A stretch of 64,000 bases of DNA. Origin: Singulisphaera sp. GP187. Lineage in GTDB: Bacteria; Planctomycetota; Phycisphaerae; Phycisphaerales; SM1A02. The stretch spans positions 1 to 64,000 of the forward strand of contig CAMBOV010000008.1 of the NCBI GenBank assembly GCA_945869475.1. The letters run 5' to 3'. Positions 1-64,000 of this stretch are shown in pieces; position 1 is the stretch's first letter; each line of letters opens with the position of its first letter. The position numbers and the translations under genes are program-made. The notes beneath the pieces were generated by a model. It did no database searches. It was not told the DNA's origin and saw only the letters and a list, made by a program, of their open reading frames with translations.

Positions 1-563
1 TCGGTGCTCACCCATCGGGGCGTGATCATGATCGGCAGACGCTCCACGAGGTAGCGGAGGATCTCAAACGATGCCGATCCCGAACCGATGATCATGGCCG
101 CGCGGAGCACCGTCACAGGAACCCCAGCCTTCCCGAGCGCTAGCTCAACTTCGCGCCGCGATGAAAGATGTTCGCTGAGTCCATCGCCTGTCTCGCCGAG
201 GCCGCCTAAGTAGATGATCCTCGGCACTCCCGCATTCAAAGCGGCACGCCCAAACACTTCTGCGAGCTGGAGATCGTGACTGCGATATCCCGAACCCGCC
301 ACATCCATCGAATGCACGAGGTAGTACGCCGCGCTGCAACCCTTCATAGCAATAGTGAGCCGCTCTTCATCAGCGGCATCGCCCTCAACGATCTCCACTT
401 CCGCGCTATGCGAGGCAGCCCACGGACGCGCCCGTAGTTTGGCGGCACTGCGAGCCAAGCAGCGCACTCGATAGCCGCGTTCAACCAGCCTTGGAGCCAA
501 CCGTCCGCCGATGTAACCCGTCGCGCCGGTTACAAACACTTTCGATGATTCGGTTGGATCCAT
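1..563 (-). CDS. NmrA-type NAD(P)H-binding reductase (3' end cut by window)
   Basis: The N-terminal 187 residues are present; the gene runs off the left edge. The protein opens with MDPTESSKVFVTGATGYIGG, whose TGATGYIG loop is the glycine-rich NAD(P)-binding motif of atypical short-chain dehydrogenases. It continues with VRCLARS and a YLVHSM segment typical of NmrA / DUF2867-like epimerases. The ATG at 563 is the first good start. It is the last visible gene of the minus-strand operon that begins with the SOUL gene, 23 bases after the FAS1 gene. Such reductases accompany photo-oxidative stress genes elsewhere, but the substrate cannot be read from the sequence. Confidence 0.8.
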   Translation of the reverse strand, partial: MDPTESSKVFVTGATGYIGGRLAPRLVERGYRVRCLARSAAKLRARPWAASHSAEVEIVEGDAADEERLTIAMKGCSAAYYLVHSMDVAGSGYRSHDLQLAEVFGRAALNAGVPRIIYLGGLGETGDGLSEHLSSRREVELALGKAGVPVTVLRAAMIIGSGSASFEILRYLVERLPIMITPRWVST

Positions 564-586
564 ACATATTCCTCGTGGCGATTCGA

Positions 587-2284
587 TCAACGCTGACTGC
601 GCCGAGTTGCCTCTTCGTAAACGCGATCCATCGCTCGCCGGAAGATCCACGCGCGTTTCGACGCGTCCTTCTCGACTTCCCCTTCCGCGAGCGCGAGGCG
701 CAGGCTTTCGACGGCATCGTTTCCAACAACATCGGATGCAAGATCAATGATCGCGCTCACTGTCACCTCGTAAATGGCGGCACACGCTGCGGGGTTGCCA
801 TCGTTGAACATCGGGGCGCCTCTCTCAGTCGCGAGTTCCACAAGACTAGAAACGCTCAGAGCAGATGCCTTCATCGCTCCCGCTGGCATGTCCTTAGCCG
901 TTGATGGCGCGGGGACGAGCACGCGATCGATGATGTGAATGATGCCGTTGGATGCTTCGACATCAGCCATGATGATTCCCGCGCCAGCCACTGTGATGTT
1001 CCCGTCAACCAGCGCGAAGGAGACTGCTTCGCGACCGAGCAGCGTCCTCGCGGAACGCTGGGTGATCATGTCGCTGCGTCGGATGCGGCTGGGGATCACA
1101 TGTGCGCTCAGCACACTCGCCAGTTGTGAGGGATCCGCCATCAACGCCTTGATCGTCTCTTCGCCCAACGCGGCGAACGCTTCATTCGACGGGGCCAACA
1201 CCGTCCAAGGTCCCTCGTTTGCACTTCCGAGTTGTTCCGCAAGACCCGCGGTTACAACCAACTTAAGCAGTGTGGAAAGTCTTGGATCCTGGCCGACGAC
1301 CTCGGCAACTGAACGAGTTTCGGGAATCATGACGCGATCGATCACGTACACGACTCCGCTATCAAATGGAACATCCGTCTTCAGAAGCGAAGCGCCCGCG
1401 ATCTTCAGCGCTTCTCCGTCGATGACTAGGTTCTGGCCCGACAGCGCAAGAACTCCGCGTCGCTGCAAGAGGGAGCCTGAATCGATGGCCATTGGAAGGA
1501 TGTGATTCTTCAGAATCGCTTGCAGCGTTGCCCGTCCCGCCTCGCTCGTCAAGAACTTCACTTTGTCGGCAGGAATCGCAGCAAAGGCCTCGTTGGTGGG
1601 AGCGAAGATCGTGACGCGACCGCCGGCTGGCAGTTGCAGTCCGGAGAGTTCGACGAGTGAGAGCAGCGTTGTCAACCCAGCGCTCTTCGCAACGCTCGCC
1701 AAGTCGGATCGGTTTGCGGGCGCGTCCACATTGGGGCCCATCGCCCGAACGAAATCGATGTCAAGTTGAAATGCGCCCGGCTTCTTGTCTGCGAGGGTGA
1801 CACCAATCGACTCGACACGCGCTGGGGTGAGTTTGGGAGCGTTCGGTACAAGACGGCCGAAGCCGTAGAGACGGAACTGCTCGAAGGGCAGCTCGAGCGT
1901 GACCCACTCGCCAGCCACGGTGTCAAAGTTCATCTGAAAACTCCCGGCCATCATGCGGACATCCGAGCAGCGCACATCAAACTGATAGGTTCGGCCGTCG
2001 CCGCGGACTCTCGCTTCGATGCCGGTGGCGCCCTTGAGTGACGCCTCAGGCAGCGTTGTCTGGATCTGCGAGAACCCGCCGTTGTTCTCGAGCGACAACT
2101 CACCAGAAAACCTGAGAATGCCCGCTTCTGGTTGCGTCACGCGACCCGTCGAGCGACCGCCCATGACTCCATCGAGCACGGTGCGCCATCCAGCCACACC
2201 AGTATCAAAATCAAGGTTCACAGATTGAGCACTTGCGATGGCGCAGAGAGAAAGTGTTGTTGCGACTACGAGAACTTGCAGCAT
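587..2284 (-). CDS. Secreted CIA30-like + two fasciclin (FAS1) domain protein
   Basis: 565 residues. A signal peptide (about 1-19, ending IASAQS) is followed by a CIA30-like beta-sandwich (about 22-182; NLDFDTGVAGWRTVLDGVMGGRS) and two FAS1 domains (about 193-320 and 325-455). Each FAS1 domain has the H1/H2 signatures (TIFAPTNEAF and TVLAPSNEAF; VVYVIDRVMIP and IIHIIDRVLVP). A C-terminal helical tail of about 95 residues is unassigned. The start has a good ribosome site, AGGAG six bases before the ATG. FAS1 domains usually mediate adhesion or cell-surface interaction, and the CIA30 fold binds carbohydrate-like or protein ligands. The CIA30-FAS1-FAS1 order is unusual. It sits in an operon with SOUL, peroxiredoxin and SRPBCC genes; a second FAS1 gene lies at 17651. 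Confidence 0.85.
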   Translation of the reverse strand: MLQVLVVATTLSLCAIASAQSVNLDFDTGVAGWRTVLDGVMGGRSTGRVTQPEAGILRFSGELSLENNGGFSQIQTTLPEASLKGATGIEARVRGDGRTYQFDVRCSDVRMMAGSFQMNFDTVAGEWVTLELPFEQFRLYGFGRLVPNAPKLTPARVESIGVTLADKKPGAFQLDIDFVRAMGPNVDAPANRSDLASVAKSAGLTTLLSLVELSGLQLPAGGRVTIFAPTNEAFAAIPADKVKFLTSEAGRATLQAILKNHILPMAIDSGSLLQRRGVLALSGQNLVIDGEALKIAGASLLKTDVPFDSGVVYVIDRVMIPETRSVAEVVGQDPRLSTLLKLVVTAGLAEQLGSANEGPWTVLAPSNEAFAALGEETIKALMADPSQLASVLSAHVIPSRIRRSDMITQRSARTLLGREAVSFALVDGNITVAGAGIIMADVEASNGIIHIIDRVLVPAPSTAKDMPAGAMKASALSVSSLVELATERGAPMFNDGNPAACAAIYEVTVSAIIDLASDVVGNDAVESLRLALAEGEVEKDASKRAWIFRRAMDRVYEEATRRSQR

Positions 2285-2369
2285 GGGAAACTCCTGATGG
2301 CGGGCGGTTTGCTCGCGGTTAAAGATACGAATTCGCCAGTCCTAATCGGCGAGTGATATTGATAAGAAA

Positions 2370-2891
2370 TTAGCCTGCATTCGCGCTACCAAACAGCCGC
2401 TCGAGGGCTTGTGCGCGATAGTCGAAGATCCTGCGCACATCGCGCTTGACGATCAGAGGATGACTGATCCAATGGAGCGGCGCGCGAAACTCAACCTCAT
2501 CGATCATCCGAGTCCCGTCCTTGCAGGACTCAAAGCGGTGTTCGTGGTGCCACCACTCGTACGGCCCCTTCAACTGGAGATCAACGAATCGATGCGGTGC
2601 TTCCCACTCGGTGATCTCGGTACGCCAGCGAATCGGGATGCCGTGTATTCGAATCTGATATTCGATCAACGCCCCTGCTCGCATCTCGATGGGTGTGGGA
2701 GTGAGGATCTTGAACCCCACCCAACGGGGTGTGAGAATGTCAAGATTGCGGGCATCCGAAAAGAATGCGAAGGTTTCTTCCTGCGACCTCGGGATGATCA
2801 TTTCTCGATAGATCGAGCTCAACCCGCTGGTGGGTCGTGATGGACGCGCAGGCTTCTTCATCGCGGCGTCGTCGTTTTTCTGAAGAATCAT
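2370..2891 (-). CDS. SRPBCC (START-like) ligand-binding protein
   Basis: About 173 residues. The core (from about residue 28) reads IYREMIIPRSQEETFAFFSD, then LTPRWVGFKIL and a WRTEITEWEAPHRFVD stretch. This is the usual helix-grip pattern of SRPBCC cyclase/CoxG-like proteins that bind hydrophobic ligands. The ATG at 2891 is preferred because AGAGG lies five bases upstream; a GTG at 2906 is in the same frame. There is no signal peptide, so it is probably cytosolic. It lies 48 bases downstream of the peroxiredoxin gene in the SOUL operon. Members occur in carotenoid and light-stress clusters, but the ligand here is unknown. Confidence 0.8.
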   Translation of the reverse strand: MILQKNDDAAMKKPARPSRPTSGLSSIYREMIIPRSQEETFAFFSDARNLDILTPRWVGFKILTPTPIEMRAGALIEYQIRIHGIPIRWRTEITEWEAPHRFVDLQLKGPYEWWHHEHRFESCKDGTRMIDEVEFRAPLHWISHPLIVKRDVRRIFDYRAQALERLFGSANAG

Positions 2892-2939
2892 GAGTGCCTC
2901 TGTCACAGCAGTTGGGGGTTGGACTCGGAGCGAGTCGGT

Positions 2940-3503
2940 CTAGAGCTCACACACGATCGCGTTGAAGTCAACACGATCCGCGGCGGTCTGGTGGATGTAG
3001 CGACGAAGCACCACGCCTCGGTGGATGATCACGGTGCCGGGCATCTGGAACGGGTCTCCCTGAATGCGTCCAATGCCCTTGCCTCGCAGGAGCCCCCGCA
3101 AAGCGGATGAGATCACTCGCAGACCAAACAGTTGGCCGAGTCGACCGCGGCCGATCTCAAGGGCCTTGTATGCGAGCCGATCGGGGTCAGCAATCCACGC
3201 CACATCAAAGACCCCGTAGCGCTCACCCAGCCGCCGCAGGGGCAGCGTGGAATCAGACATGCCGATCACCGCAACGCTAAGGCCTTGTGCCGAAATCGCC
3301 TCCCGCGCCATCGCGAGATCGGCGAGGGTCTGGCGACAGAATGTGCAGCCTGCGTGGCGGAGCAACACAGTCAGGGTCGGCCGCTCATCAGTGATCTGAC
3401 TCATCGTCCGGCCCGCATCATCGCTTAGGCGATCCAGCGCGGCCGTCAGGGTGATTGGGCATTCGCCGAGCGCCGCATCGATCGTCTTGCTGCTCGTGTT
3501 CAT
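2940..3503 (-). CDS. Peroxiredoxin-like (AhpC/TSA-type) thioredoxin-fold protein
   Basis: 187 residues with a thioredoxin-fold redox motif, LLRHAGCTFCRQTLADLA (CxxC at about 53-56). It continues with the VIGMSDST and AWIADPDRLAYKALEIGRG segments typical of the AhpC/TSA_2 family also found in SelL-like proteins. It starts inside the stop codon of the upstream SOUL gene (ATGA, four-base overlap), so translation is probably coupled. A paralogue of this domain, with CSFC, is fused to a membrane domain at 6654-7592. Peroxide or lipid-hydroperoxide reduction is the family expectation; the substrate is not known. Confidence 0.85.
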   Translation of the reverse strand: MNTSSKTIDAALGECPITLTAALDRLSDDAGRTMSQITDERPTLTVLLRHAGCTFCRQTLADLAMAREAISAQGLSVAVIGMSDSTLPLRRLGERYGVFDVAWIADPDRLAYKALEIGRGRLGQLFGLRVISSALRGLLRGKGIGRIQGDPFQMPGTVIIHRGVVLRRYIHQTAADRVDFNAIVCEL

Positions 3504-4348
3504 CGACTTGCTCCAGTTGCAGTGCCGCCAACTTCGGTTGAGGTCAATCGATATCCCTTCGATTTCCTCACGGGAACTTGCACCTCAGACCACTTGTTCC
3601 ACCAGAAAAGTTGGGGGCCGTTGTAGCAGAGCGATCGCCAATCTCCCGCGGCCTCCCACTGAGGGTTCGCTGCCAGCCAATTCTCAATTTCTTTCATGCC
3701 GCTTTGCGTAAGCGACATCGAGTAGGACCCCTTCATACCAATCGCCACGACCGTCACGGACTCGCAATCGCGCACGACGACGCGTCCTTCGACGCCGGTC
3801 TGATTGAGTTCGGGCTGCCGGTACAGAAATGCCATAGACCAGGATTCCGGTCCACTCTCATCGGACGCCTGCATACCGCGGTAGTTCATCTCCACGGGTG
3901 ATGTCATGGCGATGTCGTGCTCTTTGATGTGATTGAACAGTGGCCAAAATGTCTGGTTCATCCCGGCGTCAGGGTCGCCAGAACCAGCGACCTCTGCCAA
4001 CCTGACCGACGGGTAGGTCTTGAGGTCAATGGCGCCGGGCGGAGTGGGTCGTGGGTAGCCAACTGGTAACGGCGTATCCACACTGCACGGTCCAGCGCGG
4101 TAGTCAGCATCGGACCCCTTCACCTTCGCCGCGAGATCACCACCGACGCGCACGGAGGTTCCCATGGTCGGCGCTTCATCGGGCACGGTCAATCGTTCCA
4201 TAGGGTCCTCTCTGGTGTTCGAGGAAGGACTCGCTGCGGACGAGCCTGCCGCGTTTTCGCCTGCTGAATCGCAACCGATGGCAAGGAGCAGGGACGTCGC
4301 GAGTGCGCAAAGTCCCATCATGATTGAGCAAGACGGTATGGTCGACAT
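3500..4348 (-). CDS. SOUL/HBP heme-binding-family lipoprotein
   Basis: 282 residues. The N-terminus has a lipoprotein signal with lipobox LAIGC (Cys about 26), so the mature protein should be lipid-anchored outside the cytoplasmic membrane. The SOUL domain (about 100-275) is recognised from YPSVRLAEVAGSG, NQTFWPLFNHIKEHDIAMTS, PVEMNYR and the C-terminal WWNKWSEVQVPV. SOUL-family proteins bind heme or tetrapyrrole in eukaryotes and are poorly studied in bacteria. It is the first gene of a five-gene minus-strand operon, divergent from the LitR-like regulator. AGAGG lies five bases before the ATG, supporting this start. Confidence 0.88.
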   Translation of the reverse strand: MSTIPSCSIMMGLCALATSLLLAIGCDSAGENAAGSSAASPSSNTREDPMERLTVPDEAPTMGTSVRVGGDLAAKVKGSDADYRAGPCSVDTPLPVGYPRPTPPGAIDLKTYPSVRLAEVAGSGDPDAGMNQTFWPLFNHIKEHDIAMTSPVEMNYRGMQASDESGPESWSMAFLYRQPELNQTGVEGRVVVRDCESVTVVAIGMKGSYSMSLTQSGMKEIENWLAANPQWEAAGDWRSLCYNGPQLFWWNKWSEVQVPVRKSKGYRLTSTEVGGTATGASR

Positions 4349-4577
4349 GGGTACCTCTAGGATAATCGGTCAAAACGTTCATTATGACTCTATCAGATAA
4401 AAGGTACAAGTTCAATGGAATCGCACAAAAAAAACAGGAAAAATAAGTCGCTATCAGCGTGCTTGACTCTGGTCAGTGGATGCTTTAAACTCATACAAAT
4501 CGTTCTTTTGTCTCCGCTCACAACAGGCAACAAGGAGACTCAAGAGTGGGCCAGATTCGATTCGTTCCACGGCTAAA
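4349..4577. promoter_or_regulatory. Divergent promoter region between SOUL operon and LitR-like gene
   Basis: 229 bases, AT-rich compared with the surroundings. For the plus strand, TTGACT (4463-4468) and TAAACT (4486-4491) are spaced by 17 bases and fit a sigma70-type promoter. That promoter would start transcription near 4498, upstream of the ATG at 4578. For the minus strand, TTGAAC with TAGAGT 17 bases on (about 4391-4419) is a weaker candidate. The strings TAGGATAAT (4358-4366) and TCAGATAA (4393-4400) recur in the same order in the folE leader. They are candidate operator parts, which is an inference. Confidence 0.5.
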
Positions 4578-5471
4578 ATGACAATAAACCCTCGAATTCG
4601 CAAAAAATTGACCACCCGCCAGTTCGCCCAGGCACTTGGTGTCAGTGAGTCGTCCGTCAAGCGTTGGATCGACGACGGCACGATCGATGCGGACCGCACC
4701 GCGGGAGGCCATCGGCGGATCCCCATGGCGTCGGCGGTCCGCTTTATGCGGCTGAACCGCATGAGCCCACAGCACCCTGAAGTCTTACCGCTCACTGCAG
4801 CACCCTCGCTTGGATCAGTCGATGTGCACGCGGCGGATGAGTTCTACGAGGCCTTTGTCGCCGACGACGCTGTACGGGTTCGAGCGATCATGACGGGCAG
4901 GTACATGTCCGGGGCAGACATCGCCTCGATCGGAGATGGGCTGGTTCGCCCTGTTCTCGAGCGTTTGGGTGAACTGTGGAGACATGATCCCCAAGGAATT
5001 CTGGTCGAGCATCGCGCCGTTGAAACATGCATTCGAGCGTTGACCGAGCTCGTCGCGTGGCTGCCTGCGATTCCGCCAGGAGCGCCGACCTCGGTTACCG
5101 CGGCCGGACCCGACGACCCGTACCTGCTGTCCCCGATGCTCGCATCAATGGTGCTCCAGGAACAGGGGATTCAGGCGCGCAACTTGGGGCCGTCAACACC
5201 GCTCGAGACCATTGAATTGGCCACGGTGCGCTATGGCGCAATCATGTGCAGCGTGAGCGTGGGTACGGTCCAAGCGCGGCACTGTCATGCTGCATGGATC
5301 AGGCTCGCGGACCGCTTAGGAGCGAACCAAATCAGGCTCATTGTCGGGGGTCGGGGCGTAGGATCGCTCCCCAACGAGTTCCTGAGCCGCGCGCGCGTGT
5401 GCGGCTCAATGATTGAACTCGGTTCCTATGCCGCCGGTGTTGTTGGGGGCGTCAGTTCTGCCCGCGAGTGA
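4578..5471 (+). CDS. LitR/CarH-like MerR regulator with cobalamin-binding-type domain
   Basis: 297 residues from the ATG at 4578. An in-frame GTG at 4476 would overlap the likely promoter, so it is disfavoured. Residues 10-60 are an excisionase/MerR-type winged helix (TTRQFAQALGVSESSVKRW, then TAGGHRRI). About 85-165 is the helical cap typical of B12 modules, carrying W134-x9-E144-H145, the W-x9-EH signature of AdoCbl photoreceptors CarH/LitR. About 172-290 is the Rossmann-like B12-binding part. The expected lower-ligand motif E/DxHxxG reads DPYLLS (about 180-185), so His is replaced by Tyr. Family members repress light-inducible carotenoid, photolyase, folE and lipid genes in the dark. Whether this one still binds B12 is open. 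Confidence 0.85.
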   Translation: MTINPRIRKKLTTRQFAQALGVSESSVKRWIDDGTIDADRTAGGHRRIPMASAVRFMRLNRMSPQHPEVLPLTAAPSLGSVDVHAADEFYEAFVADDAVRVRAIMTGRYMSGADIASIGDGLVRPVLERLGELWRHDPQGILVEHRAVETCIRALTELVAWLPAIPPGAPTSVTAAGPDDPYLLSPMLASMVLQEQGIQARNLGPSTPLETIELATVRYGAIMCSVSVGTVQARHCHAAWIRLADRLGANQIRLIVGGRGVGSLPNEFLSRARVCGSMIELGSYAAGVVGGVSSARE

Positions 5472-5797
5472 ACGGGGCGAAACAAATCGTCGACAGACTT
5501 CGCACGGAGCGATGCCATGAAGAGATATACCAGCGTGATGATGTTGCCAAGCAGGCACAACCCTACAAACCACGCAAGCGTGCGCGGGATACTCCGCTCG
5601 CGATGCGCGATCCACCCTGTCATGACAAAAAACCCTAGGTACAGGTCGACCATCGTCGCCACGCCCCAACGAGTGTCCACGGTCGCCAGCAACCCGGCCC
5701 AGAGCGACATTTCCATGAAGGACCACACGAAGAGCACTAGCAGTGCTGCGATACCGAGGGTGGCGGCGAATGAAATCAAGCGTATCGGGCCCATCAT
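5426..5797 (-). CDS. DUF1475-like small membrane protein
   Basis: 123 residues, starting at the ATG at 5797 (AGGAG six bases upstream); an upstream in-frame extension is less likely. There are three or four membrane helices: LISFAATLGIAALLVLFVW, the VDLYLGFFVMTGWIAH region and FVGLCLLGNIITLVYLF. The RWGVATMVDLYLGF stretch matches the bacterial DUF1475 pattern. Its function is unknown. It ends convergently with the LitR-like gene, overlapping it by 46 bases, and may be the tail of the lipid-modification run to its right, separated from it by the IS-derived repeat. Confidence 0.7.
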   Translation of the reverse strand: MMGPIRLISFAATLGIAALLVLFVWSFMEMSLWAGLLATVDTRWGVATMVDLYLGFFVMTGWIAHRERSIPRTLAWFVGLCLLGNIITLVYLFMASLRAKSVDDLFRPVHSRAELTPPTTPAA

Positions 5798-5920
5798 CAC
5801 TGTCTCCTGCAATTGGATTTCGTTACTGAACCGCTCGTGCTCGGAAGGAAAATCGAATGCTATCAAGGCAAAAACAGTTCGTGTGGATTTCGCCATTCAT
5901 CGGTGAGGCACTTGCGATAT

Positions 5921-6112
5921 CTGGTCTGGTCCACGATTTATTGAAATACCAATGTGGGAGATTTGAAGATAGTGTCTGACATGAAGAAGCTTCGGTTTTC
6001 GTCAACCAACGTCTCGTAGCGCAAGGAGGGCGAAGCCCGACCGGAACGGCGGGTGCCATCCGCGTCGATGAGGAGCGCTGCTTTCTTGTCGGCGGACAAC
6101 GTGGAATCCAAG
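5921..6112. repeat. IS3-derived terminal repeat, copy A (inverted relative to 15112-15303)
   Basis: Bases 5959-6112 align without gaps to the reverse complement of 15112-15265, with 132 of 154 bases identical by eye (86%). The match continues more weakly to about 5921, where CTGGTCTGG pairs with the outer edge of the other copy. Copy B is the end of a recognisable IS3-like element, so copy A is probably a solo remnant. It contains a broken frame starting MKK, which is how many IS3 orfA proteins begin. Bases 5798-5920 and 6113-6240 on either side hold nothing I can support. Confidence 0.8.
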
Positions 6113-6240
6113 ACATTCTTTTGGATCCTCGGGCGTCTTGAATACAAAACGCACGCGCAGCACCGACGCAGTTTGCTCTTGGAGGCTGCGTGATTAAACC
6201 ACAAAATTATGTCAAAAATGGGGAGCCTGTACGCTTCTGG

Positions 6241-6651
6241 TCATCCCATCATCATGATGCAGATCCCTCGCGCACTCCAAGCCGCGGTACGCCACCAGTT
6301 GGTGGTGACGAGGCGGCGATGCGCGTGCGCGTCGAAACCCGTGACCAGAGTGTTATGCAATGGAATCTGCACGAACCATGTGGATATCCAATTCAAAGCT
6401 AAGAGCGGCAGGCTGGCCAGTAGCCACGGATCGCGAGTGCCTTCAAGTACTAACAAGACCGCGGTTGCCAACTCAGCGAGCATGAGTGGTCCAACCACCA
6501 ATGTAATCTGGCGAGTATGCCGCCGATGGTAAGCGACGAAATGTTCGCGTCCAACCTGAGCGAACAGCGGATAGTGAACCATCTGGATGGTCCAGATCAA
6601 ACCCACAAGGGCCCAAGTAGCTGCGTAATGAACAGGGAGGAGCCATTCCAT
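6241..6651 (-). CDS. Small polytopic membrane protein, unknown function
   Basis: 136 residues with about four predicted membrane segments (e.g. AATWALVGLIWTIQMVHYPLF, LTLV-like PLMLAELATAVLLVL, LLASLPLLALNWISTWFV). It has conserved-looking polar motifs: VHYPLF, HRRHT, QIPLHN and WWRT. The start codon lies two bases after the stop of the upstream membrane-peroxiredoxin fusion, so the two are translationally coupled. It resembles the small membrane proteins found in LitR-linked clusters, but I do not recognise a characterised family. Confidence 0.75.
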   Translation of the reverse strand: MEWLLPVHYAATWALVGLIWTIQMVHYPLFAQVGREHFVAYHRRHTRQITLVVGPLMLAELATAVLLVLEGTRDPWLLASLPLLALNWISTWFVQIPLHNTLVTGFDAHAHRRLVTTNWWRTAAWSARGICIMMMG

Positions 6652-6653
6652 GA

Positions 6654-7592
6654 TTATGCGGGCAAGCGACTGAGGGTTACATAGTTAGGGCGATCCGCCA
6701 CATCGGTATGAATGAAGCTACGCACGACCCGAGCGTGATGAAGGAGAAAGACGCCTGGCATCTGTGTGCCATCACCATCGAGTGCACCGGGGTGATGACC
6801 AACGAGCAGCGACTTGAACCCACGCCACCACACGCTGAATCCGAGCAACTGTGCGACCCGTCCACGGCGCAGTCCGAGCCCACGATAAAGTCGGCGCTCC
6901 GGGTCTGCGATCGCGGGGAGGTCGCTGAGTCCATAGTGAGCAGTAAAGGCTGCAAACGATTCCGCACTGCCCATATGTATGAGGGCAAGACGGGTGCCGT
7001 TTTTCTCAATAGTGTGGCGGCTCGCCGCGAGATCTGCGAGCGCTTCACGGCAGAAGCTACAGCCTGAATGGCGCAGGAACACCAACAGCACCGGATGTTT
7101 GTTGGAAAGATCCGCGAGGCTGCTGCCGCTCGTAGTGAGCGTCTCCGTCAGCAGCGTGGATTCATCGGGCAATGTGTCTGCGCCAGCATCGCGCAGATAC
7201 TCCGTCCAAGCGTGTCTGAGGATGAGCGCGAAAGGCACCCACCAAATGAGATCATTGGTGATGCAGTTCAGCGCAAAGGCCCACGGCAGCTGCTCGGTCC
7301 ACAGCGCTTGGATCATGCCGAGTGGACCAAAGACCTTTCCGAGAAACCCCACTAGCACGATCGGCCAATGTCGCACGGGATCAAAGGCGGCGATGGCATA
7401 GCCGAGGCCGTAAACGCCCACGATCATCCCGATGCATTGCCAGAACTGCGGGTAATTGGGTTGCGGCATCTGCAACCAATCAAAAATCGCCCCAGGAAAC
7501 AGCACTGCGAAGCCGCCCCAGAGCACGTTGTAGAGTCCGGCGGCGAGCAAGACATTGCGCATCCAGCGCGGAGAGGCAGAGCGGGTGTTCAT
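6654..7592 (-). CDS. Membrane-anchored peroxiredoxin-like fusion protein
   Basis: 312 residues. Residues about 10-130 form a four-helix membrane domain (LLAAGLYNVLWGGFAVLFPG, CIGMIVGVYGLGYAIAAF, a VGFLGKVFGPLGMI helix and LNCITNDLIWWVPFALIL). Residues about 150-310 are an AhpC/TSA-like thioredoxin fold with LVFLRHSGCSFCREALADLA, related to the protein at 2940-3503 over its whole redox domain. The fusion implies peroxide or lipid-hydroperoxide reduction at the membrane surface. It lies 15 bases downstream of the cfa-like gene and two bases upstream of a small membrane gene, which fits a role in protecting modified lipids. The reductant is unknown. Confidence 0.85.
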   Translation of the reverse strand: MNTRSASPRWMRNVLLAAGLYNVLWGGFAVLFPGAIFDWLQMPQPNYPQFWQCIGMIVGVYGLGYAIAAFDPVRHWPIVLVGFLGKVFGPLGMIQALWTEQLPWAFALNCITNDLIWWVPFALILRHAWTEYLRDAGADTLPDESTLLTETLTTSGSSLADLSNKHPVLLVFLRHSGCSFCREALADLAASRHTIEKNGTRLALIHMGSAESFAAFTAHYGLSDLPAIADPERRLYRGLGLRRGRVAQLLGFSVWWRGFKSLLVGHHPGALDGDGTQMPGVFLLHHARVVRSFIHTDVADRPNYVTLSRLPA

Positions 7593-7607
7593 AGGGATAT
7601 ACAGGAG

Positions 7608-8732
7608 CTACCTAAAAGGCGCATATCCACCAGGCAGTCCACCCTTCGAGTATACAATCTGGTAAAGCTGCACCATACGGGCTCGAAAGAGCGCCTCACA
7701 GCCATTTAGATAATACATCCACATGCGATAGAACTCATCGCCATAGTTATCTTTGAGGGTTGGCCACGCACGATTAAAGTTTACATCCCAGGCGTGCAGG
7801 GTCTTTGCGTAATCGGCTGAGAAATTGTGCAGGTCCTCGATCACCAAGCCCTCACGAGCAGGGCGAATAAGCTGCGGCAGGTTCGGGATATATCCGTTCG
7901 GAAAGATCCTGCGCTGCAACCAAAGAAGGAAGTGATCTAGGGGGGTCGCAGAGCGCCGTGAAAAGCTCTCGGCCGAGATTACCTGCAGTGCAAAAAGCCC
8001 CTTGTCCTTTAAGCAGCTCTCAACCTTTGAGAAAAAGGTCGGGATGTTTCTGCGCCCGACGGCTTCAATCATCTCGATAGAGACGATGCGATCAAAAGAA
8101 CCGTGATACCTCTGGTAATCCTCGAGCACAATCTCAACATCGAGCCCCTGACAACGCTCGCGCGCCAACTGCGCCTGCTCTTTCGATACGGTCAGCCCTA
8201 CAACCGATACGCCGTAACGCTTGGCCGCAAACGCCGCCAAGTTGCCCCACCCACATCCGATATCCAGCACCCGCATACCAGGCTTGAGTTCGAGCTTCTT
8301 ACAGAGCAGATCCACCTTATTGAACTGGGCCTGATCGAGATTTTCGGCGTTGTGCCAATACCCACAGGTATAGCTCATCGTTGTGGCATCGAGCATGGCA
8401 GCGAATAGATCGTTTCCGAGATCGTAGTGACGCTCGGCCACCTCGTACGCACCACGCCCTATCTGGGAGTTCTTGACTCGATCCTGCAACAAATACCAAA
8501 GAAATCTCGGGCTGAACTTCTTAAAAGATGCATCAATGCTTGGATCGTTCGTTACAAAACGATACAGCAGCTCCGTCAGGTCTTGAGTCGCCCACTCGCC
8601 ACGCATATAAGCCTCGCCGAGCCCATACACGCCGCCCCTCCGAAAGATATCAATAGCCGGTTGCGGCAGGTTCTGATTGGCCGGCTGCGCCGAAGAAGCA
8701 ACTCGCTGTAAAAGTTCTGCGGGTCTCTGCAT
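7608..8732 (-). CDS. cfa: Cyclopropane-fatty-acyl-phospholipid synthase family methyltransferase
   Basis: 374 residues, near the usual length of about 380. It transfers a methyl(ene) group from SAM to unsaturated acyl chains of phospholipids at the membrane. SAM motif I is VLDIGCGWGNLAAFAAKRYG (about 152-171), preceded by AERHYDLGNDLF and MSYTCGYW. SIEMIEAVG holds the catalytic-region Glu, and the C-terminal MWMYYLNGCEALFR is typical of the family. It starts one base after the stop of the DUF1365 gene, giving the conserved order SDR-FAD-DUF1365-CFA. Relatives in such operons can make furan or other modified fatty acids rather than cyclopropanes, so the exact product is uncertain. Confidence 0.93.
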   Translation of the reverse strand: MQRPAELLQRVASSAQPANQNLPQPAIDIFRRGGVYGLGEAYMRGEWATQDLTELLYRFVTNDPSIDASFKKFSPRFLWYLLQDRVKNSQIGRGAYEVAERHYDLGNDLFAAMLDATTMSYTCGYWHNAENLDQAQFNKVDLLCKKLELKPGMRVLDIGCGWGNLAAFAAKRYGVSVVGLTVSKEQAQLARERCQGLDVEIVLEDYQRYHGSFDRIVSIEMIEAVGRRNIPTFFSKVESCLKDKGLFALQVISAESFSRRSATPLDHFLLWLQRRIFPNGYIPNLPQLIRPAREGLVIEDLHNFSADYAKTLHAWDVNFNRAWPTLKDNYGDEFYRMWMYYLNGCEALFRARMVQLYQIVYSKGGLPGGYAPFR

Positions 8733-8733
8733 G

Positions 8734-9615
8734 CTATTTCTTAGCCCCGCTGTTTTTTATTCCGCCGCGACACCCTCGACCCGGACCTTGACAGGCTCGC
8801 ATAAAGGCGAGTACTTGAAGTCGGACACGGTGAATGATATTCTGTCGTGAGCGGATGGTATATCGATTTGCAGGGTTCGGTTTAGGGTATGGCGTCGCCC
8901 CGACCTTGAAATACAGTTTGAGAGCCTCCCCATGAATGCGGGGCATCGTCATAAATGAGGTTATCGGGTATTTTCTAATCGTTGTCAGTACGGTGCGTGC
9001 GCTTAAGGGCTGCGCATCTCCCTCTAATAGAGCTGAAAAAACTGCTGTGCCCTCCCGATCTAGGTCAACCTGAACCGAGAGCTTCTCGCCCTCCCGTCTG
9101 AGGGTAACTGAGTATTCCCCCCGGCGATCAAAGAAGGGCGAAACGAAGAACTCCTTCGGGAATCGCCACGAAACTGGCATCAGGGTTGGCTCACGAGCTA
9201 GTTCACTTACAAGGGGATAGATATGGCTCTCTCCAAAGGTATTACTGACCTGCGTAATCAGTCCAAGTACACGCCCCAACTGATCGAAGCAGGCAAAGAA
9301 GCTCACGGGATTAAAAACATACCCAAAGTAACGGGGCATGGTGATCAATGTAATGCGGTCTGGGCGAATAGGTTGTCCATGCGCCTTGAGAATACGCTCA
9401 ACCTTCTCGCGCAGTCCCCCAGTACCCTCTAGGTAATCAGCCGATCTGATACTGAAAAGCGCTCTCTTTTCGTATCCAAAGAGCCTTGGCGAGATCGAGA
9501 GCGTTTCTAGTTCATCTAGATCAAGCTCAAAGGTAAAGATCGGATACGAGAAGGAATGCTCCTTAGGCCCCGCACGCCAGTGATCTACCCTGCCCCATGA
9601 GATCTTTGACCTCAT
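8734..9615 (-). CDS. DUF1365 family protein
   Basis: 293 residues covering the full family: GRVDHWRAGPKEHSFSYPIF near the start, LFGYEKRALFSIRSADYL, then the diagnostic MPRYFGYVFNPVSFFACFD and ISFMTMP-like TSFMTMPRIHGEALKLYF. Its function is unproven; it co-occurs with FAD amine-oxidase-like and CFA-like genes in lipid-modification operons. Its ATG overlaps the stop of the upstream FAD gene by four bases, and CFA follows after one base. The basic tail (GPGRGCRGGIKNSGAKK) may contact membrane or nucleic acid, which is a guess. Base composition is AT-richer than neighbours outside the block. Confidence 0.92.
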   Translation of the reverse strand: MRSKISWGRVDHWRAGPKEHSFSYPIFTFELDLDELETLSISPRLFGYEKRALFSIRSADYLEGTGGLREKVERILKAHGQPIRPDRITLITMPRYFGYVFNPVSFFACFDQLGRVLGLITQVSNTFGESHIYPLVSELAREPTLMPVSWRFPKEFFVSPFFDRRGEYSVTLRREGEKLSVQVDLDREGTAVFSALLEGDAQPLSARTVLTTIRKYPITSFMTMPRIHGEALKLYFKVGATPYPKPNPANRYTIRSRQNIIHRVRLQVLAFMRACQGPGRGCRGGIKNSGAKK

Positions 9616-10886
9616 AATGAAAGCCCCATTGAGTTTGCTACATCGAGCGCGGACCGTACAGCATCCTCATGAAAGCCGTGGTACATATATGCGCCACAGA
9701 AATACGTATGGCGCGTGCCGTTAAGCCCTCGTAGGGAGCGCTGACTCAGTGGTGAGAGCGGCGTATATATAGGGTGGGTGTATTCAACCTCGTAAAGTAT
9801 CAGAGCGGGATCGATATCGTCGTGACAGTTTAGGGTAACGAAGTAATCTCGCGCCGCCTTCAGGTTTTGCAACTTATTCATATAGTAGGTGATCGCTACA
9901 GGCGTATCACGCCGAGATTCTACGCGACGGCGATAGTTCCACGCCGCCCAGAGTCGTCTATTGGAACCAAGTACCCCTTTGTCGGTATGCAGCACGGTGC
10001 GATTTTTACTATAGCGCCACGACCCGAGCGCCCCTTGTTCTTCAATGCTGGGGTCCTTGAGCAACGTAAGTGCCTCATCCGCATGTGTTGCGATTACAAC
10101 ATCATCGAATCGTTCAGGCGCGGCACCCTCTAGACCAAGCGTGACACCGCTCTCATCACGCCAAATGCCCTGTACAGAGCACCCCAACCGCACCTCACCT
10201 GAAAAGCGCTTCCTAAAAGCCTTCACATAGCTCTGGCTGCCCCCCACCACCGTCTGCCACTGCGGTCGCTTACGGAGCTCCAGCATGCCGTGGTTATGAA
10301 AGAAGGTTGCAAATGAGAGCATTGGAAACTCAAGCGCATTTGAGTCAGGGGCAGACCAGATCGCGCCAATCAACGGCGCGAGGTAGTGATCAAAGAAGTA
10401 CTCACTTGTGCCGAGCTTCTTTAGATAATCTCCGAGGGGCGTATCCTCGAGTTTTCCACGTTTTAAATCGGCAAGAACGCGCCGATTAAAGCGAAACTGC
10501 TCTAGGATCATCCGAACAAACCTTCGATTTAAGAGGTTCCGAGGAGCAGCGAGGAACTCCTTTATAGAGGGCCCCATGTACTCCAACCCTGTGTGCTCAC
10601 ATGAGAACCCAAACGACATATCTGAGGGTTGTCGTTGTATTCCTAGCTGGTCAAGTAGCTTATAAAAATTCGGATAATTTCTTGGATTGCAGACGATAAA
10701 TCCGGTGTCGACAGAGAGCTCTGGATTGAGCGGATCATCGACGGTACGGGTATTCGTATGCCCCCCGAGATAATCGTTCCTCTCTAGCAGGGTTACCCTG
10801 TGCGCCTGAGATAGCACATGCGCCGCGGTAATACCTGCGACTCCACCCCCGACAACCAAGATATTGCGCCGTGGATCAGCTACCAC
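9612..10886 (-). CDS. FAD-dependent amine-oxidase-like flavoprotein (COG2907 type)
   Basis: 424 residues. The N-terminal dinucleotide fold is NILVVGGGVAGITAAHVL, followed by LLERNDYLGGHTNTR. The C-terminal FAD motif region reads TYFCGAYMYHGFHEDAVRSA. The family is the NAD/FAD-binding protein regularly placed with DUF1365 and CFA. It probably oxidises or desaturates a modified acyl chain, though this has not been shown for this gene. It starts with GTG at 10886 inside the end of the SDR gene (seven-base overlap) and overlaps DUF1365 by four bases. Confidence 0.92.
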   Translation of the reverse strand: MVADPRRNILVVGGGVAGITAAHVLSQAHRVTLLERNDYLGGHTNTRTVDDPLNPELSVDTGFIVCNPRNYPNFYKLLDQLGIQRQPSDMSFGFSCEHTGLEYMGPSIKEFLAAPRNLLNRRFVRMILEQFRFNRRVLADLKRGKLEDTPLGDYLKKLGTSEYFFDHYLAPLIGAIWSAPDSNALEFPMLSFATFFHNHGMLELRKRPQWQTVVGGSQSYVKAFRKRFSGEVRLGCSVQGIWRDESGVTLGLEGAAPERFDDVVIATHADEALTLLKDPSIEEQGALGSWRYSKNRTVLHTDKGVLGSNRRLWAAWNYRRRVESRRDTPVAITYYMNKLQNLKAARDYFVTLNCHDDIDPALILYEVEYTHPIYTPLSPLSQRSLRGLNGTRHTYFCGAYMYHGFHEDAVRSALDVANSMGLSL

Positions 10887-11647
10887 AACCGATCGACTAT
10901 CCTCTCGTAGATCGCATCGGGAAGGATGCGTGCAAGTTTCAGTATCCAGTTAAATGGAAATGGAAACGCGATCTCCCTCTTTCCGCGCTCAATACCCTGA
11001 CAGATAATGCGAGCTGCCTGATCGGCATCTACAATAAACGGCATATGAAAGTCGTTCTTGTCCGTTAGGGGGGTCCTGACGAAACCTGGATTTACGATAG
11101 AGATCGTCACCCCTTTGCTCTTTAGGTGAAACCTGATGCTCTCAAGGAAATGGATCATCGCTGACTTGCTTGCGCCGTACGCAGCAGCCCGTGGTAGCCC
11201 GCGATATCCAGCCAAACTTGCGACCGGGGCCAGGTAGCCCCGTTTTCTTGCCAACATTCCTGGCAGGACCGCTTCGATACAGTGCAACATTCCGCCGTAA
11301 TTAAGTTGCATAACGAAGAGGTATTCAGCGCAATCAAAGCTCTCTGGCACCGTAAAAAGGTGTGTGCCAGCGTTAGGAATAGCGAGATCTATCGGGGCAA
11401 TGTTCAACTCTATCGCCGCTACCACCTGCTTCATCTGGTCAAGATTCAGCACATCCCCGGGGAAGCTCCAAGCCTCTCCCCCCTTGGCCCGGATGCGAGC
11501 GACTAACTGCTCAAGCACCTCGGCGCGTCTGGCAGTAATGGCGAGCTTTGCGCCTCTGCTGGCCAATTCTAAGGCGAGCGCCTCCCCGATGCCACTACTA
11601 GCACCGGTCAGCCAGACACACTTACCGTTAAGATTTATTCCTGACAT
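10880..11647 (-). CDS. Short-chain dehydrogenase/reductase
   Basis: 255 residues from the ATG at 11647 (MSGINLNGKCVWLTGASSGI). An in-frame ATG at 11689 would add 14 residues before the usual family start. The TGASSGIGEAL coenzyme loop, NAG at about 90, a catalytic Ser, and YGASKSA (Tyr-x3-Lys) are all present, so it should be active as an NAD(P)-dependent oxidoreductase. It is the first gene of the tight SDR-FAD-DUF1365-CFA operon and the start of the AT-richer block. Its substrate is presumably lipid-derived by context. Confidence 0.9.
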   Translation of the reverse strand: MSGINLNGKCVWLTGASSGIGEALALELASRGAKLAITARRAEVLEQLVARIRAKGGEAWSFPGDVLNLDQMKQVVAAIELNIAPIDLAIPNAGTHLFTVPESFDCAEYLFVMQLNYGGMLHCIEAVLPGMLARKRGYLAPVASLAGYRGLPRAAAYGASKSAMIHFLESIRFHLKSKGVTISIVNPGFVRTPLTDKNDFHMPFIVDADQAARIICQGIERGKREIAFPFPFNWILKLARILPDAIYERIVDRLW

Positions 11648-11785
11648 ATCGCCCCCGAAACCCAGATTCTCCACAGAGCGCACACCCATTGATCGGACTT
11701 CGCTTTTCCAGCATCTCTAGCAAGCACTCAACAAATTTACTGCGAAGCGGCGGTTTCATGCGTCTAATGTAGCACGGCGGTCTTG

Positions 11786-11851
11786 GAACACGAGTGTTCT
11801 ACAGGACCCCCACTTTGACACAATTAACTTGTGTCAACAACGGGATCCTGT
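11786..11851. other. Nested inverted repeats upstream of the SDR operon (IS scar or operator/terminator)
   Basis: GAACAC/GTGTTC form a 6-2-6 palindrome at 11786-11799. A second, longer hairpin follows: ACAGGA (11801-11806) pairs with TCCTGT (11846-11851), and inside it TTGACACAA (11815-11823) pairs perfectly with TTGTGTCAA (11829-11837) around a five-base loop. The two arms resemble facing terminal repeats of a small transposable element. They also could serve as a terminator for the gene at 11900 or an operator for the SDR operon. There is no run of T after either arm, so a classical terminator is not favoured. Confidence 0.55.
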
Positions 11852-11899
11852 ACAGTTCCTATCGGTTGGCGGACTATCGATGCGCAACTTCCCGGCGAC

Positions 11900-12886
11900 C
11901 TACGGCGCTAGCTCTACCGACACGAAGTCAAATGTAAAGGCTGGCTCGGTTAGCGATCCGGCTAGCGTGAGACTCTGTTCCGCGAAGTGGTCCGGCGTGT
12001 CTCGTAGGAAGTTGCCCGAAACAACTACCTTGTTCCCGACGTGCAGCCGTGCCAGCGTCTGGTAAACCCCTGAGGTCTTTTCAATGAGGGTCCCGCTCGT
12101 GAGATCGGAGAATGCATTGTTCCAAGTGCAGATTGTCACGTCTGGCCCGATCGATATCGACAAGACCCCCTTGCCATCCATGTTGGTCGATATCTCCGTG
12201 ATCCTGCCCACCCAGCCATCGACAGTGGAAGATGGAAATGCCGATTCCAGGTCGCGACGCCGGGCGTCCCGGCTCGCCACTTCCCCGATCTCGTTTGGAG
12301 CATCTCGGTACGCGACCTTTGATTCCGAGATGATTCGCAGGAACCGGAGTTGGTCGTCTGGTTCGCTCGCCCCGCGCACCTTGCTCTTGGGAGCCATCGA
12401 GGGTGAACTGGATGCTTCGAGGTGCTTTGAACTCAACTTCGAGACCACGGCCCACCCGATGGTTGAGGCAACCGTCATGGCGATGGCAATACCAAGCGCG
12501 AGACCCGCATACCGCCGGCTCTCGAGCTTTCGCATTGCGATCGCCGCGCAAACGACTGCAGGTACCCCGGTGAAGCACATTAGCAACGCCGAGAGCCCGC
12601 TCAGAATGAAGGACGCAAGCACTAGTCCCGGGATGCCACCACTCGGTGGCAATGCGAGCCTATTGCTGCCTGACACAGCTGGTGCCTGAGCGCCAGCCCG
12701 CGGCGGAACAGCAACCCCCATGTTCAGCACACTGAGTGCATCAGACGCCATGATCCACGTGACGCCTCGGTCGAGCGTAACAATTCTACGATCCGTAGGA
12801 ACCTTGCCCGACGCAACGAGTGCCGCGAGCCTCTCGGGCGTCACGAAGCGAGTGCCATCCACGGTTTTGATTCCCACTTCGGTCAT
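11900..12886 (-). CDS. GYF_2-like / two-helix membrane protein with C-terminal OB-like domain, unknown
   Basis: 328 residues. Residues 1-55 resemble the degenerate GYF_2/DUF4339 fold (TRFVTPERLAALVASGKVPT). About 85-150 is a DUF4190-like double membrane segment (GLVLASFILSGLSALLMCF and YAGLALGIAIAMTVASTIGW). The C-terminal 160 residues are extracytoplasmic or cytosolic, with strand-rich repeats, including VDGWVGRITEISTNMDGKG and VGNKVVVSGNFL. That part looks like an OB-like module, but I do not recognise it. The start lies two bases before the neighbouring stop at 12888, so the three genes to 14240 form one operon. Confidence 0.7.
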   Translation of the reverse strand: MTEVGIKTVDGTRFVTPERLAALVASGKVPTDRRIVTLDRGVTWIMASDALSVLNMGVAVPPRAGAQAPAVSGSNRLALPPSGGIPGLVLASFILSGLSALLMCFTGVPAVVCAAIAMRKLESRRYAGLALGIAIAMTVASTIGWAVVSKLSSKHLEASSSPSMAPKSKVRGASEPDDQLRFLRIISESKVAYRDAPNEIGEVASRDARRRDLESAFPSSTVDGWVGRITEISTNMDGKGVLSISIGPDVTICTWNNAFSDLTSGTLIEKTSGVYQTLARLHVGNKVVVSGNFLRDTPDHFAEQSLTLAGSLTEPAFTFDFVSVELAP

Positions 12887-12887
12887 C

Positions 12888-13289
12888 TCAGGCGGCCTCC
12901 GGCCACGGGAATGCGACTCCGGACAAACGAAGGAACCACGCGACGACCGTGCCCGCGCTCAGGACCGCGAACACGACCCAGCAAGATCGAGACCACCAGC
13001 GCGGATGATCGATACCTCGCCCAAAGAGCGCCCCGAGCGTCCAACTTGACGCTATCAGAGCTGCAAATGCAACCCACGGTAATGCGCACGAGTTCCAGTC
13101 TAGGGCACCCCTTATGTCGCCGCGGAGTATGCAGGAAATGCTTCGCGTGCCGCCGCACATCGGGCAAGGTCTCCCAGTGGCCGAGAGGAATGCGCAGTTC
13201 GGAACAAGCGGGAGCACTGCCGCCGCAAGCACAACGGCGACCGCCTTTAACGCTCGATCGACGCGCTCTCTGGGCGAAAGGCGATGCAC
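12888..13289 (-). CDS. DUF2752 small membrane protein
   Basis: 133 residues. The diagnostic motif is GRPCPMCGGTRSI (CPxCGxTR, about 39-51), set between membrane helices (VAVVLAAAVLPLVPNC, LPWVAFAALIASSWTLGAL, CWVVFAVLSAGTVVAWFL). DUF2752 proteins are widespread, and their function is not established. It is sandwiched between two GYF_2-like membrane proteins, with gaps of one and three bases, so co-translation is likely. Confidence 0.85.
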   Translation of the reverse strand: MHRLSPRERVDRALKAVAVVLAAAVLPLVPNCAFLSATGRPCPMCGGTRSISCILRGDIRGALDWNSCALPWVAFAALIASSWTLGALFGRGIDHPRWWSRSCWVVFAVLSAGTVVAWFLRLSGVAFPWPEAA

Positions 13290-13292
13290 GAA

Positions 13293-14240
13293 TCAGGCAT
13301 CCTCCGACGAAAGCATCTGGTCTGCCACTCGGTACAGCCCGAGAAGCATGATCGGCAGCGTTACAAACACGCCTATGTAGAAGATTAAGCAGCCAGAGAC
13401 ACCGATCAGGGTTAGCAGCACGCACGATGCGAGCAAGCCCCACGGATCCTTCTCGACGATGCGCAACGCCCTCGTCAGGGCCTTGAGACCTCCTAAACGC
13501 TCACGTCCTGCGACGATGAACGCTAGGAAAGGAACTGGCAACAGAACAAGCCCAGGAATGCAGCAAAAAGCCAACCCGAGCGCGACCAATAGAGATCCCC
13601 AGAAGCCGATGATTAACGCGGGGACGAACTGTCTGAAGCCGCGGAAGACCTCTGAGAAACTCGCCTTGCGACCAGTCGTGGCTTCGTCGCGGACGCACTG
13701 GTAGAAACCAATCAGGATCGGGGCAGCAATGAACCAGAATCCGGCCCCAGGGATATTTACAGCCAACGCCACCAGCGCCGATACGAGCATGTAGAAGACG
13801 GGATTCAAACGGAATCGATCGATTGCAAACTGCACCGCATCGGATGGGCTGATCCCCTCACGGCGAACAACTACGACACCGGGTGCGGTCCCAGCCGCCG
13901 CCGCGAGTGGAGTAGAAGGAGCAACCATCGCAACTGGACGTGCATGCACGTCGATCGGCTTCCCTGGAGCGAGTGACGATAGCGCCTGCCCTTGGTCTCC
14001 GTGAAGTTCGGCATCGGAGAGAACGGGCAGCGCCGCACTCTGGGGAGGATTTTCTTCGCGAGCGGCGAACGGCAAATCTTTAACGCTTTTAGCAGCCCGC
14101 CATGGACCATCAGCAGAGGTTGATATCTCGTCTTCGTGCGCAAGGTCGCCCGAGCGAGCCATAGCGCGCAATTGGGAAGCCGTGAGCGGTCCGCTAACCG
14201 CGCGCGTCCCGAGATGACGAATGAAATATGAGCTAGGCAT
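13293..14240 (-). CDS. GYF_2 domain membrane protein
   Basis: 315 residues. Residues 1-55 are a GYF_2 domain (YFIRHLGTRAVSGPLTASQL ... GPWRAAKSV), a fold that binds proline-rich peptides in related proteins. After a linker, about 130-305 holds four to six hydrophobic segments (PVFYMLVSALVALAVNIPGA, ALIIGFWGSLLVALGLAFCC, WGLLASCVLLTLIGVSGCLI). It resembles DUF975/integral membrane proteins that accompany DUF2752. It is the first gene of the three-gene unit and ends at the edge of the IS remnant at about 14241. Confidence 0.78.
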   Translation of the reverse strand: MPSSYFIRHLGTRAVSGPLTASQLRAMARSGDLAHEDEISTSADGPWRAAKSVKDLPFAAREENPPQSAALPVLSDAELHGDQGQALSSLAPGKPIDVHARPVAMVAPSTPLAAAAGTAPGVVVVRREGISPSDAVQFAIDRFRLNPVFYMLVSALVALAVNIPGAGFWFIAAPILIGFYQCVRDEATTGRKASFSEVFRGFRQFVPALIIGFWGSLLVALGLAFCCIPGLVLLPVPFLAFIVAGRERLGGLKALTRALRIVEKDPWGLLASCVLLTLIGVSGCLIFYIGVFVTLPIMLLGLYRVADQMLSSEDA

Positions 14241-14304
14241 GTTGATCTACGCGTAATCGAGTCATTGACCTCAACACAGGTAGCGTACAGGATTCCATTG
14301 TTTA

Positions 14305-15083
14305 CAAAAGTTTGTGGGTAAATCACCCCCCACTCCATGAGGAAACTGCGTCGGTGCTGCGCGGGCGTCTTGTAGCTAAGACGCTGGGTGATCCAGTGAT
14401 TGTTGTATCGATACGCAAAGTCTCGAAGCGCAACATCGAGTTCGTCGACGGTTGCGACTCGTGTGAGCCAGAGCAATTGCTCCTTGAGTGTTCGAATGAA
14501 TCGTTCGACACAGCCGGTGCCCCTTGACTCTCGTTGGGCGACTCCTGACGAATGATGGACTCGATCGAATGCCGACGAATCGCAACTCCTCTTGAAATGC
14601 ATGCGAGATGAATTGACTTCCATGATCGTGCCGCAGTGCGACGCCTGCTGCGACGTCGCGATCGAATGTTCCGCGCGTTGCACGAATCGCTTGCCGAAGC
14701 GTGTCGATCGCTTCGTGACGCGTGGCGCGCCGTGCGGCACGCGCTCCGAGACACTCACCGGTGCAGTGATCGATCACGACGAAGACTGTCGCGCTGCCTT
14801 GATCTGTCATGCACGCAGTGCCATCGATTGCCCACATCTCGTCTGGTCGCGCTGTGACAATCGTTCCATCATGCACGCGCGGACCAGGTGATGACCGACA
14901 TCGCATCGGAGCGAGCAGATTGTTTTCTCGCCATAATCCAGCGAGTGCCTCGCCGACGAATGGCGAATTGCGCAGCACAATCTTCATCTCTTCGAGTACC
15001 TGTGTATCGGCCAAGTATGTCTTGGGTCCGCGCGTCTTCTTCGGCGTAGCACCGTACAACGCGAGCACCTTGTGTCGATGCAT
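14305..15083 (-). pseudogene. Broken IS3-type transposase (orfB)
   Basis: The reading frame from 15083 gives LALYGATPKKTRGPKTYL, then an rve integrase core with DEMWAIDGTA (first Asp), FVVIDHCTGECLG and LRHDHGSQF (second Asp). Near 14540 the frame is lost, and similarity continues in another frame with CVERFIRTLKEQLLW (catalytic Glu) and YRYNNHWITQRL. In the N-terminal part, GEALAG jumps directly to LWRENNLLAPMR, so about 30 residues normally present there are missing. With a deletion and a frameshift it cannot make a working transposase. Confidence 0.85.
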
Positions 15084-15111
15084 CGTTGCAGACTGACCTG
15101 ATGATCGCGCA

Positions 15112-15303
15112 CTTGGATTCCACGTTGTCCGCCAGCAAGAAAGCAGCGCTCCTCATCGACGCGGATTGCACCCGACGCTCCGGTCGGGCTTCGCCCTTTC
15201 TGCGCTACGAGTCCACCGTTCACAAAAACTGCGGCTTTTTCATATCAGACAGTGTCTTCAAATCTGCGACATCGGTGTGTCAACAAATCGTGCGCCAGAC
15301 CAA
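15112..15303. repeat. IS3-derived terminal repeat, copy B (inverted relative to 5921-6112)
   Basis: This is the right end of the IS3-like element. Its reverse complement matches 5959-6112 at 132 of 154 positions without gaps, and the match extends to the CCAGACCA edge near 15302. The reverse complement opens with an MKK start codon region typical of orfA, after which the usual orfA body is absent, pointing to an internal deletion that joined the orfA start to orfB. Confidence 0.8.
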
Positions 15304-15414
15304 TGCGAACGCCAAGTGTGGTAGGCTCGCCGCTCGACAAAACACACCCTGGTGGCTGGTTCCGAGCGTAGTTCGCGCGGTATCACCACTCCCCTCGAAT
15401 GAAGTGAGTACCGC

Positions 15415-16227
15415 ATGTCCGCGAGCGAGCAATCGATCCTGCACACCGTCCAGAACAGCATGTTCGAGTTCCCTGCGTTGCCGGGGCGCTGGGACATTCT
15501 GAGTTTCCCAGGGCTCCGCGCTCACGCCACGCCCGGGGTCGACCATCCGTTTGGCAACATGGTGGGCGTCTCCACGCTCACCCAAGCGAACGCCGATGCC
15601 GCTATCGCACAGGTGCAGGATTTCTTCGGCAAGCGTGGTCATGTGGTGGGCTGGTGGCTCAATGCATCGTCGACCCCGATCGATCTCGTCAGCAGGCTCG
15701 AGGCCGCGGGATTCTCCAAGATGGTCGAGCAGGCCGGCTTGGTGCTCACGGACTTGCGGCACGAGATTGCGTGCAACCCAGCGGTGACCGTGCGGCGGGC
15801 GACCGAGCGAGATCGAGCTGATGTCGCTCGCTTGTACGCGGAGGCTTATCCGATGCCCGAGGCGCTGGCTTCTGTCTATTGCGAGGTAGTGCCGCTCGTC
15901 GACTGCGGCAACCACTTTCTCGCGTACCTCGACGGCGTTGAGGGACCGGTGGCGGTCTCGAGCATGTTCTCGCCTCGAGGCAGCAGCGTCATGGTGATGC
16001 AAGGCGCGGCGACGCTCGAAGCACACCGAGGTCGCGGCACCTATACCGCGCTGATGGCTGCTCGGCTCGCCGAAGCGCGCGCGATGGGCAAGGACGCCGC
16101 GGTGCTGCAAGGCGACCGCAAGACTTCCGCGCCGATCTGCGTCAAGCTTGGTTTCCGAGAGGTGTGCAGCGTCGACTTCTATGCGTGGAGTCCGACGCCT
16201 GGTGCGAAGCCTGGGCTGATGCACTGA
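15415..16227 (+). CDS. GNAT-family N-acetyltransferase
   Basis: 270 residues. The C-terminal half (about 125-265) is a GNAT domain: VTVRRATERDRADVARLY opens it, and motif A is MQGAATLEAHRGRGTYTAL with the R-x-x-G-x-G/T acetyl-CoA loop. APICVKLGFREV near the end is the usual final strand-helix. The N-terminal 120 residues look like a degenerate second GNAT-like half (GKRGHVVGWWLNASSTPIDL). The substrate is unknown. It lies alone on the plus strand between the IS remnant and the regulator relic. Confidence 0.85.
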   Translation: MSASEQSILHTVQNSMFEFPALPGRWDILSFPGLRAHATPGVDHPFGNMVGVSTLTQANADAAIAQVQDFFGKRGHVVGWWLNASSTPIDLVSRLEAAGFSKMVEQAGLVLTDLRHEIACNPAVTVRRATERDRADVARLYAEAYPMPEALASVYCEVVPLVDCGNHFLAYLDGVEGPVAVSSMFSPRGSSVMVMQGAATLEAHRGRGTYTALMAARLAEARAMGKDAAVLQGDRKTSAPICVKLGFREVCSVDFYAWSPTPGAKPGLMH

Positions 16228-16429
16228 TCATGCGCGGGGAGTTGGTGCTTCTCAGTTCACGAGCCGCTCACTCCTCAGTGGGCAGCGCAGACGAAATCCT
16301 TAGCCACGCTGCGCTTCAACGGCTGTTTTGATTGCTGAGAAGATTCGTCGTTGAAGCTAAAACCTTGAAGCCGCCACTCGATGGTTGCCCTTGTGCGCTC
16401 GCGCGAAAAACTCGTTTAGGGAACACGCG

Positions 16430-16610
16430 CACATACAGTCCGATCGCATCTCGCGGCAGCGATCCGATGCACGAGCCGCTTTTCGCCGATCGCTTGACCG
16501 CTCCTCGGCGAGCGGACGCATGCCGGTGCGTGCATCGACCTACCGCTTGAGTGACGACTCGCTTACCCCGATTGCCTGAGCCAAGTCGCGTGGTGAGATG
16601 GTTTTTATGG
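16430..16610 (-). pseudogene. Relic of a second LitR-like MerR regulator
   Basis: On the minus strand, bases 16608 to 16543 translate as SIKTISPRDLAQAIGVSESS then LKR. This matches the DNA-binding helix of the LitR-like protein at 4578 (FAQALGVSESSVKRW) and LitR proteins in general. The next codon, where Trp is expected, is TAG (16540-16542). Beyond it only shifted scraps such as HRIAAARCDR (about 16452-16472) remain. It is divergent from folE, as the intact gene is divergent from the SOUL operon. The rest of 16228-16780 shows no gene I can support. Confidence 0.65.
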
Positions 16611-16783
16611 AGTGCCGTCGGAGTGATCATCGAACACGATGGCGTCGTTTTCAACCATGATCGATGGCTGATCGCCTGTTTTTGTTCTCAGATCGTGCAC
16701 GTTGGCTGGCGGACTCATCAGCGACACCTCGAATGAACGGATGGCCGTAGAAAGAAAACGTGCAAATCGTCTATTCTGTCCAC

Positions 16784-16813
16784 TTGACATCGCTGAATTT
16801 GGCGTAGGATAAT
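16784..16813 (+). promoter_or_regulatory. Promoter of folE
   Basis: TTGACA (16784-16789) is a perfect -35 box, and GATAAT (16808-16813) is a good -10 box 18 bases downstream. This leaves a leader of about 45 bases to the folE ATG. The -10 lies inside TAGGATAAT, which is followed by TCAGATAA at 16829-16836; the same pair of strings is found between the LitR-like gene and the SOUL gene. AAGGAG (16851-16856) is the ribosome site. Confidence 0.7.
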
Positions 16814-16864
16814 GTTCGTGAACGGTTTTCAGATAAGAAGCGTTCAAGTCAAGGAGAAACTACT

Positions 16865-17590
16865 ATGTGTCTAAACAATCTAACTAATGGGCTTGCGCAG
16901 GTTGTCGGCGCAGAGCAAGGCCTCCAACTCGAGCAAAACGGATTGCCCAATGGCCTGCATGTCCTGTCAGAACGAGCCGTTGAGCCGAAACCTGCGAATG
17001 TAGATCGGACGCGGATCGAACGAGCCGTTCGCGAGATCCTGCTCGCTATCGGCGAAGACCCCGATCGTGAAGGCCTGCGCGAAACTCCGACGCGGGTGGC
17101 ACGGGCCTACGGCGAGATCTTCGCTGGCCTGCGCCAGAATCCGGCGGCACATCTTCAGTGCACCTTCGCCCAGACCTGCGATGAGGTCATCACCGTTTGT
17201 GGCATCAAGTTCTACAGCGTTTGTGAACATCATCTGCTTCCCTTCAGCGGCAAGGTGCACATCGCCTACCTGCCCGCCAACGGGCGCGTCGTTGGTCTGT
17301 CGAAACTGGCGCGAACCGTAGAAGTGTTCGCGCGTCGGCCTCAGATCCAAGAGCGATTGACCGACCAGATTGCAGAGGCGCTCACGACGCATTTACAAGC
17401 GCGCGGGGTGATTGTTGTCGTGGAGGCTGAGCACATGTGCATGCGGATGCGCGGCGTGCGATCGGTAGATGCAGCAATGACCACGATTGCACGCCGCGGT
17501 CTCTTCAAAAGCGATGCGTCCCGCTCATCCGAAGTGATGTCACTCATCAACACCATGTCGCGCCGTCGTGATGACGGCAGCGCGAATTGA
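16865..17590 (+). CDS. folE: GTP cyclohydrolase I
   Basis: 241 residues. It converts GTP to 7,8-dihydroneopterin triphosphate, the first step to folate and tetrahydropterins (and to the pterin antenna of photolyases). The zinc ligands are visible: Cys120 and His123 in [10 protein letters not shown], and Cys192 in [12 protein letters not shown]. The catalytic fold runs from about 48 ([20 protein letters not shown]) to 230. The N-terminal 45 residues are an extension without clear similarity. It has AAGGAG eight bases before the ATG and a strong promoter. A folE copy beside LitR-type genes and FAS1 suggests light-induced pterin supply rather than basal folate synthesis. Confidence 0.96.
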
Positions 17591-17650
17591 TCGTTTTTTT
17601 CGTTCGTCAGTTTCAATTTTCATTTTTCAACCTCTATGGAGCCTCTACTC

Positions 17651-18631
17651 ATGAAATCGTGTTCAATCGTTTGTGGTCTTATCAAATCCAAAGCTTTTAT
17701 CGCCGCCGCGCTGGTGTGCTCGGGGTCGCTCTTGATCGCAGCCAATTCGGCCGAGCGCCTCGATACCTCTCGCTCGATCGGTGATCAGGCCCAGTCGGCG
17801 GCTTCGACGAATGATGTCATTGCCACCGCGACAAAGGCCGGAGGGTTCACCACCCTTCTCGCTGCACTCGAAGCGGCGGAACTTACGACGGCATTGCAAG
17901 GTCCGGGCCCGTTCACAGTGTTCGCGCCCACCGACGCAGCGTTTGCCAAGCTTCCAGCTGGCACCGTTGAATCACTCCTGAAGCCTGAGAACAAGGGCAA
18001 GCTCACCGCGATCCTGACTTACCACGTCATCAGCGGCAAGGTGCCGTCCTCAGCTTTGTCCACCACTCCCGCTGCCGAAACGCTCAATGGGCAGCGGATT
18101 GACTTCAAGTCCAAGGACGGCAAATGGTTCGCGGAGAACGCGATGATCGTGAAGACCGACATTGCCTGCAGCAACGGCGTGATTCATGTGATTGACGCGG
18201 TCATCATGCCTTCGACCGACACCATCGCTGATGTCGCCACCAGCGCAGGCAAGTTCAACACGCTTCTAGCCGCCGCGAAGGCTGCGGGTCTGGTTGATGC
18301 GCTGAAAGGCAACAAGCCGCTGACCGTGCTCGCACCGACCGACGAGGCGTTTGCAAAGCTTCCCGCCGGTACTGTCGAGATGCTGCTCATGCCAGAGAAC
18401 AAGGACAAGCTCAAGGCGATCTTGACCTACCACATCATCTCTGGTCGGGTGTATTCCAACCAAGCGCTTCAAGCCAAGCAGGGCAAGACTCTTCAAGGTG
18501 GCACTGTTGATTTCGCAATGCGCGATGGCGCGGTGTACGCCAACAACGCAAAGGTGATCGGCGCTGACATTGACACTGCCAACGGCGTGATCCACATCGT
18601 CGATACGGTGCTCATGCCGCCAGCCAAGTAA
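17651..18631 (+). CDS. Secreted double fasciclin (FAS1) protein
   Basis: 326 residues from the ATG at 17651, chosen because GGAG (17638-17641) precedes it. A signal segment (AFIAAALVCSGSLLIAANSAE) leads into two FAS1 domains, about 60-180 and 195-325. They have very similar signatures, TVFAPTDAAFAKLPAGTVES and TVLAPTDEAFAKLPAGTVEM, and both end in NGVIHVID/NGVIHIVD. The two domains look like a fairly recent internal duplication. It follows folE by 60 bases on the same strand and is followed by a strong hairpin, so it is probably the last gene of a folE-FAS1 unit. It is the second FAS1 gene of this region. Confidence 0.92.
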   Translation: MKSCSIVCGLIKSKAFIAAALVCSGSLLIAANSAERLDTSRSIGDQAQSAASTNDVIATATKAGGFTTLLAALEAAELTTALQGPGPFTVFAPTDAAFAKLPAGTVESLLKPENKGKLTAILTYHVISGKVPSSALSTTPAAETLNGQRIDFKSKDGKWFAENAMIVKTDIACSNGVIHVIDAVIMPSTDTIADVATSAGKFNTLLAAAKAAGLVDALKGNKPLTVLAPTDEAFAKLPAGTVEMLLMPENKDKLKAILTYHIISGRVYSNQALQAKQGKTLQGGTVDFAMRDGAVYANNAKVIGADIDTANGVIHIVDTVLMPPAK

Positions 18632-18653
18632 GTGATCTCGTTGTGTTCATGAT

Positions 18654-18683
18654 CCGCGGCGAGCACGACAGTGCTCGCCGCGG
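18654..18683 (+). terminator. Hairpin after the FAS1 gene
   Basis: CCGCGGCGAGCAC (18654-18666) pairs perfectly with GTGCTCGCCGCGG (18671-18683) around GACA, a 13-base stem 22 bases after the FAS1 stop. The following bases (TCATATTCATA) are AT-rich but not a true T-run, so termination may be imperfect or factor-assisted. Confidence 0.7.
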
Positions 18684-18933
18684 TCATATTCATAGGACAT
18701 CGCTTTTGGGGGCGACAGGAATCCTGACACGAGCCCTCAATAGAGGTCCACCCGCGTATGAGAAACGAACCGATAGCCCAACGGGCCGAAAGGAGTTTCG
18801 CATAAAGCGTGCAATGATTCGGACGCGCCACCGTCCGAAAGAAATCGCGACCTGTTCACGCTTGCCGAAGCGCATCGCTGACGGCGCGATGCTCGCGCTG
18901 TGATGCGCGCACGAACCCTCGCTCGTCGACGGG
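18684..18933. other. Intergenic stretch with no supported gene
   Basis: About 250 bases between the hairpin and the convergent recJ end. It contains a small palindromic segment around 18716-18730 (CAGGA-A-TCCTG) but no coding frame with a ribosome site and no tRNA-like fold. I see nothing that can be supported here. Confidence 0.5.
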
Positions 18934-20727
18934 CTACGAATCGCTCCACGGCGCATCCGACATATCCATGATCGTGAACGCGGGTCGCGGCGGTCCTTTC
19001 CATCGATCGACCTGTGCACGAACGAGCAACTGCACGGTCATTCCAACGCCAATCTTCCTGTAGTGCACAGCCTGCCGCCACCAGGTACATCGCACTTCAT
19101 CGCTCGAGTTCGCGCCGCTGAGCTTCACATGAAAATTGAGATGGTCTGCTTCAGCGCCGAAGACTCCCCCCGCTCTGGTCACGACTGCGTCGCGCACAAG
19201 AAAGAGTGGTGCAGGGAATCCCATGCCGAAGGGACCAAGCTTCGCGACCGACTCAACCACAGCGACCGAGAGATCATCGGCGCACAGTTGCGCATCGATG
19301 TGCAGAGGCGGCACTCCAGCACCCGCGCGACTTGAAGCTGCATGCGCCGAGAGTTTCTCGCGAAACTCATCAATCCGTTCGACGCGCAACATGAGCCCAG
19401 CAGCCGCCGCGTGACCGCCATAGTGGTCGAGCAAATCTTTGCACGCGTGCAATCCCTCGAGCACTGAGTAGCCCACGACACTTCGAGCCGAGCCATAGGC
19501 AAACTCGCCGTCACTCTCGAGCAGAACGACCGGCACATTGAACAGATCGCTCAATCGCGCGCAGGCGATCCCAACAATTCCGCGCTTCCAGTTCGGCGCT
19601 GCCAAAACACACGCACCGCGAGAGTGCCCGAGTCCCTCGTCGATCCGACCTTTCGCGGCATCAACGATCTCGCGCTCTTGCTTCTTTCGAGCGGCGTTGA
19701 GCAGACCGAAATTCGCAGCCATCACGCGTGCACGCCTCGCCGTGTCAGCCCTCTGCGCCGCATCGGCGGTGTCGACAGCTTCGGCATCGCTGCTCACGGC
19801 GCTCATTCCCAAAAGTTTCACCGCGTCGATTGGATTTCCAAGTCTTCCGCAGGCGTTGATGATCGGCGCGATCCCAAACGAGATGCGCTCTGCATCGACC
19901 ACGTCGCTTTGCGAGATGCCAGCCTCGATTGCGAGCGCGCGCAGCCCAGGAAGCCCGCTCGATGCGATGCGCGCTGCGCCCAGACGCACAATGGTTCTGT
20001 TCTCTCGCGCCGCGTCGCCCCCGAGTGGAACAACATCGGCGATCGTTGCGATCGCTGCCAGCGCGAGTGTTTCAGCGAGAAGTGTGCGAAAGACCGGCGA
20101 GACCTTCTCGCTCTGACACCACGCGCACGCGAAGGCCCATCCAACTTTCCACGCGACTGCTGAACCACAGAGCGGGCTGTTGGTGCTGCCAAGACTCGGA
20201 TGGGCGATTCCAGCCGCGTCAGGAAGCACTCCATCGCTGCGCATCGGATGGTGGTCTGTAATGAGCAGCTCGATGCCGAGCTGACGCGCTTGCGCTGCCT
20301 CATCAATCGCCGTGATGCCGCAATCGACCGTCACGACCACTTGCACTCCGCGTGATGCGAGATCGGCAAGGGCCTTCATCGAGAGGCCGTATGGGTCGGT
20401 GGCACGCTGCGGGATGTAAACAGTTGGCGGCGACTCGGGTCGCGCCGCACGGATGAGATGAACCAGGATCGCCGATGCGCACATTCCGTCCGCGTCGTAG
20501 TCACCGAAGATTGCAATGTGTTTCTTCTCGCGCACCGCCTGCGCGAGTCGTTGCCCGACCTCTCGCGCCCCCGGCAACTCTTCGAGCGGACGTAAGTCGG
20601 ACCACGTCGGCTCGAGAAATTTCGCGAGCTCACTCGGGGCGATCCCACGCGCCGAAGCGATGCGCTCGACGAGCGTCCCAGAACTTGCACCCGATGGTGC
20701 GATCCACACTTTTGTCCAGCCTTGCAC
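18934..20727 (-). CDS. recJ: Single-stranded-DNA-specific exonuclease RecJ
   Basis: 597 residues, normal length. It degrades single-stranded DNA 5' to 3' in recombination and mismatch repair. The DHH phosphoesterase motifs are present: IAIFGDYDADGMCA, VTVDCGI, ITDHHPM and IADVVPLGG. The DHHA1 domain has YGGHAAAAG, and a C-terminal OB fold follows with CTWWRQAVHY. The start is a GTG at 20727. It is transcribed away from the adenylate-kinase gene and ends convergently with the folE-FAS1 unit. No accessory partner lies beside it. Confidence 0.95.
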   Translation of the reverse strand: MQGWTKVWIAPSGASSGTLVERIASARGIAPSELAKFLEPTWSDLRPLEELPGAREVGQRLAQAVREKKHIAIFGDYDADGMCASAILVHLIRAARPESPPTVYIPQRATDPYGLSMKALADLASRGVQVVVTVDCGITAIDEAAQARQLGIELLITDHHPMRSDGVLPDAAGIAHPSLGSTNSPLCGSAVAWKVGWAFACAWCQSEKVSPVFRTLLAETLALAAIATIADVVPLGGDAARENRTIVRLGAARIASSGLPGLRALAIEAGISQSDVVDAERISFGIAPIINACGRLGNPIDAVKLLGMSAVSSDAEAVDTADAAQRADTARRARVMAANFGLLNAARKKQEREIVDAAKGRIDEGLGHSRGACVLAAPNWKRGIVGIACARLSDLFNVPVVLLESDGEFAYGSARSVVGYSVLEGLHACKDLLDHYGGHAAAAGLMLRVERIDEFREKLSAHAASSRAGAGVPPLHIDAQLCADDLSVAVVESVAKLGPFGMGFPAPLFLVRDAVVTRAGGVFGAEADHLNFHVKLSGANSSDEVRCTWWRQAVHYRKIGVGMTVQLLVRAQVDRWKGPPRPAFTIMDMSDAPWSDS

Positions 20728-20798
20728 AACGCGAGGGTACGCCGTATTGACGTGTTACTATCCAAAAGCGCTCAACCTCACACCTCGGAGTCACCACC

Positions 20799-21425
20799 AT
20801 GCCAGATCGATACAAAAGTATTCTGCTCTTCGGTGCACCGGGCGCCGGCAAAGGCACCCAAGGAAAAATTCTTGGCCGGATTCCTGGATTCTTTCACCTC
20901 GCGTGCGGCGACGTCTTTCGTTCGCTCGATATGACGAGTGATCTCGGCAGGGAGTTCCTCAACTATTCGTCGCGTGGCGAGTTGGTTCCGGACGAACTCA
21001 CGATTCAGATGTGGAGGCAGAACATGCACGCTCAGACGGTGCTGAGTCTCTTCAAGCCGAAGCAAGATCTGCTCGTGCTCGACGGCATCCCGCGCAACGT
21101 TGGACAAGCGAAGGCGCTCGCCGCATCGCTCGATGTGCTGCGCGTGATCCACCTTCGATGCAATGACGAGGACGCGATGATGATGCGGATGCGACGTCGC
21201 GCTCTGAAGGAGAATCGAATCGACGACGCCGATGAGCGGGTCATTCGCAATCGTTTCGACGTGTATCACGCTGAGACTCTGCCCGTCCTTGACTTCTATC
21301 CAAAGTCGATCGTCGCCGACATCGACGCGATGGGATCACCCGCGCAAGTCTTTCAACGGGTGCTCGAAGTCGTCGTGCCAGCCCAAGAGTCGCACTTCAA
21401 TCGTCCAAAAGGGGCGGCTGAATAG
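20799..21425 (+). CDS. adk: Adenylate kinase-like nucleoside monophosphate kinase
   Basis: 208 residues. The P-loop is LLFGAPGAGKGTQGK (about 9-23). The NMP-binding region has FHLACGDVFRSL and LDGIPRN. The lid/arginine region is NRIDDADERVIRNRF. It has a short lid without zinc cysteines. It phosphorylates AMP from ATP by family expectation; the NMP preference is inferred. A GGAG box lies before the ATG. Its 3' end overlaps the convergent PDZ gene by 29 bases. It is not next to secY or ribosomal genes, the common position of adk. Confidence 0.88.
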   Translation: MPDRYKSILLFGAPGAGKGTQGKILGRIPGFFHLACGDVFRSLDMTSDLGREFLNYSSRGELVPDELTIQMWRQNMHAQTVLSLFKPKQDLLVLDGIPRNVGQAKALAASLDVLRVIHLRCNDEDAMMMRMRRRALKENRIDDADERVIRNRFDVYHAETLPVLDFYPKSIVADIDAMGSPAQVFQRVLEVVVPAQESHFNRPKGAAE

Positions 21426-22425
21426 GATCGGCTCTTGCGGCAGGTTGCTTTTTCGGCGACGGCGGCGGAGTGATCACTCGTGCAGTCGCGGGAGCGAATC
21501 GCACTTGGGCCTCGCGCAGTGCGAGCAGTCTGCGTTCGAGCACGACGCTGCGAAGAGGAGAGCCGATGCGATCTTCAAATTTGTCGAGGTCGATGGCTGA
21601 GGTGAGCGCGACTTCAAACTCCATTCGATCTTCGATGAATCCCCCTGCTGGATCGATCTTCGGCTTCGCGCGATCATCACGCTGCTGTCGTGCGATTGAG
21701 AGCCGCACGCTCTCGCCAGGCATCTTGGACTGAATGATCTCAACCAAATCGCTCGATGTTGCCAGAGCCTTTCCGTCGATCTTCTCGATGCGATCCCCGA
21801 TCTTGAGCACTTTTTCAGCGGGCATACCTGGCAGCAAGAGCAGCACCTCAACACCGGGGTTGCGCGCATCACCGCTCGGCTGCATGCGCAAACCCAGAGC
21901 GCCACGGGGCAGTGCGAGCACCTTCTCCTGCGCAATGGTGAGCAACCGTTCGCGCTGCTCGACGCTCAAATCACCCTGTGCGAGGATTGCGAAGATGACC
22001 TCTGCCGTCACAGTCGGCGCCCGAAGGCGCGTGCTTGCCGCTTCACGGATCGCGAACTGCCGCGCATCAAGTTCAGCGACGGCACTCAAATCGTGCGAAG
22101 TGATTCGCGCACTCGCGCGAGTCTGATCCGACCAGAGACGAACGACTTCAGGGGCTGGAGTGATCGGCGTTGGCGCAAGCTGTCCCGCCCAAGCTTGCTG
22201 CTGTTGAATCGGGAGCGGATTGAGCTTCAACCGAGAGATGCCCGCAGGATCTGCCGGCGGCGCGAGTCGATCCGTGGTTGGCAGTCGTTGCTTGGCAGGT
22301 TGTGGTGGGGCAGGTTGTGGCTTGGCATCCTGAGCGTGGGCTGTACTCATCAACGCAAGTGCGAGCGCAGCGATGACACACCCCGACGAGTTCAATCGAC
22401 GAGCGTTCACCGTGTGCTCATACAT
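21397..22425 (-). CDS. Exported PDZ-domain protein
   Basis: About 342 residues from the ATG at 22425; a GTG at 22410, which overlaps the upstream stop as GTGA, is an alternative start. A signal peptide (CVIAALALALMSTAHAQ) is followed by a Gln/Pro-rich stretch, a helical region and one PDZ domain (about 195-260: ALGLRMQPSG, PGMPAEKVLKIGDRIEKIDG, MPGESVRLSI). No protease triad is visible, so it is not a DegP-type enzyme; it may be a scaffold or substrate-binding protein in the periplasm. It is the last gene of the tpiA-secG-yicC run, overlapping the kinase gene by 4 to 19 bases. Confidence 0.82.
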   Translation of the reverse strand: MYEHTVNARRLNSSGCVIAALALALMSTAHAQDAKPQPAPPQPAKQRLPTTDRLAPPADPAGISRLKLNPLPIQQQQAWAGQLAPTPITPAPEVVRLWSDQTRASARITSHDLSAVAELDARQFAIREAASTRLRAPTVTAEVIFAILAQGDLSVEQRERLLTIAQEKVLALPRGALGLRMQPSGDARNPGVEVLLLLPGMPAEKVLKIGDRIEKIDGKALATSSDLVEIIQSKMPGESVRLSIARQQRDDRAKPKIDPAGGFIEDRMEFEVALTSAIDLDKFEDRIGSPLRSVVLERRLLALREAQVRFAPATARVITPPPSPKKQPAARADPIQPPLLDD

Positions 22426-23498
22426 GTTGCACAGAGCGTAGCGATGCGCTGACGCTCCGACCAGATCCACTGCGTCTTCTGATCGAGAAATCGCAGGATT
22501 TCAACCCCCGGACGGCCGTCAAACCGACCCGACAACGCGATGCGCGGCACGCACTCAGCGATCGCGGCCTGCACCATCAGAGCTGGCATCGCTGCGCACT
22601 CATGGCTGTCGAGGTGAAACTGTCGGGGCCACGCGTACCCCTGAAGAAACGCCTCGACGCAGTGCAGATTGAGTGTCGCGCTCCATTCGCTGACGGGTTT
22701 CATCCCGACACTGTGCATCCCAAACTGTAGCGCTCCATTGGCGAGGTCGATCACGGTGCGATCGCAGCGCACTCCATCGAAATCGAGAAGCGCAATGGGC
22801 GCACCACTCACAAAGAGCAGGTTTCCCGGATGAAAGTCTCCGTGGATCACCCCTGTGTTCACCGACGTCGCTGTCGCGGCAAATGCTTCGTCAACGAGAG
22901 TCGCGGCTTCTTCGTAGCGCTGATGAAGGGCGCGTTCAAGTTTCGCGAGTTCATCCACGGAAGCGGATGGATCATCGTTGAGCACCCCGCGCGCAAGTCG
23001 AGTCCACGTCGCTTCGACGGTCTTGCTGCGGTAGTAGCCGCCAGGCGGTGGCGGAGCAGACGACGGAGTCCATCCCTTGAGCGTTCGGTGCAAACGCGAG
23101 AGCAGTAGACCACTCTCGCGCGCCTCGCCGATCGATCGACGAAAGCGCTCGCCCTTGAGGAACTCGAAGAGTTCATAGAGAAATCCCTCGCGCACGACCC
23201 AGCGTGCGCCAGCGTGCGTCTTGCGGCAGTGCGCGATTGGAAAATGTTTCAGCGCCAACTGCGACTGCACGGCGTGACTAAAGGTCGCCCGCACGAGATC
23301 TTCTTCTGTGGCCGAGCGACGCTTGAGCAGATAGAACGTTTTTCCCTCAGTCTCGATCACAGCCTTTGGAAAACGGCGGGAGCCACGGTTGAAAGCATGC
23401 GCTCGCACCACCCGCGTCGATGGAAACTCTTGCATGACCTCCCGGATTTCTTCAGCGGTGAGCAGGATGCGCGTGCGCTCCTGACCGCTATTGGGCAT
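22407..23498 (-). CDS. Aminoglycoside-phosphotransferase-like small-molecule kinase
   Basis: About 363 residues from the ATG at 23498 (GGAG about ten bases upstream). It has the APH/choline-kinase fold: a strand region with TFYLLKRRSATEEDLVRA (ATP-binding lysine area), the Brenner motif VIHGDFHPGNLLF (catalytic Asp) and LLDFDGVRCDRTVIDLA (metal-binding Asp). Such kinases act on sugars, homoserine, choline or antibiotics; the substrate cannot be told. Its start overlaps the end of yicC by 11 bases. Confidence 0.85.
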   Translation of the reverse strand: MPNSGQERTRILLTAEEIREVMQEFPSTRVVRAHAFNRGSRRFPKAVIETEGKTFYLLKRRSATEEDLVRATFSHAVQSQLALKHFPIAHCRKTHAGARWVVREGFLYELFEFLKGERFRRSIGEARESGLLLSRLHRTLKGWTPSSAPPPPGGYYRSKTVEATWTRLARGVLNDDPSASVDELAKLERALHQRYEEAATLVDEAFAATATSVNTGVIHGDFHPGNLLFVSGAPIALLDFDGVRCDRTVIDLANGALQFGMHSVGMKPVSEWSATLNLHCVEAFLQGYAWPRQFHLDSHECAAMPALMVQAAIAECVPRIALSGRFDGRPGVEILRFLDQKTQWIWSERQRIATLCATCMSTR

Positions 23499-24372
23499 TC
23501 TGGGACTGCTCCTTGATGCGATCGATCGCGGTCTTGATCTCGACCACCTGTCGGCTGATCTCGACATCACCCGACTTGCTTGCGATGGTGTTCGCTTCGC
23601 GCAAAAGTTCTTGCGCGACGAAATCCATCGTGCGACCGATCGGTTCGGCGAGTTCAGGATTCAGCAGTGATTCGTACTGATCGAGATGCCCCGCCAATCG
23701 CACAAGTTCTTCGGCGATGTCGCTTCGCTCGGCAAAGAGTGCAACCTCGCGAAGCAAATCTGTTGGTTCGACTGATTTACCAATCTCACTGAGCATCGTG
23801 TCGACGCGCTGACGAAGTCGCACCTGGTAGGAAGCTGCGACCGCAGGAACGCGCAGAGCGATCGAGTCCATGCGAGTGCGAATGACTCTGCCGAATTCGA
23901 TGAGATGACCTCGCAGATGCTCCCCCTCGCGGGTGCGCATAGCGATGACCTTCGAACACGCTTCATCGAGCAACGTCGCCACCACTGGACGCAGATGTTC
24001 AAGAAAGCGCGCGCCGCCATCCTCAACGATCACCCCGGGCAGCATCAACAGTTGCCCGCGTTCAATGCGTGACGCTTCTTCGGCGCCGAGAGCCGCCGTG
24101 AGTTGCACGAGATAGTCGTTGAGGCGATCCCCATTGATTCGTGCTGAAATGCGCGCGTCGGCATTCGAAATGCGCAAGGTCACGATCACGCTTCCACGCA
24201 CGAGCAGTCGCGCTGCTTGCGCTTCAAGCTCTGCCTCGAGTGCGGTGAAATCTTCTGGAATGCGCAACGAGCACTTGAAGTGCCGATTGTTCACTGAACG
24301 AATTTCAACCGCGACGAGCGCTCCATCGAGCTCGGCTTGAGCGACCCCGAAGCCGGTCATCGACCGGATCAT
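23488..24372 (-). CDS. yicC: YicC/YloC family endoribonuclease
   Basis: 294 residues, full length. The diagnostic N-terminus is MIRSMTGFGVAQAE, followed by EIRSVNNRHFKCSLRIPEDF. The C-terminal DUF1732 part has GRTMDFVAQELLREANTIAS with KSGDVEISRQVVEIKTAID. E. coli YicC has been linked to RNA cleavage and stationary-phase survival. It lies six bases after secG in the tpiA-secG-yicC operon. Confidence 0.95.
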   Translation of the reverse strand: MIRSMTGFGVAQAELDGALVAVEIRSVNNRHFKCSLRIPEDFTALEAELEAQAARLLVRGSVIVTLRISNADARISARINGDRLNDYLVQLTAALGAEEASRIERGQLLMLPGVIVEDGGARFLEHLRPVVATLLDEACSKVIAMRTREGEHLRGHLIEFGRVIRTRMDSIALRVPAVAASYQVRLRQRVDTMLSEIGKSVEPTDLLREVALFAERSDIAEELVRLAGHLDQYESLLNPELAEPIGRTMDFVAQELLREANTIASKSGDVEISRQVVEIKTAIDRIKEQSQNAQ

Positions 24373-24378
24373 GGCGCG

Positions 24379-24870
24379 TTAGGGAGTCCCGCTGGCTGGT
24401 AGGCCAGGCTCGGGTGTCGGTGCAGGTGCAGGTGCAGGCTCGGGTGCTGGCGCAGGCGCAACCAAGGGTTGGTCACTCGCGGCAACGCCCGCCGCTGGTG
24501 CGAGAGGAGCTGGCGTGACGACAACAGGCGCAACTGGATCGACCAGAGTCGTTCCTGCTGGCGTCTGCGCTGGCAACAATCCTGGCTCAATGAGTTGTTC
24601 TTCTGTCGCGGTGCCTGGAGTCGACGTCGAATTGTCGATGACGTTGAGTGCGATTGCAACCAAGAGATAGAAGGCAAAGGATCCCATCGTGATGTACGTC
24701 AAAACATCGCCCGTCCGACCACCGAACGCCGTGTCCGATCCGCCACCCGACGCGCCGCCGAATGCTTGCGCGAGCCCACCACCCTGAGGGCGCTGAACGA
24801 GGATGACGAGAACCAACACAACACTCGACAGAATGAAGAGGACGGTGAGAATCGAGAACCAAGTGCCCAT
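24379..24870 (-). CDS. secG: Preprotein translocase subunit SecG
   Basis: 163 residues. Two membrane helices (about 5-26 and 61-80) flank the conserved loop VQRPQGGGLAQAFGGASGGG. SecG assists SecYE-SecA protein export. The tail after the second helix is unusually long (about 80 residues) and Pro/Ala-rich (PAPAPEPAPAPAP), common in planctomycetes but longer than the usual SecG of 75-110 residues. It starts 23 bases after tpiA. Confidence 0.95.
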   Translation of the reverse strand: MGTWFSILTVLFILSSVVLVLVILVQRPQGGGLAQAFGGASGGGSDTAFGGRTGDVLTYITMGSFAFYLLVAIALNVIDNSTSTPGTATEEQLIEPGLLPAQTPAGTTLVDPVAPVVVTPAPLAPAAGVAASDQPLVAPAPAPEPAPAPAPTPEPGLPASGTP

Positions 24871-24893
24871 GTGAGTCCTTCTAAATCGCCGGA

Positions 24894-25673
24894 TCAGCCG
24901 GTCGCAATTCCGATCGCTGCAGCAGAACAGATGGAGAGGAAGTCGCCCGCCTTGAGTGACGCGCCGCCAACCAAACCGCCGTCAACTCCCGGCTCGGCGA
25001 AGATCGTCTTCGCGTTGCCTGGCACCAGTGATCCGCCGTACACAATGCGGATCCCAGAGGCGAGTTCAGAATCATAGCGAGAACTCACGAACGATCGAAT
25101 CTCTCGATGGGCTTCATGGGCATCTGTGGCCGTCGCGGCGACTCCAGTGCCAATCGCCCAGACGGGCTCGTAGGCAACGACGATTTCTCGCAAAGAATCA
25201 GCCGATAATCCGTGCAACGCGCTCTCGAGTTGCCTCACGACAACCTCATGGGCGCGACCCGCCTTTCGCTCTTCAAGAGTCTCACCGACACAGAGAACAG
25301 CACAGAGCCCACTCGCGAGTGCCATCGCGAACTTCTCGGCGACAAGAGCTTCAGATTCGCCGAGCCGATGGCGCCGTTCGGAATGGCCCACAAGAACCCA
25401 CGTCACTCCAAGATCCGTGAGCATTTCAGCACTGACTTCTCCCGTCAGCGCACCATTCGCTTCACTCGAAAGATCTTGCGCTCCGAGTGCGATGGCGGTC
25501 GCATTGAGCGCCCGTCCAACCGACTGCAGATATGGAAATGGAGGAAACACAACCACGTCGATCGACGAGAGCGCGTTGACACTCGCCGCGCCGAGCGCCT
25601 GCGCGAGCGCAGCGCCCGATGCGAGATCGGTGTTCATCTTCCAGTTTCCGCCAATGAATGGTCGACGCTGCAT
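24894..25673 (-). CDS. tpiA: Triosephosphate isomerase
   Basis: 259 residues from the ATG at 25673 (MQRRPFIGGNWKMNTDL). Active-site residues are present: Asn and Lys in GGNWKMN, catalytic His in VGHSERRH, and catalytic Glu in VVAYEPVWAIGTG. The phosphate-binding GGLVGGASL loop is near the end. It interconverts DHAP and glyceraldehyde-3-phosphate. It is the first gene of the minus-strand tpiA-secG-yicC-kinase-PDZ run and is divergent from alaS across 80 bases that hold a tandem repeat. Confidence 0.96.
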   Translation of the reverse strand: MQRRPFIGGNWKMNTDLASGAALAQALGAASVNALSSIDVVVFPPFPYLQSVGRALNATAIALGAQDLSSEANGALTGEVSAEMLTDLGVTWVLVGHSERRHRLGESEALVAEKFAMALASGLCAVLCVGETLEERKAGRAHEVVVRQLESALHGLSADSLREIVVAYEPVWAIGTGVAATATDAHEAHREIRSFVSSRYDSELASGIRIVYGGSLVPGNAKTIFAEPGVDGGLVGGASLKAGDFLSICSAAAIGIATG

Positions 25674-25695
25674 GCCTGTCGATCGTACGAACTTC

Positions 25696-25736
25696 GCCGA
25701 GTCGCGCCGCGAGTGGGCCGAGTCGCGCCGCGAGTG
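25696..25736. repeat. Two tandem 20-base repeats in the tpiA/alaS divergent promoter region
   Basis: GCCGAGTCGCGCCGCGAGTG occurs at 25696-25715 and again, identically, at 25717-25736, giving a period of 21 bases, two helical turns. Each unit contains the imperfect palindrome GTCGCGCCGCGA. It sits between the two divergent starts and could be a protein-binding site or simple slippage. Confidence 0.8.
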
Positions 25737-25753
25737 CGTAGACTTCCTGCCCC

Positions 25754-28600
25754 ATGCGCGCCGCCGAAATTCGCACTGCATTCATCGAGTTCTTTCGCCA
25801 GAAGGCTGGGCACACATTTGCTGCGGGCGGTCCTGTGGTGCCGTTTGATGATCCGACACTGCTCTTCACCAACGCTGGGATGAATCAATTCAAAGATGTG
25901 TTCTTGGGTCGTGGCTCGCGCCCCTACACACGCGCTGTGAATTCGCAGAAGTGCATCCGTGCCGGCGGCAAACACAATGACCTCGAAGACGTCGGACAGG
26001 ACGTCTATCACCACACATTCTTCGAGATGCTTGGCAACTGGTCGTTCGGCGACTACTTCAAAGAAGAGTCGATTTCGTGGGGATGGGAGTTGCTCACGAA
26101 GGTCTACGGCCTCGATCCAGAGCGGCTCTACGCGACCTACTTCGGCGGAGATCCTGCGTCTGGCCTCGAGCCCGATGAAGAAGCTCGTGCGTTGTGGTCG
26201 CGCTTTCTTCCGGCGAATCGCGTGATTCCCGGATCGATGAAAGACAATTTTTGGGAGATGGGCGAGACCGGACCGTGCGGTCCCTGTTCAGAGATTCACT
26301 TCGACCGAATTGGTGGGCGTGATGCGGCGAAGCTCGTGAACTCGGGTGATCCCGATGTGCTCGAGATTTGGAATCATGTTTTTATTCAATTCAACCGTGA
26401 AGCGGATGGGGCGCTCAAACAACTTCCGGCGCGTCACGTCGATACTGGCATGGGTCTTGAGCGACTCGTCAGCGTGATTCAGGGAAAGCGGTCGAACTAC
26501 GACACCGACCTCTGGTCGCCGATCTTCGAGGCGATTCGCACAATCACCGGGGCGCGACCCTACGGCGGCGCGCTTCATGATCACACGGATATTGCCTACC
26601 GCATCATCGCGGATCACGTGCGCTGCCTCACTGCAGCGGCGTGTGATGGAGCAGGTCCCGGCAGTGACGGTCGCAACTATGTTCTTCGCCGAATCTTGCG
26701 CCGCGCGGCGCGCCACGGACGACAGACCTTCGGCATCGACCGTCCATTCGTCTACGCACTCGTGCCGGCGGTCGTCGAAACTCTCGGCGCAGCCTTTCCT
26801 GAAATCGCCGCTGGAGGCGAGCGAGCGGCCGCGATCATTCGCGCTGAAGAAGAACTCTTCGGTCGAACGCTCGGTCGTGGCATTGCACTCTTCGATGAAT
26901 CAGCAGCGCGCGCCGCGAAACTCATTCCACCGAGCATTTGCGCTGAAGATGCATTTCGCCTGCACGACACGTGGGGATTCCCCATCGACCTCACGCAGGT
27001 GATGGCGAAGGAACGCAACATGAGCGTGGATGTCGCTGGATACGAACTGCTCATGGAACGTGCACGCGAGACGAGTCGTGGCACGGCGAGCGAGACGCAC
27101 GCGATCGAGTTGACACCTGATGCGCTCGCGAAGCTTGCGGCACTGCATGTGCATGCGACCGATGACTCGCACACAGACGATGGTCGACCGATGCGCGCGC
27201 GTGTCGCAGCAATCTGGGATGGAAGAGAGTTTCATCCAACCGCGTCGGCTGGAACGACGGTCGCACTTGTGCTCGACCGCACCTGTTTTTATGCCGAGTC
27301 TGGAGGCCAAGAGGCCGATCACGGCGACATCCGCACCGGTCACAGTGATGGCGGCGGCGCCGTGGGCGATGGACACGCACTCGGATCGCACGGCATGTTC
27401 TGCGTGCATGATGTGCAGCGATTCGGCGACTACATCTTGCACATCGGGCAGGTGCAGAGCGGCATCGTGCGCGTCGGCGACCCAGCAGAGATCGCTCTGC
27501 GCCATGAACGCCGCGAGGCGATTCGCGCCAACCACACCGCGACGCACTTGTTGAACCTGGCGCTGCGCGCAGTCGTTGGCGAGGAGGTGCAGCAGCGTGG
27601 ATCGCTTGTCGCAGCCGACCGACTTCGGTTCGATTACTCGGGCTCGACCGCGCTCTCTGCTGCCGATGCTGGCCGCATCGAAGCGATGGTGAACCGAGCG
27701 ATCGCGAGTGACCTCACTGTCTCGATCAAGAGTGTCGATCTTGCGAGTGCCCGCACGGTGAATGGCGTTCGCGCAGTCTTTGGCGAGCGCTATCCAGACC
27801 CTGTGCGCGTCGTGAGCGTCGGCGCACGTGTGGACGCGCTTTTGGCGAACCCGAGCGATCCACTGTGGCGAGAAGTTTCAGTCGAATTCTGCGGTGGAAC
27901 GCACGTGCAATCGACGGCGCGTGCGGGCGCGTTTGTCTTGCTCTCTGAGAGTGCCTGCGCAGCTGGCATTCGGCGCTGCTTTGGACTCACCGGCGACGCT
28001 GCCCGAGCGGCGACTGCGAATGCGACGGCACTTCTGGCGCGCATCGAGCTGGCGGCACGGCTTGATGGCGAAGCGCTTCTCGCTGAAGTTGCAGAGCTTG
28101 CGCGACTCGAGTCGACGACGGCACTTGGAATCGTGTCGCGCAGTGCGATCCTGCCAAAGATCGACGGGCTGCGCGAGCGGGCGAAAGAAGTTCGACGCCA
28201 GAGCGAGGGGACCACGCGCGAGGGGGCACTCGTTCAAGCACGCGCGCTCATCGAGGCGCACGCAGCTCGTGATGCAGAGCGACCGCTCGTTGCCATCGTG
28301 ACTGGAGCCGACGCGACTGCGTTGATGGCCGCGATCGATTGCGCTCGGGCACGGCTGACGCAGACGCCGATCTTGTTCTTGAGTCCGGATGTCGAGAGTG
28401 GCAAGGTCGCGATCGCTGCGACGTGCCCGTCAAGCGCGATCGCACGTGGAATCAAGGCTGGCGATTGGGTCAAAGCAACCGCACAAGCCTGCGGCGGATC
28501 GGGTGGCGGCAAGGCCGACACCGCGCAAGCAGGCGGCAAGGATCCATCCAAGATTAATGAAGCCGTTGCCGCGGCGATTGCATTCGCGAATCGCAGTTGA
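25754..28600 (+). CDS. alaS: Alanyl-tRNA synthetase
   Basis: 948 residues. The class II catalytic core is at 1-245 (motif 1 near FTNAGMNQF, motif 2 HHTFFEMLGNWSFGDYF, motif 3 GMGLERL). The tRNA recognition region follows. The editing domain has the zinc-binding HTATHLLN and CGGTH motifs, and a C-Ala domain ends with a Gly-rich GGSGGGKADTAQAGGKD segment. It charges tRNA-Ala and hydrolyses mischarged Ser/Gly. An insertion with several His residues (HGDIRTGHSDGGGAVGDGHA) at about 515-535 looks lineage-specific. Confidence 0.97.
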   Translation: MRAAEIRTAFIEFFRQKAGHTFAAGGPVVPFDDPTLLFTNAGMNQFKDVFLGRGSRPYTRAVNSQKCIRAGGKHNDLEDVGQDVYHHTFFEMLGNWSFGDYFKEESISWGWELLTKVYGLDPERLYATYFGGDPASGLEPDEEARALWSRFLPANRVIPGSMKDNFWEMGETGPCGPCSEIHFDRIGGRDAAKLVNSGDPDVLEIWNHVFIQFNREADGALKQLPARHVDTGMGLERLVSVIQGKRSNYDTDLWSPIFEAIRTITGARPYGGALHDHTDIAYRIIADHVRCLTAAACDGAGPGSDGRNYVLRRILRRAARHGRQTFGIDRPFVYALVPAVVETLGAAFPEIAAGGERAAAIIRAEEELFGRTLGRGIALFDESAARAAKLIPPSICAEDAFRLHDTWGFPIDLTQVMAKERNMSVDVAGYELLMERARETSRGTASETHAIELTPDALAKLAALHVHATDDSHTDDGRPMRARVAAIWDGREFHPTASAGTTVALVLDRTCFYAESGGQEADHGDIRTGHSDGGGAVGDGHALGSHGMFCVHDVQRFGDYILHIGQVQSGIVRVGDPAEIALRHERREAIRANHTATHLLNLALRAVVGEEVQQRGSLVAADRLRFDYSGSTALSAADAGRIEAMVNRAIASDLTVSIKSVDLASARTVNGVRAVFGERYPDPVRVVSVGARVDALLANPSDPLWREVSVEFCGGTHVQSTARAGAFVLLSESACAAGIRRCFGLTGDAARAATANATALLARIELAARLDGEALLAEVAELARLESTTALGIVSRSAILPKIDGLRERAKEVRRQSEGTTREGALVQARALIEAHAARDAERPLVAIVTGADATALMAAIDCARARLTQTPILFLSPDVESGKVAIAATCPSSAIARGIKAGDWVKATAQACGGSGGGKADTAQAGGKDPSKINEAVAAAIAFANRS

Positions 28601-28635
28601 CCACTCGCTAGATCGTGCCCACTACTCTTGCGCGC

Positions 28636-30615
28636 ATGAGCGACCCGATCACGAGCATGCTTCGAGAAGACCGGGTCTTTGAGCCGAGTGCACATTTTCT
28701 CGAGAACATTGGCGCGATTGCCGTAACTGACATGGCCTCGTACACGCGCATGTATCGCCAATCGATTGACGATCCAACAACGTTCTGGGGAGCGATCGCC
28801 AAAGACTTTCACTGGTACCGGCCGTTTTCAACAGTCGTGCAGTGGAACGCGCCCGATGCGAAGTGGTTTGCCGATGGCACCACGAACGTCTGCGCGAATT
28901 GCGTCGATCGCCAAGTGCAGAGCGGTCACGGCGACGAGGTCGCGATCATCTGGGAGGGAGAACCCTGCGCGCCCGAACCCGACGTTCGCCGGCTCACCTA
29001 CCGCGATCTTCAACGCGACGTCTCACAAACAGCAAACGCCCTGAAGTCGATCGGTGTTCGACGAGGCGACATTGTCACGATCTACATGGGGATGGTTCCA
29101 GAACTCACCATCGCCATGCTCGCCTGCGCACGCATCGGCGCGCCTCACTCGGTCATCTTCGGCGGATTCGCACCCAACGCGATCGTCGACCGTGTGCACG
29201 ATGCCAAGAGCAAGGTCATCATCACCTGCGATGGTGGGTGGCGTCGCGGTTCAGTCGTGCCACTCAAGAAGAATGTCGACGACGCGTGCGAGAAACTGCC
29301 TGAGGTTGAGCATATTCTCGTCGTACAGCGCACCAACACACCTGTGACGATGCGCGCAGGTCGCGACCTGTGGTGGCATGAGATCGTCGCAGCGCAGTCC
29401 ACAGAGTGTCCGTGCGAAGAGATGAACTCAGAGGATCTGCTCTTTCTGCTCTACACCAGTGGATCGACTGGAAAGCCAAAGGGCATCTGCCACACCACGG
29501 GCGGCTACATGGTCTACACCGCCTACACGGCGAAAACGACCTTCAATCTTGTGGCGGGTCGCAACCACGTCTACTTCTGCACAGCAGATATTGGATGGAT
29601 CACCGGCCACTCGTACATCGTCTACGGCATGCTGCCCAATCGCGTTCCAACGGTGATGTATGAGGGCGCTCCGAACTTTCCAGCCGAGGATCGTTTCTGG
29701 GCGATGGTGGCTCGTCACAAAGTCACACACTTTTACACAGCGCCCACAGCGATCCGCGCCTTCATGAAGTGGGGCGATCAACACCCCGCGAAACATGATC
29801 TCTCGAGTCTGCTCTTGCTTGGCACGGTCGGCGAGCCGATCAATCCGCAAGCATGGATCTGGTACCACCAGAACATCGGCGCGGCGCGCTGTCCAATCGT
29901 TGACACGATGTGGCAGACCGAAACTGGAGGACACATCATCACTCCCCTGCCTGGCTGCACTCCGACGGTTCCAGGCTCTTGTACCCTTCCATTTTTCGGC
30001 ATCGACGCGGCGATCGTCGACGACAAGGGCGAAGAACTGCCACCAAATCAAGGGGGTTTGCTTGTGATTCGCAAGCCGTGGCCTGGAATGCTGCGCGGCA
30101 TCCATGGCGACCGTGATCGGTTCATCGAGACCTACTGGTCGAGGATTGCGGGCATGTATGTCGCGGGCGATGGCGCGCGGCGCGATGAGCGCGGCTACTT
30201 CTGGATCATGGGACGCATCGATGATGTCATCAATGTGAGCGGACACAGGCTCGGCACGATGGAGGTCGAAAGTGCGCTCGTCTCGCACCCCGCAGTTGTC
30301 GAAGCAGCGGTGGTTGGAATGCCGCACGAGATCAAGGGCACAGGCATCGCTGCCTTCGTCACGCTCGCTCCGAGTTTTACCGGCGCCGCCGACGATTCGC
30401 TTCGCAGGCAACTCGCCGAGCACGTCACGAAAGAAATCGGCGCGATCGCGCGTCCCGACATGATTCGATTCACGGCGCTGCTTCCGAAGACTCGCTCAGG
30501 AAAAATCATGCGCCGACTCCTGCGTGATATCGCAGCAGGTCGCGATTCGACGCAGGACACGACGACTCTCGAAGATTTCACCGTGCTCGCCAAGCTGCGC
30601 GAGAGCGACGAGTAG
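28636..30615 (+). CDS. acs: Acetyl-coenzyme A synthetase
   Basis: 659 residues from the ATG at 28636; an upstream GTG at 28615 is less likely. It makes acetyl-CoA from acetate, ATP and CoA through acetyl-AMP. The adenylation motifs are FLLYTSGSTGKPKGICHTT, YVAGDGARRDERGYFWIMGR and the C-terminal KTRSGKIMRRLLRD, whose lysine is the usual acetylation switch. The ACS N-terminus WFADGTTNVCANCVDR is also present. It follows alaS by 35 bases. Confidence 0.96.
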   Translation: MSDPITSMLREDRVFEPSAHFLENIGAIAVTDMASYTRMYRQSIDDPTTFWGAIAKDFHWYRPFSTVVQWNAPDAKWFADGTTNVCANCVDRQVQSGHGDEVAIIWEGEPCAPEPDVRRLTYRDLQRDVSQTANALKSIGVRRGDIVTIYMGMVPELTIAMLACARIGAPHSVIFGGFAPNAIVDRVHDAKSKVIITCDGGWRRGSVVPLKKNVDDACEKLPEVEHILVVQRTNTPVTMRAGRDLWWHEIVAAQSTECPCEEMNSEDLLFLLYTSGSTGKPKGICHTTGGYMVYTAYTAKTTFNLVAGRNHVYFCTADIGWITGHSYIVYGMLPNRVPTVMYEGAPNFPAEDRFWAMVARHKVTHFYTAPTAIRAFMKWGDQHPAKHDLSSLLLLGTVGEPINPQAWIWYHQNIGAARCPIVDTMWQTETGGHIITPLPGCTPTVPGSCTLPFFGIDAAIVDDKGEELPPNQGGLLVIRKPWPGMLRGIHGDRDRFIETYWSRIAGMYVAGDGARRDERGYFWIMGRIDDVINVSGHRLGTMEVESALVSHPAVVEAAVVGMPHEIKGTGIAAFVTLAPSFTGAADDSLRRQLAEHVTKEIGAIARPDMIRFTALLPKTRSGKIMRRLLRDIAAGRDSTQDTTTLEDFTVLAKLRESDE

Positions 30616-30632
30616 CCACGCGCGAGCAACGC

Positions 30633-31481
30633 CTACGGAACGAGGCGAAAATCGACCTCGTTTGCTTGGTCGGCCCACCGGCGCATGTCTCGAAGAGTCT
30701 CGATTGCAACGGCTGCGACCGCACCATCGGCACTCGCGACAATCGCCTCGTCGCCAAAGCGCGCACTCACATTGCCGCATGACACGGGATTCTCTGGATC
30801 GTATTTCGCCGCCCACTGCGACTGAACAAACCACGGACTCTCCGCACGAAAGTATCCCTGCGTGATTGTGCCATCAAGTGTCGCAGCCGTGCGACTCGAG
30901 ATGAACACCGTCACCCGCGACGGGTGCGCGAATCCTGCGAGTCGCGAGACGTAAAAACGCGCGAGTGGATTTCGCGCGCCACTGGGAAGTGTCTGTGGTT
31001 GAAAACCCATCCGCTCACTATCGCCGCCGACCCAGGTCGTGTTCATCGCGAACGATGGATAGAGGCTCGCGAGATACAACATCTCGCCGTGGTCGCCGTT
31101 GGCGAGTCTCGAGAAGAACTCTCCATGCTCCCCGACGTAGAGCGCGCGCATGTCTGCGCTGAAATAGGGCGCAAGTCTCCAAGGCCACCGCGCGGCGATT
31201 GTGGCTCCAGCGCCGAACGTGTCGACTGGAATCACTGCGCCGCTCGGTTCGTAGGCGGGCAGTCCACTCTTGAATCCTGGGATGAGTTGTCCCTGCTGAT
31301 CGGTGGCGTAGGCGATCCACGCCTGCACGACCTGCCGCGCCAATGCCATCTCACTCGCCCTCACTGCCGCCCGTCGTGCCCTGTTCGCTGCCGGAACGAT
31401 CAGCACGACCAACAACGCGATCAAACCGATGACGACAAGTAATTCCGTGACGGTAAATCCGTTTCGCGCGCGACGTTTCAT
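30633..31481 (-). CDS. Prepilin-type (type II secretion pseudopilin-like) protein
   Basis: 282 residues from the ATG at 31481. The leader MKRRARNG is followed by FTVTELLVVIGLIALLVVLI, a type IV prepilin cleavage site with Phe+1 and Glu+5. It then has the long periplasmic body typical of the planctomycete prepilin-type N-terminal cleavage/methylation proteins. The late segment FGDEAIVASADGAVA resembles the C-terminal 'SADGHV' motif of that group. It is probably a surface or pseudopilus component. The gene is divergent from the dockerin-like protein gene, with 27 bases between starts. Confidence 0.88.
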   Translation of the reverse strand: MKRRARNGFTVTELLVVIGLIALLVVLIVPAANRARRAAVRASEMALARQVVQAWIAYATDQQGQLIPGFKSGLPAYEPSGAVIPVDTFGAGATIAARWPWRLAPYFSADMRALYVGEHGEFFSRLANGDHGEMLYLASLYPSFAMNTTWVGGDSERMGFQPQTLPSGARNPLARFYVSRLAGFAHPSRVTVFISSRTAATLDGTITQGYFRAESPWFVQSQWAAKYDPENPVSCGNVSARFGDEAIVASADGAVAAVAIETLRDMRRWADQANEVDFRLVP

Positions 31482-31508
31482 CGTGGTGTGACCTACCGTT
31501 CCTTGCTT

Positions 31509-32585
31509 ATGAGCGTGACTTCTGCCCAGCACCCCATCCTATTGCCCGCCCGAGTTGCAGTGCGTGCGAGAGCGTTATTTGTTGCCCTCACGACCCTCGC
31601 TTCTTGCGCAGTGACGCACGCCGACTCACTGACCGGCAACTGGCCACTGCCGACGATTGATCGGTGGATGTACCCATTCAACGCGACCCCGGGCACCCGC
31701 CCGGTCATTTCGACCTTTGGATCGACTCCCGGAGCGCCCGAATTCGACAGCCGAGATGGACAGTTCATCATTGCGTATTCCACAGATTCGCAGATTCCAG
31801 CTGGACTCGGCGCAGATCACTACACGATTACCTCGGCGCGGCTGACCATTGAGTTCGCCAATGACCTCGTCGTCGCGTACGACCCATCCCCCGACAGTTG
31901 GCGGTGCTTTCTTGCGCCCAGTGACAGTGAGTACCAACCCGACTCCGACGGCGGGCAATCAATCGAGTTGTTCGGTTGTGGCTTTCGAAATGGATTCAGT
32001 TCAACGACCTTCGTCGAGAACTCGCCCTATGCGACGCCATCCAACCCTATGGCACCTGGAGTTCGAAACGCGTTCGCCATGAGCTTCGACGATGCGGGTA
32101 TCGCGATTGATGTCTCGAACAACCCACGTTCTCGGTTCGAGCCGAGGCGATTTGCGACCGGGCTCTGCCCAACGCTCGCCGCTGGCGCGCTGGTTCCGAT
32201 CAACACGCCGATGCACTTCGACCTGAACTTGGCCGATCCACTGGTGCACAACTACCTGCGTGCGTCCCTCAACGCAGGCAAGCTCTTCTTCGTCGTGAGC
32301 AGTCTGACCTTCGTTGAGCAGCAGGGCGGAAACTTTCCCGCCTTCTACGCGAAGGAGAATGCCCTCGTGCAATTCCAACTCGCCCACGCCGCCGCGCTGC
32401 AGATTTCTGTCATCACTCGACCTCCCTGCGCTCGAGCTGACATCAATTGCGACGGCCTCGTCGATGGGGTTGATCTGTCGTTTGTCCTTTCAAACTGGGG
32501 AAGTGCCGGTCAAGGCGACATTAATCAGGATGGCATCACCGACGGAATGGACCTCACCACACTCTTAAGTGGATGGGGTCTCTAA
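31509..32585 (+). CDS. Secreted protein with dockerin-like (EF-hand) C-terminus
   Basis: 358 residues from the ATG at 31509. A signal segment (ARALFVALTTLASCAVTHAD) is followed by about 275 residues without a recognised domain. The tail ADINCDGLVDGVDLSFVLSN, with a second calcium loop GDINQDGITDGMDLTTLL, ends in SGWGL. Two Asp-rich loops of this kind are the Phycisphaerae dockerin-like tail, usually found on exported enzymes or adhesins. The function of the main body is unknown. Confidence 0.88.
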   Translation: MSVTSAQHPILLPARVAVRARALFVALTTLASCAVTHADSLTGNWPLPTIDRWMYPFNATPGTRPVISTFGSTPGAPEFDSRDGQFIIAYSTDSQIPAGLGADHYTITSARLTIEFANDLVVAYDPSPDSWRCFLAPSDSEYQPDSDGGQSIELFGCGFRNGFSSTTFVENSPYATPSNPMAPGVRNAFAMSFDDAGIAIDVSNNPRSRFEPRRFATGLCPTLAAGALVPINTPMHFDLNLADPLVHNYLRASLNAGKLFFVVSSLTFVEQQGGNFPAFYAKENALVQFQLAHAAALQISVITRPPCARADINCDGLVDGVDLSFVLSNWGSAGQGDINQDGITDGMDLTTLLSGWGL

Positions 32586-32594
32586 AAGCACCAC

Positions 32595-33527
32595 TCACGC
32601 TGATTCACAGAGCGCATCGACGAATGTTCGTCGCACTCCGCTGATCCGGCAGCGCACATCAGTCAAGACTTGGTCGATGTGGTTTTCAGTTGTCTCCAGA
32701 ATCTCCGCGATTTCTTGGCATGGCAACCGATCGAGATAGTGCAATTCCAAAACCAACCGTTCAGAACTGGTCAAACTTTTACTAAGAAGTGTTACGAGAC
32801 CTGTGGATTGCTCGAGCATGTGCGGGTTCCTTGCAACATTGCGCTCTCGGATGCCCCATCGGCGATCCGTCGCCACTACATCGTTAAGACTACAACAAGA
32901 TTCGAGAGTGTCCAGTGATGCGTCCCAAACTTCTGGCATTTTTCTCTGCGGCATCGACGAGCATGACCCGAAGGTGTCTGCGAAGGCACTCGCGAGTTGC
33001 GGATCGAACTGCGTGCCAGCACATCGAAGAATCTCGTGCACTCCTTCGCGTGTCGATCGAGCGCGCGCATATGGACGGTCGCTGCAGATCGCATCGAAAC
33101 TGTCAGCGATTGCGATGATGCGAGATGCGATTGGAATGTCACTGCCTCCGAGTCGCGATGGATAACCCTGTCCATCCCATCGCTCGTGGTGACAGAGCAC
33201 TCCGGTTCGCGCGAAGTCGAGTTCTGGAAAGGCACTTAGAAGTCGGTCACCAACCTGAGGATGCCGCCGAACCACCGCACGCTCGGCCTCTGTCAACCGC
33301 GACGGCTTTCGCAAGATCGCGTCGGGAATCGCAATCTTTCCGAGATCGTGAATCTGCGCGGTGGTGCGGATGGACTCGACCTGGCCCGGATCGAGCCCAA
33401 CCGCACTCGCGAGTTCTGCCGCAATCGATGCGACGCGGGCGCAATGCCCCGTCGAATCTGTGTCTTTCGCCTCAATCAATGCGCAAAGGAAGGGAATTGG
33501 GGACGAATCTTGCATTGCGACAGTCAC
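32595..33527 (-). CDS. HD-GYP phosphodiesterase fused to a sigma70-region-4-like HTH
   Basis: About 310 residues from the GTG at 33527, which has GAGGGG just upstream; the ATG at 33515 is the alternative. Residues about 10-180 are HD-GYP: TGHCARVA, IHDLGKIAIPDAIL, CHHERWDGQGYP and IADSFDAI, so the metal-binding His/Asp set and GYP are intact. It should hydrolyse c-di-GMP or a related dinucleotide. The last 70 residues read SSERLVLELHYLDRLPCQEI then AEILETTENHIDQVL, a sigma70 region 4 / LuxR-type helix-turn-helix. No REC domain is present. It is convergent with the dockerin-like gene. Confidence 0.85.
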   Translation of the reverse strand: MTVAMQDSSPIPFLCALIEAKDTDSTGHCARVASIAAELASAVGLDPGQVESIRTTAQIHDLGKIAIPDAILRKPSRLTEAERAVVRRHPQVGDRLLSAFPELDFARTGVLCHHERWDGQGYPSRLGGSDIPIASRIIAIADSFDAICSDRPYARARSTREGVHEILRCAGTQFDPQLASAFADTFGSCSSMPQRKMPEVWDASLDTLESCCSLNDVVATDRRWGIRERNVARNPHMLEQSTGLVTLLSKSLTSSERLVLELHYLDRLPCQEIAEILETTENHIDQVLTDVRCRISGVRRTFVDALCESA

Positions 33528-33603
33528 TTCGGCCCCTCGCAGGACCGACTTCACTCGACTTGCTGATTTTCTCCCCGCGTTCGTTACACTCCGCCCCCCT
33601 GCG

Positions 33604-34860
33604 ATGAAGATTTATCCCTTTGCGGCCATCCGATCGCCTGCGCACAGGGTTTCTGAGGTCTCGTGCCCACCCTATGACGTCGTTGATCGGACGCAGGCGG
33701 CCGAAATCGCCGCCGCGAAACCAAACACCTTCATGCGTGTTGTGCGCGCCGAGGTCGATTTCGCATCCGACTCTGATCCGCACTCCCTGGGGGTCTACCA
33801 ACGCGCGCGCGCCAACTTTCTCGATCTGCTCGCTCGGGGGTATCTCGTAAGCGACCCCACCCGAGGGATGTATGTCTACAGACAGTCGAAGGATGGCCGT
33901 CGTCAAGCGGGTCTGGTCTGCTGCGTCAACGTCGATGACTACCGAAACGAGACGATTCGTCGGCACGAGTTAACCCGTCCAGACAAAGAACTCGATCGCG
34001 TCGAGCACATGCGCGCAGTGGGCGCACATTGTGAACCAGTCTTGCTGACCGTCACCGATCAACCCAGCCTCGCGCGGCAACTTGCGCGCGATATGAATCA
34101 TCGTCCAATCGTGCACTTCAGCGCAAAGGATGGCGTCACCCACACACTCTGGAACGTGCAAGAGGTCGACGCCTACCACGCGATCTTCGCCGAGGTTGAG
34201 TTGCTCTACATCGCGGACGGTCACCACCGCTGCGCCGCAGCGGCGCGCGTCGCACACGAGGTGCAGGCAGCGGAAGGATCGAACGCATCTGCTGAAGCGC
34301 AACGCTTTCTAGCGACCATTTTTCCAGCCGAAGAACTTCACATCTTGCCCTACCACCGACTCGTTCGCCTCGCCCCCACTCAGTCGATCGAGAGTGTTGA
34401 ACGGGCGCTCGCGGGGGCAGGCACGCTTGAACCAATCGCCGAAAGCGTTGGCACGGCTCCGACCAATCGCGGCGACGTCTGCGTGTTTCTGAACAAGACG
34501 TGGTGGCGATTGCGACTGCCTGCAGTCACGGGCGGCTCGCCGCTTGATCACCTGGATGTTGTGCGACTCTCGAAATGTGTGCTCGCGCCGCTCTTCAATA
34601 TCGTCGATGAGCGCAGCGATGTGCGCATTTCGTTTCTCGGAGGGTGCTCTGTTGAGCAACTCTCGAGCGCAGTCCTGCGTGGCGACGCAGACGTTGCCTT
34701 CGCGATGTATCCGACCTCGATCGATGAGCTGCTCGCCATCGCACGCGCCGGGCTGATCATGCCGCCGAAGTCGACGTGGTTCGATCCAAAGCTTCGAAGC
34801 GGACTCTTCGCCCACGCCTTCGAGAGTGCCGACTCAAGCGAGTTAGCATCGCACGGATGA
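33604..34860 (+). CDS. DUF1015 family protein
   Basis: 418 residues from the ATG at 33604 (MKIYPFAAIRSPAHRVSEVS). Family hallmarks are VSCPPYDVVDRTQAAE, NTFMRVVRAEVDF, the IRRHELTRPDKELDRVEHMR segment and LLYIADGHHRCAAAARVA. The biochemical role is unknown; members are often placed with serine biosynthesis genes. Its stop overlaps the start of the SerA-like gene (ATGA), indicating a translationally coupled DUF1015-serA-serC operon. Confidence 0.92.
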   Translation: MKIYPFAAIRSPAHRVSEVSCPPYDVVDRTQAAEIAAAKPNTFMRVVRAEVDFASDSDPHSLGVYQRARANFLDLLARGYLVSDPTRGMYVYRQSKDGRRQAGLVCCVNVDDYRNETIRRHELTRPDKELDRVEHMRAVGAHCEPVLLTVTDQPSLARQLARDMNHRPIVHFSAKDGVTHTLWNVQEVDAYHAIFAEVELLYIADGHHRCAAAARVAHEVQAAEGSNASAEAQRFLATIFPAEELHILPYHRLVRLAPTQSIESVERALAGAGTLEPIAESVGTAPTNRGDVCVFLNKTWWRLRLPAVTGGSPLDHLDVVRLSKCVLAPLFNIVDERSDVRISFLGGCSVEQLSSAVLRGDADVAFAMYPTSIDELLAIARAGLIMPPKSTWFDPKLRSGLFAHAFESADSSELASHG

Positions 34861-36128
34861 ACGACCTCGATCCAAGTGCACTCGCGACCCCCCTCGCACT
34901 CGCCTCACGGGTGCTCGTGGTTGATCCATTCGGCGCCCAAGGGATCGAGGGACTTCGCGCCGTTGGCTGCGATGCAATCCACAACACATTGCTGACCGCA
35001 GAGACGCTCGAATTGGCAGCACGGGACATTACGCCTGACATCTTGGTGGTGCGGTCGATGCGCGTGAGTGAAGCGATTCTCAACGCAAGCGAGCGACTCG
35101 GACTGGTCGTCGCGACTGGATCGACACTCGAGAACATCGACATCGACGCGGCGAGTCGCCGCGGCATCTTCGTCGCGCACTGTCCAGGACGCAGCGCCGC
35201 GGCAGTCGCTGAACTTGCGTGGGCGCTGATTCTTGGATGCGACCGACGGTTGCCCGATCACGTGATGGCGGTTCGCAGTGGTGCCTCGGATGACGACAAT
35301 CCCAACGAATCGGCTGGACTCGCAGGTCGCACGCTCGGCATCGTCGGGCTTGGGCAAGTTGGGCAAGAAATCGCCAAGCGCGGCGCCGCCTTTGGGATGC
35401 ACGTTGTCGCGTGGAGCCGCAACATCACAGAAGAACGGTGCGATGCGCTTGGGATCGACTACTGCGCGAATCTCGTCAATCTCGCGAAACTGTCTGACGT
35501 CGTGAGCGTCAGCGTCACCGCCAATGAAGAGTCGCATGGATTACTCGGCGACAAGTTCTTCAACGCGTTGCATGCAGGTGCGACGATCATCAATACGAGT
35601 TTGGGCGGGGTCGTGAACGAAGCGTCACTTCTGCACGCAGTGCGCACCAAAGGCATTCGCGCTGGACTCGATCTTCATGAGTACGCCACGTCCATCAACG
35701 AGCGACCGATCTTGGGACAGCTTATGAAGCAACCCGGGGTCTACGGCACGATGCAATCAGGCGCAATGACCACGCAAGCGTGCGAGGCTGTCGATCAGGA
35801 AGTCGTTCGAATCGTTCGGCAGTGGCTCGAACACGGCACGGTCAGCGGATGCGTCAATCGAGTTGGACAGAGCAGTGCCGTGACGTTGATTCACATTCGC
35901 CATCTGAATCGTCCGGGAGTCTTCGCGCACATCTTTGACGTGCTTGGCAAAGCTGGCATCAACGTCGAAGAGATGGAGAACGTGATTTGTGCTGGCGGCG
36001 AGGCGGCGATCGCACGAATCCATCTCAACTCTCCACCCACCGAGCGCGACCTCGCATCGATCCGCCAGACGCCGCACGTTTTCGGCGTCACAGTGCAGGC
36101 GATTCGACGCTCATCCAACACTCAGTGA
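34857..36128 (+). CDS. serA: SerA-like 2-hydroxyacid dehydrogenase, catalytic residues altered
   Basis: 423 residues. The Rossmann motif is LGIVGLGQVGQEIAKRGAAF, and a C-terminal ACT domain (about 350-420) begins TLIHIRHLNRPGVFAHIFDV. By homology it would oxidise 3-phosphoglycerate in serine synthesis, and it is followed by serC. Residues normally essential are changed. The catalytic Arg motif (N-A/S-R-G) reads NTSLGGVVNE, the catalytic His motif (PHIGGST) reads TMQSGAMTT, and the substrate Arg motif (RAG) reads ATGSTLENID. Either an unusual PGDH mechanism or a non-enzymatic/other role is possible. Confidence 0.88.
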   Translation: MNDLDPSALATPLALASRVLVVDPFGAQGIEGLRAVGCDAIHNTLLTAETLELAARDITPDILVVRSMRVSEAILNASERLGLVVATGSTLENIDIDAASRRGIFVAHCPGRSAAAVAELAWALILGCDRRLPDHVMAVRSGASDDDNPNESAGLAGRTLGIVGLGQVGQEIAKRGAAFGMHVVAWSRNITEERCDALGIDYCANLVNLAKLSDVVSVSVTANEESHGLLGDKFFNALHAGATIINTSLGGVVNEASLLHAVRTKGIRAGLDLHEYATSINERPILGQLMKQPGVYGTMQSGAMTTQACEAVDQEVVRIVRQWLEHGTVSGCVNRVGQSSAVTLIHIRHLNRPGVFAHIFDVLGKAGINVEEMENVICAGGEAAIARIHLNSPPTERDLASIRQTPHVFGVTVQAIRRSSNTQ

Positions 36129-36136
36129 AAGAACCT

Positions 36137-37252
36137 ATGACTCCCTCACTCTCGCCACACCGCATCTGGAACTTTTCTGCTGGACCATCGACGATGCCGC
36201 TGCCTGTGCTCATGCAATTGCGTGGGGACCTCATCGACCTCGATGGCACAGGCATTGGAATTCTTGAGCACAGTCACCGTCAGCCGACCTACGACCGGGT
36301 GCTCGCGGATGCGATTGAATCCTGCAGAATTCTCGGCGAGGTTCCAGATGAATTTGAGATCCTTTTCGTGAGCGGAGGGGCGACGAATCAGTTTGGATTG
36401 ATCCCGATGAACCTGCTCGCCGATGGCGCGACGGCCGACTATCCCGACACTGAGGTCTGGTCGGCCAAGGCGATCGTTGAGGGGCGCGAGGCCGTGCCGA
36501 CGGGGACGATCGCAGTGCCATTCGAGGGGAAAAAGTTTCGCTACGACCACGTGCCAGCTCAGGGAGAGATGACGCCAACTCAAGGCGCGGCCTACTTGCA
36601 CTACTGCTCGAACAACACCGTGCACGGAACGCGATTTCACACGCCGCCGGTTGCCGCGCCTGGAGTTCCACTCGTCTGCGATGCGAGCAGCGAAATCTTT
36701 GGACGGCCCATGGACTGGTCGAAGCACGCGATGGTCTACGCCGCTTCTCAGAAACACCTCGGAGTTGCGGCAATGTCACTCGTCATCGCGCGACGAGATC
36801 TCATCAACTCGCCGGTACGCTCTCTGCCGTCGATGCTCTCGTACGCGGCGCATGCGAAGTATGAGAGTCGCATCAACACGCCGCCGACGTTTGCGATCCA
36901 TACGGCTGGACTCATGTTTCGCTGGATGATTCAAGAGGGTGGCACCCGCGAGTTTGAGAAGCGCAACGATGCAAAGGCCGCGCTCATCTACTCAATCATT
37001 GATGGATCGGGTGGTTTCTACCGAGGGCTCAGCCGCGTCGAGTGCCGAAGTTCGATCAATCTCTCATTTCGTTTGCAGACCGAAGCGCTCGACACGATGT
37101 TCGCCGATGAGGCGACCCGAGTAGAACTCGATGGACTCGCGGGTCATCGTGATGCTGGGGGCATTCGCGCATCGATGTACAACGCGATGCCAATCGAAGG
37201 GGCGCAGGCGCTCGCCTCCTTCATGCGTGATTTCATGCGGCGACATGGTTGA
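36137..37252 (+). CDS. serC: Phosphoserine aminotransferase
   Basis: 371 residues from the ATG at 36137. It transfers an amino group from glutamate to 3-phosphohydroxypyruvate. Strong landmarks are RIWNFSAGPSTMP, ILEHSHRQPTYDRV, FVSGGATNQFGLIPMNLL, the PLP lysine in YAASQKHLG, RINTPPTFAIHTAG and the final GGIRASMYNAMPIEGAQAL. It closely tracks the E. coli SerC pattern. It follows the SerA-like gene by eight bases. Confidence 0.95.
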   Translation: MTPSLSPHRIWNFSAGPSTMPLPVLMQLRGDLIDLDGTGIGILEHSHRQPTYDRVLADAIESCRILGEVPDEFEILFVSGGATNQFGLIPMNLLADGATADYPDTEVWSAKAIVEGREAVPTGTIAVPFEGKKFRYDHVPAQGEMTPTQGAAYLHYCSNNTVHGTRFHTPPVAAPGVPLVCDASSEIFGRPMDWSKHAMVYAASQKHLGVAAMSLVIARRDLINSPVRSLPSMLSYAAHAKYESRINTPPTFAIHTAGLMFRWMIQEGGTREFEKRNDAKAALIYSIIDGSGGFYRGLSRVECRSSINLSFRLQTEALDTMFADEATRVELDGLAGHRDAGGIRASMYNAMPIEGAQALASFMRDFMRRHG

Positions 37253-37262
37253 ACAAGTCTGC

Positions 37263-37919
37263 TCATGGTTGAACAGCTGCTGCGGCGTTGTTCAAGAGCA
37301 CGCCCTGAACTCCCCAGATCACCATCTGCACGCTGATACAGATCAGTATGAACCCCATGATGCGGCTGATTGCGGCGAGTCCACTGACGCCTAGCACGCG
37401 CATAAACCACTTCGTGCTGAGCAAGACCGCCAACGACACTAAGACCGCGAGTGCGATCGCTGCGAGGTCGGCGGTCATCAGTGGACCCGTTGTGTGGGAG
37501 ACGTCGCCTGCCTTCGTGAGCACGAGCGTGAGCGCGCCAGGTCCCGCGAGCAATGGCATCGCGAGAGGAAAGAATGCGATATCTGCCCGCGTTCGGTCAG
37601 CAACTTGCTCCTGCATTGTCGTGCGCGTCTCCTCGCGCATCGAGAGCAGATCAAATCCAATCTTCAGCAGGATCAGCCCGCCACCGACACGCACCGCATC
37701 GATCGTGATGTGAAAGAAGTTCATGATCGGTCCGCCGACGAGGTAGAAGCTCATGAGCAAGATCACCGCGTAGAGATGACCGCGACGCACCTGATTCGAC
37801 CGTTTTTCGTGTGAATCGCCTTCGGTAATCGAGACAAGCACACCGACGTTTCCCAGTGGATCGATGATCGCGATAAGCGCGACAAAGGTTGCGAGAAATT
37901 CAGCGAATGCGGGTGCCAC
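37263..37919 (-). CDS. MarC family integral membrane protein
   Basis: 218 residues with six membrane segments. The family signature ALIAIIDPLGNVGVLVSITE lies near the start, with FFPLAMPLLAGPGALTLVLT in the middle and ISRIMGFILICISVQMVIWG at the end. MarC-type proteins are widespread and their transport role is undefined (they are not multidrug pumps as once thought). The gene is convergent with serC, ten bases apart. Confidence 0.93.
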   Translation of the reverse strand: MAPAFAEFLATFVALIAIIDPLGNVGVLVSITEGDSHEKRSNQVRRGHLYAVILLMSFYLVGGPIMNFFHITIDAVRVGGGLILLKIGFDLLSMREETRTTMQEQVADRTRADIAFFPLAMPLLAGPGALTLVLTKAGDVSHTTGPLMTADLAAIALAVLVSLAVLLSTKWFMRVLGVSGLAAISRIMGFILICISVQMVIWGVQGVLLNNAAAAVQP

Positions 37920-37928
37920 GCGATCACG

Positions 37929-38627
37929 CTACTCGAGCGGTCGAATGCGAATGTTTCGAAACTCGATGTGCGATCCCTCGGATTGCAACGCGATCTTTCC
38001 AGCGACGACCTCGCACCCAGTCGCGACGTTCTGTAACTCGCCGTTCACGCGAAGTTCGAGCGTGCCGTGGTCGAGAAGAATGAGATAGGTGTTCCACTCG
38101 CCCAGAGGCTTCTCATTGGTGGGATGGGCCTTCGTTGTGTGCCGTCCATCGGTGCGGCTCGCATCTGCCTGCATCGGAAACTCGCCGATGTTCCAGATGT
38201 CACCCGCACTGCGACTCTCGAGTTGCGCCTCGATCGACTTTGGCCAGACTTGGTCGGCGCCAACGACGCGCAGCAGCACACCCGAGTTTCCAGCACCGAG
38301 TTTCGGATCGAATCGCCACTGCACTTCAAGTTCGAAGTTTGTGTAGTCACCGACCGTCTTGATGTACCCCACTGGCGAGCCCGCGCAGACAAAGACTCCA
38401 TCACGCACGAACCAGACCTTTGATGCGTCGCTGGGCGATCCCTCGCGCGAGGGCAAGAAAGGAGTCCATCCTGTGAGATCGCTACCGTTGAAGAGTGAAA
38501 TCCACTTCGAGTCAGCCGAGGTGGCGGGTGGAGGCGCCTGCGGGAGTTGCGAGCAGCAGCCAGCGAGCGCGACCAACGCGAGCGCGGAGCTCACAGGGAC
38601 GCCACGCAGTGTGCGCATCACTCGCAT
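37929..38627 (-). CDS. DUF1080 (3-keto-disaccharide hydrolase-type) lipoprotein
   Basis: About 232 residues from the ATG at 38627. A lipobox (ALVALAGC, Cys about 24) suggests membrane anchoring. The DUF1080 beta-sandwich covers the rest: WISLFNGSDLTGWTPF, FELEVQWRFDPKLGAGNSGV, IEAQLESRSAGDIW, EWNTYLILLDHGTLELRVNG and IEFRNIRIRPLE at the end. The fold is a concanavalin-like lectin, and some members hydrolyse 3-keto-glycosides. It starts one base after the stop of the lysine-rich gene. Another DUF1080 gene lies at 40453. Confidence 0.9.
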   Translation of the reverse strand: MRVMRTLRGVPVSSALALVALAGCCSQLPQAPPPATSADSKWISLFNGSDLTGWTPFLPSREGSPSDASKVWFVRDGVFVCAGSPVGYIKTVGDYTNFELEVQWRFDPKLGAGNSGVLLRVVGADQVWPKSIEAQLESRSAGDIWNIGEFPMQADASRTDGRHTTKAHPTNEKPLGEWNTYLILLDHGTLELRVNGELQNVATGCEVVAGKIALQSEGSHIEFRNIRIRPLE

Positions 38628-38628
38628 C

Positions 38629-38958
38629 TCAGTTCTTCTTACCGCGCAAGTCGCCCTCAGCAGAGAGCCAGTTGTCGAGATCACTTGCTCCGCCTTGAAC
38701 CCACCGGTGATAGGCAGCGAGTTGCACCTGGTCGAACGAAGGACCGGTCGCTGCGGACGACCACGTCACGGACGATGTCTCGACGATCGAACGTCCCTTG
38801 GAAGAAGCGGGCTTCTTCGCGCGTGACTTCAACGCCTTCGTTGGCGCCGTCTTCTTGCTGGGCTTCTTGGTCACCTTCTTGATGACCTTCTTGATGACCT
38901 TCTTGATGATTTTCTTGGCCGACTTTTTCGCAGTTGCTTTCTTCGTTGGTCTTGGCAT
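38629..38958 (-). CDS. Lysine-rich histone H1-like protein with DUF2934 tail
   Basis: 109 residues from the ATG at 38958 (MPRPTKKATAKKSAKKIIKK). Residues 6-55 are a Lys/Ala/Pro-rich tail with repeats of KKVI (KKIIKKVIKKVIKKVTKK), like eukaryotic H1 tails and bacterial Hc1/AlgP-type DNA compaction proteins. Residues about 75-105 read QVQLAAYHRWVQGGASDLDN then WLSAEGDLRG, the DUF2934 pattern (A-Y-x-x-W ... WLxAE). It probably binds DNA nonspecifically. The underlying DNA is a near-perfect 15-base tandem repeat. It is divergent from sthA. Confidence 0.85.
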   Translation of the reverse strand: MPRPTKKATAKKSAKKIIKKVIKKVIKKVTKKPSKKTAPTKALKSRAKKPASSKGRSIVETSSVTWSSAATGPSFDQVQLAAYHRWVQGGASDLDNWLSAEGDLRGKKN

Positions 38959-39021
38959 AGCGAGAAGGTATCCAACCATCCAACAGGATGCGAATCGGTT
39001 GGTCGATACCCTCCCCACTTC

Positions 39022-40440
39022 ATGAATCAGCTCTACGAATTCGATCTCGTCGTCATTGGCAGCGGTCCAGCGGGACAGCACGCGGCCATCCAGGCGGCAA
39101 AACTCAAGAAGCGCGTCGCGATGATCGAGCGCATGACCGGTGTTGGTGGAGTCTCGGTGCACACCGGAACGCTGCCATCCAAGACCTTTCGTGAAGCGGT
39201 CGTGAGCCTGAAGCGTGGCACCGTGCGGCGGTCGCTCGAGGCTGCAGGAGCGAGCCCGATTCGCCTCACGATGCAGATGCTCCTTGAACGAGTCGAGGAG
39301 GTCATCCGCGAAGAGCAGCGTGAGATTCGCGACACGCTCGTACGCAACGGAATTGAATTACTGCACGGATTCGGCTCGTTCCTCGATCCGCACACGATCG
39401 CGATCGACAGCGCCGCTGGCGATCGGCAAGTCACGACAGAGTTCGTGTTGCTCTCGACTGGAACGCGCCCCGTGGTGCCAGCCGACTGCCCCAATCAATC
39501 CAACGAGGCATTTCCGATTATCTTGACGAGCGACACCATTGGATCGCTCGCCACGATTCCCGCAACGCTGCTCGTCATCGGAGGAGGCGTCATCGGCGTC
39601 GAATACGCCTCGATGTTCGCAGAACTCGGCACCAAAGTCACGCTGATTGAGCGCACCGAACGACCGATCTCATTCATGGATCACGAAACGATCGACGAGA
39701 TGATTCACCAGTTGCGTGAGCATGACGTCGTCTTTCGCTGCAACGAGACGGTCACGAAGATCGCGGTGAGTGACTCGACACCGCCACGTGTGATCGTTGA
39801 GCTCGAGAGCGGCAAACGCATCAGCGCAGATGCCGCATTGATCTCTGCTGGACGCCAAGGATGCACCGAGGGACTGCACCTCGAAGACGCTGGTCTCACT
39901 GCAGATTCACGCGGGCGTATCACGGTCGATGCGAACTACCGCACAAAGGTCGCGCACATCTTTGCCGCGGGCGACTTGATCGGATTTCCTGCGCTCGCCG
40001 CGACGAGTGCCGCGCAAGGTCGCATCGCCGCATGTGTCATGTTTGACAACCCAGTCTCGCCGATGGGCGACGACTATCCCTTTGGCATCTACGCAATCCC
40101 AGAGATCAGCAGCGCTGGCGCCTCGGAACAGAAACTCACGGCTGCGAAGGTGCCGTACGAGATCGGCATTGCGAGGTACAGCGAGATTGCCCGCGGAAAA
40201 ATCGCCGAAACTGAACAGGGTTTTCTCAAACTCATCTTTCACCGCGAGACACATCTCTTGCTGGGCGTTCACATCTTCGGCGCGCGCGCGACTGAACTCG
40301 TGCACATCGGCCAAGCGGTACTGCGCCTCAAAGGCGGCCTCGATTTCTTCCTCTCGAACGTCTTCAACTGTCCGACGTTTGCCGAGTGCTACAAAATCGC
40401 TGCGCTCAACGCGAGCAACAACCTTCGCAACAACGCGTGA
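39022..40440 (+). CDS. sthA: Soluble pyridine nucleotide transhydrogenase
   Basis: 472 residues, the usual length. It balances NADPH and NADH through FAD. The FAD fold is FDLVVIGSGPAGQHAAIQA, the active-site region is GVGGVSVHTGTLPSK with no redox Cys pair (as in SthA, unlike lipoamide dehydrogenase), the NAD(P) fold is LVIGGGVIGVEYASMFAELG, and the C-terminal interface ends NCPTFAECYKIAALNA. It stands alone on the plus strand, divergent from the lysine-rich gene and convergent with a DUF1080 gene. Confidence 0.94.
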   Translation: MNQLYEFDLVVIGSGPAGQHAAIQAAKLKKRVAMIERMTGVGGVSVHTGTLPSKTFREAVVSLKRGTVRRSLEAAGASPIRLTMQMLLERVEEVIREEQREIRDTLVRNGIELLHGFGSFLDPHTIAIDSAAGDRQVTTEFVLLSTGTRPVVPADCPNQSNEAFPIILTSDTIGSLATIPATLLVIGGGVIGVEYASMFAELGTKVTLIERTERPISFMDHETIDEMIHQLREHDVVFRCNETVTKIAVSDSTPPRVIVELESGKRISADAALISAGRQGCTEGLHLEDAGLTADSRGRITVDANYRTKVAHIFAAGDLIGFPALAATSAAQGRIAACVMFDNPVSPMGDDYPFGIYAIPEISSAGASEQKLTAAKVPYEIGIARYSEIARGKIAETEQGFLKLIFHRETHLLLGVHIFGARATELVHIGQAVLRLKGGLDFFLSNVFNCPTFAECYKIAALNASNNLRNNA

Positions 40441-40452
40441 TGATGCTCGCAC

Positions 40453-41280
40453 TCACTGCGCAACTTGCGGAGCACCGAGTGGGCGAATCCAGATGTTCTT
40501 GAACTGAATTGGATCGCCGTGATCTTGCAGTTTGAGTGGCCCACTCTCGCCATGCGCCGAGTAGGTCGCACGCGCTCCGTGCGCGGTCGCGCCAAGCAAC
40601 TCGACATTGTCCTGAACGAGCACGCCATTGAGAAAAGCTGTGACCGTGGCGGTGCGAACGATTCCTGCTGCGGCATCGAATCGCGGACCGCGAAAGATGA
40701 CGTCGTAGGTGTTCCATTCACCCTGAGCCCGCGCCGCGTTGACCAGCGGCGGGTACTGCCCGTAGAGCGATCCAGCCATCCCGTCGACATAGGTCACATT
40801 TGCGCTCGACTCGAGAATCTGAAGTTCATAGCGCGAGAGAAAGAAGACTCCGCTGTTGCATCCATGCTGACCTTTGCAGGTGTTCCCCGATGGGATCGAC
40901 CATTCGATATGCAGTTGACAATCGCCAAACGGTTGGCGGGTCGCGATGTCGCCGGTGCCGGGAGCGACTTCGAGAATGCCGTCTTTGATCGTCCATCCTG
41001 CTGGAGCCTCGCTGCCGGCCTTCGTCCAAGCCGACAGGTCTTTGCCGTTGAAAAGCACGATTGCGTCGCTCGGAGCAACGCTTGTGGCGGGATTTCCAGG
41101 GTTCACGGGAGTTGGCGCGGGGCGATCCATGTCATGCACTTTGAACTTGAATGTGCCAGGCCCAGCCTGGGGCAATGTGCCAGGCCCAGCCTGATTCCAT
41201 GCAGCAGCCGCACTCACCACGAGAGCGCCGAGCAGCAAGAACTTGAATCGCGGTGAGGGTCTAGGTGGGGAGGTCTTCAT
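40453..41280 (-). CDS. DUF1080 secreted protein
   Basis: 275 residues. A signal anchor (FKFLLLGALVVSAAAAW) is followed by a duplicated QAGPGT motif encoded by a 20-base perfect repeat, a Pro-rich linker, and the DUF1080 lectin-like fold. Landmarks are IVLFNGKDLSAWTKAG, CQLHIEWSIPSGN, GCNSGVFFLSRYELQILES, GEWNTYDVIFRGPRFD and IQFKNIWIRPLG. It is about 110 residues shorter than the two-domain secreted hydrolases but complete for one domain. It is a probable extracellular sugar-related binding or hydrolysis protein. Confidence 0.92.
   Translation of the reverse strand: MKTSPPRPSPRFKFLLLGALVVSAAAAWNQAGPGTLPQAGPGTFKFKVHDMDRPAPTPVNPGNPATSVAPSDAIVLFNGKDLSAWTKAGSEAPAGWTIKDGILEVAPGTGDIATRQPFGDCQLHIEWSIPSGNTCKGQHGCNSGVFFLSRYELQILESSANVTYVDGMAGSLYGQYPPLVNAARAQGEWNTYDVIFRGPRFDAAAGIVRTATVTAFLNGVLVQDNVELLGATAHGARATYSAHGESGPLKLQDHGDPIQFKNIWIRPLGAPQVAQ
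41150..41193. repeat. Perfect 20-base direct repeat inside the DUF1080 gene
   Basis: AATGTGCCAGGCCCAGCCTG is found at 41150-41169 and 41174-41193, separated by GGGC, a 24-base period that keeps the reading frame. On the minus strand it encodes QAGPGT twice, just after the signal peptide. The exactness suggests a recent slippage duplication. Confidence 0.85.
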
Positions 41281-41440
41281 GTGTCAATCTCCAAAAATGG
41301 CGGACTTGATTCGCAATGACAGCCTCTGAGAGTACCTTCTTGCTCAGTCACAGGCAGTGTGGTGGCTCACATCTTGTTGGAGCGAGGTCGAAGGTCGTGG
41401 ATTTGATTCCCTTCCAGACCGCTCTTTTCGAGAACCCTAT

Positions 41441-42109
41441 ATGCACATTCGAATCTCCCTCGCTTCCCTCGTTGCATCCCTGTCACTCGCGTCGATGGCG
41501 ACAGCTGGTATCACTGGTATGACCTTTACAGACAGCACCAACGACCTCTTCGACAATGGTTTTACGAACCTTGACATCTCCTCCGTCACGGTCAGCAACG
41601 ACGCCACGAATGTCTACATCTCGGTGAGTACCGTCGGTTTCTCGAATTGGACGAAGTACGGAATCTTTCTCAACGCCGATGACAACATGGGATCAAGCAG
41701 CCATCCTTGGAACCGACCGCACGACCTCGCTGGGCAGAACATCTCTGGCTTCATCGGAAGTTGGGTTGATTCGGCGACGGACAACGCGCAATTCTGGAGC
41801 TACGACTCAGCTTGGACGCACCTCCTCACGAATTCGAACTCTGTCAGCGCTGGCGGCGTCGTGACCTTCACCTTTAACTACACCCCGTACCTCTCGGTCG
41901 GTGATGTCCTTCGCTTCGATGTCGGCACGTCGGGTGGCGGCGGAAGCGATCCATGGGTCGACCTCTTGAGCCGATCCACGCAGTCCACATCTGGTTGGGG
42001 ATCAGCTTCGACCGCTGGCACATTCTTGAGCTACACACTCGTTCCTTCTCCTGGAGCCGTCGCGCTCATCGGTCTCACAGCACTCATCTCTCGCCGCCGA
42101 CGCGCCTGA
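41441..42109 (+). CDS. Secreted protein with PEP-CTERM-like sorting tail
   Basis: 222 residues from the ATG at 41441. A signal peptide (SLASLVASLSLASMATA) is followed by a beta-rich Ser/Thr/Asn body (TDSTNDLFDNGFTNLDISSV). The C-terminus is VPSPGAVALIGLTALISRRR, i.e. a PxP-x-hydrophobic-Arg tail as recognised by exosortase-like sorting systems in Phycisphaerae. The body is not a family I know; it may be a surface or biofilm matrix protein. A terminator follows. Confidence 0.82.
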   Translation: MHIRISLASLVASLSLASMATAGITGMTFTDSTNDLFDNGFTNLDISSVTVSNDATNVYISVSTVGFSNWTKYGIFLNADDNMGSSSHPWNRPHDLAGQNISGFIGSWVDSATDNAQFWSYDSAWTHLLTNSNSVSAGGVVTFTFNYTPYLSVGDVLRFDVGTSGGGGSDPWVDLLSRSTQSTSGWGSASTAGTFLSYTLVPSPGAVALIGLTALISRRRRA

Positions 42110-42163
42110 ACCCTCGCGAGCATGGCTCGCCCCAAAGACACCCCCGTCGACGGTGAGATTGTG

Positions 42164-42203
42164 CCCTCTTGAGAGCGCGATCCGACCGTAGAGGGGGTTT
42201 TTT
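42164..42203 (+). terminator. Rho-independent-like terminator after the PEP-CTERM-like gene
   Basis: CCCTCT (42164-42169) pairs with AGAGGG (42190-42195), followed directly by GG and six T (42198-42203). The loop is about 20 bases and has partial internal pairing. The T-run makes this the most convincing classical terminator of the window, separating the sorting-tail gene from the MFS gene. Confidence 0.75.
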
Positions 42204-42221
42204 CGTGTAGCACCACAGGAG

Positions 42222-43484
42222 ATGTCAGCACTGGCTCAACAGCCCGGCACTCCAGAGGTTGCTCTCGACGGCGCGGCACGATCGGCGCGTACCGCGCTCA
42301 TCACGCTGACTGCGATCAATCTGCTGAACTATCTCGACCGCTATCTTGTGGCGGGAATCGTCGAGCCACTGAAAAAGCATTTTGGTGCGAGTGACAGCGA
42401 GATTGGGCTTCTCACGAGCGTTTTTCTTCTTGTCTACATGGTCGCGTCGCCAATCTTTGGATTGCTCGCTCGGCGGATGAGTCGCACGTTGATTTTGAGC
42501 ACGGGGGTGCTGATCTGGAGCCTCGCGACCATTGGCAGTGGTCTCGTCAACACGCTCACGCAACTCTTGATCGCGCGAGCCATCGTCGGCATCGGCGAGG
42601 CTGCCTATGCGACGGTCGGTCCTGCACTGCTGGCTGACCATTACCGGCCGGCGCGACGCGCTGCGACGTTGAGCATCTTTTATGCTGCGATTCCAATCGG
42701 CACTGCGCTGAGTTATGTCTGCTCTGGCGCGATCGCGAGCGCATTCGATTGGCGTGCGGTCTTTCTTGCTGGAGGGATCCCTGGCATTCTGCTTGGCGTG
42801 GTCTGCCTCTTTCTGAAGGATCCCCCGCGCGGACAGTTCGACGAGACGCCGGCTGCGTGTCCCACACGCGCGCCGATGCGCGAATCGTTTGCATTTCTCT
42901 GGAAGTCTCGAGAATTCATCGTCGCCACGAGCGGCTACATCTTCTTCACGTTTGCCTTCGGCGCGCTCGCGGTCTGGATGCCCTACTTCTTGCAGTCGGT
43001 TCGAGGATGGAGCCAGACCTCGGCGACCACGACTTTCGGCATCGTCATCGTCGCGACTGGTCTTATCGGCACGCTCAGCGGTGGCTGGATCGCCAAGCGA
43101 CTCGGAGGTGAGTCGCATACAAGCATGCGACTCTGCACAATGTGCATGGTGGTCGCAGCACCCGCGGCAGCAGTTGCGCTCACGGCGACTTCAGACGCGC
43201 TCATCCTCATCGGACTCGCTGTCGCGTCGACATTCTCTTTCGCAACACAAGGACCCGTGAACGCCGTGATCATCAACTCAGTCGGGTCATCACTGCGCGC
43301 CTTCGCCATCGGCGTCAGTGTGTTGCTGATCCACCTCTTTGGAGATGTTCCGAGTCCGTGGATCGTCGGCGAAATTTCACAAGCCGGCGCAAGTGCTGGA
43401 GGCGGGCTCGCTCGAGCGATGACACTCGTTCCAGCGGCGATGGTTTTTTCAGCAGTTGCGTGGAGTTTCGGATGGCGCAAGTGA
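42222..43484 (+). CDS. MFS transporter (spinster-like)
   Basis: 420 residues with 12 predicted membrane helices. The first helix region reads LITLTAINLLNYLDRYLVAG, which with the loop-2/3 motif FGLLARRMSRTLIL and GIGEAAYATVGPALLADHY is the spinster/YhjX-like pattern of the major facilitator superfamily. The mid loop KDPPRGQFDE and second-half FGALAVWMPYFLQS fit. The substrate is unknown (lipid or organic anion are possible). Its end overlaps the next gene by 13 bases. Confidence 0.9.
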   Translation: MSALAQQPGTPEVALDGAARSARTALITLTAINLLNYLDRYLVAGIVEPLKKHFGASDSEIGLLTSVFLLVYMVASPIFGLLARRMSRTLILSTGVLIWSLATIGSGLVNTLTQLLIARAIVGIGEAAYATVGPALLADHYRPARRAATLSIFYAAIPIGTALSYVCSGAIASAFDWRAVFLAGGIPGILLGVVCLFLKDPPRGQFDETPAACPTRAPMRESFAFLWKSREFIVATSGYIFFTFAFGALAVWMPYFLQSVRGWSQTSATTTFGIVIVATGLIGTLSGGWIAKRLGGESHTSMRLCTMCMVVAAPAAAVALTATSDALILIGLAVASTFSFATQGPVNAVIINSVGSSLRAFAIGVSVLLIHLFGDVPSPWIVGEISQAGASAGGGLARAMTLVPAAMVFSAVAWSFGWRK

Positions 43485-46006
43485 AACGTGCCTCGACGCC
43501 ACCTCCGTGCCTCAAGCGCGCGCTTCGGCTCGGCGTTGTCGGCTTCGTCGTTGTCATCGCACTCTTTTTCGTCGACCAGCACCTCGCCCTCCACAGCGCG
43601 GCGCTTGCGTGGGAAATTGCAGACGCCGCGCGAATCCTGACGGAGTTCGGCGAGGGTCAGTGGGTTGTCGTTCCCGCGATCTTGCTCTTTGTGTATGGAT
43701 GGCGCGCCGGATTCGACAACCTCGCACGCTGGGCATTTCTTCTCACGGTGACCGTTGCAGTCTCAGGCGGACTCGCCAACGCTCTGAAGATTCTCTTCGG
43801 ACGGTGGCGACCCGTTGCGTTCATCGAAGGCGAGGAGTTCGGCTTCCGTCTATTCACATCGGGCTCTGTCAACGCGAGTTTTCCAAGCGGACACGCAACA
43901 ACCGCTGCTGCCGCGGCTCTCGTGATCGCACTCTGGTTTCCAAAGTTGCGCTGGTACGCGCTCGCCACTGGAGTGCTGATCGCAGCGACGCGCGTGGTGT
44001 TGAGCATGCACTATCCATCGGACATTGCTGCGGGATGGCTGCTCGGCGCGGCCACGGTCGTCGCGACGCTATGGATCTGGTGGCGCGTGCATCCCGCGTC
44101 GGTGCCGCATCCAGTCGAGCTGTCGTGGCCACGATCACCTATCGCCATCGTCTGGACTGCGATCCTGCTGGGAACGCTCGTGCGCGTACTCATCGGGCTC
44201 TGGCTTCCGCTAGGCATCGATGAAGCGTACGAGGTTGCAACGTGTCAGTCCGTGGTGTGGTCGGGGTTTGACCATCCACCGCTTGTCTACTGGATGACAC
44301 GACTCGGGCTCTGGCTCAACGGCTCGGGCGCGGTCGACCCGATCTGGATTCGCGCGCCGTTCATCCTCTGTTTCGCGCTCTCGTCCTGGCTGCTCTGGCG
44401 ACTCACCGCACTCTGCTTCAGTGCAGAAGCCGGAGCGTGGAGCGTCGTGCTTCTCAATCTCAGCGCGCTTTTTTCAGTTGCACTGGGTGGCTGGGCACTG
44501 CCGGATGGCCCCCTGCTCGCCGCTGCACTCTTGATGGCGATTGCACTCGTGCACGGCGGAGTTGCAGGAGCCGTCCCTCACACCACACCACACCCGCGCG
44601 CCGTGTGGAATCCATATCACACCTGGATTCTCGCAGGCGGCGCGCTTGGCATCGCCGCACTCGCGAAGTATCAAGCGATCTTGATCGCGCTTGGAGTCTT
44701 GGTCGCGCTCCTCACGAGCGCTCACGGTCGAAGAATGCTTCGCCATCCTGCACCATGGATCGGCGCACTGGTCGCCCTCTCGTTCGCAGCACCCGTCGTG
44801 CTTTGGAACGCGACCAATGAGTGGGCATCGTTCCGTTTTCAAGGAGGCCGTGCCGCGAGCATCGGTGGAATCCATCCACTGCGAGCGATTGAACTGCTCG
44901 GCGCGCAGGCAGGCATTCTTCTTCCGTGGATCTGGGCGCCGCTGATCTTCGAGTGGTTCAAGTGGCTCTTCAAGGGACGCCGCAGCCCGATGACATGGTT
45001 TTTTGTCTGCCTCGCAGGCGTTCCAGTGCTGACATTCTTGTTGATCTCACTCTGGGGGACCAAGGGACTCCCCCACTGGTCGGCGATCGGCTACCTGTTC
45101 GCCTTTCCGCTGCTCGGCGTCGCGACCGCGCATGAGCTCGCCCGCGGCAATCGAAAACTCGTGAGAAACTGGCTGGTTTTTTCAGTTGCGATTCTGGCGA
45201 TCATCGTTCCCATTGGCGTCTCACAGGCATCCAATGGATGGATCACCCGCGCGATCCCCGCGCTGATCGGCGCGAAAGACCCAACGCTTGAGGCGCTCCC
45301 GTGGACAAGCGTGCGCCGATACATCGAGGCGCGCGTCGCGCAGCGCACAGCGCAGCAGAAACTCTTTGCTCCTCCGCCACCACCGACTGTTGAGTTGACC
45401 GTTGGTCCACCCACCGACGTGCCGTGCGATGATGAGGATGCACTCGTGAGTGAACCACCGGCGGATGTCGCGGTGGCGCCGCCAGCACAACCCGCGGCGC
45501 CACTCGCGCCACTTGTTGAAGTCTTCGCGCCGCCGCCACCCAAGCGAGAGACACGCTGGGTTCGCACCCCTGCAAAGGTCTCTCGTCCCGCACGCACAGT
45601 CAAACTCGATCAACCAACTCCCGAATTCGATCTCGATGTGCTCGCTCGCTGCGGCGACGAGGGAATCACTCGCTCGAGTTTCTTTCTCGCAGGTGTGAGT
45701 TGGCGCGACACAGGCAAACTTGCGGTCGCCGTTGAGGGACTGGGCATCCCAGTGGTCTGCCTCCACCGCGATGCGCGACAATTCGCGTGGGGCATGCCGC
45801 AACGCGACCTCGAAGAACGCGACGCGCTCATCATCGTGCGAAGTCAGGATGCCGCGCAGGTCGAGCGCGACTACGCGCAGTACTTCGATTCAATCACTCC
45901 AATTGCGGTGATTCGCATCAATCGCGGCACATCGATCGCCGATCAGGTGACCGTCTTGTGCGCGCTACGCTTTCAGGGCGAATCACTTTGGCGCTATGGA
46001 CGTTGA
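43472..46006 (+). CDS. PAP2 phosphatase - ArnT/PMT-type glycosyltransferase fusion
   Basis: 844 residues from the ATG at 43472, inside the MFS gene end. Residues about 20-210 are a membrane PAP2 phosphatase: [23 protein letters not shown] and RVVLSMHYPSDIAAGWLLG match the three acid-phosphatase motifs. Residues about 225-610 are a GT39/83-like membrane glycosyltransferase with IDEAYEVATCQS and FDHPPLVYWMTRLGLW, the DE and HPP loops of ArnT-like enzymes. A Pro-rich linker (APPPPPTVELTVGPPTD) leads to a C-terminal soluble domain of about 130 residues that I do not recognise. It may dephosphorylate and use a polyprenyl-linked sugar in envelope modification. Confidence 0.88.
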   Translation: MAQVKRASTPPPCLKRALRLGVVGFVVVIALFFVDQHLALHSAALAWEIADAARILTEFGEGQWVVVPAILLFVYGWRAGFDNLARWAFLLTVTVAVSGGLANALKILFGRWRPVAFIEGEEFGFRLFTSGSVNASFPSGHATTAAAAALVIALWFPKLRWYALATGVLIAATRVVLSMHYPSDIAAGWLLGAATVVATLWIWWRVHPASVPHPVELSWPRSPIAIVWTAILLGTLVRVLIGLWLPLGIDEAYEVATCQSVVWSGFDHPPLVYWMTRLGLWLNGSGAVDPIWIRAPFILCFALSSWLLWRLTALCFSAEAGAWSVVLLNLSALFSVALGGWALPDGPLLAAALLMAIALVHGGVAGAVPHTTPHPRAVWNPYHTWILAGGALGIAALAKYQAILIALGVLVALLTSAHGRRMLRHPAPWIGALVALSFAAPVVLWNATNEWASFRFQGGRAASIGGIHPLRAIELLGAQAGILLPWIWAPLIFEWFKWLFKGRRSPMTWFFVCLAGVPVLTFLLISLWGTKGLPHWSAIGYLFAFPLLGVATAHELARGNRKLVRNWLVFSVAILAIIVPIGVSQASNGWITRAIPALIGAKDPTLEALPWTSVRRYIEARVAQRTAQQKLFAPPPPPTVELTVGPPTDVPCDDEDALVSEPPADVAVAPPAQPAAPLAPLVEVFAPPPPKRETRWVRTPAKVSRPARTVKLDQPTPEFDLDVLARCGDEGITRSSFFLAGVSWRDTGKLAVAVEGLGIPVVCLHRDARQFAWGMPQRDLEERDALIIVRSQDAAQVERDYAQYFDSITPIAVIRINRGTSIADQVTVLCALRFQGESLWRYGR

Positions 46007-46024
46007 ACCGGCGATCGACGCCCG

Positions 46025-47419
46025 CTACGACTTCATTCCAGGAACGTCGCCCCATCCACTGCGATAGACCGGCGTGATGAGCGCCTGCGCTGCGGGCGAG
46101 TTCGTGAATCGCATCGCCGGCTGGTCGTAGACCAAACTCACGCCAGGAACTCGCCCACCAATCACTCCGAGCAGCACCGTCTCATTCATCTCGGCCGCGA
46201 GGTCGAAGTTCGCAACGGTCTTGCCATTGCCGCGAATCGCATCGACCCACGCATGCCAATGGTTGTACTTCGTGAACTCTGGCAACTTGATCGCAGCCGC
46301 ACGCGCGGGCGGATAGCACTGCGGCTCTCCATCGGCGGGGATGATGAGCGTCGCTTCGCTTCCAACAGCGAGCACGCATCCATCAGCGTTGATCTTCGCC
46401 AAGTCGATGTCCGCAGGCAGGTGTGGAGAGACCGATGGCAGCGGCATCCGTCCACCGTCGTACCAACTCATCGGCAAGGTCTTCTGCGCATACTCGCCTC
46501 CACCGAATTCGATCGTGACCGTCTCGGAGAGCGGAAACTCGTCGTCGGTCAGTCCCTGCGAGTCGCCGCGCACGCCGATCGGCAGCCCCATCTTGAGTCC
46601 CAAGAATGGAGAGTCGCAGAAGTGGCACGCCATGTCACCGAGCGCGCCTGTGCCGAAGTCAAAAAATCCGCGCCATTTGAAGGGGGCATAGGTGTCTTTC
46701 TTGTAGGGACGCTCTGGCGCACATCCAAGCCAATTCTGCCAATTCAGGAAGTCAGGCACTGGATCGCTCCCCACGGGTCGCGGCTCACCTTGCGGCCACC
46801 AACCACCTGGGCGATTCGTCCAGACGTGAAGTGAAACGGGCTTGCCAAGTACTCCAGCGCGCAAGAGCGCAACCGCCTTCTGTCGACCCGAGCCAGCTTG
46901 CCGTTGAATGCCCATCTGAGTCACAACCTTTTTCTCTGCCGCCATCTTTCGCATCGCCCGCGTTTCGGCGATGGTGCGCGTGAGTGGCTTCTGGCAGTAA
47001 CAGGCCTTGCCTTGGTTCATCGAAAGCAGCGCGATGGGACCGTGATGGTGATCTGGAGTGCTCACCGTCACCGCGTCGACGCTCGAGTCCATCTTTGCAA
47101 TCGCCTCGCGATAATCCTCGTAGGTTGTGGCCGCTGGAAACTTCGCCTTCATCGCCGCGAGATTGTTGCGATCGACATCGCAGAGTCCCACGATCTCGAC
47201 TTGCGGATGCGATGCGATCTGAGCGATGTCGCTCGAACCCATCCCGCCAACGCCAAAGCACATCACCTGAATTTTTCCGTTGGCTCCACCGTTCGATTGC
47301 CGTCGTGAACGCGGCAGTGCGCGCGCCGCGACCGCGCTGCTCCCAGAAGCGAGTGCCGCAGCTGCAGCCAAGGATCCAGCGAGAAAGAGACGGCGATCAA
47401 CTGGGTGTGGGGTCTGCAT
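46025..47419 (-). CDS. Tat-exported Gfo/Idh/MocA family oxidoreductase
   Basis: 464 residues from the ATG at 47419. The N-terminus has a twin-arginine signal (DRRLFLAGSLAAAAALASGS). The Rossmann part is IQVMCFGVGGMGSSDIAQIA with VGLCDVDRNNL; VTVSTPDHHHGPIALLSM and CYCQKPLTRTIAETR are the sugar-dehydrogenase signatures, Lys and Pro being the EKP-like motif. The large C-terminal domain with GALGDMACHFCDSPFLGL is typical of planctomycete exported members acting on carbohydrates. NAD(P) would be prebound before export. It lies 32 bases after the sarcosine-oxidase-like gene. Confidence 0.93.
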   Translation of the reverse strand: MQTPHPVDRRLFLAGSLAAAAALASGSSAVAARALPRSRRQSNGGANGKIQVMCFGVGGMGSSDIAQIASHPQVEIVGLCDVDRNNLAAMKAKFPAATTYEDYREAIAKMDSSVDAVTVSTPDHHHGPIALLSMNQGKACYCQKPLTRTIAETRAMRKMAAEKKVVTQMGIQRQAGSGRQKAVALLRAGVLGKPVSLHVWTNRPGGWWPQGEPRPVGSDPVPDFLNWQNWLGCAPERPYKKDTYAPFKWRGFFDFGTGALGDMACHFCDSPFLGLKMGLPIGVRGDSQGLTDDEFPLSETVTIEFGGGEYAQKTLPMSWYDGGRMPLPSVSPHLPADIDLAKINADGCVLAVGSEATLIIPADGEPQCYPPARAAAIKLPEFTKYNHWHAWVDAIRGNGKTVANFDLAAEMNETVLLGVIGGRVPGVSLVYDQPAMRFTNSPAAQALITPVYRSGWGDVPGMKS

Positions 47420-47451
47420 GGCGCAAACTGTCCCGCAATTGCGCACCGGAG

Positions 47452-48642
47452 TCAAGCGCGATCGAAGCGATTGCCTCGTAGAAATCCCGCCGGAAGTGCA
47501 GAAGCCCCGTCGAGTGCGAGATCTGCAAGAAGTTCACCGACGACTGGAGCAAACTTGAATCCGTGCCCGCAAAACCCACCAGCGACGGTGACTCTTTTGA
47601 ACTCAGGAAGTCGGTCGATGACGAAATGGTCGTCGGGCGTGTTGGTGTAGATGCACACCGCACTCTGCGTGATCGCCCCCGCTGCGCCAGGAGCGATGCG
47701 CTGCATGAGGCCCTCAAGTTCAACTCGCTCTGCCTCTCGAACAACGCGGTCGATGTTCTCTGGAGTGCAGACCTGACCTCTGCCGTGAACTCCGATCTTG
47801 ACTCCGCGCGGCATCGCTTGATCGCTCGACATTGGGATGCCATAGAGCGGATCACCTCCGACACGCTCCATAAAGAACGCAGGCATCATGTGCGCGTCGG
47901 CGCACTCTGGGGCGCGCGGGGTCACCCATCCAATCACCTGCCTCGTGTTCACCATCGGCGCGCGAAGTTGCGGGGCAACCTCGGGCGACCAGGGTCCCGC
48001 ACAAATGATGAGTTGCTTGGTTCGTTCGACAGACTCGCCCGCGTGCACGATCACAGAGTCGTGCGACTCTTCCCACCGCTGCACGCGGGTTCGCTCGCGC
48101 ACATGTGCCCCCAGATGCTGTGCGACCTGCGTCATCGCGAGGATCGCTCGCTCTGGACGAATGAATCCAGCCCCAGGCTCGAAGAGAAACTCTTCGATCG
48201 GCTCGCTCTGCCCCAGGAATGCAGGAAAGCGCTGCGCCACATGCTGCGCGGCGAGAGACTCCAAAGCGATGCCGTGCACTCGCGCAGACTCTTTGACACC
48301 GGCGATGACCTCGCTGCCCGCGAGCCCTCCGTAGAGCACCCCACAGTTGTGGACGAGTCGCGTGCGCGATGCCAACTCAAGTTCGCGCCATCCTGCAGTT
48401 GCGCGGCGAAGCAATGGCACGTAGTCGGGGTGCTCAAAGTACGCGGTGCGAACGATGCGCGAGCCACCGTGCGAACTTCCGTGTGCGTGCGCAAGAGTGA
48501 ACTGTTCGATGCCCAAGACGCGCGCGCCCCGTCGCGCGAGAGTCAGAAGTGCGGCCGATCCCATCGCGCCGAGCCCAAGAACGATGACATCCCATTCTCT
48601 CGCAGAATCACCCACATTCGACGTGTTTGCCTCGATCGCCAT
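47452..48642 (-). CDS. Sarcosine / N-methyl-amino-acid oxidase-like FAD enzyme
   Basis: 396 residues from the ATG at 48642. The FAD fold is WDVIVLGLGAMGSAALLTLA, followed by GIEQFTLAHAHGSSHGGSRI and RTAYFEHPDYVPLLRRA, very characteristic of monomeric sarcosine oxidase / SolA. The Cys in AVCIYTNTPDDHFVIDRLPE is in the position of the covalent-FAD cysteine, and GGFCGHGFKFAPVVGE is near the end. It oxidises secondary amino acids to aldehyde plus hydrogen peroxide. The start is divergent from kup. Confidence 0.92.
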   Translation of the reverse strand: MAIEANTSNVGDSAREWDVIVLGLGAMGSAALLTLARRGARVLGIEQFTLAHAHGSSHGGSRIVRTAYFEHPDYVPLLRRATAGWRELELASRTRLVHNCGVLYGGLAGSEVIAGVKESARVHGIALESLAAQHVAQRFPAFLGQSEPIEEFLFEPGAGFIRPERAILAMTQVAQHLGAHVRERTRVQRWEESHDSVIVHAGESVERTKQLIICAGPWSPEVAPQLRAPMVNTRQVIGWVTPRAPECADAHMMPAFFMERVGGDPLYGIPMSSDQAMPRGVKIGVHGRGQVCTPENIDRVVREAERVELEGLMQRIAPGAAGAITQSAVCIYTNTPDDHFVIDRLPEFKRVTVAGGFCGHGFKFAPVVGELLADLALDGASALPAGFLRGNRFDRA

Positions 48643-48732
48643 CCCTTCATGATCGCAGATCCTTCCTGCGCGAGTCGCTTCGCCGTACACTCATCGATTC
48701 TCGCCCGTGCGCCTCCTGCCTCGTGCGACCGC

Positions 48733-50676
48733 ATGTCGAACCCATCCTCATCTGAATCATCGCCCTCTGCTGCGCACTCGCTTGCGACAAAAAACCCACT
48801 CCTTGCCGCGGTGGCACTCGCGGCTCTCGGAGTGGTCTTCGGCGACATCGGAACGAGCCCTCTCTACGCCTTTCGAGCGGGATTCATCGAGCCAACGGCC
48901 GCCGCCGTCTCGCACGACGTCGTCTTTGGACTCATCAGCACCTTTTTCTGGACGCTGATCATCGTGATCGGCATCAAGTACACGCTCTTCATCTTGCGCG
49001 CTGACAACCGCGGCGAGGGCGGAATCTTCGCCCTTCTCTCACTGCTTCCGACCGTGAGTGAGGCCTCGGTCTTCAAGTTGCCCAAGTACCTCTTGGTGCT
49101 CGGCGTCGTTGGGGCCGCACTGCTCTACGCCGATGGACTCATTACCCCTGCAATCTCGGTGCTCTCGGCGGTCGAAGGACTGGAGCGGTGGGCTCCAGCG
49201 GTCACGCAGAGTGAACAGGAGTTCCAAGCGAATGTGATCACTGCGCTCGCCATCGTCATCTTGATCGGCCTCTTCATGATTCAGCGGATGGGCAGCTCAT
49301 TCATTGGACGGATGTTTGGTCCGATTATGGTGATCTGGTTCACAACCATCGGCGTGGTCGGGCTGATCAGCCTTCTGCAAACACCCGAAGTGCTCGAGGC
49401 ACTGAATCCGATCTTCATCGTGAAACTCTTCAGCGTCTCGCCGGTCGTTGGGCTCACCGTGCTCGGTGCGGCGATGCTCTGCGTGAGCGGTGGCGAGGCC
49501 CTCTACGCAGACATGGGGCACTTCGGACGGAAGCCCATTGCGTTCTGCTGGTATGGATTGGTGATGCCTGGGCTTCTACTCAATTACCTCGGCCAAGGCG
49601 CGGTTCTGATTCGTGATCCGACGGCGATCAGTAATCCATTTTTCGCTCTCGTTCCCGAATGGGGACTCGTGCCGATGGTGCTGCTCGCGACTGCAGCGGC
49701 CATTGTCGCGAGTCAGTCGATCATCACAGGAATGTTCGCGCTCACCCACGCTGGCATTCTCATGGGACTCCTCCCGCGCCTTCGCGTGGTGCACACCTCT
49801 GACCACAGTTCGCAGATCTACATTCCTGCGGTCAACCTGCTCGCTGCGATCGCAATTGTGCTGATTGTGTTGAATTTTCGAAATTCGGACAACCTTGAGC
49901 ATGCGTACGGACTCGCCGTCGCAGGCGACATGGCGATCACGACCTTGCTCTTTGCGGTCGTGATGGTGCGTCACAGGGGATGGGGTTTGACCCGCTCGAT
50001 CATCTTCTGCTCGATTTTCTTATCAATCGATTTGCTGTTCTTTGGAGCGAACATCTTGAAGGTTCCATCGGGTGGATGGTTCACGCTCTTGATGGCTGCT
50101 GGGTTGACGTTCATCATGCTGACCTGGATTCGTGGTCGAAAGATCATGACCGAGCGCTATTCAAAACAGACGCTCGACTACACACACTTGCTCAACAACT
50201 TGAAGACGCATCCGGTGCCGCGCGTCAGTGGAACTGGTGTCTTTCTGACGCCGCAAGCAAGTGGAGTTCCGCCGACATTGCTGCATCATCTCAAGCACAA
50301 CAAGGCTCTTCATGAGCAGGTCGTCGTGATGTCTGTTCAGGCTGCTCCCGTGCCGCGTGTCGATCCTGAAGATCAGGTCACGGTGAAACTGATTGGTCCA
50401 GATTTCTGGACAGTCACCGCACGTCACGGGTTTCTGCAAACCGCAGATGTGCCGCGACTTCTTCGTGTCGCCGCCGACCATGGTCTCGAAACGAGCGAGG
50501 GAACCACTTCGTACTACCTCGGACGCACGATTATCACCCCACGCGGTCGCGCGAAGATGCCGGGCTTCCAGAAACGCATTTTCTGTGCCCTCGCACAAAT
50601 GAGTTCAAACAATCCACTCTACTTTTCCATCCCGCCTGGGCGAATGGTTGAGCTGGGAATGCAGGTTGACGTCTAG
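48733..50676 (+). CDS. kup: KUP-family potassium transporter
   Basis: 647 residues from the ATG at 48733. The signature GVVFGDIGTSPLYAFRAGF opens a 12-helix core, with RADNRGEGGIFALLSLL, YADGLITPAISVLSAVEGL and GGEALYADMGHFGRKPI. The C-terminal cytosolic domain ends ALAQMSSNNPLYFSIPPGRM. It imports K+ with protons. The upstream reading frame is open for a long way but overlaps the oxidase gene and is not coding. It is divergent from the oxidase gene by 90 bases. Confidence 0.95.
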   Translation: MSNPSSSESSPSAAHSLATKNPLLAAVALAALGVVFGDIGTSPLYAFRAGFIEPTAAAVSHDVVFGLISTFFWTLIIVIGIKYTLFILRADNRGEGGIFALLSLLPTVSEASVFKLPKYLLVLGVVGAALLYADGLITPAISVLSAVEGLERWAPAVTQSEQEFQANVITALAIVILIGLFMIQRMGSSFIGRMFGPIMVIWFTTIGVVGLISLLQTPEVLEALNPIFIVKLFSVSPVVGLTVLGAAMLCVSGGEALYADMGHFGRKPIAFCWYGLVMPGLLLNYLGQGAVLIRDPTAISNPFFALVPEWGLVPMVLLATAAAIVASQSIITGMFALTHAGILMGLLPRLRVVHTSDHSSQIYIPAVNLLAAIAIVLIVLNFRNSDNLEHAYGLAVAGDMAITTLLFAVVMVRHRGWGLTRSIIFCSIFLSIDLLFFGANILKVPSGGWFTLLMAAGLTFIMLTWIRGRKIMTERYSKQTLDYTHLLNNLKTHPVPRVSGTGVFLTPQASGVPPTLLHHLKHNKALHEQVVVMSVQAAPVPRVDPEDQVTVKLIGPDFWTVTARHGFLQTADVPRLLRVAADHGLETSEGTTSYYLGRTIITPRGRAKMPGFQKRIFCALAQMSSNNPLYFSIPPGRMVELGMQVDV

Positions 50677-50698
50677 CGAAGTGCGATACACTTTTTGC

Positions 50699-52618
50699 GT
50701 GCTCCCCGCTGGCTCGCGAATCTTTGCATCTCGCGCCATTGTGCTGGCGATTCTTGTCACGAGTGGATGCTCCGACCGTGCGCCGATCGATCCAACCGAA
50801 TCACTCGCAGTTGCGCGCCGCTACGCAGCCGGCGAAGGAGTTCCGCGCGACATGCACGAGGCGATTCGACAGTTCGAGATCGCGGCTCGCGGTGGCAATC
50901 GTGATGCTGCGCTTGAACTTGTTGTGATCTTCGATGAGGGCAAAGACGCTGCGCGCGATCCGGCAACTCTCGCAAAGTGGCTCAGAGTCGCAGCAGATCT
51001 CGGCGACGCGGGCGCGGCAATGCGACTCGCGCGATTGACCGATCGCGGCGAAGGAGTCGTGATTGATCCAGCGGCAGCGGCACAGTTGTATCTCGCCGCC
51101 GCAAAGGCTGGCAATCCTGAAGCCGCATTCGAGATTGGCGTACGAATGGCTGATGGCGTTGGTGTGCCAGTGGACGGCGCCAGTGCAGTGGCGTGGCTCG
51201 AGAGTGCCGCGAAAGCGAATCTCTCCGTCGCCGCACGCAAACTTGGATTCCTCTTCTCACAAGGCACTGGAATCACCGCCGATGAGACAACTGCCACCGA
51301 GTGGTTTCGAGTCGCGGCTGAAAAGGGCGACGCGATTGCACAACATCATTTCGCAGCGCGACTCTTGCAAGGCATCGGCATCAACGCGAATCCTGGTGAA
51401 TCGCTCGAGTGGTTTCGTCTCGCCGCAGACCAAGATCTCGTTGAAGCGCAGCTCATGCTCGCCGAAACTCTGCATGACGGAACAGCTGTCGCTGCAAACT
51501 CTATCGAGGCCGCGAAGTGGTTCGAGCGCGCAGGCAGCAAGGGCTCAGCGCCGGCACAACTTCATCTCGCTCGGATGTTTGCATCGGGAGATGGCGTCGC
51601 GCGCAATTCCGCTGAGGCCGCCCGTTGGTTCAAGCTCGCCGCCGATCAGGGCTCCGTTGCAGCGAGTGTTTCGCTTGGAATGTTGCACAGCGCGGGCGAT
51701 GGCGTCGCGAAAGATGGTCAGGTTGCGGCTCGCTATTTTCTCGCAGCGGCTGATCGTGGAGATGCCGATGCGCAACTTTTGCTCGGTCGACTCTTGCTCA
51801 ATGGCGAAGGCGTTCCGGCGAATGCCCGAGAGGCTGCAGCGTGGTTCGACCGCGCGTCACTCACAGGATCAGCCGCCGCGCAATATGAGCTCGCGCGACT
51901 CTATGAGTTCGGCGCTGGAATTCCCGCAGACAATTCAGAAGCGAGCCGTTTGTATTTGCTCTCAGCGACTCAGGGATACGCCGATGCCTGCCATGTGCTT
52001 GGCGTTCGCTACGACTACGGCAACAATGTTCCAGAGAGCGACCTCGAGGCCGCTCGCTGGTATCAAATCGCCGCCGAATGCGGGATCCCCGATTCAAAGT
52101 TTCAACTCGGACTCCTCTTCGAACGCGGTGATGGCGTCCCACAAAATGAAGGGATCGCCGCGCAGTACTACCTCGACGCAGCCGAGCAAGGATTGGACTG
52201 GGCGCAGTTCTGCCTCGGGCAACTTTATCGACGGGGTGTTGGCGTCTCGTTCGATCAAACCACCGCGTACGCGTGGCTGAACATTTCGGCAAGCGCTGGC
52301 AACGGCTCAGCCGCACACGAGCGCAACCAACTGCGCGTGAAGCTCACGAAAGAAGAGATCAGCAACGCACAAGATATTTCGTTGAAGTTGCTGAAGGTCA
52401 CACCACAAGTCGCACTCGCCAATCGCCAGCGCTTCTCTCCTCCTGGGCAGAAGCGTGCAGGAGCAGCCCTCACGGGATCGATGCAACCCAGCGATCGAAC
52501 ACGTGATCTCATCGGCGCTGGCGGCGCAAATGGTGGCGGCTCGAAGTCATCCAACGACTCGAGTGGTCCATCACGATCTCGTCCACCGCGAACGCCGCGC
52601 ACTCCAAATCAACGGTAA
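50699..52618 (+). CDS. Sel1-repeat lipoprotein
   Basis: 639 residues from the GTG at 50699. A lipobox (LAILVTSGC) suggests membrane anchoring. About 14 Sel1 repeats of 36 residues fill 40-560, such as EAARWFKLAADQGSVAASVS then LGMLHSAGDGVAKD, forming an alpha-solenoid for protein interaction. The tail (about 590-639) is Ser/Gly/Pro/Arg-rich and disordered. It is probably a scaffold on the outer side of the inner or outer membrane. It is separated by a strong hairpin from the convergent RNA-binding protein gene. Confidence 0.9.
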   Translation: MLPAGSRIFASRAIVLAILVTSGCSDRAPIDPTESLAVARRYAAGEGVPRDMHEAIRQFEIAARGGNRDAALELVVIFDEGKDAARDPATLAKWLRVAADLGDAGAAMRLARLTDRGEGVVIDPAAAAQLYLAAAKAGNPEAAFEIGVRMADGVGVPVDGASAVAWLESAAKANLSVAARKLGFLFSQGTGITADETTATEWFRVAAEKGDAIAQHHFAARLLQGIGINANPGESLEWFRLAADQDLVEAQLMLAETLHDGTAVAANSIEAAKWFERAGSKGSAPAQLHLARMFASGDGVARNSAEAARWFKLAADQGSVAASVSLGMLHSAGDGVAKDGQVAARYFLAAADRGDADAQLLLGRLLLNGEGVPANAREAAAWFDRASLTGSAAAQYELARLYEFGAGIPADNSEASRLYLLSATQGYADACHVLGVRYDYGNNVPESDLEAARWYQIAAECGIPDSKFQLGLLFERGDGVPQNEGIAAQYYLDAAEQGLDWAQFCLGQLYRRGVGVSFDQTTAYAWLNISASAGNGSAAHERNQLRVKLTKEEISNAQDISLKLLKVTPQVALANRQRFSPPGQKRAGAALTGSMQPSDRTRDLIGAGGANGGGSKSSNDSSGPSRSRPPRTPRTPNQR

Positions 52619-52635
52619 ATCTGCTTGCAAAAACA

Positions 52636-52669
52636 CAGCCAGCCTCCCGACGAATCGGAAGGCTGGCTG
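52636..52669. terminator. Shared hairpin terminator between Sel1 and RRM genes
   Basis: CAGCCAGCCT (52636-52645) pairs with AGGCTGGCTG (52660-52669). Inside, CCGA/TCGG extends the stem around a CGAA tetraloop. On the minus strand it is followed by GTGTTTTTGC, so it terminates the RRM gene well; on the plus strand it is followed by an A/T-rich stretch. It lies between two convergent genes and could serve both. Confidence 0.85.
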
Positions 52670-52705
52670 GAAATTGCAATTGAAAAACTAGTGAACTAGT
52701 TCAGA

Positions 52706-53116
52706 TCAATAACGGTCGCCGCCACGGCCACCGCCGCCGCCACCGCCGCCGTAGCCGCCGCTGCCGCCGCTGCGACCACCGCCGCCGCCACCGCCACCGT
52801 AGCCGCCGCTGCGACCACCGCCGCCGCCGCCGCCACCGCCGAACCCGCCACGACCACCGCCGCCGCCGCCTGTTGCAGGTGGACGAGCTTCGTTGACTGT
52901 GAGATTGCGACCATCAAATGGCTTGCCATTTGACTCTTCGATTGCCTTCTTCGCAGCAGCATCATCCGCCATTGTGACGAATGCGAATCCGCGCGAACGA
53001 CCTGTTTCGCGATCCGTAGCGATGAACACTTCTGTGACTGGGCCGAACTGACCGAAGAATTCGGCGAGCGATTCCTGCGTAGCCTTAAACGGGAGATTTC
53101 CTACATACAGCTTCAT
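52706..53116 (-). CDS. Glycine-rich RRM RNA-binding protein
   Basis: 136 residues. Residues 1-80 are one [14 protein letters not shown] carries RNP2, and [11 protein letters not shown] carries RNP1, both with the key aromatic residues. Residues 85-136 are Gly/Arg/Ser/Tyr-rich ([15 protein letters not shown]), like cold-inducible RNA-binding proteins of cyanobacteria and plants. Such tails promote RNA chaperoning or condensation. The coding DNA of the tail is made of GCC/CCG-rich repeats. It is transcribed alone, divergent from the chemosensory operon, with a terminator behind it. Confidence 0.95.
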
Positions 53117-53260
53117 GACATACCTTCCTTCAAGCGCAAGCTCAGCGAATCCCGATACGAAATGAAGCGTTGGTCATCGAAGCTCATGCGCAAACCTTGA
53201 TAATTGAATCACGGACATTCCGTGACTCGACCGAATGACTATACAGGAATCACACTCTCA

Positions 53261-55351
53261 ATGCACGCAACTCCCATCTCATTTCATCGTTCACTGCTCG
53301 GTCGCCTCTTGTTCCTTGGAGTTCTCCCCGCGACGCTCATCCTGATTTCCCTCGTCGCGTACGAGTCGCACGAGAATCTGGACCGCTACAGGGCCGACCA
53401 AGAACAACTTCTCACGATTACCAGCGAAGAAACCGCCGCTCTCTTTGATGCACAAAGTCGCTTTATGCTCGATCTTGCCACTTTTTTGGCGAAAGCGCAA
53501 GAGACAGGTCTCTACGGCAAGCGACTCGAGACGCTCGTGATCCTGAAGTCACTTCTCGAGGCAACTCCATTTGCGTCAGGTGTTTATGTTGACTACGAGC
53601 CCTCGCAAGAGGGTCCTGCAACCGCAGAAGAAACTCTCCCTCCAGGTGCGCTCTCGCCCACGGGTCGTTTCGCCCCCTATGTCTGGCGCGACTGGAGCAA
53701 AGGCGACCTCGTCAGTATCAAGCCATCGATCGACCAAGACACGAGCCTCTACTACGGAGGGATTCGCAAGGACTTTGAGATCTCCGGGGCGCGAGTTGGG
53801 CGCATCACCGAGCCCTACGTCTACGAAGGGCAGATGATCGTCGAGCAGACCTGCCCGATCGTGATCGACGGACGGTTCATGGGGATTGGCGGCGTCGACC
53901 GAAGCCTCAAGTCAATCGACGCCGAACTCCGCGCAAGTTGTGCGCGAGTGCACGCCGCTGGATTCCTGCTCTCGTCTGGCCGCAAGACCCCAGGCTTCGA
54001 GCGAGACCCAGCGTTCATCGCGGCGACGGTCGACGAGATTCGATCCAACGAATCTGACACGACGGGTTTGCTTCGCACGCGCCCCGTCACGACATCTCCC
54101 TACAGCGAACTCTTTGCGAAGTTGCGAAACTCCACGCACGGACAGCTGCAGTATGCAATCGATCCGGTGCTCAACGTTCGATGTGCGTTCGTGGTCGCGC
54201 ACATCGAGACCGGCGGATGGACGATCATCTTGCGACAGCCTGAAGGAGAGATGCTCGCGCCGATCTGGTCGCAGCTCTATCAGCAAGCAGGTGCCGCGTT
54301 CGTTGGTCTCATCATCATCGCTGTGCTCCTCGCGATTCCTGCCATTGCGATCACGCGGCGCATTCGCAAGGCCGTCGACGTCGCAGATTCGATCGCATCT
54401 GGGCATCTCGCAACCACCATTGACGTGGAGGTTGGTGGAGATGAAACCGCATCACTCTTACGCTCTCTGGATTCGATGGCACGCTCTCTGCAATTGATTG
54501 TGGCTGGCGTCAAGCGAGCGACCGTCAACATCAATGCCACCGCGACACAACTTGCAGCGACTGCGCGCGAACAAGATGGCTCTGCGCAATCCCTCGGCGC
54601 GAGCACCTCGCAGATTGCCGCTGCGGTCAAGGAAATCTCGGCAACAGCGACCGATCTCTCGCAGCTGATGCAAGGAGTCGATCGGGCGGCAAATGCGACA
54701 GCCGAACTCGCGCGCGATGGACGACAGTCACTGCAGGGCATGACGACGGCGATGGAGTCGCTCGACGACGGAACTCGATCGATCGCGGGTCGACTGTCGA
54801 CTATCAGTGAGAAGGCCAGTTCGATCAACACGATCGTGACGACGATTACGAAGGTCGCCGATCAAACGAATCTGCTCTCGGTCAACGCAGCCATTGAAGC
54901 CGAGAAGGCAGGCGAGCATGGGGTTGGATTCCTCGTCGTAGCGCGTGAGATTCGTCGACTCGCCGACCAGACGGCTGCTGCAACACTCGATATCGAGCAA
55001 ACGGTGCGACACATGCAGGGCGCTGTGAGCGCTGGCGTGATGGAGATGGATCGCTTCAGTGAGCAAGTGCGCAAGAGCGTGGGTGAGACCTCACGCATCG
55101 GTGGACAGCTCGGCGAGATCATTGCGCAGGTCGAATCTGGAACGCGCGACATTTTTCAGGTCACCGAAGGAATGAAAGCGCAGACCGAAGGTGCAAAGCA
55201 GATCGCCGATGCCATGGGACAACTGACCAGTGGGTCGCGCGAAGCCGTGACCGCTGCGCAAGAGACCTGTCGCGCCGCTGAAGCATTGCAAGAGTCGATC
55301 ATCGGACTGCGCAATGGCGTGGCCACCTTCAAGACATCCGATTCAGACTGA
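53261..55351 (+). CDS. Methyl-accepting chemotaxis protein (WspA-position receptor)
   Basis: 696 residues from the ATG at 53261. The first membrane helix is at about 12-32 (LLFLGVLPATLILISLVAY), followed by an extracytoplasmic dCache-like sensor of about 300 residues (YVDYEPSQEG, PYVWRDWSKGDLVSI). The second helix is at about 345-365 (FVGLIIIAVLLAIPAIAI), then HAMP, then the coiled-coil signalling domain with the conserved tip TNLLSVNAAIEAEKAGEHGV. It is the first gene of the chemosensory operon, and the only receptor in it. No CheB/R-docking C-terminal pentapeptide is seen (it ends FKTSDSD). Confidence 0.93.
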   Translation: MHATPISFHRSLLGRLLFLGVLPATLILISLVAYESHENLDRYRADQEQLLTITSEETAALFDAQSRFMLDLATFLAKAQETGLYGKRLETLVILKSLLEATPFASGVYVDYEPSQEGPATAEETLPPGALSPTGRFAPYVWRDWSKGDLVSIKPSIDQDTSLYYGGIRKDFEISGARVGRITEPYVYEGQMIVEQTCPIVIDGRFMGIGGVDRSLKSIDAELRASCARVHAAGFLLSSGRKTPGFERDPAFIAATVDEIRSNESDTTGLLRTRPVTTSPYSELFAKLRNSTHGQLQYAIDPVLNVRCAFVVAHIETGGWTIILRQPEGEMLAPIWSQLYQQAGAAFVGLIIIAVLLAIPAIAITRRIRKAVDVADSIASGHLATTIDVEVGGDETASLLRSLDSMARSLQLIVAGVKRATVNINATATQLAATAREQDGSAQSLGASTSQIAAAVKEISATATDLSQLMQGVDRAANATAELARDGRQSLQGMTTAMESLDDGTRSIAGRLSTISEKASSINTIVTTITKVADQTNLLSVNAAIEAEKAGEHGVGFLVVAREIRRLADQTAAATLDIEQTVRHMQGAVSAGVMEMDRFSEQVRKSVGETSRIGGQLGEIIAQVESGTRDIFQVTEGMKAQTEGAKQIADAMGQLTSGSREAVTAAQETCRAAEALQESIIGLRNGVATFKTSDSD

Positions 55352-55364
55352 ATGGAGTCCATCA

Positions 55365-55826
55365 ATGCGTGCGCTTGAAGTCTGGCTCGCGGAACACAGA
55401 TTTGCCCTTCCCGTGGCGGCAATTGATGAGGTCTTGCCACTCGTCGACTCGCGTGCGATGCCGCAGGCTCCTGCGTGGCTCATCGGCATGGTGCAGTTGC
55501 GTGGAGCGTTCGTTCCACTGATCGACTGTGGGCTGATGGTGAACGATTCTCCTGTGACGCGCACGATGAACGCGCGCATCATCCTGCTGCAAGTCGGTGC
55601 AACGGGAGGAGCGATTCGATTAGCTCTCTTGGTTGACGCCGTGGGTGCAGTCGTCACACTGAACCCTGACGCCGAGGGCACCCACCCTGGGCTTGAGCGA
55701 GTCGCATGCGGCGCACTCGGCACGATGATGTTGGATGCATCGGGCGAGATCACCTTGATCGAAGTCACCAAACTTCTCTCGGATGAAGATCGAAAACTCT
55801 TCCGCGATTCGACGAAGTCGGTATGA
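55365..55826 (+). CDS. cheW: CheW-like coupling protein (WspB position)
   Basis: 153 residues from the ATG at 55365. It is a CheW fold: FALPVAAIDEVLPLVDSRAM, PAWLIGMVQLRGAFVPLIDC and LALLVDAVGAVVTL. It should link the receptor to the CheA kinase. It lies 13 bases after the receptor gene and overlaps cheR by four bases (ATGA), so translation is coupled. Confidence 0.9.
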   Translation: MRALEVWLAEHRFALPVAAIDEVLPLVDSRAMPQAPAWLIGMVQLRGAFVPLIDCGLMVNDSPVTRTMNARIILLQVGATGGAIRLALLVDAVGAVVTLNPDAEGTHPGLERVACGALGTMMLDASGEITLIEVTKLLSDEDRKLFRDSTKSV

Positions 55827-57070
55827 ACGGCTCTCCCGCCTCGCACGACATTGAACTCTTGAGCAGACTTCTCGCGCAGCGAGGAAATCTTTCGCTGGCT
55901 CTTCTTGAGGGTCCGGGATTCGTCAGCGCTGTTCGCATGCGGATGAGCGCGCTTGAAATCACCGACTCGGCGGCCTTTGCTGCACGCGTGGCGAGCGATG
56001 AGCGTGAGTTTCAGATTCTCGCGAGTGAGATTGCGGTGCCTGAAACATGGCTCTTTCGCTATGGCGCGAGCTACGAGTACCTGCGCGACTCCTTGATCGC
56101 ACTTCGGCGCACTCGCGGTGGATCGCTTTCGTGCGCGAGTCTCGGATGTGCCACAGGCGTTGAAGCGTGGTGCATCGCAGCGTGCGCTCTTGCTGCGGGA
56201 TGGCCCGCTGAGAGTCTCACCGTGCACGCGATCGATCGCAATCCCATCGCGATCGAAAGTGCGCAGGCAGGTCGCATCTCGCACGGAAATGTTCGAAGTG
56301 AGTTTCCTTCGTGGGCGGCTCCTTGGATTTCGCTCACGACTGACGGCGTCGAACTCTCGCGCGAGGTGCGCCAATGCGTTCGAGTGCGCGCCGGCGACCT
56401 CTTCACGACGAACGACTTGCTCGCCTCTGACTGCGATGTGATTTTTTGCCGCAACGTGCTGATCTACTTGGACGCGCCCGCGCGAATGTTGTTGCGTGAC
56501 CGGATCGCACAATGGCTTGGTGCCGATGGCATCCTCCTGCTTGGACATGCCGATGCATTTCCGCGCGGCGAGATCTTCGAGTCGATCGGTCCCCCATCTG
56601 CATTCGCCCTGCGGCACAAAAAAGCCGCGGCGCCCCCGCCACCGGCGCCATCGCCGCCTCGAGCGCGCGTGGAACTGCGCGCGCCGCTCTCGCACAACCA
56701 GTTGCAACGACCCCGCACTGAGCCAGCGCCGCGCGAACGGGCTGCAGATGAGCTCGCGCGCGATCACGCCACACTCATGCGGCAGGTGCACGAACTCGTC
56801 CACGCAAACCAGTTCGCGAGGGCACGCACGCTCACCGAGACAGCGGTCACTCAATCTCCCGGATGCGTCGAACTGCTCGAAACACTTGGGGGAATTCTCT
56901 CGGCACAAAACGAGCTTGCGCGCGCTCATCAGGTGTACCAACGGGTCGTATACCTTGAGCCTGATCATGGTCCTGCCCTGCTCGCGCTCGCCGAACTCTC
57001 TGCAGCACTGGACCGTCCAGAAGAGGCTGAGCGCTTTCGTGCTCGGGTGAAACGGTTGATCGACACATGA
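55823..57070 (+). CDS. cheR: CheR methyltransferase with C-terminal TPR (WspC position)
   Basis: 415 residues. It methylates receptor glutamates with SAM. The CheR core (about 15-265) has SEIAVPETWLFRYGASYEYL, CASLGCATGVEAWCIAACAL as the SAM loop, HAIDRNPIAIESA, and VIFCRNVLIYLDAPARMLLR. A Pro/Ala linker (about 275-300) leads to two TPR-like repeats ending LAELSAALDRPEEAERFR. A CheR-TPR of this kind is the WspC type. Confidence 0.94.
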   Translation: MNGSPASHDIELLSRLLAQRGNLSLALLEGPGFVSAVRMRMSALEITDSAAFAARVASDEREFQILASEIAVPETWLFRYGASYEYLRDSLIALRRTRGGSLSCASLGCATGVEAWCIAACALAAGWPAESLTVHAIDRNPIAIESAQAGRISHGNVRSEFPSWAAPWISLTTDGVELSREVRQCVRVRAGDLFTTNDLLASDCDVIFCRNVLIYLDAPARMLLRDRIAQWLGADGILLLGHADAFPRGEIFESIGPPSAFALRHKKAAAPPPPAPSPPRARVELRAPLSHNQLQRPRTEPAPRERAADELARDHATLMRQVHELVHANQFARARTLTETAVTQSPGCVELLETLGGILSAQNELARAHQVYQRVVYLEPDHGPALLALAELSAALDRPEEAERFRARVKRLIDT

Positions 57071-57083
57071 CACGATCGCACAG

Positions 57084-57665
57084 ATGAGTTCAACGCAACC
57101 TCCAACTCCACATGATCCGCGCAGTGCGATGTCACGCCTTCTGGGTCGACCGACGAATCCGATGACCGTTGCGCAGTCGACGAAGGCGATCGCTCCTGCG
57201 CGATCCCTTCGCCGCGAAGCGCAATTCAACGTGCTCATTGTGCGTTGCGCCAATGAGTGGTTCGCACTTCCTGCGGCATCGGTGGTGCATGTTTCACGTG
57301 TGACCAAGGTGCACGCCCTGCCCCACCGAACATCCGTGGGGTTTCGCGGCCTCACAGCGCTTTCTGGCGCGGTTGTGCCCGTGATCGATCTCATTGCACT
57401 GCTGGGACTCCGTCTCGGCGACGAGTCGCTCGCGCGCAATGCGCGCATGGTGACTGTCGGTGATGCGCATGCCCCCTTTGCATTCGAGGCAGACGATGTT
57501 CCGGGCGTCTACGCGATCGCTCATTCGGCGTTGCAATCACTGCCGCTGACCGTTGAGAGCGCGCCCAAGCGCATCTCGAGTGGACTCTTGATGACTCCAC
57601 ACGGAACAGCCTCGTTGATCGATCCAGAACGGCTCTTCGCAGAATTCAGGAGCGCACTGGCGTAA
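57084..57665 (+). CDS. cheW: Second CheW-like coupling protein (WspD position)
   Basis: 193 residues. After about 45 disordered residues comes a CheW fold: NVLIVRCANEWFALPAASVV, PHRTSVGFRGLTALSGAVVP, VIDLIALLGLRLG and ISSGLLMTPHGTASLIDPER. A long CheW between cheR and cheA corresponds to WspD. It lies 13 bases after cheR and five before cheA. Confidence 0.92.
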   Translation: MSSTQPPTPHDPRSAMSRLLGRPTNPMTVAQSTKAIAPARSLRREAQFNVLIVRCANEWFALPAASVVHVSRVTKVHALPHRTSVGFRGLTALSGAVVPVIDLIALLGLRLGDESLARNARMVTVGDAHAPFAFEADDVPGVYAIAHSALQSLPLTVESAPKRISSGLLMTPHGTASLIDPERLFAEFRSALA

Positions 57666-57670
57666 CGCAC

Positions 57671-59950
57671 ATGGACCTCGGTGGATTCTCAATGTTCGAT
57701 CTCTTTCGCACCGAAGTGCAGCAGCACTGCGCGTGCCTTGCCGATGGACTCGTCGCGCTCGAACAGAATGCGAGCCAACCCACACTGGTCGAGCCACTCA
57801 TGCGTGCTGCCCACTCGGTAAAGGGCGCTGCACGAATCATCAACTTGGATGGCGCCGTGGCACTCGCGCATGCGATGGAAGAGTGTCTCGTGCGCATTCA
57901 GCGCGGCGTCGAAGTTCCAGTGCCCGCGCGCATCGATGACCTTCTCAAGGGAAGCGACATCTTGTTGTCGCTTGCTGATCACGCGACCGAAGAAGAGGCG
58001 CGCAGTTGGCTCGAAGGCGAAGCCGCTGCGATTGCCGTACTCGCTCAGGCACTGACGCTTCCTGCTGCGGCGAAAACGGCGGCGGCTGTCACTGCGCCCA
58101 CCGCGCCTGTTGCAGTCGTGACGCCACAACCGATCGTCGCGCCTGTTGCAGTCGTGACGCCGCAACCGATCGTCGCCCCTGCGAGTGCAGCGGTCGAAGT
58201 GGCGCCATCCACTGCTGCCGCTTCTGTTTCTGCTGCGGGCGCAGGCGTGCTCGTCGCCTCATCGCGACTCGAGAAGTTGCTGCAACTCTCGGGTGAGTCG
58301 CTTGTCGAAGCTCGCCGCCTCGATTCGATTCGCCGAACACTTGGACGCGCCAAGAACGCGCACCGCACTCTTTCAGATGCGCTCGACTCGCTCGAAGTCA
58401 CAGGATCGCGCGCAGGCGAGGCGATGAGCGCTGTTGAGACGAGCCGCCTTGCGCTTGAGGAGGCGCTGAGCCAAGTCGAAGAGCACCTGCGACGGGGAGA
58501 GGAACTCGCAAGCGCCTTGCACAATGAAGCGGTCGCAAGTCGAATGCGTCCCTTTGGGGATGCGTGCGGTGCGCTTCCTCGTTCGGTTCGCGACGTTGCT
58601 CGAACACTTGGCAAAGATGTGCGGCTCGTCATTTCTGGAGCGCAAGTTCCAGTCGACCGAGAGATTCTCCGGCAACTTGAAGCGCCGCTCGGTCATCTTG
58701 TGCGCAATGCGATCGATCACGGCATCGAAACTCCAGACGAGCGGGTCACCGCCGGAAAATCGCGACATGCGACCTTGTGGGTCGAAGCGCGCCATCATGC
58801 TGGCAGCTTGGTTGTCGAAGTGCGAGAGGATGGCCGCGGGATCAACCGCGACAACTTGCGAGCGCGTATCGCGACCAAGAACCTCTCGTCAGCTGAAATG
58901 CTTGCGACGATGGCTGACGCTGAGCTCTTTGACTTTCTCTTTCTTCCTGGATTCTCGACCGCGGCGCAGGTCACCGACATTTCAGGGCGAGGTGTGGGAC
59001 TCGATGTCGTGCAGTCGATGGCGCATGCGGTGGGCGGATCGGTCGAAGTTCGCTCGAGTCCACGTGGCACCGCGTTCTCGCTGCGACTTCCCGTGACGCT
59101 CTCGATCGTGCGCGCGGCGGTCATCTCGATCGCGGGCGAGACCTACGCGCTTGCACTCGCGCGACTCGAACGAATCGATCGCATCGCACGAACCGAGATC
59201 AAGAACGTCGAGGGACGACCCACAACGATGATCCGTGGTGACACAGTGGGCTTGGTTCATGCGACAGATTTGCTCGAATTGAAGCCGACCGCGTCACAAG
59301 ATTCGCGCGACGATCTGGCCGTCGTGAGCCTGCAGGCTGCGGGACGCACAGTCGGACTGATCGTCGATGCGTTCCTCGGCGAAGAAGATCTCGTGGTTCG
59401 CAAGCTTGATGCGCGGCTTGGCGAAGTTGCGCACGTCGACGCAGCGAGCATTCGAGAGAATGGCGACCTGCTGCTCATTCTCGATGCAGATGATCTCGTG
59501 CAGTCGACGCTCCAACTGCTCGAACAGGGACGACTGCGCGGCGATGGTGGACGGTCGGCAGCGACCGTTCGCCGCAAGAAGCGCATCTTGGTCGTCGAAG
59601 ATTCGATCACGGTGCGCGAAGTCGAACGTCAGATGCTGCTGCGAGCGGGATACCTCGTCGACACGGCAGTCGATGGCGTCGACGGCTGGAACGCTGTGCA
59701 GAAGCAGTCGTACGACCTCATCGTCAGCGATGTCGACATGCCGCGGATGAACGGAATCGAATTCGTACGAAAACTTCGCGCCGATCGTCGGTTTGAGCGC
59801 ATCCCCGTCGTGATCGTGAGCTACAAAGATCGCGAAGAAGATCGCCTCGCTGGACTCGAAGTCGGCGCTTCGGCCTATCTCACCAAGGGATCCTTTCAGG
59901 ACCGATCGTTTCTTCAGACGATCGCTGACCTCGTCGGATCGACCACCTGA
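57671..59950 (+). CDS. cheA: CheA-type histidine kinase with C-terminal receiver (WspE position)
   Basis: 759 residues. The Hpt domain at 1-115 has MRAAHSVKGAARI with the phospho-His (about 47). A Val/Pro/Gln linker with a 36-base tandem repeat follows. The dimerisation and ATPase region has the N box LGHLVRNAIDHGIE, REDGRGINRDNL and GRGVGLDVVQSM. A CheW-like domain follows (PVTLSIVRAAVISIAGETYA, LVDLLELK-like VHATDLLELK). The C-terminal REC domain (about 635-755) has ILVVEDS, phospho-Asp in LIVSDVDMPRMNG, and VSYKDREEDR. A CheA-REC hybrid is characteristic of WspE. The ATG at 57692 is an alternative start. Confidence 0.95.
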   Translation: MDLGGFSMFDLFRTEVQQHCACLADGLVALEQNASQPTLVEPLMRAAHSVKGAARIINLDGAVALAHAMEECLVRIQRGVEVPVPARIDDLLKGSDILLSLADHATEEEARSWLEGEAAAIAVLAQALTLPAAAKTAAAVTAPTAPVAVVTPQPIVAPVAVVTPQPIVAPASAAVEVAPSTAAASVSAAGAGVLVASSRLEKLLQLSGESLVEARRLDSIRRTLGRAKNAHRTLSDALDSLEVTGSRAGEAMSAVETSRLALEEALSQVEEHLRRGEELASALHNEAVASRMRPFGDACGALPRSVRDVARTLGKDVRLVISGAQVPVDREILRQLEAPLGHLVRNAIDHGIETPDERVTAGKSRHATLWVEARHHAGSLVVEVREDGRGINRDNLRARIATKNLSSAEMLATMADAELFDFLFLPGFSTAAQVTDISGRGVGLDVVQSMAHAVGGSVEVRSSPRGTAFSLRLPVTLSIVRAAVISIAGETYALALARLERIDRIARTEIKNVEGRPTTMIRGDTVGLVHATDLLELKPTASQDSRDDLAVVSLQAAGRTVGLIVDAFLGEEDLVVRKLDARLGEVAHVDAASIRENGDLLLILDADDLVQSTLQLLEQGRLRGDGGRSAATVRRKKRILVVEDSITVREVERQMLLRAGYLVDTAVDGVDGWNAVQKQSYDLIVSDVDMPRMNGIEFVRKLRADRRFERIPVVIVSYKDREEDRLAGLEVGASAYLTKGSFQDRSFLQTIADLVGSTT
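58106..58177. repeat. Two 36-base tandem repeats in the cheA linker
   Basis: The unit beginning CCTGTTGCAGTCGTGACGCC lies at 58106-58141 and 58142-58177 with two mismatches. It encodes PVAVVTPQPIVA twice in the flexible linker between the Hpt and kinase core, so it changes linker length without disturbing the frame. Confidence 0.9.
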
Positions 59951-60996
59951 TGCGAATCGCCATCGTCAACGACCTTCGCATCGCGCAAGAGATCTTGCGC
60001 AGAGCGGTCGCACTGATGCCCGGTGCATCGGTCGCGTGGGTCGCCGCCGATGGACTCGAAGCGCTCGCTGCCTGCAAACGCGACAAGCCCGACTTGATCC
60101 TGATGGACATGGTGATGCCAGTGATGGATGGCGCCGTCGCAACTCGCGCGATTATGAAAGAATGCGCCTGTCCAATTCTGGTCGTGACGAGCACGATCGA
60201 GGGCAACCTCTCGCTCGTCTACGAGGCGCTCAGCGCGGGAGCAATCGACGCGGTGCAAACTCCGCAGTTTGACGCAGCTGGCGCGATCACTGGAATTGAC
60301 ACGCTGATTCGCAAATCGCGCGTCGCACTTGCCGCAACCGCGTCGTTCACGAGTCAGCGTCACGTGAGTAGCGCCGCCGCGATGCCTCTCGCGAACACTC
60401 TCTCGCAACGCCGCGGCGCGCGCACGTTACTGCTCGCCATTGGATCGTCGACAGGTGGTCCCCATGCACTCAGCGTTGTGCTCGGCGGGCTCACGAATCA
60501 CGCCTCACATTGCACCATCATCGTGCAACACATCGACATCAGCTACGCCGCCGGACTCGCCGCGTGGCTGACCGGTGAGATCAAGAAGCCTGTACGCATC
60601 GCACTCGAAGGCGAGCAACTGCAATCCGGATTGATTCTCGTGGCGGCGAGCGACGATCATCTGGTCATTCGCAACGGGCGCGTTCACTACGTTCGCGAGC
60701 CGATCGATCAGATCTACCGACCGAGCGTCGACGCACTCTTTCACAGCCTCGCAACCGATGAATCGGTCAAAGGGACGGCCGTCCTCTTGACTGGAATGGG
60801 ACGTGATGGCGCCGAGGGGTTGCGCGCCCTGCGAACAGCAGGCTGGCAGACCATCGCGCAAGACCAGAATTCAAGCGTGGTCTGGGGGATGCCAGGCGCC
60901 GCTGTGGCACTCGGAGCTGCGATGCAAATCCTGCCGCTCAACGCCATCGGAGGCGCGGCGAGTCGCACACTCGGCGGTGCGGTTGCGCCCTCGTAA
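59950..60996 (+). CDS. cheB: CheB methylesterase response regulator (WspF position)
   Basis: 348 residues. The start ATG shares one base with the cheA stop. The receiver domain (1-125) has MRIAIVNDLRIAQ, phospho-Asp in LILMDMVMPVMDG and VVTSTIEGNLSLVYEALSAG. The methylesterase domain (about 155-345) has the catalytic triad regions: AIGSSTGGPHAL (Ser), IIVQHIDISYAAG (His) and LLTGMGRDGAEGL (Asp). The receiver start reads VND rather than VDD, a mild change in the acidic pocket. Confidence 0.95.
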   Translation: MRIAIVNDLRIAQEILRRAVALMPGASVAWVAADGLEALAACKRDKPDLILMDMVMPVMDGAVATRAIMKECACPILVVTSTIEGNLSLVYEALSAGAIDAVQTPQFDAAGAITGIDTLIRKSRVALAATASFTSQRHVSSAAAMPLANTLSQRRGARTLLLAIGSSTGGPHALSVVLGGLTNHASHCTIIVQHIDISYAAGLAAWLTGEIKKPVRIALEGEQLQSGLILVAASDDHLVIRNGRVHYVREPIDQIYRPSVDALFHSLATDESVKGTAVLLTGMGRDGAEGLRALRTAGWQTIAQDQNSSVVWGMPGAAVALGAAMQILPLNAIGGAASRTLGGAVAPS

Positions 60997-61009
60997 GATC
61001 GAATCTCCC

Positions 61010-62191
61010 ATGTCAACCACTGCACCAACTCTCCCGAATGCTGAATCGCTCGACCGCGTCGTCGTGCTGCTCGTCGATGATCAACCGATGATCGGTGAGG
61101 CCGTGCGGCGAATCTGCGCGACTCAACCATCGATCGAGTTTCACTTCTGCGCTGATTCGACGAAGGCCGTCGAGGCCGCAACACGCATTGAACCAACGGT
61201 GATCTTGCAAGATCTCGTGATGCCTGGCATCGAAGGACTCGATCTCGTCGTGCTCTACCGCCAGAATGAAGCGACGCGCCTCATTCCGCTCATCGTGCTC
61301 TCATCGAAAGAAGAGGCGACGACAAAGGCCGAAGCGTTCGCCCGTGGTGCAAATGATTATCTCGTCAAGTTGCCCGATCCCATCGAGATGCTTGCGCGCA
61401 TTCGCTACCACTCACGCGGATATCGCGCGCTGCTTGAACGCAACGAGGCCTACCGCCAACTCAAGAGCGAACTCGATCAAGCGGGTGATTACGTGCAATC
61501 GCTGCTGCCGCCCACATTGAATGCTGCGGATGTCGCCGTCCGCGGTGCGTTCATTCCCAGTGCGCAGCTCGGAGGAGATTTCTTCGGATGGAACGAACTC
61601 GCCGATGGCAATCTCGCGTTGTTCTTGATCGATGTCTGTGGGCACGGCGTGGGTCCGGCACTTCTCTCGGTCTCGGTGAGTAACGCTTTGCACGCGGGTG
61701 GATACTCGCCCCAAGAGATCTTGAGCCCTGCGCGCGTGATGACGCTCTTGAATGCCGCGTTTCCGATGTCGAGCCACCGCGGGATGTATTTCACCGGCTG
61801 GTATGGCATCTATAACCGAACAACGCGCATGCTCACGTGGGCTGGAGCAGGTCATCCACCTGCCATGGTGGCACGCCTTAACGGCGACTACGTTGAATTC
61901 GATTCGCAAGGTCCTCCCGTCGGCATCGTTGACGGATTTGAGTTCACGCAGTCGACCGCGCAGCTCGAGGCGGGCGATCGGTTCTATCTCTACAGCGATG
62001 GGATCGTCGAGATTCCACGACCTGACGGAACAGTCTGGGCGCACTCTGATTTTCAGCTCTTCGCTCGATCGGATGCACTCAAGGCCGCCGATCCAATCGC
62101 ACGAATGCTCGATTTCACTCGCGGATTGCAGGGACGCAGCCAGTTCGAAGACGACGTCTCGATCGTCGAGATGATTATCGCGAAGAGCTAG
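61010..62191 (+). CDS. Response regulator with PP2C (SpoIIE/RsbU) phosphatase output
   Basis: 393 residues from the ATG at 61010. The receiver domain (about 15-140) has VVVLLVDDQPMIGEAVRRIC, phospho-Asp in VILQDLVMPGIEG and YLVKLPDPIEML. A short coiled linker leads to a PP2C-type phosphatase (about 180-390): AQLGGDFFGWNEL, LFLIDVCGHGVGPALLS, TWAGAGHPPAMVARL, RFYLYSDGIVE and FEDDVSIVEM, with all metal-binding Asp in place. In RsbU/RsbP-like systems this domain dephosphorylates an anti-anti-sigma factor. It takes the place occupied by the GGDEF protein WspR in Wsp operons, 13 bases after cheB. Confidence 0.94.
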   Translation: MSTTAPTLPNAESLDRVVVLLVDDQPMIGEAVRRICATQPSIEFHFCADSTKAVEAATRIEPTVILQDLVMPGIEGLDLVVLYRQNEATRLIPLIVLSSKEEATTKAEAFARGANDYLVKLPDPIEMLARIRYHSRGYRALLERNEAYRQLKSELDQAGDYVQSLLPPTLNAADVAVRGAFIPSAQLGGDFFGWNELADGNLALFLIDVCGHGVGPALLSVSVSNALHAGGYSPQEILSPARVMTLLNAAFPMSSHRGMYFTGWYGIYNRTTRMLTWAGAGHPPAMVARLNGDYVEFDSQGPPVGIVDGFEFTQSTAQLEAGDRFYLYSDGIVEIPRPDGTVWAHSDFQLFARSDALKAADPIARMLDFTRGLQGRSQFEDDVSIVEMIIAKS

Positions 62192-62232
62192 CCGCATCGC
62201 GCCCGACGCGCGCTCGTTACGCTCTGAGGTGC

Positions 62233-63222
62233 ATGATGCGTCGACCTGATCCGAGTCAGCTCTTGCTCTTCGGTGATGAGCCCGACCCTGCACGGGTGCA
62301 GCTCGCGTCGATCGATTCAGAACTGCACACTATCGGCGCGAAACTCTTGCAGTCGATTCGATTAGGCACGAGTTCGTGGAGTTTTCCTGGATGGCGCGGA
62401 ATCGTCTGGGAGAGTGCATCATCCACGGCAGTCCTCGCACGGGATGGTCTCGCAACGTATGCGAAGCATCCGCTCTTGCGCACGGTGGGACTCGACAAGA
62501 CGTACTACAAGCCCGCGCCTCGCGAAGAGTTTGCTCGCTTGCGCGCGCAAGTCACCGACGATTTTCGCTTTCTCGTGAAGGCGCACGAAGCGCTCACACG
62601 ACACGATGTGGTCGCAGCGTCGACGACGAAGAGTGTCTATCTCGACCCTGGCTACGCGCTCGACGCGGTGATCGATCCGGTCATGCAAGGACTCCAAGCC
62701 TCCGCAGGACCGATCCTCTTTCAATTCTCGCCGATGGGGTTACGCACTGCCAAAGATGCGGAGGCGTTCATTCGGCGGCTCGGGACGTTTCTGTGTGCAT
62801 TGCCCATTGGTCCGCTCTACGCTGTTGAAGTGCGTGACCGCGCGCTCTTGCGCCCATCGTGGGCGTCGATGCTGCGCGAGAGTGGCGCAGCGCACTCATA
62901 CTGTGTGCATCCGTCGATGCCGCCTCCGTCGGTGCAGGCACAGACGGTCGATCCAATCACCCAGCCTGCGATCGTGAGTCGCTGGATGTTGCACGCAGGG
63001 CTCGGCTACGACGCGGCCGTCGACCGATACGAACCATTCGATCGGATCGTCGACGCAGACTCCGCGAGTCGTGAGCAATTCGCTCGACTCTGCGCCGTGG
63101 CAATCGAACATGGCAAGGATGCCTGGGTCATCGTCAACAACAAAGCCGAAGGATCGGCTCCCCGCTCAGTCGAGCTTCTCGCGCGTGCCGTTGTTGCGGC
63201 GGCGCCGACTGCGAGTTCTTGA
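62233..63222 (+). CDS. DUF72 (YecE-like) protein
   Basis: 329 residues. The TIM-barrel DUF72 family is recognised from IRLGTSSWSFPGWRGIVWE, LRTVGLDKTYYKPAPREEFA, DFRFLVKAHEALTRHD, GPILFQFSPMG, YAVEVRDRALLRPS and WVIVNNKAEGSAPRSVELLA. Its function is unknown. The N-terminal 35 residues (PDPSQLLLFGDEPDPARVQL) are an extension that occurs in a subset. It follows the chemosensory operon by 41 bases on the same strand but is probably unrelated. Confidence 0.92.
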   Translation: MMRRPDPSQLLLFGDEPDPARVQLASIDSELHTIGAKLLQSIRLGTSSWSFPGWRGIVWESASSTAVLARDGLATYAKHPLLRTVGLDKTYYKPAPREEFARLRAQVTDDFRFLVKAHEALTRHDVVAASTTKSVYLDPGYALDAVIDPVMQGLQASAGPILFQFSPMGLRTAKDAEAFIRRLGTFLCALPIGPLYAVEVRDRALLRPSWASMLRESGAAHSYCVHPSMPPPSVQAQTVDPITQPAIVSRWMLHAGLGYDAAVDRYEPFDRIVDADSASREQFARLCAVAIEHGKDAWVIVNNKAEGSAPRSVELLARAVVAAAPTASS

Positions 63223-63279
63223 CAGCTCGCGCGACTCAGCCACGTCGACGGTGGGAAAGTGCCCGCACGAGGTAAGACC

Positions 63280-64000
63280 TCAACGTAAAGAGGAGTTGGG
63301 TGTCGACGACTCGAGCGCTCGCACATTGGCGTTATCGCGCAGTGCGTCGAGAGTCGCTCGTGTGCGATTCAGTTCGCCGCGAATCGCTCCAAAGTCAGGT
63401 CGTGCCGCGGCCATCCACGCACCGAACTCACCCCGCTGGGCGCGCGCGCTCAGCACGGCGAGTTGCGCCGTTGCATCGGAAGCCTTCCACGCCTGCGCGG
63501 CAGCGACAAAGTAGGGCTCACCGGCGCGCATCTCGATGAGCAACTCTTCGCCACGCAGTCGTGCAAGCGGATACTCATTCGCCTTCGAAACAATCGCGGC
63601 ACTTTCGCTTCGCGCGGATTGGTAGAGCGAGGCGCCATCCCCTCCTGCTCGGATACGGTCTTGTGAACGGGAAATCCAGCGAATCTGCTCGGTCGCAACG
63701 CACGTGCTCCACGCGAGATCTTGAGCCGCAGCGAGCGCAGCGCAGGCATCGCGAATCTTCTTCGCGCGTGGCGCATCAGCTGAGAGTGGAACAAACGCAT
63801 CTGCGCGTTGAATCGCCTGCCACGCCAATCGCGATGCGGCTTGTTGGGTATCGAGGCGCGCGACGAGTGTGAGCATGCGCGCTGCGTCGATCATCGCGAC
63901 GATACGGTCGCATGCTTCGTCGCGCCGACTGAACCGCTCGAGCCGACGACTGTCCGCGTCGAGCAGGGCGATCCACTCTTTGATTCGAGTCACGTCGGGC
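63280..64000 (-). CDS. Ala/Arg-rich helical protein, unknown (5' end cut by window)
   Basis: The visible part is about 240 residues, entirely helical and rich in Ala and Arg (RDACAALAAAQDLAWSTCVA, YFVAAAQAWKASDATAQLAV), with no motif I recognise. The frame is still open at the right window edge; the GTG at 63991-63993 need not be the true start. It may be the C-terminal part of a larger coiled-coil or TPR-like protein. It is convergent with the DUF72 gene, 57 bases apart. Confidence 0.6.
   Translation of the reverse strand, partial: PDVTRIKEWIALLDADSRRLERFSRRDEACDRIVAMIDAARMLTLVARLDTQQAASRLAWQAIQRADAFVPLSADAPRAKKIRDACAALAAAQDLAWSTCVATEQIRWISRSQDRIRAGGDGASLYQSARSESAAIVSKANEYPLARLRGEELLIEMRAGEPYFVAAAQAWKASDATAQLAVLSARAQRGEFGAWMAAARPDFGAIRGELNRTRATLDALRDNANVRALESSTPNSSLR

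Follow-up and report, generated by a model that had tools for sequence, protein, structure and literature searches.

A multi-phylum family of CarH-related regulators with tyrosine at the cobalt-ligand position and a predicted 9-bp direct-repeat operator

The 64,000-nucleotide stretch of contig CAMBOV010000008.1 analysed here (the window) encodes a CarH/LitR-like regulator that has tyrosine where the cobalt-binding histidine of B12-dependent photoreceptors is expected, and this raises the questions of whether such a protein can still hold a corrinoid and which genes it controls. The features that bear on them are collected in Table 1.

Table 1. Features of the regulator locus and its candidate targets, in window coordinates
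Feature	Position	Strand	Basis
Probable target operon: SOUL, AhpC/TSA-like, SRPBCC, CIA30-fasciclin	587..4348	-	Pfam; operator at its start
Predicted operator, tandem 9-bp direct repeats TAATCGGTCAAAACGTTCATTATG	4363..4386	+	30.2 bits, 1st in window
Promoter-like site of regulator gene, TTGACT-17-TAAACT	4463..4491	+	Consensus match 9/12; 0.5 expected by chance
Weaker operator-like site over -10/start region of regulator's own promoter	4488..4511	+	Rank 4 in window at 13.3 bits, within shuffle range
Regulator gene, 297 aa	4578..5471	+	N-terminal HTH, four-helix bundle, Rossmann B12-type domain
Winged HTH, residues 11-51, BldC/excisionase-like	4608..4730	+	NCBIfam TIGR01764 above cut-off
W134-x9-E144-H145, adenosyl-cap motif of CarH	4977..5012	+	Sequence
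D180-P-Y182-L-L-S185, Tyr182 at cobalt-ligand position	5115..5132	+	Sequence and alignments
S227-x-G229, at SxT position of B12 motif	5256..5264	+	Column counts, spacing x41; SxS/T in most relatives
G257-G258 of B12 motif, x27 after SxT	5346..5351	+	Invariant, 143/143
Light/photo-oxidative-type cluster: DUF1475, SelL-related redox protein, CMAS, DUF1365, FAD oxidoreductase, SDR	5426..11689	-	Several recur near homologs
Operator-like site upstream of folE	16755..16778	+	Rank 2 in window at 21.9 bits, higher than any shuffle
folE promoter-like site, TTGACA-18-GATAAT	16784..16813	+	11/12 match
folE, GTP cyclohydrolase I, probable target	16865..17590	+	Pfam E 3.6e-74; TIGR00063 above cut-off

A GTG upstream could lengthen the regulator reading frame to 4476; the ATG at 4578 is the likely start, because an orthologue of 89% identity has an indel just before it. 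The N-terminal domain matched Pfam HTH_17 (E 3.5e-7), HTH_BldC below its cut-off (E 1.8e-7, 31 bits, cut-off 77) and, in a profile search, the BldC structures 6amk and 6ama (E 2e-6), and the Pfam B12-binding domain was also matched below cut-off (E 0.0027). In the AlphaFold2 model, built from an alignment of 50 sequences, pLDDT is 93, exceeding 90 in the Rossmann half, and its VIA-align comparison placed CtMerR (8jbs, Z 23.9), photocobilins (Z 22.8) and TtCarH (Z 20.2) on top, with a further match to the AppA SCHIC domain (Z 18.4). The score against the NCBIfam CarH equivalog NF052513 was 40 bits, against a cut-off of 400.

The preliminary description had reported an intact adenosyl-cap motif and, at the E/DxHxxG site, DPYLLS with tyrosine for histidine, and both are confirmed by the translation of the gene. 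In phmmer searches against the PDB, Tyr182 (codon TAC, 5121-5123) falls on the ligand histidine of CtMerR (8jbs, E 7e-22) and of TtCarH (5c8d, E 2e-11), ungapped near the site in each case. Because the profile of 50 relatives aligns with CtMerR over about 170 positions across the ligand site free of gaps (E 4e-45), no other histidine of the regulator comes to stand at the ligand position, which was the alternative to be considered. Family column counts give D-x-Y-x2-P-x41-S-x-S/T-x27-GG, with a spacing equal to that of the classic CarH motif D/ExHx2G/P-x41-SxT/V-x22-27-GG (PMC9304148). At the glycine position of this motif, occupied by Ser185 in the regulator, 126 of 143 homologous stretches have proline, itself an accepted variant in CarH proteins (PMC9304148), and the Gly to Ser change at 185 is minor.

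The replaced histidine had been described as lost; it turned out instead that tyrosine is conserved at this position across several phyla and interchanges with histidine on the tree. Homologs are found mostly in Planctomycetota, and also in Acidobacteriota, Myxococcota, Verrucomicrobiota, Rhodothermota and others, and since the homolog scan was run with HTH peptides there was no selection for the ligand motif. Among the 143 homologous stretches the ligand position is Tyr in 126, His in 11, Ser in 4, Thr in 1 and Gly in 1; Phe, though one base from Tyr, occurs in none. E144-H145 is invariant (143/143) and the Trp is present in 132. The 89%-identical orthologue has an identical DPYLL, which, together with the 126 tyrosines, excludes chance or sequencing error for Tyr182. 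Judged from these alignments, tyrosine at the ligand position is a conserved trait of a multi-phylum family and not a one-off loss.

Some variation surrounds the pocket motifs. His136 (window 4983-4985), two residues past the Trp, is shared by 74 of 107 Tyr types and might be an upper ligand; in TtCarH the light-state ligand histidine sits one residue past the Trp. One genus (L016, L021, L022 and L023) has a six-residue insertion between Trp and EH, giving W-x15-EH, and in a subclade of six loci (L024, L025, L026, L028, L029 and L030) a short deletion has removed the Trp, with EH and Tyr kept. This Trp-less subclade is reminiscent of CarA, and one of its genomes, G026 (97% complete), is without a PduO-type adenosyltransferase.

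In a tree of 124 rows from which the Tyr column was left out, histidine is scattered inside the Tyr family, requiring a minimum of 8 changes, at least 4 of them forced by starred branches. Because CtMerR and TtCarH, outside the family, carry histidine, the simplest story is a single early His to Tyr change followed by several returns, with a root that is not firm; TtCarH and CtMerR are joined there through long branches, and no interpretation is placed on that grouping. The scattered histidines are consistent with exchangeable lower-face residues, and since a single base separates a Tyr from a His codon the interchange could also be mutational. Proline at positions 181 and 205 is found, for each column, in 88 of 107 Tyr types and in none of 10 His types, and the association with Tyr182 runs in the same direction in all differing pairs; since the supported branches offer just 4 independent pairs (p 0.125), the correlation is suggestive only. 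Both columns border what we take to be the Arg-Asp dimer salt bridge of the TtCarH structure, whose Arg, presumably next to the ligand histidine, aligns with P181, so the dimer contact may differ in the Tyr types. The regulator is patchy in its own genus: matches at E 1e-3 came from 3 of the 19 genomes, of which one was weak, and most sister species are without it; it may therefore be horizontally acquired or often lost. A plasmid search returned a single weak Rhizobium match, and paired regulator copies lie close together at L092, on G224 contig 96 and on G332 contig 1.

The operator search covered the upstream regions of 80 family members, the window included. These regions are rich in CGTTCA, with 73 same-strand spacings of exactly 9 bp where 1.2 were expected, and 52 of the 80 contain at least two tandem 9-bp direct repeats (AAATCGTTC), compared with 1.1 in shuffles; the family consensus is aAATCGTTCAAAtCGTTCA. 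When a family matrix trained without this window was used to scan the 64 kb (shuffle maxima 10-18 bits), the highest-ranking site lay between the SOUL and regulator genes, 14 bp ahead of the former, on its upstream side, and in the 2.55-Mb genome only positions 4364-4381 within this site come within one mismatch of the 18-bp AWNCGTTCAWANCGTTCA. The third-ranking site, 35800-35823 (+), has 16.6 bits and falls inside the shuffle range. In relatives, sites precede the regulator as well as adjacent genes (fasciclin, folE, NAD-binding DUF2867, epimerase, ECF and FAD oxidoreductase); because the matrix derives from regulator upstream regions, divergent neighbours share these sites by construction, and the folE site of the window is independent of such sharing. 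A loose genome-wide pattern with 2 mismatches was useless (457 matches against 421 in the control), and the P. putida LitR box T(R)TACA-N12-TGTAYA gave only 2 weak matches in the window, near chance expectation and in irrelevant places. BldC sits head-to-tail on 9-bp direct repeats of the form AATTxxxxC (PMC5859096), whereas CarH operators are 11-bp repeats nnnnTnnACAn (PMC9304148); the family operator has a 9-bp period and a different sequence from the tandem 11-bp TnnACA type. Operator-based control of this gene set is, in our judgement, very probable.

The genes around the predicted sites give an indication of the signal. Across phyla, recurring neighbours of the homologs are photolyase, folE, CMAS, FAD oxidoreductase, DUF1365, SDR, DUF1295 and ECF sigma genes, and the folE cluster takes in 10 loci, one of them being the window. 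These neighbours resemble the regulon of the P. putida class II LitR, under which light induces phrB, ufaM, folE and cryB, so that analogy gives good support to a regulon concerned with light or photo-oxidation. No strong operator was found with the family matrix in the 64-kb window upstream of the cluster that follows the regulator, and no photolyase was found in the organism's own genome. Small unassigned ORFs lie between the genes of this cluster, whose SelL-related redox domain (6654-7592, -) is fused behind an N-terminal membrane-like part; the AhpC/TSA-like gene at 2940-3503 is a second such gene besides it. Further on, 13871-14758 (-) holds an ORF with an apparent C-terminal integrase-core transposase part, apparently a remnant.

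We postulate that the regulator, in its dark state, represses genes of the photo-oxidative stress response. Its BldC-like DNA-binding half would sit head-to-tail on the tandem repeats near promoters, and its sensor half, of the CarH/CtMerR type, would most likely still hold an adenosyl-corrinoid under the W/E/H cap. Below the cobalt Tyr182 would stand in for histidine, whether by ligating through its oxygen or as a non-ligating or water-bridging residue, and light would break the Co-C bond, leading to release of the DNA and induction of the SOUL operon and folE. As an overall reading this has about an even chance of being correct. We lean slightly towards a bound corrinoid, and regard a direct bond between Tyr182 and cobalt as doubtful; Mmp10 was discarded as a precedent for a tyrosine lower ligand, its Tyr being on the upper side at 4.8 A.

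The nearest solved relative is CtMerR of Chloracidobacterium thermophilum (8jbs/8jbt, PMC11796333), the best match in both sequence and fold, which shares the HTH type SESSVKRW..RTxGGHRR, the domain order, GxxW, EH and GxxxP; it carries His204 where the regulator has Tyr182, and has been shown to bind AdoCbl and to respond to light. With CarH and class I LitR of T. thermophilus and M. xanthus the regulator has in common the four-helix bundle and Rossmann domain, Wx9EH and the motif spacing, and like these light-responsive systems it is predicted to respond to light. They differ in having the histidine ligand, a classical MerR HTH and 11-bp nnnnTnnACAn repeats instead of 9-bp AAATCGTTC, and because the ligand histidine and the 11-bp operator were both looked for and not found, the regulator cannot be filed as a CarH, although it probably works like one. 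The likeness to BldC lies in the HTH, which matched HTH_BldC below cut-off, and in the 9-bp period of the predicted operator, AAATCGTTC being similar in form to the head-to-tail repeats AATTxxxxC; BldC has no sensor domain.

What the sensor half binds is the point on which other readings diverge, and the options of the preliminary description (B12 held without a histidine ligand, another chromophore, or none) were well chosen as a list, while the kept motifs and cap favour a corrinoid over heme. In favour of a corrinoid are the cap, the tail motif, the fold and the B12 economy of the genome, which encodes MetH, a MeaB-type B12 protein and a PduO-type adenosyltransferase. Co-occurrence with adenosyltransferases was rejected as a test of AdoCbl use: the PduO type is present in 78 of 82 genomes with the regulator and 197 of 310 without it, and any type in 79 of 82 and 282 of 310 (p 0.16; overlap counted by hand from two lists), which is uninformative and confounded by kinship. 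Against a corrinoid, the Trp-less subclade still has Tyr, and the mutant, HaAI-2E and CarA results given below weigh in the same direction.

The regulator could instead be a corrinoid-independent repressor in which Tyr182 fills the hole of the absent cofactor and the signal is a redox cue or is relayed by a partner, for instance a CarS-like antirepressor or a light-activated flavoprotein of the kind that switches class II LitR. This we consider rather unlikely, but it stays live because in TtCarH the H177A exchange abolishes both the binding of AdoCbl and the formation of tetramers, and because M. xanthus CarH is inactivated by H193A (PMC4557120); in HaAI-2E, Arg at the ligand position likewise goes with no binding (PMC11796333). 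EH alone proves nothing, because M. xanthus CarA keeps EH yet works without B12 (PMC9304148), a CarH relative whose cofactor signature is, as here, partly broken, although in CarA the His motif is present and the Trp absent, the reverse of the situation in the regulator. Class II LitR proteins (PplR/PmlR of Pseudomonas), CarH relatives thought not to bind B12, have a similar regulon (phrB, ufaM, folE) and are switched by a LOV partner, PmlR2 working with a short LOV protein (operator TGTACA-N12-TGTACA), and ECF sigma genes adjoin several of our homologs. Class II proteins consist of the four-helix bundle only, whereas the regulator also has a Rossmann half, predicted with good confidence; the exact LOV core motif NCRFLQ is absent from the organism's own genome and NCR[FY]LQ from the homolog loci examined; and the retention of Tyr, W, E, H, SxS/T and GG over several phyla would be unusual for an empty pocket.

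Tyrosine is a common heme ligand, and a sensor of heme or another porphyrin with Tyr182 on the iron would agree with the structural match of the model to AppA SCHIC, which has the same fold and a similarly replaced cobalamin ligand, and with the SOUL gene next to the regulator, from which a tetrapyrrole had been proposed in the preliminary description. That argument proved weak, as SOUL neighbours are clustered in only 3 loci. SCHIC, which binds heme, has lost the W/F cap and gained an eight-residue loop after the third Rossmann strand (PMC9144470); W134 is kept here, the CtMerR alignment is gap-free through that region and the regulator family has no such loop. The GG and SxT nucleotide-tail motifs would moreover be idle, whereas their retention, at exact spacing and with the adenosyl cap, favours a corrinoid, and we judge a heme sensor quite improbable. 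There is equally little probability in a sensor that responds not to light but to a corrinoid as a metabolite, to another cobamide or to another upper ligand: a kept pocket with a changed lower ligand and the missing photolyase would suit it, but the neighbouring genes are photo-oxidative and do not belong to B12 metabolism.

At the level of sequence, what began as a single unusual protein becomes a conserved family that has a predicted operator of its own. That this family consists of multi-phylum corrinoid light sensors with Tyr for His at the cobalt lower face, repeated natural Tyr/His exchange and a BldC-type domain on 9-bp direct-repeat operators is a tentative proposal, possible but short of probable. 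No description of the Tyr type was found in the open-access literature searched, which is not proof of absence, and passages of a 2025 review (PMC13331322) name His, Cys, Arg, Thr and Leu as lower-face residues, while the word tyrosine is absent from that review. In CarH the bond between His and cobalt is regarded as essential, and here a large family conserves Tyr in its place with the adenosyl-cap and tail-binding motifs kept, so that it may represent either a new mode of cobalt coordination in photoreceptors or a B12 sensor on its way to becoming a switch without B12. Close relatives that form natural Tyr/His pairs, together with a defined operator, make these possibilities directly testable, and the operator predicts targets in uncultured Planctomycetota and Acidobacteriota.
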